The translations under genes and the position numbers were made by a program. From Opitutia bacterium (GTDB lineage: Bacteria; Verrucomicrobiota; Verrucomicrobiia; Opitutales; Opitutaceae): a DNA stretch of 39,250 nt. Shown here one piece after another: positions 1-39,250 of the stretch. Position 1 is the stretch's first letter, and each line of letters opens with the position of its first letter. The stretch lies in NCBI GenBank assembly GCA_003153035.1, contig PMBT01000052.1, positions 45,974 to 85,223 on the forward strand, written 5' to 3'. Below the pieces are notes generated by a model that was not told where the DNA came from, did no database searches, and saw only the letters and a list, made by a program, of their open reading frames with translations.

Positions 1-939
1 TGTTGGGGCGACCATTTCGACGTCGATCAGGCCGCTCGCTCCAAGACCTATTGCCGGGAAAAATGGCAGTTGCTCGCCGACCACGGCCTGACCTGCCACG
101 CGGTGTCGAATCACCTGGTCGGCCAGGCGGTTTGCGACCTCATTGACGAGCGCCACCAGTCTTGCCTTCCGCCCGATGTGTGGGGCGATGGCAAACCGGA
201 AGGAGTTCGCCGCCGCGCCGCGAAAAAGATAATTCTCACGGCAAAAGCTGCCCGGAGTTTCTTCGACCTGCAACCCGGCCGGAAGGGCGTCAGCGCCATT
301 CCCGCGATTGTGAATGGCTTTACCGGCTCGAGCATCTGGCACGCCCTCTACCCGTTCCCCCCCACCTCGCAGGATTTCTGGGAGAAAGGATTCCAGGATT
401 TCGCCCGGCGCTTCGGCCCAATCCTCGACGCCTTCGACCAGCTCAACGTCAACTTCGCCCTCGAGGTCCATCCGACCGAGATCGCGTTCGATCTCGCCTC
501 GGCCGAGCGCGCTGTCGCGGCTGTGGGCGGCCACCGGCGTTTCGGCTTCAACTACGACCCCTCTCATCTGGGCTACCAGGGCGTTGATTACGTGCGGTTC
601 ATCCGGGTCTTCGGCAAACGAATCTTTCACGTGCATATGAAGGATGTGTGGTGGGGCCATGGTGACGGCTCGGCGGGCGTCTTTGGCGGCCATGTGAGCT
701 TTGGCGACGCCCGCCGCTATTGGGACTTCCGTTCGCCCGGGCGCGGCGACATCAATTTCGAGGACATCATTGTCGCCCTTAATGACGTTGGATACCGCGG
801 ACCGCTTTCCGTTGAATGGGAGGACGCCCGCATGGACCGCGTCCACGGCGCCACCGAGGCGGCGGCCTTCGTGCGTCGGATCGATTTTCCGGGCAGCGCC
901 GTCGCTTTTGATGCGGCGTTCGACAAGAAGAACCAGTAG
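1..939 (+). CDS. Sugar phosphate isomerase/epimerase (xylose isomerase-like TIM barrel), 5' truncated by window edge
   Basis: Frame 1 stays open upstream of the TTG at 70 to base 1 ([26 protein letters not shown]...). Motifs [29 protein letters not shown] and [11 protein letters not shown] are typical of the AP-endonuclease-2-like isomerase family. Confidence 0.9.
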
Positions 940-959
940 GCTGAAGCCGTTTTCCCATC

Positions 960-2042
960 ATGAGTGTCAAGATCGGCATTATTGGCGCGGGCGGCATGCT
1001 GCGGTACCATGCGGCGGGTTTCCGCTCCGCCGGCGCGGAGATCATCGCGCTCGCTGACGTCAACGAGGACGCGGCCCGGAAGGCCGCCGCCCGCGAGGAT
1101 GTGACCCGGGTCTTTGGCGACGTCGGCCGTATGCTGCGGGAATGTCCGGAGCTCGACGCCGTATCGGTCATCGTGCCCAACAAATACCACGCGCCGGTTG
1201 CCCTGCAGGCGCTCCGGGCGGGCCGGCACGTTTTCTGCGAAAAGCCGCCGGCGCTCAATGCGCGCGAAGTCCGCGCGATGGCGGCCGCGGCCGCCAGGGC
1301 GAACAAGACCCTGATGTTCAATTTCAACAATCGCGCCCGGCCCGAGGCGTGCGCGATGATGGACTACATTCGCCGGGGGCAGGTCGGCCGCGTGAACTCG
1401 GCCCAGGCGAAGTGGATCCGGCGCACCGGCATTCCGGGGTTCGGCGGCTGGTTCACCACCAGGGCCCTCTCCGGTGGCGGACCGCTTATCGACCTCCTGC
1501 ACATGCTCGACCTCGCGCTCTATTTCATGGGCTACCCCGAGCCCGACTGGGTGCTGGCGCAGACCTTCCGCGATTTCATCGAGGACAAGTCCTTCAAGGG
1601 CCCGTGGGGCATTCCGGACGTGGTCAAGGGGGTGACCGACGTCGAAAGCGCCTGTCACGGCTTCGTGCGGTTGAAGACCGGCCAGGTGATCTCGCTGCAG
1701 ATCTCCTGGGCCGAGCTGGTGAAGCGCGAGGAGGTCTCGGTGACCTTCCAGGGCACGAAGGCGGGCGGCCTCGTGCGGCGTTTGTTCGGGAGCGACGGCC
1801 TCGACCAGACCGCGCTCGACACCTGCGAACTGTACGTCCAGGAAAACGGCCGCTCGGTCAACCGCACCATCGTGGTGCCGCCCGACGAGTCGATGGGCCG
1901 GCTTGGATCCGCGGCCAATTTCGTCCACGCGCTGGAGGGCCGCGCGCCGCCGCTCAACGCCCCGGACCAGGCGCTGACCCTGATGCGGATCATTGATGCC
2001 GCCTACGCCTCCGCCCGCACCGGCCGGCCGGTGAAATGCTGA
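960..2042 (+). CDS. Gfo/Idh/MocA family oxidoreductase
   Basis: N-terminal Rossmann KIGIIGAGGMLRYHAAGF, CEKPPALN motif, family-typical length of 360 aa. Confidence 0.92.
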   Translation: MSVKIGIIGAGGMLRYHAAGFRSAGAEIIALADVNEDAARKAAAREDVTRVFGDVGRMLRECPELDAVSVIVPNKYHAPVALQALRAGRHVFCEKPPALNAREVRAMAAAAARANKTLMFNFNNRARPEACAMMDYIRRGQVGRVNSAQAKWIRRTGIPGFGGWFTTRALSGGGPLIDLLHMLDLALYFMGYPEPDWVLAQTFRDFIEDKSFKGPWGIPDVVKGVTDVESACHGFVRLKTGQVISLQISWAELVKREEVSVTFQGTKAGGLVRRLFGSDGLDQTALDTCELYVQENGRSVNRTIVVPPDESMGRLGSAANFVHALEGRAPPLNAPDQALTLMRIIDAAYASARTGRPVKC

Positions 2043-2121
2043 GCGCAACGACGAGAATCCGGACGGTCGCACCGGTGCAACCGTCCCCACCGGCCTGAAC
2101 CCTGATCTCTTCTCCGATCCC

Positions 2122-3288
2122 GTGAAACTGAAACACAAACTGCGCATGGGCATGATCGGCGGCGGCCGCGGCGCGTTCATCGGCGCCGTGCACCGCATGG
2201 CGGCGGCGTTGGACGGCCGGATCGAGCTGGTCGCCGGTTGCTTCTCCTCCGACCCCGAAAAATCCCGGGCCTCCGGCGCCGACCTCTGGCTCGACCCGGC
2301 CCGGGTCTATGGCGCCTACGAGGAAATGGCCCACGCCGAGGCCGCGTTGCCGCCCGACCGGCGCCTCGACTTCGTCAGCATCGTCACCCGCAACGACACC
2401 CATTTTGCCGTCGCCCGGACCTTCCTCAAGGCCGGTTTCAACGTGATCTGCGACAAGCCGCTCGCCTACAACCTGGCGCAGGCGAAACAACTGCGTACCC
2501 TTGTCCGCCGGAGCGGCAAGGTGTTCGCGCTGACGCACAATTACACCGGCTATCCGATGGTGAAGGAAGCGCGCGCGCTGGTGCGCGCCGGTCGGCTTGG
2601 CCGGATCCTCAAGGTCGTGACCGAGTATCCGCAGGGCTACGCCATTGCCGCGCTCGAGGACCAGGCGGAAGGCCAGATCTCCAACTGGCGCATGGATCCC
2701 CGCATCGCTGGCGCCTCCAACTGCATGGGCGACATCGGCACGCACGCCGAAAACCTCGGCCGCTACATCACCGGGCTCGAAATCGACGAACTCCTGGCCG
2801 AGCTGTCGACCTTCATCCCCGGCCGGCCGCTCGACGATGACGGCAACTGCCTGATCCGCTACCGGGGCGGTGCCAAAGGCATCCTCTATGCCTCGCAGAT
2901 TTCCAACGGCGACGAGAACAACTTGAATATCCGCGTCTACGGCACGAAGGCCTCGCTCGAGTGGTGCCAGGAGCAACCGAACGAGTTGATCGTGAAGGTG
3001 GCCGACCAGCCGCGCGAGATTCGCCGACGCGGCAACACCTACCTCTCGCCTGCCGCCCGGGCGAACAGCCGCACGCCCTTCGGCCACCCGGAGGCGTTCA
3101 TCGAGGCGTTTGCCAATGTTTATCTGGCCGCGGCCGCCGCCATTGCCGCGGAGGTCGAGGGTCGGCGGCTTCCGAGGGATCTCGATTTTCCGACCATCGA
3201 CGACGGCGTAATCGGCATGGCGTTCATCGAAACCGCGGTGAAGAGCGCCCGGCTTGGTGCGAAGTGGGTCAAGTTCCCCAGGGTGTGA
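2122..3288 (+). CDS. Gfo/Idh/MocA family oxidoreductase (second paralogue)
   Basis: RMGMIGGGRGAFIGAVHR, ICDKPLAYN, GDIGTHAENLGRYITG; 388 aa; GTG start. Confidence 0.92.
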   Translation: MKLKHKLRMGMIGGGRGAFIGAVHRMAAALDGRIELVAGCFSSDPEKSRASGADLWLDPARVYGAYEEMAHAEAALPPDRRLDFVSIVTRNDTHFAVARTFLKAGFNVICDKPLAYNLAQAKQLRTLVRRSGKVFALTHNYTGYPMVKEARALVRAGRLGRILKVVTEYPQGYAIAALEDQAEGQISNWRMDPRIAGASNCMGDIGTHAENLGRYITGLEIDELLAELSTFIPGRPLDDDGNCLIRYRGGAKGILYASQISNGDENNLNIRVYGTKASLEWCQEQPNELIVKVADQPREIRRRGNTYLSPAARANSRTPFGHPEAFIEAFANVYLAAAAAIAAEVEGRRLPRDLDFPTIDDGVIGMAFIETAVKSARLGAKWVKFPRV

Positions 3289-3343
3289 GGAGCCGGCAGG
3301 CGCCAGGGTGGACTCGCACGTCCGAATCTGGCTGACTGCCGAT

Positions 3344-3613
3344 TCAGCGGAGCGGCTTCCGGGCCTTGAAGAACTGGTAGACCGTCTTCCGCGGAGCGAG
3401 GTATTCCACCATGATCTCTTTTGACTCGCTGAGCCGGTAGATGACGCGAAAACGGCCGACCCGCAGTCGGAAGAAACCGGCGAGCTCATCTTCAAGCGGC
3501 TGGGTGTTTTGAAGGACGCCCCTGGCCAGGTCATCGAGCGCCCGGCGGATCTTCCTGCGCCTTTCGGGATGGCAGGTGCGCAGCGCCTCGACTACCTGGT
3601 CCGAAAATTTCAC
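3344..3613 (-). CDS. RelE/ParE-like type II toxin
   Basis: 89 aa; LEDELAGFFRLRVGRFRVIYRLSESKEIMVEYLAPRKTVY matches the RelE/ParE fold pattern; 4-bp overlap with the upstream antitoxin. Confidence 0.85.
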   Translation of the reverse strand: MKFSDQVVEALRTCHPERRRKIRRALDDLARGVLQNTQPLEDELAGFFRLRVGRFRVIYRLSESKEIMVEYLAPRKTVYQFFKARKPLR

Positions 3614-3873
3614 GCCGGAACGTTCTTGGCGTCGGTATAGCGAACCTCGCCGGCCTGCATGCGTTTCAGGTGGGCCAGAAAGCCGGAATCCGCCAGGAGT
3701 CCCTTCGTTTCCTTGCTGCGCAATTCGAACGGAAAGTCCTCCTCCGCTTCGATCTTGGCGAAAAACACATTGACGGCTTCGCCCGGGTTGAGGCCGAAAC
3801 GCGAGAGAATCTTCTCGGCACGTTTGAACCGTGCCGCCGGGATGTGGGTGCGCAGATAGGCTGTTTTTGCCAT
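3610..3873 (-). CDS. RelB/DinJ-like antitoxin
   Basis: Start placed at the internal ATG (MAKTAYLRTHIPAARFKRAEKILSRFGLNPGEAVNVFFAKIEAEEDFPFEL), a RelB/DinJ-like RHH N-terminus. The longer ORF start in the track adds an unlikely N-terminus. Confidence 0.85.
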   Translation of the reverse strand: MAKTAYLRTHIPAARFKRAEKILSRFGLNPGEAVNVFFAKIEAEEDFPFELRSKETKGLLADSGFLAHLKRMQAGEVRYTDAKNVPA

Positions 3874-3990
3874 GTGCCCAAAATTGCCCAAAATGGTCAT
3901 AGGGTCAAGGGCGCGTTTCCGTTGCGCAGGGCCGCCTCCGGACCCGGCGTCACCGGCCATCCGGCCTGGCCTAGGCGCGGAAACCCCGCA

Positions 3991-5271
3991 CTACTCTGCG
4001 CGCACGGGCACGCGGCCGTCTGCAAACTCGTTGGTGAGCCGCTGCCCAGGCTTCACCGCGGCGCGCCGCAGCACCGGCCGGTCGCGTTCGTCGTGGACGA
4101 TCACAAAACCGCGGTTGAGCACCGACGCCGGGCTGGCCGCCTGCAGGCGTTTCCACAGGGCCAAGAGCCGGTGCGACTCAAGGCTGATCCGCGGATCCGG
4201 CGAACAGACGCGGTAGCGTCCGGCCGCCATTGTGAGCCGCTGCCGCTGCGCCTGCACGCCGGCGCGAACCGCGGCAACCGCCCGGTTGGCGAGGTCGTCG
4301 AGCCGCAGCTGGCTTTGTTCAAGGAGCGCCTGCGGCGACAGCAGTCGCAACCGGCTGCGCGCGTGGTCCAGACGTTCGTCGGCCCGTTCCACGGCGAGCT
4401 CGAGCGCACGGTCCATGCCCTCGGCGGCGCGCGCCGCCCGCTCGGCAGCGGCGACGAAATTGCTGGAGATCAGCTCGGCGGCGGCACTCGGAGTCTCCGC
4501 CCGGACGTCGGCTGCAAAGTCGCAAAGCGTGAAATCGATTTCGTGGCCCACGGCCGAGATGATCGGCACGGGACAGGCCGCCACCGCGCGTACCAGCGGT
4601 TCCTCGTTGAAAGCCCACAAGTCCTCCAGGCTGCCGCCGCCGCGCCCGATCACGAGGAGGTCGAAGAGCCCGGGCGCCGCGGCCAGCTCCAGCATCTCGA
4701 TCATCCCGGCGGCGGCACCCTCACCCTGCACCTTGGCCGGCAGCACCACCAGCCGGCCGCGCCAGCCGCGCCGCTGCAGGATGCGGATGAAATCCTGCAC
4801 CGCCGCACCGGTCGGCGACGTGATGAAGCCCACCGTGGCCGGCATTGGCGGGATGGCCGTTTTCCGCGCGGCATCGAACAGCCCCTCGTCGGCCAGGCGC
4901 TGCTTCAACCGCTCAAATTCCTGCTGCAGCCGGCCCAGTCCGTCCTCCTGCAACCGGCGGACGACGAGCTGATACTGACCGCGCTGCTCATAAACACTGA
5001 TGCCCCCACTCGCCAGGACCTGTAATCCGTCACGCAGAACCACCGACTGCCGCAGAGCATCCCCCCGGAACAGGACGCAGGCCAGCTGCGCCCCGGAGTC
5101 TTTGAGCGAGAAGTAAACATGCCCGCTGGCCTGCGCCCGCAGGTTCGACACCTCGCCGCGCACCCAGCCCGGCCGGACGCCCTCCTCGAGCAGCACCTTC
5201 ACGCGCCGCGTAAACTCGCTGACGGTCTCCACCCGGCCGCCGTCGTCGCTCAACTCGAGTTCAGCCTTCAC
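3991..5271 (-). CDS. xseA: Exodeoxyribonuclease VII large subunit
   Basis: VSEFTRRVKVLLEEGVRPGWVRGEVSNLRAQASGHVYFSLKDSGAQLACVLFRG; VGFITSPTGAAVQDFIRILQRR; VIGRGGGSLEDLWAFNEEPLVRA; SAVGHEIDFTLCDFAADVRAETPSAAAEL. Confidence 0.97.
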   Translation of the reverse strand: MKAELELSDDGGRVETVSEFTRRVKVLLEEGVRPGWVRGEVSNLRAQASGHVYFSLKDSGAQLACVLFRGDALRQSVVLRDGLQVLASGGISVYEQRGQYQLVVRRLQEDGLGRLQQEFERLKQRLADEGLFDAARKTAIPPMPATVGFITSPTGAAVQDFIRILQRRGWRGRLVVLPAKVQGEGAAAGMIEMLELAAAPGLFDLLVIGRGGGSLEDLWAFNEEPLVRAVAACPVPIISAVGHEIDFTLCDFAADVRAETPSAAAELISSNFVAAAERAARAAEGMDRALELAVERADERLDHARSRLRLLSPQALLEQSQLRLDDLANRAVAAVRAGVQAQRQRLTMAAGRYRVCSPDPRISLESHRLLALWKRLQAASPASVLNRGFVIVHDERDRPVLRRAAVKPGQRLTNEFADGRVPVRAE

Positions 5272-5932
5272 GTTTCGCCAACTTCCGCCGGATCAGATGC
5301 ACCGCCGCCACTGCCGCGACAATCACGCCAAGTCCCATCGCGGCCATTTTGAAATTGCCGTTCAATACCCCGCGGCCGAGGACGACGGCGCCAACCGCCC
5401 ACGGCAAAACGCAGAACCAGGAGACGAGCATGTAGAGCCGGAACGGAACATCAGCGAGGCCAAGGAGGTAACTCTGCAGGAAGAAAGGCGGGCCCGGCGT
5501 CAATCGCACGAGCAGCGCGATCGACAGCGCATTGCCGGCCGTTGCGCGCGGCACGGCGTAGCCGAAGCGCCTGAGCAGTCGCTCGAGCAACGGCCGGACG
5601 GCCTGGCGCGCCATCCAGTAAGTCAACGCGATATTGACGGCGATGGCCGCGAGGGTGGCCGCGAGCACCCCGCCGAGCGTCATCTGGGCGGCGAAGGCCT
5701 CGCCGGCCGGAATGGTAAACGCCATCAACGGCGCCCCGATCACCGGCAGCACCGCCATCGCGCCGAAGAACACCCACGGACCGGCGCTTCGGATCATCGC
5801 CATGCCTTGATCGATCAACGGTCTCACCTCAATTCCCCGCAACACCAGGACGCCAGCCACGAGCACGACCAGACCGAGTGCCCCCGCCCTGATGAGCAGC
5901 TTACGTTTTGCCGCGGGATCAACCTCCTGCAT
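5261..5932 (-). CDS. TVP38/TMEM64 (VTT/DedA-like) family membrane protein
   Basis: Multi-TM; FTIPAGEAFAAQMTLGGVLAA, RRFGYAVPRATAGNALSIALLVRLTPGPPFFLQSYLLGLADVPFRLY. Start chosen at MQEVDPAAKRK; the ORF extends to 6073. Its 3' end overlaps the xseA start. Confidence 0.85.
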   Translation of the reverse strand: MQEVDPAAKRKLLIRAGALGLVVLVAGVLVLRGIEVRPLIDQGMAMIRSAGPWVFFGAMAVLPVIGAPLMAFTIPAGEAFAAQMTLGGVLAATLAAIAVNIALTYWMARQAVRPLLERLLRRFGYAVPRATAGNALSIALLVRLTPGPPFFLQSYLLGLADVPFRLYMLVSWFCVLPWAVGAVVLGRGVLNGNFKMAAMGLGVIVAAVAAVHLIRRKLAKREG

Positions 5933-6109
5933 CGCGGCAACATGCCTGCCGCCAGCCGCCAGCGTCAAGGCCGCAGACGCCGCGAAACCCGCCTTGCCGC
6001 CCAGCCTCCGGGCGGCTGTAATGGCGGGTGCCTCGCGAAGATGCTCGAGGAAAGCCTCGGGGCATTTGCGCAAGCCACTCTATGTCTCGCTTCATCTATC
6101 GTCAGTTCC

Positions 6110-6168
6110 GTGGCACGGGTCTCCAAACCCGTGTTCCCGTTCACCACGGGTCGGGAGACCCGTGCCAC
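6110..6168. repeat. 59-bp nested palindromic hairpin
   Basis: Perfect 15-bp arms GTGGCACGGGTCTCC (6110-6124) / GGAGACCCGTGCCAC (6154-6168), enclosing inner 7-bp arms ACCCGTG (6127-6133) / CACGGGT (6145-6151). Confidence 0.9.
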
Positions 6169-6197
6169 CTCCCGAAGCGAGCTTCGCCCCAACGCGA

Positions 6198-8666
6198 ATG
6201 ACCACCGCCCGTCCCGGCTCGCTGCTGACGAGGATCCCCGCTTTGCTCGGCCTGCTCGCCTCGGCCGTGTTTGCGGCGCTTTCGCTCTGTACCAACGCTG
6301 CCACCCGGTTCTACCAATGGCCGTGGTTCTTCTACTGGCAGGTGCTCCTGGTCGCACCCATCGCGATCCTCGTCGCCCGGCTCGTCGCTGGCGCGCGGTT
6401 GGCCCGCTTTGGTGGATGGCTGGACGGTGGTCTGGTGCTGCTGGCGGCGGCCAATGTTGTTGCGGCGATATTCAGTCCGTTCCGCCCGCAAAGCCTCAAC
6501 GCAGCGCTGGTCCCCGTCGCCGCAGTGAGCCTAGCCTATCTCGGACTGGACTGGATTCAACGCGACCCTGTGCGCCGGCAGGAGCGGACCGCGCAGTTTG
6601 CCCGGACAATTGGATTGCTGATGATGCTGTTCGTCGGTGTTAGTCTGGGCCTCTGGCTGTTTGCGCGGGTGCTGCCGGCCTGGGGGGCCGGCGCCTCGCT
6701 GCCGGCCGCGCTGGCGATCCGCAATGCGGACCCGCTCGGTCATTCCGTCTACACCGCGGGCTTTGCCATTCTCTGCGCACCCTGGCTCGGAGTTCTCGGA
6801 TTGACCGCAGCCCGGCGATGGCGCGGGCTCTGGTTCTTCGCCGCCGCCCTCGCATTGGTGCTGGTCCTGACCACGTCCAGCCGCGGTGGTGTGCTGGCCG
6901 TGGTCACCATGTTCGCCTGCGCCGCGGCAATCTGGCTGGCCGGGTCCTCGCGGGGCGGCGGCCGGCGCCTTCTGGTCGTGGCCGGTCTGCTGCTGGCCGC
7001 GGGGATGTTCGTTGGAGTCAATCCCCGCCTCCGCGGCCTGGTGATCCACGGAGGATGGAATGACCCGGCAGTCGAAAGCAACCGTCAGCGCGCGGCGATG
7101 CTTCAGGCCGGATGGCTGATGGGGCACGACCGCCCGTGGACTGGGTTTGGCCCGGGCACAGTCTCACTGGTCTACCCGCGGTACCGGGCACGGCTGTCGG
7201 GCGGGGTGGATGATGTCCTGCAATTGCACAACACCCCGCTGCAACTCTGGGCGGAACTCGGGGCGGCCGGAGTGCTTGCCGGGCTGCTGCTGCTCGTCGG
7301 CGCGGTCTGTCTGGCGCGCGACGTCTGGAAGCAAGCCGCGGACCCGGTAAATCGCCTACGCACGCGAGCGGTGTTCATCGCTTTTGTCGGCTACGCCGTA
7401 ATGTCCCTGTTCGATTACCAACTCGATATCCCCCTGTTCGCCGCCACCACGATGGCCCTGCTGGTGGTATTGCGGGTAAGTTCCTCGGTGCCCGCCGGCC
7501 CATCCGTCCCTTCAGCGATGCCCTCCGCCGCCATGCGTCTGTCGGGCGCGCTGCTGCTGTTGGCGCTGGGCGTCATGCTGTGGCCGACCCTGCCCAACCT
7601 GCGCGCCCGTCAATTGTTCTCCCAAGCCGCCGACGCCCGTGAAGCCGGGGACAACGCCGCGTTTGTCGCCGGCGCCGAGCAGGCCGCCAGCGTGGCCCCG
7701 TGGGAGCCGTTTTACCTGACTCAGCTGGCGGCATATTATGGCGACGAATATCTGCAGGCCGGCACGGTGACCGAACGGACTCGCGCTGGCGACGAATGCC
7801 GTACGCGGCTGCGGCGTGCTCTCCAGATCGATCCCGATCAAGAATACTGCCATTTCAATCTCGCGTGGCTGTTGCTGCCGGGTGATCCGGCTGAAGCTGA
7901 AAAGCACTTTCGCGCCGCCGCGCGTCTCTCGCCGTATCGGGGAGGATTGTACCTTGGCATTGGTCTCAGCCTGCTCGCCCGAAACGACGACTCCGCCGTC
8001 TCCATGTTCGCCTTGGAATGGCTGAATGATCCGCAGGCGTTCACCTCGCCCCGCTGGGACGCACCGCCGTTGTCGGCCTTGCGGGGCAAGGTGGCAGATG
8101 CCCTTCAGCGGCTGGCCGCGCGCGCGCTGGAGCAAGCGGCGCTGGCCCCCGCCAGCCGGGATCAAGTGCGCTATGTGACCGCTCTCGCCGACTGGTGGCT
8201 CGGCCGCTCTACCGACACCACGGCACTGGTTCGATATAGTGCCCCCGAGCAGAGACACTTTTTCCAGAGCCTGGAGGCGATGGCAAAGCGCTCATTCACT
8301 CCTACGGAATCCAGGCTGCCGGAGCCGTGGAGACCGCTCTATGTCGCCTGGCGCGATGGCACGCTTCCCGCCGGTCTCGCCGTAGACCAGCCTGCTGCGA
8401 TTGACGCTTTCCGCCGGCGCCTTGCCAGCGTGCAGGATTCGTTTGTTCGACTGCTGACCGGCCCACCCGGGCCGGAAGCCGCCCTGATTCAGTACGGACG
8501 GAACGACCGGCCGGGCCACAGCGTGCTTCAGCGGAACCAGGACGGGTTTCTTTTGCGTGACCTGTATGTTTATCCTGAGAGTCTCCTGGTAAGAAAATAC
8601 GCCTCGTTTCTTTTCCCACCCAAAGGCTATCTTCCTGACTGGTTGCTCCGCCAATCCTCCGATTAG
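6198..8666 (+). CDS. O-antigen ligase/polymerase-like membrane protein with C-terminal TPR-like extension
   Basis: Multi-TM N-terminal half, Wzy/WaaL-like periplasmic segment (MLQAGWLMGHDRPWTGFGPGTVSLVYPRYRARLSGG...QLHNTPLQLWAELG), then tandem-repeat-like LRRALQIDPDQEYCHFNLAWLLLPGDPAEAEKHFRAAARLSPYRGGLYLGIG. Start MTTARPGSLL chosen. Confidence 0.88.
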   Translation: MTTARPGSLLTRIPALLGLLASAVFAALSLCTNAATRFYQWPWFFYWQVLLVAPIAILVARLVAGARLARFGGWLDGGLVLLAAANVVAAIFSPFRPQSLNAALVPVAAVSLAYLGLDWIQRDPVRRQERTAQFARTIGLLMMLFVGVSLGLWLFARVLPAWGAGASLPAALAIRNADPLGHSVYTAGFAILCAPWLGVLGLTAARRWRGLWFFAAALALVLVLTTSSRGGVLAVVTMFACAAAIWLAGSSRGGGRRLLVVAGLLLAAGMFVGVNPRLRGLVIHGGWNDPAVESNRQRAAMLQAGWLMGHDRPWTGFGPGTVSLVYPRYRARLSGGVDDVLQLHNTPLQLWAELGAAGVLAGLLLLVGAVCLARDVWKQAADPVNRLRTRAVFIAFVGYAVMSLFDYQLDIPLFAATTMALLVVLRVSSSVPAGPSVPSAMPSAAMRLSGALLLLALGVMLWPTLPNLRARQLFSQAADAREAGDNAAFVAGAEQAASVAPWEPFYLTQLAAYYGDEYLQAGTVTERTRAGDECRTRLRRALQIDPDQEYCHFNLAWLLLPGDPAEAEKHFRAAARLSPYRGGLYLGIGLSLLARNDDSAVSMFALEWLNDPQAFTSPRWDAPPLSALRGKVADALQRLAARALEQAALAPASRDQVRYVTALADWWLGRSTDTTALVRYSAPEQRHFFQSLEAMAKRSFTPTESRLPEPWRPLYVAWRDGTLPAGLAVDQPAAIDAFRRRLASVQDSFVRLLTGPPGPEAALIQYGRNDRPGHSVLQRNQDGFLLRDLYVYPESLLVRKYASFLFPPKGYLPDWLLRQSSD

Positions 8667-8764
8667 GAGTCTGGCGAAACGCAAGTCCGCCAGAATCCCG
8701 GCCAGGACATTTCACACTTCGATATGAACGCAACACAGGATGTTGGGCGCAGCATTCCAGGTTT

Positions 8765-8842
8765 GTCATTGCGAGGAGCGAAGCGACGAAGCAATCCATT
8801 CAGCTGGATCGCCACGCCCTCGTTCCTCGGGCTCGCGATGAC
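8765..8842. repeat. Palindromic intergenic repeat, family A, copy 1
   Basis: GTCATTGCGAGG...AATCCATTCAGCTGGATCGCC...CTCGCGATGAC; terminal arms and central CAGCTGGATCGCC shared with 37905-37988. Confidence 0.88.
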
Positions 8843-8875
8843 AGAAAAGACCGTACAATTTGCGGGCGCGCCCTG

Positions 8876-10312
8876 ATGAACAGTCTGACTCAAAAATCCT
8901 TCCGTCAGCGCACCCTGCCGGCCGTGCTGCTCGCTGGCGACACGCTCTGCGTGCTTGCGGGACTGCTCGTGGGTTATGGCTTGCGCTACCATACTTCGCT
9001 TGGCTCGACCTTCATCGAAGTGATCGGCGCCCGCCTGTCCGACTACCTGCCCCTGCTCTTGCTTGGTACCGCGTTTCTGATCGCCGCCTTCGCCCATCTC
9101 AATCTTTACGATGAACGCCTGCTGCTGCGCCGCTACCAGGCATTCAACATCATCGTCAAGGGCACCGCCTTTTGGTTCTTCGCCTACCTCGGAGTGTCGC
9201 TGGTGCTGAAGTTCGACCCACCGATTTCGCGCCTCTTCGTCATCTTTGCATCGGTGGCCGTGCTGGGGCTGCTCTACGCCTGGCGCAGCGTCTTCCATGC
9301 GCTCGTCGCGTCCTCTTCGTTGCGCAATCGGATCCAGCAACGGGTCGCACTGCTGGGATGGACGACAGACGCCCAGGCTCTGGCGATCGATATTGGTCGC
9401 ACGCCGGCCCATCCTTTCCGTCTCGTCGGGATCATTGAGCTGCCCGGCACGGCGCAGAGTCATCCTCCCTTTTCTCAGGAGGTGCCGGTGCTGGGCGGAT
9501 TCGCCGATCTGCCGGCGCTGCTGGAGCGCCATGGAATTGACCTGCTGATCGCGGCGCGCCTCGACCTGCCGCGCACCGAACTCACCCGCCTGGTGGCGCT
9601 CTGCGAACACGCTTACGTCGAGCTAAAGATCATTCCCTCGGTGTTTCAGATCTTCGTCTCCGGCCTCCGGTTGCAGACGGTCGGTCGCGTGCCCGTGCTT
9701 GGGGTCGACGAATTGGTGATCAACAAACTCTTCAACCGGGCGCTCAAGCGTGGAATCGATCTGGCCGGAGCCGCGGTCGGACTTGTCCTGTCGGCCCCGG
9801 TCATCGCCCTGCTCGCGGTGCTCATCAAGCGGGCTTCTCCCGGCGGGGGCGTCTTCTTCCGCCAGCCGCGTATCGGGGCCGGGCACCGGACCTTCACTCT
9901 AATTAAGCTGCGCAGCATGCAGCCCGACGCCGCGATGCTCGACCACGCGAACGTCAGCACCCAGTCCGGCGATCCGCGGGTGCTGCCGATCGGCGACTGG
10001 ATGAGGCGTTGGAACCTCGACGAGCTGCCCCAGTTCTGGAATGTGCTGCGCGGCGACATGAGCCTGGTCGGACCGCGCCCGGAGCGTCCGTATCACGTCG
10101 ATCAGCTGGCCGACACCATCCCGCACTACCTCCCGCGCCACCTGGTCAAGCCCGGCATGACCGGCTGGGCGCAGGTCAACGGACTGCGCGGCGGCAGCGC
10201 CCTGGAGCGGCGCATCCAGCATGACATTTACTACATCGAGAACTGGTCGCTGTGGCTCGACCTGCAGATCCTCGTGCTGACGTTCGTGCGCTGGCGCAAC
10301 CCCGCGGCGTGA
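8876..10312 (+). CDS. Undecaprenyl-phosphate glucose phosphotransferase / exopolysaccharide polyprenyl glycosylphosphotransferase (WcaJ-like)
   Basis: C-terminal bacterial sugar transferase domain: KRGIDLAGAAVGLVLSAPVIALLAVLIKRASPGGGVFFRQPRIGAGHRTFTLIKLRSM...RRWNLDELPQFWNVLRGDMSLVGPRPERPYHV...KPGMTGWAQVNGLRGG. Confidence 0.96.
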   Translation: MNSLTQKSFRQRTLPAVLLAGDTLCVLAGLLVGYGLRYHTSLGSTFIEVIGARLSDYLPLLLLGTAFLIAAFAHLNLYDERLLLRRYQAFNIIVKGTAFWFFAYLGVSLVLKFDPPISRLFVIFASVAVLGLLYAWRSVFHALVASSSLRNRIQQRVALLGWTTDAQALAIDIGRTPAHPFRLVGIIELPGTAQSHPPFSQEVPVLGGFADLPALLERHGIDLLIAARLDLPRTELTRLVALCEHAYVELKIIPSVFQIFVSGLRLQTVGRVPVLGVDELVINKLFNRALKRGIDLAGAAVGLVLSAPVIALLAVLIKRASPGGGVFFRQPRIGAGHRTFTLIKLRSMQPDAAMLDHANVSTQSGDPRVLPIGDWMRRWNLDELPQFWNVLRGDMSLVGPRPERPYHVDQLADTIPHYLPRHLVKPGMTGWAQVNGLRGGSALERRIQHDIYYIENWSLWLDLQILVLTFVRWRNPAA

Positions 10313-10384
10313 CTGCAAGCCGAGGAGAATGGTCCCCGCTGTTTCAGACTCGCCACCGATGCCCCGGTTCGGCTGATTCCCGCA

Positions 10385-11758
10385 ATGACCGCCCCCCTCG
10401 GTGAGGAAGCACCGGTGTCCGACCGCGGCCGGTTGCTCGGCGCGACCTTCGTGATCGGGACGTTTGCCATTTGCTTGGTCCGGCTAGTGGGCTTTGTGCA
10501 GGCCAACGCGGTGGACCTTCTCTATGAAGACCAGTGGACATTCCTGCAGCCGCTGTTCGAGGGCCGGGGTCCGTGGAGCTGTTTCTTTTACCAACATGGG
10601 CCGCACAGCTTGGGCCTGGGAGGACTGGTCGACTGGTATCTCTTCAACGCCACCGGCTGGGATGTGCGCGCGGAGGCGTGGGCCGCGGTGGTGGTGCTTG
10701 CTTTCGCCACGATTGTGGCGATCGCCCTCGCGGCCCGATTGCGCGGGCGCCTTTCCTGGAGCGACGCCGCGTTTCCCCTGCTCCTGCTGGGTCCGATTCA
10801 CTGGGAGACCATGGTCTTCACGCCGAACCTGGCCCATTCGATCCTCCCGCTTTTGTTCACGTTGCTGCTCGCCTACGCCTGGGGGCCGGCCGGTCCGTTG
10901 ACCCGGGTCGTCGTAGTCGGGGTTTTCGGCACACTGACTCTCTTCACCGGCTACGGCTCCTGCGGCATGCCGGTTTCCGTCGGCTTGGCGGTGCTGCTAT
11001 GGCTGCGACCGGGGAAGGATGAGACGCCGGTGGATCGCCGCCAGTTGGTGTTGATTCTGCTCATGCTCGGGGTCGCGGCGGTGGTTTTCGCCCACGGGTA
11101 TCACTGGGATCGGGGAACCCCCTGGCGTTTTCCGCTGCCGAACTGGTGGGACTACCCACGCTTCTGCGCGCTGATGTTTACGAGTCTGGTCGGATGGCGG
11201 GCGCTTTCAGCCGCGTCAGTGACGGCCGGATTCGTGATGCTGGGTTTCGTGGTGGCCGCATTCCTCGTCGCAGCGAAGGCAATCTGGCGGTGCCACGCCT
11301 CTCCCCGAACGCGGGCCGTGTGGATTCTGACCGGAACCTCGCTCCTGTATGCGGCGTTGACCGCAATCGGGCGCCTGCCTGTGAACCTGCAGGCCGCGTT
11401 CATGTGGCGATACATCACACTCATGATGCCCGCGGTTTGTGGACTCGCCCTCGCGATCGAGGGCTGGGCAATTTCCCGAGGAATCAGATTCCGCCTTGGA
11501 TTCGCCCTGGGCTGGCTGTTGCTGGCCGGCGTGGTCTGGAGTAATTTCCGGCCGGAAGCCTACGCGGCGACCGTGGCGCGCGGAAAAAACCTTTGGATCG
11601 CGAGCTACCTGCGGACGCGCGATCTGAACGTCGCCAACAAGGCGGCGGACTCTTCGGTGTTCTCCCCGGCCCCGGCTTCACCGGTCATTGCCGGACGCCT
11701 TCACTGGCTGGAAAAGCAGCACTTGTCGTTCTTCCGGATCCCGTCGGACAAGCAGTGA
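10385..11758 (+). CDS. Multi-TM GT-C-like membrane protein of unknown function
   Basis: 457 aa, repeated hydrophobic segments; early acidic loop LLYEDQWTFLQPLFEGRGPWSCFFYQHGPH resembles a GT-C first periplasmic loop. Confidence 0.7.
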   Translation: MTAPLGEEAPVSDRGRLLGATFVIGTFAICLVRLVGFVQANAVDLLYEDQWTFLQPLFEGRGPWSCFFYQHGPHSLGLGGLVDWYLFNATGWDVRAEAWAAVVVLAFATIVAIALAARLRGRLSWSDAAFPLLLLGPIHWETMVFTPNLAHSILPLLFTLLLAYAWGPAGPLTRVVVVGVFGTLTLFTGYGSCGMPVSVGLAVLLWLRPGKDETPVDRRQLVLILLMLGVAAVVFAHGYHWDRGTPWRFPLPNWWDYPRFCALMFTSLVGWRALSAASVTAGFVMLGFVVAAFLVAAKAIWRCHASPRTRAVWILTGTSLLYAALTAIGRLPVNLQAAFMWRYITLMMPAVCGLALAIEGWAISRGIRFRLGFALGWLLLAGVVWSNFRPEAYAATVARGKNLWIASYLRTRDLNVANKAADSSVFSPAPASPVIAGRLHWLEKQHLSFFRIPSDKQ

Positions 11759-11901
11759 CGGGGAAGACGTTCGCGAATTCAGATCGAGGAAAGCTCGCCG
11801 GCTCGACCCGCAGACCATCTTGCTGCCGTTTGTCCGCTCGCACGATCCGGCTACGTGGAACTCCTCGCTCTCAGGTTCATAAGCGGCACGTCGTCGAGAA
11901 T

Positions 11902-11922
11902 TTGTCATCTATTAGTTGACAA
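11902..11922. repeat. 21-bp near-perfect palindrome in a convergent intergenic region
   Basis: TTGTCATCTATTAGTTGACAA; a single mismatched pair; reverse complement begins TTGTCAACTAATAG, resembling the ends of the 37.9-kb element. Confidence 0.75.
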
Positions 11923-11961
11923 GTTCCCCATCATTTCCAATCCGCAGCGCAGACGTCCGCG

Positions 11962-12861
11962 TTAGATGGGCTTTACCCGGCGGTAACCGGAGATCCGCGC
12001 CCGCAGCCGGGCCAGCAGTTTCCAGGCGCCAAAAGCCAGCTGATATTTCCAGAGCACAACCCTCGTGTGGCGCGGGTTGAAGTGCTTGAGAAAAACATCG
12101 CGGTTGGCGTCAAAGATGGCCCGGGCCATGAGATCATAATCCTTGCCTACACTTAGACCTTTGAGATGCGTCATCTGGACGCGTCCGTCGTACACGATCC
12201 GGTAGCCTGTGCGGGCGACACGGATGCAAAGATCAAGGTCATCGCCGTACATGAAGAACGATTCGTCAAACAGACCGACCCGCTCCAGCACCTCGCGCCG
12301 CGCCATCATAAAGGCGCCATTGATTGCACCGACGCCGTAGGTCCCGTCGGCCGGGAGATAGGTAAGGTTGTAGCCAGCGAAAACCTTGTTACCCGAGAAT
12401 GCCGCTGCCAGCCCCGTCGCGCGGCAGAAGCCGTCCCAGAGCGTCGGGATCGAGCGCCGGCACGCGAGGTCCATTTTCCCATCGGCTTGCACGAGTCGCG
12501 GGGAGATCAGGCCGATTTCCGGTTCCGCCTGCAGGCGCCGCAGGCAATGGCCCAGCGCCTCCGCGTTGCTGACGGTATCCGGGTTAAGAAACAACACACA
12601 CTCGCCGGAGGTCTGCCGGAAGCCGAGGTTGTTGGCGCGCCCGAATCCGAGGTTTTCCGGTGCCGCCACATACCGCACCCGCGGGAAATCGCGCCGCACG
12701 ATCTCGCCCGTGCCTTCGCCAGGCGAATTGTCGACGACGATCACCTCGATCGGTCCACCGTCTATCGCCTGCGGGAGCGACGCCAGGCACGGCCCGATCT
12801 CGTCGCGGGACTTGTAGGCGACAATGATGATCGAGAGCATGGACTGCACCGGCGAAGTCAT
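11962..12861 (-). CDS. Family 2 glycosyltransferase (rhamnosyltransferase WbbL-like)
   Basis: LSIIIVAYKSRDEIGPCLASLPQ, VVDNSPGEG, ENLGFGRANNLGFRQTSGECVLFLNPDTV, GAINGAFMMARREVLERVGLFDESFFMYGDDLDLCIRV. Start ATG 12861 overlaps the upstream stop (ATGA). Confidence 0.95.
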   Translation of the reverse strand: MTSPVQSMLSIIIVAYKSRDEIGPCLASLPQAIDGGPIEVIVVDNSPGEGTGEIVRRDFPRVRYVAAPENLGFGRANNLGFRQTSGECVLFLNPDTVSNAEALGHCLRRLQAEPEIGLISPRLVQADGKMDLACRRSIPTLWDGFCRATGLAAAFSGNKVFAGYNLTYLPADGTYGVGAINGAFMMARREVLERVGLFDESFFMYGDDLDLCIRVARTGYRIVYDGRVQMTHLKGLSVGKDYDLMARAIFDANRDVFLKHFNPRHTRVVLWKYQLAFGAWKLLARLRARISGYRRVKPI

Positions 12862-13844
12862 TTCATCGCACCTTTTCGCCCGCGCAGCCCGTCCCATGTT
12901 CCCCGGAGCATAGCCCTGAATTTCTGCCACCTCTGTTCTTCAAACACCAGGACTCGGAAGAGGTTGTAGAGGCTGTAAGACAGATCGAAGGCCGCCCAGT
13001 GGGGAACGGCCAGCGCATGTCGGCGCCACAGGGCGAGTCGGTTCCGGGCAATATAATAATGCCTGAAGGCGGCATGGTGCGTCGGCCGGAAGTCCCGTCC
13101 CAACAATAACGCACTTTCCCGCGCCCCCAATCGATGCTGCAAGAACGCCCCGGCTGCCACCGCCACCTGGCGTCCCGCCCGGATGACCCGCAGGCAATAG
13201 TCGGTGTCAATGTAGTCGATGAACAGGCCTTCGTCGAAACCCCCCAATGCTTGCCAGGTGGCTAGCTCGATCATCGAGCCGGAGGTCACCAGCATGGTCA
13301 CATTTCCAAGGTCTTTTCCCCGGCAGGGGGCCCGCTCAAAACAGCCGGGCCAGCGCGGATGCCGTCGAAGCCACCGGTACTTCCCGATCTCAGACGCTTC
13401 TTCCTGGATGCGCGGTCCGATCACCGCCGCGCGCGGCATGGCCAGATGCGTCGTCCATAGCGCCGCTGCGAATCCCGGTTCCGGCCGGCTGTCCTGATCG
13501 AAGGTCACCGCCCAGTCGAAATCCAAATTGAGCGCCTGCTTGACGCCCTGGTTCAGAGCAACACCCAGCCCGGAATTCCTACCGTTGGAGATCCAGACGC
13601 CCCCCCGAGCCTCAATCCATTGGGATAGCCGTACACAGGTCTCCATCGGACTGCCATTGTCAACGACCACCAGACACGCGAACTCCGAGGCGACCGCTTC
13701 GAGTCTTTCCAGGACAGCCTCATCAGGAAAGAACGTCACGACAACCGCCGCCACCGCTTTCATCGGGCCTGCCTTATCTCCGCGGTTCCGGCCCGCATTT
13801 GTGCGGGGTTCACCATTTGGCATTGCTTGGTTCCCCTTTCTCAT
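12858..13844 (-). CDS. Family 2 glycosyltransferase (rhamnosyltransferase-like)
   Basis: AAVVVTFFPDEAVLERL, LVVVDNGSP, NSGLGVALNQGVKQAL, WAVTFDQDSRPEPGF, GGFDEGLFIDYIDTDYCLRVIRAGR. Start ATG 13844 overlaps the upstream stop (ATGA). Confidence 0.94.
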   Translation of the reverse strand: MRKGNQAMPNGEPRTNAGRNRGDKAGPMKAVAAVVVTFFPDEAVLERLEAVASEFACLVVVDNGSPMETCVRLSQWIEARGGVWISNGRNSGLGVALNQGVKQALNLDFDWAVTFDQDSRPEPGFAAALWTTHLAMPRAAVIGPRIQEEASEIGKYRWLRRHPRWPGCFERAPCRGKDLGNVTMLVTSGSMIELATWQALGGFDEGLFIDYIDTDYCLRVIRAGRQVAVAAGAFLQHRLGARESALLLGRDFRPTHHAAFRHYYIARNRLALWRRHALAVPHWAAFDLSYSLYNLFRVLVFEEQRWQKFRAMLRGTWDGLRGRKGAMK

Positions 13845-14917
13845 GAATTGCCCCCGTGCAAGGGCAACCAACGGAGAACGTGCCCGCGGAACCAGCAATA
13901 TGCTCGCTTGCTATACAACAGCACCCTCGTCCTGCGGAGCCACCGGTATTCTCTTCCGGAGAACTCCACGGCGAAAGGGTCGACTCTGGCCACCATCTCA
14001 AAGTACTCGCCGAGAGAGAACGCCGCGCGATCTTCGCGGAGGCAATCGCGCAAGAGTGCCAACCCAAACTGGGCGTAGCCCGTTCGGTCCAGTTGGATGG
14101 CAGCCAAGGCAAGTTCTATTCTTGCCGAACGCCTGGACGCCCCGAGGGCGCGCCAACCGAAAATCTCCCGAAGTTCCTCGTCGGCGAAACCAGCATAGTG
14201 GCGAAGAACCGACTCGGTTTCCCAGGCCAAGCGGGCCAGCGTTTCTCTCGAAGGAGCGCTGACATTCCGCTCTCCGTCGAGCACCCGGAAAGCCGTCAGT
14301 TTCTCCGGCATGACATGGATTTCAAATGCCCGACATAGCCGGATCCACATATCCCAATCGGGGAGTTGCCTTAGCAGCGGATCGAACAAACCCACTCGGT
14401 CATAACACACCTTCCGGATCATCACGGTCGGATGGCAAAGACAATTGCCCCTATAGAAGAACTGCTTCAGCCATTGTGATCGCGTCTGATTTTCCGTCGC
14501 GAATGCCTTCCAGAACAGGTGCCCGGGATTTCGGAACGCATGCCCCCGTTCGTCGACAAAGTGCGGCAGTCCGAACACGGCACCCACTTCTGGATGGGCG
14601 TCCAAAAACGCGACCTGCCGCTCGAGTTTTCCCGGCAGGAAGTAATCGTCGGAATTCAAGACGGCAATGTACTCCCCCTGGGCCCGCGTGATCGCGTCGT
14701 TTATCGCCACACAGGCGCCTTGATTCTCCGTGAAGACCCGCAGGCGAACCCGCGGATCGTCGGCCAATCGAATCGCCGCCACCGTGCCATCGCGGGAGCC
14801 ATCGTCGGTGATCACCAATTCGAAGTCCTGATACGACTGCGTTCGCACACTCTCAATCGCTTCGCGCACGAAGGGAGCATGGTTATAGGACGGCATCACG
14901 ACGCTGACTCTCGGCAT
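13841..14917 (-). CDS. Family 2 glycosyltransferase
   Basis: PRVSVVMPSYNHAPFVREAIESVRTQSYQDFELVITDDGSRDGT, NQGACVAINDAITRAQGEYIAVLNSDDYFLPGKLE. Confidence 0.95.
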   Translation of the reverse strand: MPRVSVVMPSYNHAPFVREAIESVRTQSYQDFELVITDDGSRDGTVAAIRLADDPRVRLRVFTENQGACVAINDAITRAQGEYIAVLNSDDYFLPGKLERQVAFLDAHPEVGAVFGLPHFVDERGHAFRNPGHLFWKAFATENQTRSQWLKQFFYRGNCLCHPTVMIRKVCYDRVGLFDPLLRQLPDWDMWIRLCRAFEIHVMPEKLTAFRVLDGERNVSAPSRETLARLAWETESVLRHYAGFADEELREIFGWRALGASRRSARIELALAAIQLDRTGYAQFGLALLRDCLREDRAAFSLGEYFEMVARVDPFAVEFSGREYRWLRRTRVLLYSKRAYCWFRGHVLRWLPLHGGNS

Positions 14918-14935
14918 GGTTGGTCCTCCGGTCAG

Positions 14936-15721
14936 TCAGCACCGCTCAAACAGAAACAATGGCTCATCAGGATTCACTCCATAGCGTTTGGCGTCGACAG
15001 CGGGCAAGGCTTGGTCGTGCCGCACGACACGGGAGACAAACCCTGCAGCGGTGAAAGAGGCAAATATATCCCGGCCATAGAGCCGTACGTGGTCCTCTTG
15101 TCCATAAAGCTGCAGACGCGTCTCCCTGGCGGTCACACCTGGGTCGGAAATGGTATGATCGAGCACGTTACTAAAGGGGGTTTGCAGGATGGCCAATCCC
15201 CCCGGTCGAAGGACCCGACACAATTCGGAGAGGGCTTTTGTATCGTCCGCCACGTGCTCCATGACATGATTCGCGATCACGAAATCGAAGCGGCCTTCAA
15301 CATAGGGTATCGCCAGCATGTCAATTCTTTCGATCCCCGGAGCAGTCGGAGTCAAATCCGCCCGCACGTAACTCGCCGGCCCGGCCTGTTCGATCAGTGG
15401 TCCGAATCTCGGTTCCGGCGCAAAATGCAGAACCGCGCTCCCCCGTACTTTTTCGAAGAGGCCCAGCTCGCGGAAATAGAGCGCCAGGTGCCGCTCCCGG
15501 TCATTGCAGCCACAGGCGGGACACAGGTAGTTATCAAGGTCGCTCCCCACTACCCGCAAAGCCCTCATCAAGGGAGGCGCGGCGCGCCAACCGTCGCGGT
15601 ACGGCAGGAAGCGTCCGACGCGATTCCCACACAACAGGCACTCCCGCCCGGAACCGAGCGCAATCCGCGCCAGAAGTTTCTGCGCTTTGCGTGTGAGCCT
15701 CCCGATCATGTTCACCCTCAT
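14936..15721 (-). CDS. Class I SAM-dependent methyltransferase (with Cys-pair N-terminal region)
   Basis: CLLCGNRVGRFLPY...CPACGCNDRERHLALYF; VLHFAPEPRFGPLIEQ; FDFVIANHVMEHVADDTKALSELCRVLRPGGLAILQTPFS. Confidence 0.9.
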   Translation of the reverse strand: MRVNMIGRLTRKAQKLLARIALGSGRECLLCGNRVGRFLPYRDGWRAAPPLMRALRVVGSDLDNYLCPACGCNDRERHLALYFRELGLFEKVRGSAVLHFAPEPRFGPLIEQAGPASYVRADLTPTAPGIERIDMLAIPYVEGRFDFVIANHVMEHVADDTKALSELCRVLRPGGLAILQTPFSNVLDHTISDPGVTARETRLQLYGQEDHVRLYGRDIFASFTAAGFVSRVVRHDQALPAVDAKRYGVNPDEPLFLFERC

Positions 15722-15728
15722 TTGCGCA

Positions 15729-17240
15729 TTAGGCCGGTTTCGCCGCAAACAAACTCCGGGACAGGCGGAACAGCGCCGGCCGGGACTCCGCACCAGCGAG
15801 TACGCCCGCGAGCGCCACGCAGGCCGTCGCCAGCCCTAAAGCCGCGCCCGTACCTATTCGTCCCAACGTTGCCACGTCAATCCGGCTGACAAGCGCCAGT
15901 AACGCCGCTTCGGCGAGCACGATCAGCCCGATATCACAGATCAGCCATCGCCACCATAGCGACCGGATCAGGCGGAAGTGCACGTAGGGAAGCCACAAAA
16001 TGAGAAACGCGCAGTTTCCGACCAGCCAGACCCATCCCGTTCCGACTGCGCCGGCATAGGAAGCCGATAAATAGGCACCAGGAATCCAGATCGCGCCGAA
16101 CAGACAGTTTCCGATCACATGCCATCGCACTTTTCCGTAGGCAAACTGCACCAGAAACGCCAATCCCAACAGCGTCACCACAGCATACCCAAGGGCGTAG
16201 AGTGGCAGCGGTCGAGCCGCCTCGCGCGCGACCTCCGCATTCCCGGTCCACGCCTGAAGCAATGGTCCAGCGAAGCAGGACATTACGCCAGCAAGAGCGA
16301 ACACAATGGCGCTCGTGGCTTGCGTACTGGTCCGGTAAAGAGTCGTTAACTCCGCATCGCGGTGTTGCGCCGCCAAAATGCTGAATCGGGGCTGCAGGGC
16401 CTGGCTGATCGGTGCAGCCAACATGGAAATGGCGCTGGTCAACGTCACTGTGACCATGAAACAGCCGTAGTCCTTGAGCCCGAGTACCCAGGAAAGCACC
16501 AGCTTGTCCGTCTGACTAACCACAACCCACATTCCGGCGAGAAATGCCATGCCGCCAGAAAGCCCGAGGATATCTCCCAACGATTGCCATGACGGCGCCA
16601 TTCCCGCCGTCTGCATGGGAAAGGCCCGGTAGAATAACCCGCCCATCACCACCAGCTCGAGGGCCGCCACGACTAATTGATAAGCGAAAAACCCACTCGG
16701 GCTTGTCGTCCAAAACAAGAAGATCGCAACCACACCGACTGATCGTAGTGTCGCAATCGTTACAGTCGCTAGATTGAGAGTCACCATCCGTTCGAGCCCG
16801 GCCAGCCCGCCCCGATAGAGCCCACCCCACCAGCGCAACCCAATCATGGCGCCCATGAAGGCCACCGACAGCCGCAACTCCTCCTGCCCAAGGTGTTGAG
16901 CCTTCAGCCAGTCTCTCGCGATCCACCCCGCCGCCAGGCACACGGCCAGCGCGCCCAAGATCCCGAGCCCACCGAAAGACCATTCCAAGGTGCGGACCAT
17001 CGCGGCCGCCTTTCGCCCCTCCAGGACACCCGCCTGGAAACGCGAAAGCTCACGCGAGAGAGTTGGCGTCAGCCCCAGGTCCAACAATTGAAACCACGCC
17101 TGCAACATGGTGAAAAAGCCCACCAGTCCGTAGGCTTCCGCTCCCATGTATCTTACGTAAACCGGCACCATCACGAGGCCAATCAACGCTGCAAAGGCCT
17201 GCCCTATGTAGTTGGCCAGGATGTTGCGCCTGAGTGACAT
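15729..17240 (-). CDS. Polysaccharide/oligosaccharide flippase (Wzx/MATE-like)
   Basis: MSLRRNILANYIGQAFAALIGLVMVPVYVRYMGAEAYGLVGFFTMLQAWFQLLDLGLTPTLSRELSRF, with about a dozen hydrophobic segments. Confidence 0.93.
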   Translation of the reverse strand: MSLRRNILANYIGQAFAALIGLVMVPVYVRYMGAEAYGLVGFFTMLQAWFQLLDLGLTPTLSRELSRFQAGVLEGRKAAAMVRTLEWSFGGLGILGALAVCLAAGWIARDWLKAQHLGQEELRLSVAFMGAMIGLRWWGGLYRGGLAGLERMVTLNLATVTIATLRSVGVVAIFLFWTTSPSGFFAYQLVVAALELVVMGGLFYRAFPMQTAGMAPSWQSLGDILGLSGGMAFLAGMWVVVSQTDKLVLSWVLGLKDYGCFMVTVTLTSAISMLAAPISQALQPRFSILAAQHRDAELTTLYRTSTQATSAIVFALAGVMSCFAGPLLQAWTGNAEVAREAARPLPLYALGYAVVTLLGLAFLVQFAYGKVRWHVIGNCLFGAIWIPGAYLSASYAGAVGTGWVWLVGNCAFLILWLPYVHFRLIRSLWWRWLICDIGLIVLAEAALLALVSRIDVATLGRIGTGAALGLATACVALAGVLAGAESRPALFRLSRSLFAAKPA

Positions 17241-17250
17241 TCTGTGTGCG

Positions 17251-17817
17251 TCAGTCCGCCCGGCTCTGTAACCTCTTCTCCAGTTCGAGTAGATCCCGTT
17301 TGCGTTCTCGCACGCGCCGCACTGGCACACCGGCATACATGCCAAAAGCGGCGCAGTCGTGCTTCACGAGGCTCAAGGCCCCGATCGCCACCCCGTCCCC
17401 CAGTGAGACTCCGGGCAGAATCACGGAGCCGGAACCGACGATCACATGGCGCCCGAGGAACACGTCCCCCGTGGTGACGGCAGTGAACTCCGCCGGGACC
17501 ATCGGATTCGTCATGGCCAGTCCAGAATAGTCGTCGTTGCTGGAATAGACCGCCACCCGTGAGGAAATGTTGCAGTAATCGGACAACACGATTCGCCCCG
17601 CGCCAATCAGGAGGGAATAGACGGCGATGTGGAGGTAATTTCCGAGCAGGATTCCTCCCTCGCCAGCCGATAACACGCAAAAATCGTCCACCCTCACATG
17701 GTTGCCAATCCGGATTGCCGCGCACCTGTAATACGAGGCCTTGTCGGACAAATACACTTTTTCCCCCACCGCCGCGAACCCCATCGCGGCAATCTGTTCG
17801 CGGGTCAGCCAGGCCAT
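17251..17817 (-). CDS. Hexapeptide-repeat (left-handed beta helix) acyltransferase
   Basis: IRIGNHVRVDDFCVLSAGEGGILLGNYLHIAVYSLLIGAGRIVLSDYCNISSRVAVYS...DVFLGRHVIVGSGSVILPGVSLGDGVAIGALSLV. Confidence 0.93.
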   Translation of the reverse strand: MAWLTREQIAAMGFAAVGEKVYLSDKASYYRCAAIRIGNHVRVDDFCVLSAGEGGILLGNYLHIAVYSLLIGAGRIVLSDYCNISSRVAVYSSNDDYSGLAMTNPMVPAEFTAVTTGDVFLGRHVIVGSGSVILPGVSLGDGVAIGALSLVKHDCAAFGMYAGVPVRRVRERKRDLLELEKRLQSRAD

Positions 17818-17820
17818 AGG

Positions 17821-18933
17821 TTATCCTTTGATGAGTTGAATGACCCGCTCCTGGTCCGGCACGCTCAAGTCCGCATGGATCGGCAGGCACAGGACCTGCT
17901 GCGCTACCCGGCTGGCCACCGGCAGGTTTTCCGCGGCGGCCGAAGGCAGGCCGCGGTACATGGGCATTTCGCTGACCAAAGGGAAAAAATACCGGCGGGC
18001 AAAGATGCCGTGTTCCCGCAGGCGCTCGTACAGGGCATCGCGGCTGCTGGCATGCTCGGGTCCGACGAGAATCGGAAAGTAGGAGTAATTCACATCCGTG
18101 TCTGCCGGTTCGGGCAGACACCGGATGCCGGGCAGCCCGGCCAATTCTGTCCGGTAGCGGCGGTCCACCGCCCGGCGCTTCTGTTTCCCGTCCTCCAGAT
18201 AGCGCAGCTGCAGGAGGCCAAACGCCGCCTGAACCTCGTTCATCTTTCCGTTGATGCCAGGGCCGACTACGGTCACTTCGTCTGCAATTCCAAAGTTCTT
18301 CAGGTAGTCGATGCGCTGCTTGGTCTTTTCGTCCGGGGAAACAATCGCCCCGCCCTCAAACGTGTTGAACGACTTCGTGGCGTGAAAACTCAGGACCGTG
18401 AGATCGCCGTGCCGGGCAAGGCTCTTGCCATGATAGCGTACATCGAAGGCATGCGCCGCGTCGTAAATCACCTTGAGCCCGTAGCGGTCGGCAATGCGCT
18501 GGATCCGGTCGACATCGCAGGGATGGCCGTAACAATGCACCGGCATGATCGCCGTGGTGAGCGGCGTGATGGCGGACTCGATCCGATCCGCATCTAGATT
18601 GAAAGTTTCCGCATCGATGTCGACGAAAACCGGTTTAATGCCATTCCACAACAGCGAATGCGTCGTCGCGACAAACGTGAATGGTGTCGTGATCACCTCT
18701 CCGCTGATGCGCAGGGCCTGCAGGGCCACCACCAGCCCGATCGTGCCGTTGGCAAAAAGTGACAGGTGGGGCACCTCCAGATGCTGGGCCAGCGCGGCTT
18801 CCAGTTCGTTGTGAAAGGGTCCCGCGTTGGTCAGCCATTTGTTCTTCCAGATCTGCTGGAGATACGGAATGAATTCTTCCAGCGGAGGAAGATAGGGTTG
18901 GGTGACGTAAATCGGCCTGCTGGTAGGTTCCAT
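17821..18933 (-). CDS. DegT/DnrJ/EryC1/StrS-family PLP-dependent nucleotide-sugar aminotransferase
   Basis: IYVTQPYLPPLEEFIPYLQQIWKNKWLTNAGPFHNELEAALAQHL, VITTPFTFVATTHSLLWNG, IPVHCYGHPCD-like segment, IYDAAHAFDV, VLSFHATKSFNTFEGGAIV. Confidence 0.95.
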   Translation of the reverse strand: MEPTSRPIYVTQPYLPPLEEFIPYLQQIWKNKWLTNAGPFHNELEAALAQHLEVPHLSLFANGTIGLVVALQALRISGEVITTPFTFVATTHSLLWNGIKPVFVDIDAETFNLDADRIESAITPLTTAIMPVHCYGHPCDVDRIQRIADRYGLKVIYDAAHAFDVRYHGKSLARHGDLTVLSFHATKSFNTFEGGAIVSPDEKTKQRIDYLKNFGIADEVTVVGPGINGKMNEVQAAFGLLQLRYLEDGKQKRRAVDRRYRTELAGLPGIRCLPEPADTDVNYSYFPILVGPEHASSRDALYERLREHGIFARRYFFPLVSEMPMYRGLPSAAAENLPVASRVAQQVLCLPIHADLSVPDQERVIQLIKG

Positions 18934-19317
18934 GGCTGTTCAATCCGTCCCGGCGCGACCAGCGGCCGCCACGCCGGCGGCGATGCCCTTGCGCTTGGTG
19001 GGCTTCAGACCCGGCCGCAATCCAGGGGTCGAAAAAAGCTCCGCCATATTCATGAGGACTTTGTGGCATCGGTCTTCACTCTGGTCAACTGCCGCGTCAG
19101 CCTGGAAAGAAGCCGGCATTCCCGCCAACCGTCACCCCGGTCCCAGCCGGCGCGTCCGGCTGGACAATGCCACCTCTTGCTTTTGTTGCCCGGCAGGCGG
19201 CAGACCTTCCATGACATGAATTGGGCTCGATTGTGCTTGCGCCGCGTACGGATGCATTCGGACCAGCGCCAAAGCTCATCCCTTGACAGGATCTCTCCTG
19301 CCATACATCGGTATTAC

Positions 19318-19536
19318 ATGCCCGTTGCCACCCTTCGCCTCACGACCGCCGAGAAACGCCGCTTCAACGCGGAAGCCCGGCGCCGCGGTCTTTCACTCTC
19401 CGAGTACCTTCGCCGGGCCGGTCACGCCGAGGCCACCCGGGTCGATTGGAGGACCTTTTTTGCCGCCACGCCTCCGGTAGCCCTGCCGCCTCGCGCCCCC
19501 ACCGACCTCTCCACTCGTGAAGGATTCGGAGGTTAG
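19318..19536 (+). CDS. Putative RHH-type antitoxin
   Basis: MPVATLRLTTAEKRRFNAEARRRGLSLSEYLRRAGHAEATRVDWRTFF, 72 aa; overlaps the downstream PIN gene by 20 bp. Confidence 0.78.
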   Translation: MPVATLRLTTAEKRRFNAEARRRGLSLSEYLRRAGHAEATRVDWRTFFAATPPVALPPRAPTDLSTREGFGG

Positions 19537-19951
19537 GTATCTGATCGATGCCGGCCCGCTCGTCGGCGCCTTTTGGCCCGCCGATCAGTGGCACGCCTGG
19601 AGCCGCAAGACCCTTTCTTCGGTCGGCGGACCCGTCTACACGACCGAGGCCGTTTTCGCCGAGGCTGCATATCATTTGAAAGCGCCGACCAACGCGCTGC
19701 TCCAATTGCTCGCCGCACTGGAGACCGGGTTGGTGCGCTTGACCCCCGTGGCGCCCGTTGATGCCGTCCGCGCCGCGGAAATCATCACCCGCTATGCCCC
19801 CCGCTCCGATTGGGGCGATGCTTCGCTCGTCATTCTCTCCGAGCGTTTTCCTCGCGCCCGCCTGATCACGGTCGACATCCGTGATTTCACCATCTACCGC
19901 CGGCGCAATGGCAGCCCGGTGCCTTGCATTGCGCCGCCAAGTCCTATTTGA
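19517..19951 (+). CDS. PIN-domain ribonuclease (VapC-like toxin)
   Basis: YLIDAGPLVGAFWPADQWHAW, TTEAVFAEAAYHL, DWGDASLVILSERFPRARLITVDIRDFTIYR; 144 aa, GTG start. Confidence 0.88.
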   Translation: MKDSEVRYLIDAGPLVGAFWPADQWHAWSRKTLSSVGGPVYTTEAVFAEAAYHLKAPTNALLQLLAALETGLVRLTPVAPVDAVRAAEIITRYAPRSDWGDASLVILSERFPRARLITVDIRDFTIYRRRNGSPVPCIAPPSPI

Positions 19952-19984
19952 GTGTTCGGTCGGCCCGCTTTGCCCCTCTCCTGA

Positions 19985-20674
19985 ATGAAACTCTCCATCG
20001 TCATACCCTGCTACAACGAGGCCAAGACCATCCGGCAGATCGTGGAGCGCGTCCGCGCCGCCCCGGTGCCGGACAAGGAAATCCTCATCGTCGACGACTG
20101 CTCGCAAGACGGCACGCGCGAGCTGTTGGAGCGGGAGATCGCGCCGCTGGTGGCAAAAATCCTCTACCATGACGTCAACCGGGGCAAGGGCGCCGCGCTT
20201 CGGACCGGCTTTGCCGCGGCCACGGGCGACGTGGTCATCGTGCAGGACGCCGACCTTGAATACGACCCTCAGGAGTATCCGCGCCTGATCGGGCCCATCG
20301 CCGAGGGCAAGGCCGATGTCGTCTTCGGCTCGCGCTTCATGGGCGCCGAGGCGCACCGGGTGGTCTATTTCTGGCACATGGTCGGCAACAAGTTCCTCAC
20401 CCTGCTTTCCAACATGTTCACCAACCTGAACCTCACTGACATGGAAACCTGCTACAAGGTCTTCCGGCGCGAGGTGCTGTCGAAAATCGCCATCAAGGAA
20501 GATCGCTTCGGATTCGAGCCGGAGATCACCGCGAAGGTGGCACGGCTCGGCTGCGTGATCTACGAAGTCGGCATCAGCTACTACGGCCGCACCTATGCCG
20601 AGGGCAAGAAGATCGGCTGGCGGGACGGCTTCCGCGCGTTCTACGCCATCGTGAAATACAACGTCTTCCGGTGA
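19985..20674 (+). CDS. Family 2 glycosyltransferase, polyprenyl/dolichol-phosphate mannose synthase-like
   Basis: [95 protein letters not shown]. Confidence 0.96.
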
Positions 20675-20701
20675 GGAAGCACCGCCTCATCCCCTCCGAT
20701 C

Positions 20702-22384
20702 ATGCTTCAATGGTTCGACGACAATCCTAGCTGGTATTGGTGGCTGGTCTGCGCCGCGCTCATTGCGTCCTTCGCCGTCATGCTCCGGCCGCTGGTTCGC
20801 GCGGACTGGAAGGACGTCAATCGCACTGACTGGCGCTGGGGGTGGGTCATCCTCGGCCTGCTGGTCGTGGGGCGCTGGCCTACTTGGTTTGTGACTCGCG
20901 AGTTCAACACGGACGAAAGCCAGCTCATCGCCGGCGTCATCACCCTGCGCCACGATCCCATGTTCTGGCGGTCGGTTGACGGTGTCACCGCGGGCCCACT
21001 GGACTTTTACGCCCTGATGCCCGCCGGCTGGATCCATGGGGCGGACGACTATTTTTCCGTCCGCCTCACCGCGCTCCTCCTGGTCGCCGCGGCCCTGGTG
21101 TTCGCGCACCAGGCCGTCGCCCTGGCGTTTGGCCGGCAGGTGGCGCGGACGACCGGCTTTGCCGTTGTCTGCTTTGAATCCCTGACGCTGCACGTCGACA
21201 TCCTGCACTACTCCACCGAACTCGTGCCAGTTACCCTGCTGGCGGCTGCCGTCTTCCTGTGCGTGCGGCGGTTCCTCGAGGAGGCCGATTGGCGGTGGAA
21301 TGCCGTGGGCGGCCTGATGCTGGGAGCCGTGCCACTGGCCAAACTGCAGGCCGTCCCGATCGCCGGCTTGCTCGGCCTGGGTTGGGTGGCCGGGGAGCTT
21401 TGGCTCTGGCGACAGCGCTCGCTGGACTGGAAACGAAGGCTCGCGGCGCTGTGCGCCGGTGCGGCCGCGCCGATCCTGGCATGCGCCCTCGCGCTTTTCC
21501 TGACCGGCCAGTGGCAGCACGCGTTGATTCCCTACTTTCTGCACAACATTTCCTACGTCGAGGCGGCCCAGTGGCACTTCAAGGAGGTCGTCGCCACCAT
21601 CGCGGACAGCTCCTTCCCCGACGACGGCCTGTTGCTCTGCTGGCTGGCCGGGGCCGGTTCCTGGCTGCTGTTGACGCTGCCGCTTTCGCGCGCCACCGAC
21701 CGCTCGAGCCGGCTGCTCGCAGCCGGCGCCGTGGGGTTATGTTTGACCAGCCTGGTCTGTATTTTCGTGCCCGGTCGCCCCTTTCCCCATTATCTTCAAT
21801 TGCTGGTTGTGCCCTTGATTCTCGTCCTCGGCGCCACGACTGGCCTCGTCGTCAACGCCCTCGAGAATCACCGCTCCATCTACCGGCGCGGCCTTTTGGG
21901 CGCTGCGGTGCTCTGCACCACCGGGGGCTTGCTCTACGTGCGGGGCACCTACAAACACCCGTACGTGGGGATCCTGACCATGTACCAGGCCCATCCGCAG
22001 GGCACCATCGCCCGGGAGCTCAGAAAATACGCCCAGCCGGGCGAGGCCCTAGGCGTTTGGGGCTATCTGAACAGCGCCTATGCCGAGGCGGGGCTGCGCC
22101 AGGCGACACGGGATACCCATTCCGCCTCGGCGATTGTCGACAACCCGCAGCGCCCGTATTTCCGACGCCGATACCTCGCCGACCTGGAGCGCTCGGCGCC
22201 TCCGGTGTTTGTCGACGCGGTTGGTCCGCGCAATATCGCCTTTGAAAACCGGGCATTGATCGCCCACGAAACGAATTTTCCCGAGCTCGGTGCCTATATT
22301 CGCGCGCACTACACGCAGGTGGCCGATGAGAAGGGCTGCCGCGTCTACGTCCGCAACGACCGCCTCCCGGCCGCGCCCCATTAA
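20702..22384 (+). CDS. Multi-TM GT-C-like (PMT/ArnT-type) membrane protein
   Basis: 560 aa, many TM segments; early acidic loop REFNTDESQLIAGVITLRHDPMFWRSVDGVTAGPLDFYAL; 27 bp downstream of the DPM1-like gene. Confidence 0.8.
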   Translation: MLQWFDDNPSWYWWLVCAALIASFAVMLRPLVRADWKDVNRTDWRWGWVILGLLVVGRWPTWFVTREFNTDESQLIAGVITLRHDPMFWRSVDGVTAGPLDFYALMPAGWIHGADDYFSVRLTALLLVAAALVFAHQAVALAFGRQVARTTGFAVVCFESLTLHVDILHYSTELVPVTLLAAAVFLCVRRFLEEADWRWNAVGGLMLGAVPLAKLQAVPIAGLLGLGWVAGELWLWRQRSLDWKRRLAALCAGAAAPILACALALFLTGQWQHALIPYFLHNISYVEAAQWHFKEVVATIADSSFPDDGLLLCWLAGAGSWLLLTLPLSRATDRSSRLLAAGAVGLCLTSLVCIFVPGRPFPHYLQLLVVPLILVLGATTGLVVNALENHRSIYRRGLLGAAVLCTTGGLLYVRGTYKHPYVGILTMYQAHPQGTIARELRKYAQPGEALGVWGYLNSAYAEAGLRQATRDTHSASAIVDNPQRPYFRRRYLADLERSAPPVFVDAVGPRNIAFENRALIAHETNFPELGAYIRAHYTQVADEKGCRVYVRNDRLPAAPH

Positions 22385-22493
22385 GACCAGCGGTCGAACC
22401 GGCCGTCGTTTTCCCATGGGATCTGGCGGCTCCGGTGCCGGAGGCGGAACGTCGGATGGCAGGACGGCGTCGGCGCGATGATTGCGAAGCCGT

Positions 22494-24635
22494 TCAGGTC
22501 GTGGAGACTTTTGCCTCTGCCTGCCTGCGAAGGAGCCCAAAGGCGAGAAGGTAAAGAACCAGGGCCATGAGTGCCGTCGAGCGCAGGCCACCAAGCATCG
22601 AGTAGTATTCCAGGCACCCGCCAAGCACCGCACCGAGCAGGTTGGCGCCGAGCGACGCCGCTCCGTCTGTCGCGCGCGCCAGCAGCATGGGAACGATGAT
22701 GCCGGCGAGGCCCACGGGCAGTCCGGTGATCAATCCGGCAAGAACTCCTTTTGCGAGAAGCGGCAGAGTCTGCAGCCAGCCGACCGGGAAAAAGCTGAGC
22801 AGGGCCACCGCGATGAACAGGACCACAAAACCCGGGAATGGATTGGTCCACCGGGTTCTCATTACGAGGGCGTTTGCCAACAACACCATGAGCAGAATGC
22901 CACCAAAGATGGCGGCATTGACGATCCAGGTTGAACCGAAAAGCAGGGACATGCTGGTCACGCCTCGCGTCTCAATCAGCATGAAGGCGGCGCCCATGAG
23001 GAAGATCGGCCAATCGAAAGCGGTGCCGCTCTTCCCAATTCCGAAAACCGGGCGGACGGTCACGGCAGCAAGGATCAGGATAAAGCAGAGCATGGTGGCA
23101 TAGCCCCACGGGACTACTCCGGGACGAATGTAGAGGAAGGGCCAATCATCGCTCGTCGTTATGACAACGTCCATTTTCGACTCCGGCATCACGCGATGGC
23201 TCCGCCCGAGAACCGCGAAATCGATCTGCGCTCCGTCGCGGGGAACAATGAAGGTCGCCGTGGCATGCAACGGGGAAAGAACCGTATAGGGTTCGCGGCC
23301 CGTTGCCTTGGTGATGGTCCAGTAGATTCGGTCAAAAAACCACTGTCCAGCCACGCAGGAGAAGGCGAGCGAGAGGTGTCCGCCTTGGGCGACCCGGTTC
23401 CAGGCGGCGCGGATGCCTTCTTCGGTGTAAACGTAATTGTCCAGCCGCAGGGTGGCCATGGCGGATACCATTGCGTGCGAGTCGAGGAGACCGTAGCAGA
23501 CGACGTCGTACTTCGCTTCGCGATTCTTGTCAAAAAAGGCCCGGGCGTCATCCACGACTGGAATCACCCGTGGGTCGCTGTAAGGCTTTTCGGGATGACG
23601 GGCCCGACCGATATCGATGATCATCCCATCAATATCCACGCTGGTCACTTGCGAGTAGCCATTGCGAAGGGCGGCCTGCACATCGTTGCCGGTCCCGGCT
23701 CCGACGATGAGCGCGGTTCCCCGGTGTCGGTTTGCCTGGAACGGAAGATCGTAAAGGTTTCGGAATTGTCCGAGAAAAAGCCGCTCTTCTTCCGTCAGTT
23801 TGGGCTCAGCGAGCCGAAGGTCCGAAAGATCGTGAAGGTACTGATGGAAATCGCGATTTACCTCGAGTTTCTGGAAGAGCAGCGAGGGGTCGTTTGACAC
23901 GACAATGCGATTGTAGGGCGAGAAAACCGCGCCCTGAACGGAATAGAAACCGAGCGCCACGACCAGAACCGCGAGCAGTACGGAGGTTCGCGTGCGGACG
24001 AGAGCGACGAACGGGGCGCAAGCCAGGGCCAGCCAAACTGCCGGGCCCGCGTTGCACCAGGCGACCGCCGTGAAAAGCAGCACGCCCAGGAGGGAGCCCG
24101 TGAGGTCGGCGGAGTAGGCTTTCAACACGGGCAGTCGTGAAAAGAGATAGCCCAATGGCGCGCCGCAGCAGACAAAGATGAAAATAATAAGGCAATGGAG
24201 ACTCAGGAAAACCGCCAGGTGGGTGGCGAAGACGGTGAAATTGGCGGGGATGACCTCACCGCCCCACAGCATGATGCTGTTATCAGGGAAGGTCATTCTT
24301 ACGAGATTCAGCTTCTCCGCAAAAGCCATGGGGATGGCCAGCACGAGCAGCGCGGGAAGCGCCAGATGAACCAGGCCCGGCAAACGCTTCCCAAGGGCCA
24401 CACCGACGCCCATGCCGAAAAATACACCGATGAGGACCACGTTGTTGAAATAGGCGAAGATCCGCACCTGCGACGACGTCCAGCGAATGATCGCCAGCTC
24501 AAGGGTCAAAATGCCGAACGTCACTAACCCAATCATCCATGGCGTTGAAACGCGCCGATCTGCCCAACGCGCGTCTGAAAGCACCTTCGGGAAGCGCATG
24601 CCTGGAAGGCCATCGGCTCTTGGAGCCTGCGGCAA
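22494..24635 (-). CDS. Integral membrane protein with embedded spermidine-synthase-like SAM-binding domain
   Basis: N-terminal TM block, soluble Rossmann block (ALIVGAGTGNDVQAALRNGYSQVTSVDIDGMIIDIGRARHPEKPYSDPRVIPVVDDARAFFDKNREAKYDVVCYGLLDSHAM), C-terminal TM block. The start could be internal (MRFPKVL). Confidence 0.85.
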   Translation of the reverse strand: MPQAPRADGLPGMRFPKVLSDARWADRRVSTPWMIGLVTFGILTLELAIIRWTSSQVRIFAYFNNVVLIGVFFGMGVGVALGKRLPGLVHLALPALLVLAIPMAFAEKLNLVRMTFPDNSIMLWGGEVIPANFTVFATHLAVFLSLHCLIIFIFVCCGAPLGYLFSRLPVLKAYSADLTGSLLGVLLFTAVAWCNAGPAVWLALACAPFVALVRTRTSVLLAVLVVALGFYSVQGAVFSPYNRIVVSNDPSLLFQKLEVNRDFHQYLHDLSDLRLAEPKLTEEERLFLGQFRNLYDLPFQANRHRGTALIVGAGTGNDVQAALRNGYSQVTSVDIDGMIIDIGRARHPEKPYSDPRVIPVVDDARAFFDKNREAKYDVVCYGLLDSHAMVSAMATLRLDNYVYTEEGIRAAWNRVAQGGHLSLAFSCVAGQWFFDRIYWTITKATGREPYTVLSPLHATATFIVPRDGAQIDFAVLGRSHRVMPESKMDVVITTSDDWPFLYIRPGVVPWGYATMLCFILILAAVTVRPVFGIGKSGTAFDWPIFLMGAAFMLIETRGVTSMSLLFGSTWIVNAAIFGGILLMVLLANALVMRTRWTNPFPGFVVLFIAVALLSFFPVGWLQTLPLLAKGVLAGLITGLPVGLAGIIVPMLLARATDGAASLGANLLGAVLGGCLEYYSMLGGLRSTALMALVLYLLAFGLLRRQAEAKVSTT

Positions 24636-24992
24636 GCGGTAAGCATCATTTTGTAGAATAACGAGTTCACGACCGGTCGTTGTGTATCATATTCCAGAGG
24701 AATCTGTTGCCTCATTTGAGGTCCGTACGTGATCCACCGCTTTCATCGCTTTCTCACATCCCCTATGCCGGAGTGAACTTCGACTATCGATTGAATCCTC
24801 GGTGTCGTCGCAACTCAGTCGAGACCGACCTTGGCGCTCCTGCAGGATGCCCCGGCACGGCGCTCCTCTTTATAACCAGCGGAGGCACGGTCGTATTCTG
24901 CGAAGTCCAGCAATTGAACTATTGCGGCGCGGTTCTCGCGCGCCAACATGAGGCGGCTTCAACCCCGCCTTTTCCCGCGCAATTTGGACCCG

Positions 24993-26639
24993 ATGGTTAA
25001 CCAAAGTGTCTCTGCAGATGATGGAGAAGCCGCCATCCCGCCGGCTGTCTGGGCAGTCGCCGTGGCGGCGGCGGTTCTGCCATTTCTCGCAGATCTCCCC
25101 ATCGATTATGACCGGCTCGCCCCGGTCGCCGTGCTGCCGGCGCTCTGGCTTGGCCGGAAATATCGGCCCGCCGACCAGGGGAACCCCCAAGCGCGGAAGA
25201 TTGACCGGGTGCTAATTACCGCCGCGGCGGGGGTGGCGATTCTATCGGCAATTCTCGGTCCTCATCCGGTTCCGTCGCTTGTCGGCTCCGCGTCCTGGGC
25301 TTGGATTCTGGCCGGCGCTCTTCTGGCCCGGCGACTGGCCGCCAACACCCGGGCCGTCCGGTTGATTCTGGCCGGCATCACTATGGGGGCCACGCTCGGC
25401 TGTCTGGTCGTGTGGGCGCAATGGGTGGAGGGGACCCCGATCAACGCGTTTCCTCACTACGGTCATGGGCGGCTGTTCGGACTCCATATGATGGTGGGAA
25501 CGATGACTGCGCTGGCCTGGGTGGTTTTGACCCCCACCCACAGCGTTGCGCGCCTGCTGGGGTATGTGGTCGCGGTGATCAATTGCGGCGGGATGCTGTG
25601 GTCAGGCGGGCGCGCCCCGCTGGTCGGCGTGGCGGCGGGGCTTGCTCTCTGGTTTTGGCGCAGCGAGCCGGCCGAGCGGCGCGTTCTGATTCGCGGTGTG
25701 CCCCTCGTGTTTCTCGGCGGAATACTGCTCTCGTGCTTGCGGTGGTCGCCCGAGCCCTATCTCGGGTGGTGGAACGCGCTCGCCCGCACGAATGCAGCGA
25801 CTTCCGTCGACGCGCTTTCTTCCACCCGCCTGAGTTTCTGGCAGGTCACCTGGCACGAGATCCTGAAGGCGCCGTGGATTGGACATGGGGCCGACTCGTA
25901 CCGTTTCATTGTTCCCAAACAGGACGGCAACCAACCCCACAACTGGGTCCTGCAGTTCCTGCTCGATCTTGGCGTGCTGGGCGCCGTGCCTCTCGGTTGG
26001 CTGCTGCTTCGCCAGGCCCACGGAGGACTGGCTGGCAACCGTGCCGACGGGGACGCAGGAGCTTTTGCCGCCCGGCGGGCAATTGCCGGAGGATTGGTTG
26101 CATGCCTGGCCGCAGGATTGCTTGACGGTGTTTTTTATCATGCGGTCCTTTTGCTGCCGGCTGCCTTGCTTGCCGGCCTGGTGGGAAGCACCGGCGCAGA
26201 ATCGACCGGCAATCCTGGCCGGACTTTCCGGCCAGGATGGTTGTGCCTCGTTGCCTCGGGCGCATTGTTGGGATTGCACAGTTATCTGGTCGCCTGCATG
26301 GCGTACCCGCCCGCTCCGGCCGGACCCGATGCACCGGCTGCGCGTCTGCTGCGAGTTTTCCCCAGCACCACCTTTGCCCTGCATGGCTGGCTCAACGCCT
26401 GGCGAACCACCCATCCCGACGTTGTTCTCGAATGGTCACAATGGGCCCAGCGAGAGAGCGACAATCCGTCGGAGTTTCATGTCTATGCGGCCGTGCTCTA
26501 TTCCGAGAGGCGCGACTTTGCCTCGGCCCGCCGCGAGGTGGAGGCCGCCATGCGCACAGCGCACTGGAATTCACTCCCTAAACTGAGGGCGCTGCTGGCG
26601 GCCATCCGCGCCGCTGAGGCGCAATCCAGCTTACCGTAG
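24993..26639 (+). CDS. O-antigen ligase/polymerase-like membrane protein
   Basis: Multi-TM with Wzy_C-like segment TRLSFWQVTWHEILKAPWIGHGADSYRFIVPKQDGNQPHNWVLQFLLDLGVLGAVPLGWLLLRQ. Start at MVNQSVSADDGE. Confidence 0.88.
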   Translation: MVNQSVSADDGEAAIPPAVWAVAVAAAVLPFLADLPIDYDRLAPVAVLPALWLGRKYRPADQGNPQARKIDRVLITAAAGVAILSAILGPHPVPSLVGSASWAWILAGALLARRLAANTRAVRLILAGITMGATLGCLVVWAQWVEGTPINAFPHYGHGRLFGLHMMVGTMTALAWVVLTPTHSVARLLGYVVAVINCGGMLWSGGRAPLVGVAAGLALWFWRSEPAERRVLIRGVPLVFLGGILLSCLRWSPEPYLGWWNALARTNAATSVDALSSTRLSFWQVTWHEILKAPWIGHGADSYRFIVPKQDGNQPHNWVLQFLLDLGVLGAVPLGWLLLRQAHGGLAGNRADGDAGAFAARRAIAGGLVACLAAGLLDGVFYHAVLLLPAALLAGLVGSTGAESTGNPGRTFRPGWLCLVASGALLGLHSYLVACMAYPPAPAGPDAPAARLLRVFPSTTFALHGWLNAWRTTHPDVVLEWSQWAQRESDNPSEFHVYAAVLYSERRDFASARREVEAAMRTAHWNSLPKLRALLAAIRAAEAQSSLP

Positions 26640-26663
26640 CCCTAGAACGTCTACCGACGCGTA

Positions 26664-26678
26664 CCGGACCCTGTCCGG
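26664..26678. terminator. Possible hairpin terminator between convergent genes (no clear U tract)
   Basis: CCGGAC CCT GTCCGG perfect 6-bp stem in the 61-bp convergent intergenic gap. Confidence 0.35.
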
Positions 26679-26700
26679 CGCTCGAAGATCCACCCGGCCA

Positions 26701-28593
26701 TCACGGCAGTTTGTGGAACCACTCGTCCGAAAACGATACATCCCGGAAATCAACTTTGGGATTCGCCTCCGTTAAGGGGTTCTTGGCGATGGCCTTGGCC
26801 GCGACGGCCCAGGCGCGCAACGCTTTTTCGTCAATTCCCACGATGCGGCTGAGGCGGATAACGTAGGTTGGCGCATAACGGATCTCCCGCACGGTTTCTA
26901 ATCTCAGCGCCGGGCCGAAATCGTGGGCCACCACCGGAACAAGCCGGCCGCTCGCATAGTCGCCGACACCCATCCGCTGCGACACCAAACAGTCGCCAAA
27001 AGTGCCCTGCCGATAATGGTAGCAGAATTCCTCTATCCGCTCGGCCAGAATCTCGTAACTGAGGCTTGGTACGCCGTAGGCGAGCCACAGGCGGGGCATC
27101 CTCGGCTCGATGACGAACAGGTGCCGATCTGGGCGCGTCCGGAGATACTCCCGGTACCAATTACTGGTCTCGGCCGCGAAGTTCTCATGTGCGTAAGCCC
27201 GCCGGGCCAGCGTTGGCAGCGTCCACCAGCAGAAATAGAAACCCGTGACGATCACCAGCAGGCGCCAACGCCACGCCGTCGCCGGCACCAGCAGTGGATA
27301 GACAAACACCAACACCAGGACGAAGAGCAGCAGCGTTGGCAGCGACAGCCGCACGGTGAGCACTTCGTCATAAGCACCCCAGAAATAGCACAGCATCAGA
27401 AAGGCCTGCGCGCAAAGCGCGACGACGAATACGGCAAATACCGTTTCTGCCGGCCGGCTTTGGGCCATTTCGCGATGCCGCCGGTAGAGATACATCCAGA
27501 AGAACCCGAGGCCGATGATCCCGCCCAGCGCCACGAGGTGAGAATTGGACTGCGAATGATCCCAACTGAAGGAATAGCGCAGCGCCCGCCCAACATTCTC
27601 GTAGAAATAGGCCAGACTATAGACACCGTGCCCGCTCGGCCGGTCGGTCAACTGTAACAATTCCGGCTTGAGCCGGAATAGGTTGAATTGCAGCGGATAA
27701 ATCACCAGCAGCAACGGCGCACACAGGAGCGGCCAAGGCAGCTCCAGCACCCGGTTCCTCCAGGACACAAACAAGATCGCCGCCGCCACCGGCACAACGA
27801 ACAGCACCGACTCGTAGCGCACCTGGGCCAAGAGCACGCCGGCGAGAGCGAAGGCGCTTACAGTGGCGGCACTCGGAGTTGTCGCGTAGCACATGCCGAG
27901 ATAGATCGTGGCCAGGATCATTACCAGGTTGAGCACCTCGAACCCCCCGCCAGCCACAGTCTGCGTCAGCAGGGGTACCGTGATGAAAAGCAAGATCGCA
28001 CTGACGCCGCCGGCCGTCCCCGCAACGCGCTGAACCGTTAGGTAAAGCAGCCCCAGTAGTACCGGCGTCAGCAGGGCATTCAGAATAAACGAGTTCTCCG
28101 GACGGTAGCCGCTAAGATCATGCAGGGTCGCGACTAGAAACGGGAAGAACAGCGGCCGCTTGTCCAGGTCACCCTGCAGAAGCTCGAAATTGCTCCCCAG
28201 TTCGTAGCCGCGGCTGACCATCTGGGCCTCGCGCGAAAGATGCATCCGCTGCGATGTCGAAAGCTGCAGGATCTCGTCGTTCACCACTTTGAACCCGTGC
28301 GGCTCCTGCACGTGGAGCAGCGCCGACACCCCCACCAACAACAACGCGATCCTCCATCCACCGGCGCGCCAGCTCTCCACCACCTTATTCCAGCAAACCA
28401 GACGGACAACGGACCAGACGAACAATCCGAACGTTCCCAGCATCACGGCATAGCCATAATCCTGTACCAGATTGACCGCGACCTTAGGGGAGAAGGTCCA
28501 GAACCCAAGTTGGCAGGCCAGCGCGGCGATCAGTACGAAAAGTACCATTCGCGCCCGGGGCTCAGCCAACAGACTCCTCGGCAGAAGGTTCAT
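26701..28593 (-). CDS. Multi-TM GT-C-like membrane protein, adjacent to pilin gene
   Basis: 630 aa, many TM segments; first-loop motif FKVVNDEILQLSTSQRMHLSREAQMV...LDKRPLFFPFLVATLHDLSGYRPENSF, typical of GT39/PMT-2-like proteins. Confidence 0.8.
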   Translation of the reverse strand: MNLLPRSLLAEPRARMVLFVLIAALACQLGFWTFSPKVAVNLVQDYGYAVMLGTFGLFVWSVVRLVCWNKVVESWRAGGWRIALLLVGVSALLHVQEPHGFKVVNDEILQLSTSQRMHLSREAQMVSRGYELGSNFELLQGDLDKRPLFFPFLVATLHDLSGYRPENSFILNALLTPVLLGLLYLTVQRVAGTAGGVSAILLFITVPLLTQTVAGGGFEVLNLVMILATIYLGMCYATTPSAATVSAFALAGVLLAQVRYESVLFVVPVAAAILFVSWRNRVLELPWPLLCAPLLLVIYPLQFNLFRLKPELLQLTDRPSGHGVYSLAYFYENVGRALRYSFSWDHSQSNSHLVALGGIIGLGFFWMYLYRRHREMAQSRPAETVFAVFVVALCAQAFLMLCYFWGAYDEVLTVRLSLPTLLLFVLVLVFVYPLLVPATAWRWRLLVIVTGFYFCWWTLPTLARRAYAHENFAAETSNWYREYLRTRPDRHLFVIEPRMPRLWLAYGVPSLSYEILAERIEEFCYHYRQGTFGDCLVSQRMGVGDYASGRLVPVVAHDFGPALRLETVREIRYAPTYVIRLSRIVGIDEKALRAWAVAAKAIAKNPLTEANPKVDFRDVSFSDEWFHKLP

Positions 28594-28621
28594 GTTGAAA
28601 ATCGCGCCTCAAAAAAGCAAA

Positions 28622-28649
28622 AAGCCGTCCCCACAACCAGGGACGGCTT
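28622..28649 (-). terminator. Rho-independent terminator of the pilin gene
   Basis: Minus strand AAGCCGTCCC-8 nt-GGGACGGCTT 10-bp stem followed by TTTTTGCTTTTTT. Confidence 0.9.
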
Positions 28650-28671
28650 GCAATGGCCCTTCAAGCCAAAA

Positions 28672-29031
28672 TCAATTGGTAAATGAGATGTTCGGTTTGT
28701 TCGCAACGTTGCTGCCGGTCGCAACGATCGAAGCGTCCGTCTGGTTGTAGGAGGCCGGATAGGTCTCACCCGCGACCGTAGCGATGGTCTTGATGTACGC
28801 AGTAGGACCAACTAAGTCACCCCAAGCGGCAACGGAGACACCATTCTCCAGGAAATATTGCTGCGCGGCGGCAGAGAGCTGGCGAAGATTGTTGATGATG
28901 GTCTTCTCCTGCGAGGCGGCGCGAACCTTCTGGAATGCGGGAATGGCCATCGCCGCGAGCAGACCGATGATGACGACGACAATCATGATTTCGACAAGGG
29001 TAAAGCCCTTGTTTGAACGATTAGTTTTCAT
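28672..29031 (-). CDS. Type IV pilin-like / prepilin-type N-terminal cleavage-methylation protein
   Basis: MKTNRSNKGFTLVEIMIVVVIIGLLAAMAIPAFQKVRAASQEKTIINNLRQLSAAAQQYFLENG; start placed at the internal ATG 29031. Confidence 0.93.
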   Translation of the reverse strand: MKTNRSNKGFTLVEIMIVVVIIGLLAAMAIPAFQKVRAASQEKTIINNLRQLSAAAQQYFLENGVSVAAWGDLVGPTAYIKTIATVAGETYPASYNQTDASIVATGSNVANKPNISFTN

Positions 29032-29317
29032 GGGATGATACGATTTGGATCTATTATTGGTTGATGATATGAATTTATGCTTCCCACTAGGGAAACAACC
29101 CTGGAGAGAACTGTACTTGCAGATGAACGGCAAGAAGGAATGCTCGCCAAGTCCATCAATAAACTGTGAAAACCGCGGCTGGTTGCAAGCTGACAATCCG
29201 ATTCCGGGTCGAATACCCACGGTTGGCCGTCCGGATCACCTGGTGAAAATCCGGTGAATCGTGTCGTGACAGGTGTCTGGTCGCAAACAAGTTAGGCCGC
29301 GTATTCAATCTTCCATT

Positions 29318-29347
29318 GCACCTCTGCCGGCCAGCAGAGCGCGGTGC
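29318..29347. repeat. Palindromic repeat family B, copy 1
   Basis: GCAC-CTCTGCCGGCCAGCAGAG-cgcg-GTGC; 18-bp core shared with 38086-38103 (one substitution). Confidence 0.75.
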
Positions 29348-29366
29348 CACCGGCTTCTTCGCCGGT

Positions 29367-29810
29367 TTACGGCGCTTTCCGGCGAGACTTCCTGGTTGCG
29401 CTCTTCCGCTTGGGAACCGCTCGTTCCTCCAGCAACCCGGCCACCGGAATGTCGATGGCATCCCTCCAGAGCAGATCGAGCCGGTATTTCTCCCGGTTCT
29501 CCGCGGTGAATAGATGAACCATGATGTCGAACGCATCAAAGACCGTCCAGCCACTGCCCGGCCGGCTCTCCACCCCGACGATCCGCGCCCCCGCGGAATC
29601 GAGGACTTTTTCCATCTCGATGCGCAAGGCCCGCAAATGCGGCTCCGAGGTCCCGGTGGCCAGCACCAGGTAGTCCGTGATCGACGACTGCGCACGCACT
29701 TCCAGCACCCGCAAGTCCTCCGCCTTCTTGCCGTCGAGCGCGCGCACCAGCATTTTCAGCAACGTCAGGGATTTCGAGGCGGTCTTTTTGGGGGCGGAGG
29801 ATTTTTTCAT
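29367..29810 (-). CDS. rsfS: Ribosome silencing factor
   Basis: LVRALDGKKAEDLRVLEVRAQSSITDYLVLATGTSEPHLRALRIEMEKVL...SGWTVFDAFDIMVHLFTAENREKYRLDLLWRDA; next to nadD as commonly seen. Confidence 0.95.
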   Translation of the reverse strand: MKKSSAPKKTASKSLTLLKMLVRALDGKKAEDLRVLEVRAQSSITDYLVLATGTSEPHLRALRIEMEKVLDSAGARIVGVESRPGSGWTVFDAFDIMVHLFTAENREKYRLDLLWRDAIDIPVAGLLEERAVPKRKSATRKSRRKAP

Positions 29811-29814
29811 GCGG

Positions 29815-30393
29815 TTAGCGGTAAAGTTGGCGGGCCTCGATGTGATTGATGACCTTTTGCGGACAAAAATAGTGCAGCGATAGCCCCCGCCGCACGCGAT
29901 CGCGCAGTTCGCTTGAACTGATTTCGATCAGGTGACCGTCACAGCGATGCAGGCGCAAGCCGGGAACGTCGGGCGTCGGTTTTGCCGGATGCCCCGGTCG
30001 CTCCAGGAAGATGAACTCGATGATTCGGGCCAGTTCCTCAATATCCTTCCAGAGGTTTATCCGGGGGAGCTGATCGCCGCCGATGATCCAATACAGCTCG
30101 TCGTCGGGAAACATCGCCCGAAAATGCCGCACCGAATCAATCGTGTAGCTCACCCCGCCCCGGCGGAGTTCGACGTCGGAAATCTCAAATCGCTTGTCCC
30201 ATTCGATGGCGGCACGGAGCATGACCAGCCGGTCCTCGAGGCTGGATTGAACCTCCTTCGGCTTGAGCGGCGCTTGCGCCGCCGGCACCAGGATCAGCCG
30301 GTCGAACTGGTATTGTTCGTAGACGTCCTGCGCCGCCAGCAGGTGACCGAAGTGCACCGGGTCGAAACTCCCGCCTAAGAATCCGATCTTCAA
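29815..30393 (-). CDS. nadD: Nicotinate-nucleotide adenylyltransferase
   Basis: KIGFLGGSFDPVHFGHLLAAQDVYEQYQFDRLILVPAAQAPLK, YWIIGGDQLPRINLWKDIEEL, IEISSSELRDRVRRGLSLHYFCPQKVINHI. Confidence 0.97.
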   Translation of the reverse strand: MKIGFLGGSFDPVHFGHLLAAQDVYEQYQFDRLILVPAAQAPLKPKEVQSSLEDRLVMLRAAIEWDKRFEISDVELRRGGVSYTIDSVRHFRAMFPDDELYWIIGGDQLPRINLWKDIEELARIIEFIFLERPGHPAKPTPDVPGLRLHRCDGHLIEISSSELRDRVRRGLSLHYFCPQKVINHIEARQLYR

Positions 30394-30522
30394 GCCATTC
30401 GCCCGTCGTGCGGGTCAGGGGTTGATGCGGTTGCGGCAGTGACAGATCATGCGAGCTTGCGATGCCCACACTCCTAAAAGGGAATCCTCGGGGGGCAAGG
30501 TCAAACGCAGCGGTTCTCGAAG

Positions 30523-30605
30523 TGCCCAGGATGGGAATCGAACCCATACGGCCTTACGGCCAGGGGATTTTAAGTCCCCAGCGTCTACCATTCCGCCACC
30601 CGGGC
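30523..30605 (-). tRNA. tRNA-Leu (anticodon UAA)
   Basis: Minus strand GCCCGGGTGGCGGAATGGTAGACGCTGGGGACTTAAAATCCCCTGGCCGTAAGGCCGTATGGGTTCGATTCCCATCCTGGGCA; acceptor, D, anticodon, long variable and T arms all fold; CCA not encoded. Confidence 0.96.
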
Positions 30606-30678
30606 AGGGGCTGTGCCGGCCATCATGCGACTGGACCGCCCGCAGGCCAGCCAATCCTTCGCCGCCAGGCCGTCCGCC

Positions 30679-31050
30679 TCAGGGCAGCGGTGACGACGTC
30701 TTGAAGCCGAAGGCGAACACCACGGCCAGCATGATGAAGGCGAAGCTTGCCACGTAGTTCCACTCCAGCCTTTCCTTCAGCACCAGGATCGCGAACCCGC
30801 AAAAAACCACCAGCGTGATGACCTCCTGAATGACCTTCAGCTGGAATCCGCTGAACGTGCCGTAACCGAGCCGGTTGGCCGGCACCATGAAGCAATACTC
30901 AAAGAACGCGATCCCCCACGACAGGAGCACGACCAGCCACAGCGGACGGTCGTGAAGGTATTTGAGGTGCCCATACCAGGCATAAGTCATGAACACGTTG
31001 GAGACGCAGAGCAGCAGAATCGTTTGCATAGTCGTCGAGATTCCCGGCAT
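30679..31050 (-). CDS. Small four-TM DMT-like membrane protein (DUF486-like)
   Basis: TILLLCVSNVFMTYAWYGHLKYLHDRPLWLVVLLSWGIAFFEYCFMVPANRLGYGTFSGFQLKVIQEVITLVVFCGFAILVLKERLEWNYVASFAFIMLAVVFAF. Start at 31050 or 31029. Confidence 0.88.
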   Translation of the reverse strand: MPGISTTMQTILLLCVSNVFMTYAWYGHLKYLHDRPLWLVVLLSWGIAFFEYCFMVPANRLGYGTFSGFQLKVIQEVITLVVFCGFAILVLKERLEWNYVASFAFIMLAVVFAFGFKTSSPLP

Positions 31051-31216
31051 GGTGCACAAGATCGGGAAATCCGCAGCACCGAAGACTGCGGCCCAATGAC
31101 CGGGCGGCCGGCGACCAATCTTCGCCCACCATGGGCCACCGGGGGCGGCTGGAGAATCTCTCTCGAAATAGCATTGAGCGGCGCCGCCTTCGGCCCAACC
31201 TTGGCCCCAACCCGGC

Positions 31217-31909
31217 ATGAAAAAGAAGCCCAGCTACGCGGTCTATTTCGCCGGCGAGCTCTTCAGCGCGAAGCACCTGATCGGCAACGCCTACCTGGCC
31301 GAGGCCATCTTCGAGAAATCGCACGGACGCTTCCAGTGCGTGCTTCCGCAGAATATCGAACACCGCAGTCTTTCGGCGCAATCGGTCCGCGACCGCAACC
31401 TGCGCACGCTCGCGGCCTGCGACCTTGCCCTGTTCAATTTCGACGGCCCGGAACTCGACGCCGGCACGGTCGTTGAGTTCATGTTCGCCAAGTTTGCCGA
31501 CATTCCGGCGGTGCTGATCCGCAGCGATCCGCGCCGGCGCAGCCCGGCGCCCGGCGGCAGCTGGAACCTGATGTGCAGCTTCTATCCGCGCACCGAGCAC
31601 GTCATTCTGGACAGCCTCGGCCTGTATCGGAAGTTCGCCCAACAGCGACGCCTCCGCCTTGTCGACATGCACCTGCTCGCCGGCCAGCATAGTTCGGCCG
31701 CGGCTCAGGCGGCCTGCGAAGTGATCGCCGCCCACGCCGTGCGCGCGCTCGACCGCGTCCTTCGCGAGGAACCGGTGATGCCAAAATACGTGCGGGCCGA
31801 GGTCTACAACTGGCTGGCCCTCCTGCCCGGTTTGCGCGGCCCGGCCAAGAAATTGCGCAAGGAGTTGGAGCAAATCCTCGAACGCAAGGTCGACCGCGAC
31901 CTCCTCTAG
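31217..31909 (+). CDS. Nucleoside 2-deoxyribosyltransferase-like protein
   Basis: YAVYFAGELFSAKHLIGNAYLAEAI...NLRTLAACDLALFNFDGPELDAGTVVEFMFA; pattern of N-terminal YfAGplF, aD..lfnfDG and DxGTvvE. Confidence 0.75.
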   Translation: MKKKPSYAVYFAGELFSAKHLIGNAYLAEAIFEKSHGRFQCVLPQNIEHRSLSAQSVRDRNLRTLAACDLALFNFDGPELDAGTVVEFMFAKFADIPAVLIRSDPRRRSPAPGGSWNLMCSFYPRTEHVILDSLGLYRKFAQQRRLRLVDMHLLAGQHSSAAAQAACEVIAAHAVRALDRVLREEPVMPKYVRAEVYNWLALLPGLRGPAKKLRKELEQILERKVDRDLL

Positions 31910-32005
31910 CGATTTTCGCCTTTGGGTTTACGATTGCCAATTGCTTCCCCGGCTCGCCCGCGTCTCGTCAGGTCGGATACCGAAGATCCAAACTTAAATC
32001 TCAAA

Positions 32006-32623
32006 ATGGCCCTGACCGTCATCCAGCATCCCCTCGCCGCCCACGTGCTCACGCACCTGCGCGACAAGACCACCAAACCCGCGCTCTTTCGAACCCTGTG
32101 CCACCAGATCACGCTGCTGCTGGCGCTGGAGGCCACGCGTGATCTCGCCACGGAGGAGAAGGAGATCGCGACGCCGCTTGAGTCGGTGCTGGGCCGGGTG
32201 CTCGCCCGGCCGCTGGTCATCGTGCCCATCCTGCGCGCCGGCCTCGGCATGGTGGAACCGTTTCTCGGCCTGTTCCCCGATGTCAGTGTCGGCTATGTGG
32301 GCCTGGAGCGCGACCATGCCACCGCCATCGCGCATTCGTATTACTGCAAGCTTCCCCCGCTCGCGGGCCGGCGGGTGCTGGTCATCGACCCCATGCTCGC
32401 CACCGGCGGCTCCGCCGTCCAGACGCTTGACGTGGTCAAGGCCGCCGGAGGCGCGGATGTCGTACTGGTGTGCATCGTCTCCGCGCCCGAGGGCGTGGCC
32501 CTCCTCACGCAACGACACCCCGAGGTGCCCATTTTCACCGCCGCACTCGACCGCGAGCTCAACGCGGAAAAATACATCCTCCCCGGCCTTGGCGATTTTG
32601 GCGACCGGCTGTACGGGACGTGA
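32006..32623 (+). CDS. upp: Uracil phosphoribosyltransferase
   Basis: VIQHPLAAHVLTHLRDKTTKPALFR, ILRAGLGMVEPFLGLFPDVSVGYVGLERD, VLVIDPMLATGGSAVQTLDVVKAAG, PGLGDFGDRLYGT. Confidence 0.97.
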   Translation: MALTVIQHPLAAHVLTHLRDKTTKPALFRTLCHQITLLLALEATRDLATEEKEIATPLESVLGRVLARPLVIVPILRAGLGMVEPFLGLFPDVSVGYVGLERDHATAIAHSYYCKLPPLAGRRVLVIDPMLATGGSAVQTLDVVKAAGGADVVLVCIVSAPEGVALLTQRHPEVPIFTAALDRELNAEKYILPGLGDFGDRLYGT

Positions 32624-32693
32624 ACCGCCGCGGGTGCGGCAGGCCGGATCAGGCGCCCGCCAGAGCCGCCACGCCCGGGGAATCGCCCCGCGG

Positions 32694-33758
32694 CTATTTC
32701 CAGTTCAGCAGCAGCCGGGTATAGTAGGTGGTGTCGAGATGTTCGCGGCCGGGCTGGGGACGCCCGTCGTACTGGTTCGTCACGCCCATGCGCATTTTCC
32801 ACAAGCTCGCGGCCATTGGCACCTCCAAGCCCGAGTCGTGCACGAAACGAAAGTCGGCGAAATCCGCGGCGTTGGGCAGGTACTTGATGTCCGTGGTGAG
32901 CACGGCCGCCCGGCTGAACTTGTAGCTGTGGAAAACGCCAAAAGCCAGAATAACCCCCTCGCGACTGCTCGTGGTGGTAAAGTTCTCATAGCGGTAACCA
33001 GTACCGATGCGACCGGCCAATTCCTCCCGTAGATCCTTGATGAACCGGTAAGTCAGACCGACGTCGGAGGTCGCGCGCAAATTGACTTGCGCAATCTCAT
33101 CCCGCTGCAACTCGGACCGGGTGAACCAACCGAGTCTGTCATGGAAGAAGTTGGTGTAGTCCACCCCGGCCTTCGTCTCGTCGGTGCTTTTGGAGTTGTC
33201 AGTCCGCAAATAGTTATAGTCACCGTACAACTTGAGCGCGTCCTTCGGGCCGGTCAGCGTGGCAACAATGTTCGTGGCCACCCCGGAAGAGGAAGCGTTG
33301 CCGCTCTTGCCGGTGATATCGACGCCGATCTGTAAAGCCCAGCGTCGCCTCCTGTCGGCGACCGCCTTCTTCATCGCGATAACCGCCGGGTCTTCCCCCG
33401 CCGCCGGCCAGGTGGCCGCGATTTTGTCCACCCGGATGCGAGTCTCCCCGGCCGCGCCGGTGACCACCAGTCCGCCTTCAGGAGAACCGGCAACCCTTCC
33501 CCGCAGGGTGGTGCCGCCCTGCAGACGCACCGCCATGATTTCCTCGGTGGCAATGCCGGTGACCTCGCTTTGTTTGATTTCAAGTTTGCCGGCATAGTCA
33601 GTCTCCAGGAAGACCTTGCCATCATCGATTTTCGTGATCTTGCCCACCAGGCGGGCGCCCGCGCGCGTATCAACGACATCGGCGTGGAGCCATCCGGTGG
33701 GCCAGGCTAGGCTCAGCAGGAGACCAAAGAGCAAAATGGAAAGACGACGAAGAATCAC
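32694..33758 (-). CDS. DUF481-like outer membrane protein with signal peptide
   Basis: Signal peptide MILRRLSILLFGLLLSLAWPTGWLHA; ALQIGVDITGKSGNASSSGVATNIVATLTGPKDALKLYGDYNYLRTDNSKSTDETKAGVDYTNFF...C-terminal TYYTRLLLNWK. Confidence 0.87.
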   Translation of the reverse strand: MILRRLSILLFGLLLSLAWPTGWLHADVVDTRAGARLVGKITKIDDGKVFLETDYAGKLEIKQSEVTGIATEEIMAVRLQGGTTLRGRVAGSPEGGLVVTGAAGETRIRVDKIAATWPAAGEDPAVIAMKKAVADRRRRWALQIGVDITGKSGNASSSGVATNIVATLTGPKDALKLYGDYNYLRTDNSKSTDETKAGVDYTNFFHDRLGWFTRSELQRDEIAQVNLRATSDVGLTYRFIKDLREELAGRIGTGYRYENFTTTSSREGVILAFGVFHSYKFSRAAVLTTDIKYLPNAADFADFRFVHDSGLEVPMAASLWKMRMGVTNQYDGRPQPGREHLDTTYYTRLLLNWK

Positions 33759-33896
33759 AGGCGCGAAAAGACATTAGCGGACGTGCATGTCAACTGCCGG
33801 CTCCTGATCTTTGCGCCGTCGCGCTGGCACTCGGCCTCACCGCCATCTCGACAAGCCCGGCGCGCGCCTCCAGCCTCGCCTTCTCCCGGTTTCACC

Positions 33897-34790
33897 ATGC
33901 CAGCCGACCGCTCCGAACCTCTTCTCGCCGACCGCTGGACCGACTACCAGCTCCTGGATTGCGGTGATGGTATGAAGCAGGAACGCTGGGGTCCCTATGT
34001 GCTCGTGCGGCCCGATCCGCAGGTTCTCTGGCCGCGCCACGGACAGGCCCCGGGCACACCGTGGGAGCGCTGGGATGGCATTTATCACCGCAGTGCGAGC
34101 GGCGGAGGCCGCTGGGAATTCCGGCAGCCGCTGCCGGAGCACTGGAGTATCCGCTATGAGCCGCTCAATCTCACCTTCAAGATCCGGCCCACCGGCTTCA
34201 AGCATACCGGACTTTTCCCCGAGCAAGCGGTCAATTGGGACTGGCTGTCGCAGAAAATCCGCGGGGCCGGACGCGCCGTGGGCGCGCTCAACCTTTTCGG
34301 CTACACCGGCGCCGCCACCTGTGCCGCCAGTGCCGCGGGCGCCAGTGTCTGCCACGTTGACGCCGCCGAAGGCATGGTCAAATGGTGCCGGGAGAACGCC
34401 GCGCTCTCCGGCCTGGCCGCGGCCCCGGTTCGCTATATCACCGACGACTGCCTCAAGTTCGTGCGGCGCGAACACAAGCGGGGCCGCCGCTACGACGCTA
34501 TCATCATGGACCCACCCACCTACGGCCGCGGCGGCGGAGGCGAGTTGTGGAAACTTGAGGACCAGCTCTGGGAGCTGCTGGTGGAGTGCCGCCGCCTCCT
34601 GAGCGACCGGCCGCTCTTCTTCCTGATCAACGCCTACACCGCCCGGCTGGCCCCCACCGTCGTCATCAACCTGCTCACCGAACTGATGCATCCAGCGGGC
34701 GGACGGGTATCCGGCGGTGAAGTCGGCCTGCCGGTCGCTTCCGACGGGAAGATCCTCCCCTGCGGCATATACGGCCGCTGGGAGCCATGA
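33897..34790 (+). CDS. Class I SAM-dependent methyltransferase, RlmI/RlmK-like
   Basis: TGLFPEQAVNWDWLSQKI, ALNLFGYTGAATCAASAAGASVCHVDAAEGMVKWCRENAALSGL, YDAIIMDPPTYGRGGGGELWKLED. Confidence 0.9.
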   Translation: MPADRSEPLLADRWTDYQLLDCGDGMKQERWGPYVLVRPDPQVLWPRHGQAPGTPWERWDGIYHRSASGGGRWEFRQPLPEHWSIRYEPLNLTFKIRPTGFKHTGLFPEQAVNWDWLSQKIRGAGRAVGALNLFGYTGAATCAASAAGASVCHVDAAEGMVKWCRENAALSGLAAAPVRYITDDCLKFVRREHKRGRRYDAIIMDPPTYGRGGGGELWKLEDQLWELLVECRRLLSDRPLFFLINAYTARLAPTVVINLLTELMHPAGGRVSGGEVGLPVASDGKILPCGIYGRWEP

Positions 34791-34845
34791 TCTCTGCACC
34801 AGCCTCTTCTTCCCCCGCGCCTCTTCCCTGATCCGTGATAAACTC

Positions 34846-35583
34846 ATGCAGCCCGTGACCTCGCTTTCCGCCACCTACCTGGCAGCGGCTACTGATCTTT
34901 TGCGGCGCGCCAGCGAAACTAACCGCCCCGCCCTTCAGAAGCTGGGTCCGATTCTAGGCCGTTCTGTCGCCGCGGGCGGCATGATCCACACTTTCGGCAG
35001 CGGTCACAGCGAAATCATCGCCCGGGAAATCGTCGGCCGCGCCGGCGGCCTGGTGTGCGTGAGCAGCATTGACGATCCCACGGGCGGTTTCATTGAAACT
35101 CTTGCCGGTTACGGGACCAGGCTGGCCGAACGCTACGACCGCCGGCACGGCCTGCGGGCTGGTGAGACTGTGATTGTTGTCTCCAACGCCGGCCGCCACG
35201 CCGCACCGCTCGAAGTTGCCCACTTCGCTCAACAAAAGGGCCTGATCGTTGTCGGCCTCACCAGCGTCGCTGTGTCCCGCTCGGTTCCGGCCGTTTCCCC
35301 GGGCGGTCGGAACCTGCACGCCCTCGCCGACTACGTGCTGGATAACTGCGGTTTGCCTGGCGATGCCATTGTCGAAGTCGCCGGAGGTGTCCGCGCTGGA
35401 CCGACCTCCACGCTCGTGGGAACGCTGCTGCTCAATTTGCTTTTCCTTGAGGTGGTCGAATGGCTCACGGTCAACGGCCACTCTCCGCCTGTCTTGCGCA
35501 GCCAGAGTTTGCCCGGCGCCGTGGAGCATAACCGGGCGCTCGCGGAAAAATACGCCGGCCGCCTCAGCCGCCCACTGGCATGA
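34846..35583 (+). CDS. SIS-domain sugar isomerase/etherase-like protein (UPF0309-like)
   Basis: GGMIHTFGSGHSEIIAREIVGRAGGLVCVSSIDDP, GETVIVVSNAGRHAAPLEVAHFAQQKGLIVVGLTS, GPTSTLVGTLLLNLLFLEVVEWL. Confidence 0.88.
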   Translation: MQPVTSLSATYLAAATDLLRRASETNRPALQKLGPILGRSVAAGGMIHTFGSGHSEIIAREIVGRAGGLVCVSSIDDPTGGFIETLAGYGTRLAERYDRRHGLRAGETVIVVSNAGRHAAPLEVAHFAQQKGLIVVGLTSVAVSRSVPAVSPGGRNLHALADYVLDNCGLPGDAIVEVAGGVRAGPTSTLVGTLLLNLLFLEVVEWLTVNGHSPPVLRSQSLPGAVEHNRALAEKYAGRLSRPLA

Positions 35584-35734
35584 CTCCGTCGCCACCCAAG
35601 CCCAGTGAAGCTCACCGGGGGCGCCGGGCAACCAGAGCGATTCGCTCCAGAACCTTGCTCCGTCATGCTTCCACTTCCGCTGCGGATGCCCAGTGGGTTG
35701 TTCCGGCCACTTTAGTGAGCTTGCTGATCCCCTC

Positions 35735-36649
35735 ATGAGCTTCCGCATCGGAGTCGATGGCGGTGGGACCAAGACCGAGTGCATTTTGCTCGACGGGCTC
35801 GGCGCCGTCGCGGCGCGCCATACGGCCCCGGGCTGTAATCCCAACCTGGTCGGTCCGGAACGCGCGCGGGCAGTTTTCCTCGCAGCGCTTCGGACGATGC
35901 TGGCGAACGCCGGCGTCGGAGTCTCCCCGCCCGAGATCGCGGCGACCCTGCTCTGCATGGCAGGAAACTCCTCGTTTTGGGGGGAGACTGCCACCACCAT
36001 GACCGGTTTCGGAAAGGTGACCACCGCGTCAGATTCCCTGCCCGTGCTCGAACTCGCCACCAGCGGGGCGCCCGGCCTGGTCCTCCACGCCGGCACCGGG
36101 TCGTTCGTCACGGCCCGCGCACCCGATGGGTCGGTTCATTATGCCGGCGGACTTGGCTGGCGCTTCGGCGATGCGGGCGGCGGGTACGATCTCGGCCGCC
36201 GCGGCATCGCCCGGGCGCTGCTCGAACTCCAAGGCTGGGCGGAGCGCACCGCCCTCGCCGAGGCCCTCTGCCAGCACACGGGGGCGGCGGACTACGCCGC
36301 CAATTCGCGGATCCTCTACTCCTCGGCGGACCCCGGCCCGAGCATTGTCGCGTTCGCTTCCCGTGTGGCCGACCTGGCCGGCGAGGGCTGCCGTCCGGCG
36401 CAACAAGTCATTGCCCAATCCCTTTCCGAACTCGCGGCGTTGGTGAACGCGGTGCTGCCGCGCCTGTTCCCGCTCGCCACTGCGGACGCGAGGGTTCCTT
36501 GCGGGGTGAGCGGCGCCCTCCTGAACCGTCCGCCCTGCCTTTACACGTTGCACGCCCTCGCGGCCACGCACGCCTGGCCCTTCCGGTTGCAGGCCGTCAC
36601 CGAGCCGCCGATCGAGGGCGTGCGCCGGTTGCTGCTGAAGATGAGCTGA
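35735..36649 (+). CDS. BadF/BadG/BcrA/BcrD-type ATPase / N-acetylglucosamine kinase-like
   Basis: FRIGVDGGGTKTECILLDGLGAVAARHTAPGCNPNLVG; LHAGTGSFVTARAPDGSVHYAGGLGWRFGDAGGGYDLGRRGIARALLELQG. Confidence 0.92.
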   Translation: MSFRIGVDGGGTKTECILLDGLGAVAARHTAPGCNPNLVGPERARAVFLAALRTMLANAGVGVSPPEIAATLLCMAGNSSFWGETATTMTGFGKVTTASDSLPVLELATSGAPGLVLHAGTGSFVTARAPDGSVHYAGGLGWRFGDAGGGYDLGRRGIARALLELQGWAERTALAEALCQHTGAADYAANSRILYSSADPGPSIVAFASRVADLAGEGCRPAQQVIAQSLSELAALVNAVLPRLFPLATADARVPCGVSGALLNRPPCLYTLHALAATHAWPFRLQAVTEPPIEGVRRLLLKMS

Positions 36650-36718
36650 GATCCCCGGGACTGCGTTGGCCGCGAAGTGCGGGTTTGCCTGGGCGCCGCG
36701 CATCACTACCCTCCCCTC

Positions 36719-37804
36719 ATGGCCGCCGACGCGGAGAACATCGCCCCGACACAGAAGAAGCCGAGCTACCCGGTCATCGACGAGCTCCGCTCCTACCTGC
36801 GTCGCTACCGGCGCGATCGCGATCTGCCCGTTACCTACGAACGGCTCCGCAACTTTCAGGAGACGGCGCCACTCATCGACGCCGACGGCCGCGCCACGCT
36901 CTGGGAGACCGTGGCTTATCACGCAGAGGAGATGCGCGTGCTCAATGAGGACCTCAAGCGCATCTACGCCCTCCTCAAGGTCGACGGCGACTTCTCGGTC
37001 ATGACCCACCTGTACATCGACCGCATCGACTTCTGCTCCTTCGGCAACTCCCAGCCGTTCCGCATCCGGATTGTCAACGCCTACAACGACAACCCGGACT
37101 ATTTCTACATCAAGAAGGCCGACGCCTCCCGCGTGTACGGACTGGAGCTCGAACACCTGCTCTCGCCCAACCGCCTCAGCTTTCTCACCTCCGGCCGCAT
37201 GCTGGTCGAGGAGCACATCCCCGGCATCCCCGGCGACGTTTTCACCGAGCGCTGGCTGCACCACAGCGACTTCAAACCCATCCGCGTGGCCAAGGAGCTC
37301 GTGAAGTTCAACGAGCGCTGCTTCGTCCGGCTGCTGGGCGACATGCGCGCCTACAATTTCGTTGTGATCGTCATGCCCGACTTCGAGGACGCGCAGATCC
37401 GCATCCGGGCGATGGATTTCGATCAGCAATCGTACAACGGCCGAAAGAACTTCTACCTGCCGCAGTTCTTCAAGGAGAACCGGCCGCTGGCCCTCTACTG
37501 CCTCCAGCACCTTCGCTACGAGACCTCGCTGCAATACCAGCGCGAGGAACAGACGCTCATGCTCCAGCGCAGCGAGATCGCGGCCCACCGCCTCGGCTAC
37601 CTGCTGCAGATCATGGCCCGGGACCGCATCGCGCCGGATGAGAAAGTCCATCAGCTCCGCGAGAGCCTGGCCGAGCACTTCCACTCCGATCATTACCTGC
37701 GCTGCCAGACGATGGGCGAGCTCGTGCGTGAAAACCTCGAGACCCTCCGGCGGAACATCAGCCGTCCCATCGCGCCGCCGGCCGGCCAGGAGGAACTCGC
37801 CTGA
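36719..37804 (+). CDS. Hypothetical protein with putative protein-kinase-like fold
   Basis: Start MAADAENIAPTQ. Ordered motifs YFYIKKADASR, LELEHLL, MLVEEHIPGIPGDVF, LGDMRAYNFVVIV, IRAMDFDQQSYNG resemble beta3 Lys, alphaC Glu, hinge, catalytic loop and a DFG-like DFD. Confidence 0.8.
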   Translation: MAADAENIAPTQKKPSYPVIDELRSYLRRYRRDRDLPVTYERLRNFQETAPLIDADGRATLWETVAYHAEEMRVLNEDLKRIYALLKVDGDFSVMTHLYIDRIDFCSFGNSQPFRIRIVNAYNDNPDYFYIKKADASRVYGLELEHLLSPNRLSFLTSGRMLVEEHIPGIPGDVFTERWLHHSDFKPIRVAKELVKFNERCFVRLLGDMRAYNFVVIVMPDFEDAQIRIRAMDFDQQSYNGRKNFYLPQFFKENRPLALYCLQHLRYETSLQYQREEQTLMLQRSEIAAHRLGYLLQIMARDRIAPDEKVHQLRESLAEHFHSDHYLRCQTMGELVRENLETLRRNISRPIAPPAGQEELA

Positions 37805-37878
37805 CCCGGCCCGCACCTTTCACGGTCTCGACCGTTGCTGCGATCAACTGCCTGGCTCCAGTTCACCGACCAATCTTT

Positions 37879-38022
37879 TGTCAACTAAGGCGTGTCTTCA
37901 AAATGTCATTGCGAGGGGCCGCGCTGAGCGAGGCACTGAAGTAATCCAGCTGGATCGCCGCGGCCCGCGCAGCGGGCCTCGCGATGACACGGCGTTTTGA
38001 AGACACGCCCTAATAGTTGACA
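37879..38022. repeat. Nested MITE-like palindromic element (outer TIRs plus inner family A repeat)
   Basis: Outer arms TGTCAACTAAGGCGTGTCTTCAAAA (37879-) and TTTTGAAGACACGCCCTAATAGTTGACA (ending 38022) flank GTCATTGCGAGG...ATCCAGCTGGAT...CCTCGCGATGAC (37905-37988). No ORF of plausible function inside. Confidence 0.88.
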
Positions 38023-38079
38023 TGTGGGTGGAGGCTCCCGGGAACGTCGGTTGCACCACGATTCTGGGCGCATTCATGG

Positions 38080-38112
38080 AGGGCGCTCTGCTGGCCAGCA
38101 GAGTCGCGCCCT
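38080..38112. repeat. Palindromic repeat family B, copy 2
   Basis: AGGGCG-CTCTGCTGGCCAGCAGAG-tcg-CGCCCT; the 18-bp core 38086-38103 is a perfect palindrome. Confidence 0.82.
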
Positions 38113-38172
38113 TCGAATGGGGAGTAGCGGGCCTGCGCCTCTCCGATTCTCCCCAGATGTTCCGGCCAGCCT

Positions 38173-38343
38173 CTATCTTTTCTTGAGTTTCTTGAGCAGG
38201 GCCTTGGCCTCGGGACTGACCGCGCCGCAGCCTTCGTTTCCGCAGCCCGGGTGGCCGCGTTTCGCCAGCCCGCGCCACAGGAGCCAGCCTGCGGTCAGCG
38301 CGACGATTCCAAGCGCGGCGATGGTCTGTTGACCCGGGGTCAT
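38173..38343 (-). CDS. FeoB-associated Cys-rich small membrane protein
   Basis: Hand-translated 56 aa ORF absent from the supplied track: MTPGQQTIAALGIVALTAGWLLWRGLAKRGHPGCGNEGCGAVSPEAKALLKKLKKR; one TM helix followed by a CGNEGC motif and basic tail, directly downstream of feoB. Confidence 0.85.
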   Translation of the reverse strand: MTPGQQTIAALGIVALTAGWLLWRGLAKRGHPGCGNEGCGAVSPEAKALLKKLKKR

Positions 38344-38392
38344 GGGCGCACTCTAGGCCAGTTGGGTCCAGTTGTCATTTTGCGGGGTGATT

Positions 38393-39250
38393 TTAGAAAC
38401 CGAACGCGCGCCCGGCCTGGTACACCACCAGGCAAACCAGCCAAGCCGTGCCCGTCATGTAGGCGATCTGGAAAAGCGGCCAGCGCCACGAGTTGGTCTC
38501 GCGCTTCACGACGGCCACCGTGCTCATGCATTGCATCGCGAAGACGTAGTAGATCATCAGGGTGAGGCAGACGAGCGGGGTGAAGAGCGGCGCGCCCCCC
38601 GGCCACCGCGCCTGCCGCAGCGCCGTGCGCAGCGGCGTGGGGCTCTTGCCGCCCGCATCCTCGACCCCGAAGACCACTCCCATCGAGCTCACGAAGACTT
38701 CGCGCGCCGCGAAGGAGGTGATCAGGCCGATTCCGATGCGCCAGTCAAAACCGAGCGGCTTGATCACCGGTTCGAGCACCCGGCCCGCGGCGCCGGCAAG
38801 GCTGTGGGTGATTTGCGCCTGCGGTGTCACCGCAGCCGACGACTTGGGATAGGTCGTCAGGAACCACAGCAGGATCGAGATGCCGAGGATGATCGTGCCA
38901 GCGCGGCGCAGGAACAGGCCGGCCCGTTCCAGCATGTGGAACAGCACGTCCTTCATCCGGGGCAGACGGTAGGATGGCAGTTCCATAATCATGAGCGGCG
39001 GCTCGCCCTTGAGCAGGTAATTCTTGAACAGCCACGCGAAGCCAAACGCACCGAGTGTGCCCAGCGCATACATCAGCAGCATGAGTCCGACCTTGGCGCC
39101 CACGGTCACGCGGTCGTCCGGCAGCAGCGCGGCGATCATCAGCAGGTAGACGGGAAGGCGCGCCGAGCAGCTCATCAGCGGCGCCACCAGGATGGTTACC
39201 AGGCGATCCTTGGGGTCCTCGATCGTGCGCGTGGCCATGATGCCCGGGAT
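38393..39250 (-). CDS. feoB: Ferrous iron transport protein B, C-terminal part (truncated by window edge)
   Basis: IPGIMATRTIEDPKDRLVTILVAPLMSCSARLPVYLLMIAALLP, GEPPLMIMELPSYRLPRMKDVLFHMLERAGLFLRRAGTIIL, SFAAREVFVSSMGVVFG. The frame continues past the ATG at 39238 to the window end. Confidence 0.96.
   Translation of the reverse strand: MPGIMATRTIEDPKDRLVTILVAPLMSCSARLPVYLLMIAALLPDDRVTVGAKVGLMLLMYALGTLGAFGFAWLFKNYLLKGEPPLMIMELPSYRLPRMKDVLFHMLERAGLFLRRAGTIILGISILLWFLTTYPKSSAAVTPQAQITHSLAGAAGRVLEPVIKPLGFDWRIGIGLITSFAAREVFVSSMGVVFGVEDAGGKSPTPLRTALRQARWPGGAPLFTPLVCLTLMIYYVFAMQCMSTVAVVKRETNSWRWPLFQIAYMTGTAWLVCLVVYQAGRAFGF

Follow-up and report, generated by a model that had tools for sequence, protein, structure and literature searches.

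The locus

The gene under study (36719-37804, plus strand) was read as an open reading frame from the window, that is, the whole stretch of 39,250 nucleotides that was analysed; it starts with an ATG at 36719, runs to a stop at 37804 and encodes a protein of 361 amino acids. As indicated in Table 1, and as the initial annotation had noted, it lies just downstream of genes for a SIS protein and a BadF-type kinase; both are carried by the same strand. A genome search found it in single copy in its own genome. On the minus strand, an open frame of 595 codons (36029-37816) is antisense to the whole gene; long antisense shadow frames, several of which are present in this high-G+C DNA, mislead simple gene calling. 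A palindromic element (37885-38018) with terminal inverted repeats of 18 nucleotides (37886-37903 and 37995-38012) is found just 3' of the gene. Its folding is far better than that of shuffled sequences (z -7.0), and the genome has some 30 copies of it, partial or diverged, which identifies it as a REP/MITE-like dispersed repeat.

Table 1. Coordinates of the gene, of its upstream neighbours and of the elements of the encoded protein.
Feature	Positions	Strand	Remarks
SIS protein	34837-35583	+	upstream of the gene
BadF-type kinase	35735-36649	+	ends 69 bp upstream of the gene
Whole gene, 361 aa plus stop	36719-37804	+	kinase-like protein without annotated family
Conserved N-terminal extension, residues 14-91	36758-36991	+	invariant K14, Y26, L27, R32, Y40, W62, L79, Y83; precedes the kinase-like core
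beta1 - FGNS loop - beta2, residues 98-120	37010-37078	+	putative ATP-loop equivalent
beta3 K132, then D135, R138 (K-x2-D-x2-R)	37112-37132	+	spacing as in KHGDDLR of Vps34
alphaC-like helix, residues 136-148	37124-37162	+	invariant E143 and E145, candidates for the ion-pair Glu
E164-E165-H166 after beta5	37208-37216	+	hinge-like position, putative hinge role
Catalytic-loop equivalent GDMRAYN, residues 207-213	37337-37357	+	D208 (PKA D166), R210 (PKA K168), N213 (PKA N171)
DFD, residues 233-235	37415-37423	+	putative metal-binding DFG equivalent, after beta8 (224-232)
Short activation-segment equivalent, residues 236-252	37424-37474	+	low model confidence
C-terminal helical part of the C-lobe, residues 255-348	37481-37762	+	AlphaFold2 model

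Distribution of the family

A genome-wide scan of contigs yielded 307 relatives, and the best 80, which were kept, all belong to Opitutae or Verrucomicrobia by title. In the survey of the phylum, a clear member (E < 1e-145) was found in 82 of the 388 Verrucomicrobiota genomes, and the best match in the remaining ones had an E-value of about 0.1 or worse, which is chance level. As judged from these matches, the family is isolated in sequence, with clear members on one side, chance-level matches on the other and no intermediates among the 388 genomes. The gene is present in 122/184 sampled genomes of the window's order, genomes of 1.3-1.7 Mb included; several listed genomes of the order without the gene have a size of 0.8-1.1 Mb. 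It is also carried by four genomes (family label f34) outside the window's class. Genus g29 of family f7, whose genomes measure 2.2-3.2 Mb, lacks the gene in all those listed and the other f7 genera have it, which suggests that the gene was lost from the whole lineage, possibly in relation to lifestyle.

Identity to the query is about 65-90% in most of its taxonomic family, 48-59% in the order and 45-51% beyond; this drop with kinship fits vertical descent of the gene. The plasmid search gave no match to the protein, nor did the IMG/VR contigs contain a relative of it.

Invariant residues in kinase order

The initial annotation had pointed to five kinase-like motifs in the expected order, and all five are present: FYIKK (residues 129-133), LELEHLL (142-148), RMLVEEHIPGIPGDVF (160-175), LGDMRAYNFVVIV (206-218) and IRAMDFDQQ (229-237). 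We looked at their conservation in an alignment of 139 sequences that are 45-91% identical to the query and come from several families and orders as well as from a second class. K132, D135, R138, E143, E145, E164 and H166, as well as D208, R210, N213, D233, D235, Q236 and N254, are invariant (139/139), and G109 and E165 are each kept in 136/139. The lysine, glutamate, aspartate and asparagine residues and the DFD aspartates that had been proposed as kinase landmarks are all conserved in 139/139; because they had been named before any alignment was available, their invariance amounts to a fair test that the proposal passed. Two details needed refinement. The invariant lysine of FYIKK, proposed as the beta3 lysine, exists, but it is the first of the two only (K132), K133 being replaceable and varying among the 139 sequences. 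The residues E164, E165 and H166 of the hinge-like motif are indeed conserved, whereas the hinge role itself is suggested by their place after beta5. In a diverse alignment of 38 rows, 66 columns are invariant.

A spaced K-E-GD(x4)N-D[FWLY][GDE] pattern occurred in 0/702 unrelated neighbour proteins and in 7/5000 shuffles of the protein; this regular expression was composed after the sequence had been seen, and it catches only 8/17 true Pkinase and 1/18 APH sequences. With the invariance of the residues named beforehand and these counts, the quoted motifs exceed chance.

The catalytic key residues of the protein-kinase-like (PKL) superfamily are G52, K72, E91, D166, N171 and D184 (PMC1821047), and their equivalents here are G109, K132, E143 or E145, D208, N213 and D233. 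The further PKL key residues, P104, H158, H164 and D220, are each lost in some family; R200 and L206 stand at the spacings of H158 and H164, the histidines not being kept, and P150, like N254, is invariant, the mapping of these two onto the further key residues being uncertain. Compared with PKA, the Lys-to-Glu spacing is shorter (11 or 13) and the N-to-D spacing longer (20), and the GD(x4)N spacing is the same as that of PKA D166-N171 and of GDRH(x2)N in PI3K.

Searches against known families

The absence of an obvious family, first noticed by eye, was borne out by the searches: Pfam-A, NCBIfam, PADLOC and the PDB sequences gave no credible match, with the single protein or with diverse alignments. 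PHROGs gave weak matches only, all to unnamed families (best E 8e-4, to a family matched by 2/38 members). Among the Pfam profiles considered, PF01636 (APH/choline kinase) matched no member, and no match was obtained with PF10009 (DUF2252) or with PF00069 (Pkinase), LGD and DFD standing in place of HRD and DFG. With E-values of up to 10 allowed, the PF00454 profile matched none of the members searched (sets of 25 and 38), and a class-wide search of genomes with it did not recover the gene. We also compared profiles with hhalign, using small control profiles built from Verrucomicrobiota loci (18 APH, 17 Pkinase and 5 DUF2252 sequences). None of the comparisons was significant, with E-values of 0.16-0.3 for APH, 0.48-0.64 for Pkinase and 0.37-0.44, over 9 columns, for DUF2252. 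The APH alignment alone, with its non-significant E-value, sets GDMRAYN and DFD on GDLHPRN and IDWGD. We thus rejected filing the protein under APH, Pkinase or DUF2252 on the basis of the profile comparisons, and under PI3K (PF00454) for want of a profile match. The genome that carries the gene has ten PF00069 and six PF01636 matches, the gene being additional to this rich kinase set.

Predicted structure

An AlphaFold2 model of the full-length protein, obtained with an alignment of 79 sequences from the window and related loci, reached a pLDDT of 81.9 and a pTM of 0.80. The predicted elements are, in order, beta1 (98-106), beta2 (114-120), beta3 (126-133, with K132), a helix (136-148), beta4 (155-158) and beta5 (161-165). 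They are followed by helices 172-179 and 187-208, GDMRAYN (207-213), beta7 (213-221) and beta8 (224-232), and then by DFD (233-235), a low-confidence loop (236-252) and helices up to residue 348. In the model, this order of elements is that of a protein-kinase-like domain.

In a Foldseek search of the PDB run without kinase bias, all of the top 50 matches were PKL proteins. They are headed by PI3K/Vps34, with E-values from 1.1e-4 (2x6h) to 9e-4, followed by eukaryotic-type kinases, Rio1, an APH-like corramycin phosphotransferase, the kinase domains of lanthipeptide synthetases and WaaP; the top matches in the viral library were also mostly kinases. The kinase-like fold suggested by the initial annotation is thus supported by a predicted structure, although its TM-scores against solved kinases do not exceed 0.38, a low value, and come with large rmsd. 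Of the two outcomes that the initial annotation had named as refuting, a predicted structure without a bilobal kinase fold and an alignment in which the proposed residues vary, neither was observed. A model restricted to the core (residues 92-350) was poor (pLDDT 64.9, pTM 0.49) and was left out of the fold search, for which the full-length model was used. The poor core-only model suggests either that the fold includes the 90 conserved residues at the N-terminus or that the alignment was marginal; the N-terminal extension is apparently integral to the fold.

Proposed activity

The analysis shows the residues, their invariance, the order of secondary-structure elements in the model and the kinase identity of the fold matches; that the protein binds ATP, transfers phosphate and acts on a protein of the Ser/Thr type instead of a sugar is an inference. 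The gene very probably belongs to a real, conserved and unannotated family that combines a probable PKL fold with a complete set of catalytic residues. We are similarly confident that the product is a soluble cytosolic PKL-fold enzyme (no membrane segment is suggested, the maximum Kyte-Doolittle value over 19 residues being 1.3) that forms its own sequence family and is vertically inherited in single copy in many Verrucomicrobiota. On this reading, the protein is probably an active cytosolic kinase of a new PKL family, and the relatives probably make up a phylum-specific family of phosphate-transferring enzymes.

In such an enzyme, ATP-Mg would be bound between the two lobes, K132 would grip the alpha and beta phosphates together with E143 or E145, and N213 and D233 would be the metal ligands. 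The acceptor hydroxyl would be activated by D208, and the phosphate in transfer would be stabilised by R210, in the role that K168 plays in PKA. Kinases that phosphorylate proteins are reported to be marked by a basic residue at the position of PKA K168, a residue that small-molecule kinases generally lack (PMC4702295). Because the invariant R210 sits at this position, we lean toward a protein substrate, which seems more likely than a small molecule or a lipid. The most specific version of this reading, a kinase family ancient in Verrucomicrobiota with a PI3-kinase-like catalytic organisation (K-x2-D-x2-R, GDxR-x2-N and a short activation segment), a conserved N-terminal extension and a protein substrate in an undescribed pathway, is tentative and, taken as a whole, rather unlikely.

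The family looks like a new addition to the PKL superfamily that current profile libraries do not see. That it is so widely conserved in a phylum that has been little studied argues for a real role in physiology. The catalytic residues predicted here lend themselves to direct testing, and a protein substrate is what the invariant arginine at the position of K168 leads one to expect.

Alternative explanations

It is a distinct possibility that the same PKL fold serves a kinase of small molecules or lipids, similar to APH/choline kinases or to PI3K, instead of a protein kinase. Indeed, DFD is close to the D-[FW]-[DE] motif found in APH and choline kinases, the sole hhalign alignment on the catalytic motifs is that with APH, PI3-kinases head the Foldseek list, the activation segment is short in the model and K-x2-D-x2-R has the PI3-kinase spacing. 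However, neither PF01636 nor PF00454 matches any member, an arginine such as R210 is unusual for small-molecule kinases at the position of K168, and the gene neighbourhood names no consistent metabolite.

That the PKL fold is used for something other than phosphotransfer, as an AMPylase, a glutamylase or a scaffold pseudokinase in the manner of SelO or SidJ, is improbable. Some PKL proteins do carry out other reactions (PMC10870513) and the family described here is about as difficult to recognise from its sequence, but Lys, Glu, the catalytic Asp, Asn and the metal Asp are all kept, and a scaffold would not need them. We give as little chance to the idea that motifs and predicted topology are misleading and that there is no kinase fold: the low TM-scores, the poor core-only model and the absence of sequence links to kinase families speak for it, but the pTM of the full-length model, the kinases filling the unbiased fold search and the invariance of exactly the residues predicted beforehand are against it.

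As for a link to amino-sugar metabolism, which the initial annotation had thought conceivable, the BadF gene immediately precedes the kinase-like gene in no relatives other than the four closest (L001, L002, L003 and L031). Of the 67 Opitutaceae loci whose upstream DNA was long enough, 19 have BadF and 11 have SIS within the called neighbourhood, and of the 29 distant loci none has either; these neighbour calls are approximate, and an antisense frame masks that of BadF even in the window. The upstream genes of other relatives, named by eye from their sequences, encode a Gfo/Idh-like oxidoreductase or are unrelated. The gene acts as a stand-alone unit and the amino-sugar link is therefore unsupported: an accessory enzyme of the upstream genes (SIS sugar isomerase and BadF-type kinase) is very improbable, despite their common direction and the 69 bp that separate BadF from the gene.

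Comparison with known kinases

PI3-kinases share with the family both K-x2-D-x2-R after beta3 and a GD-x-basic-x2-N catalytic loop. The motifs compared, IFKHGDDLRQD and ILGVGDRHLDN...HIDFG, were read from PDB chains and checked against them; this likeness was noticed after the fold matches and is suggestive only. In PI3-kinases, the activation loop is short and leads into helices that differ from those of eukaryotic protein kinases (PMC7619004); a short activation segment with helices after it is also seen in our model. In contrast, PI3-kinases have DFG where the family has DFD, the N-to-D spacing of Vps34, a class III PI3K, is shorter than the 20 found here, and 361 amino acids leave no room for the C2 domain and the helical domain that PI3-kinases possess. 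Unlike the PI3/PI4-kinases, the family is limited to Verrucomicrobiota as far as searched.

The APH/choline kinase clan (PF01636) has in common with the family the GD(x4)N loop and a D-[FW]-[DE]-like metal site, but a histidine at D+2 where the family has an arginine. With the eukaryotic-type Ser/Thr kinases (PF00069, PknB-like), the family shares the order K, E, D(x4)N and metal Asp, the basic residue at the K168 position and fold matches; it differs from them by the absence of HRD and of the DFG glycine and by its short activation segment. Orphan bacterial PKL families, such as Lani_1194 and Lcin_0519 of Legionella and the KINtaro families, were recognised only through remote homology and structure prediction (PMC9758233, PMC10870513). 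Lani_1194 and Lcin_0519 bear a methyltransferase domain and are without an identifiable alphaC Glu, whereas the family described here has neither trait.
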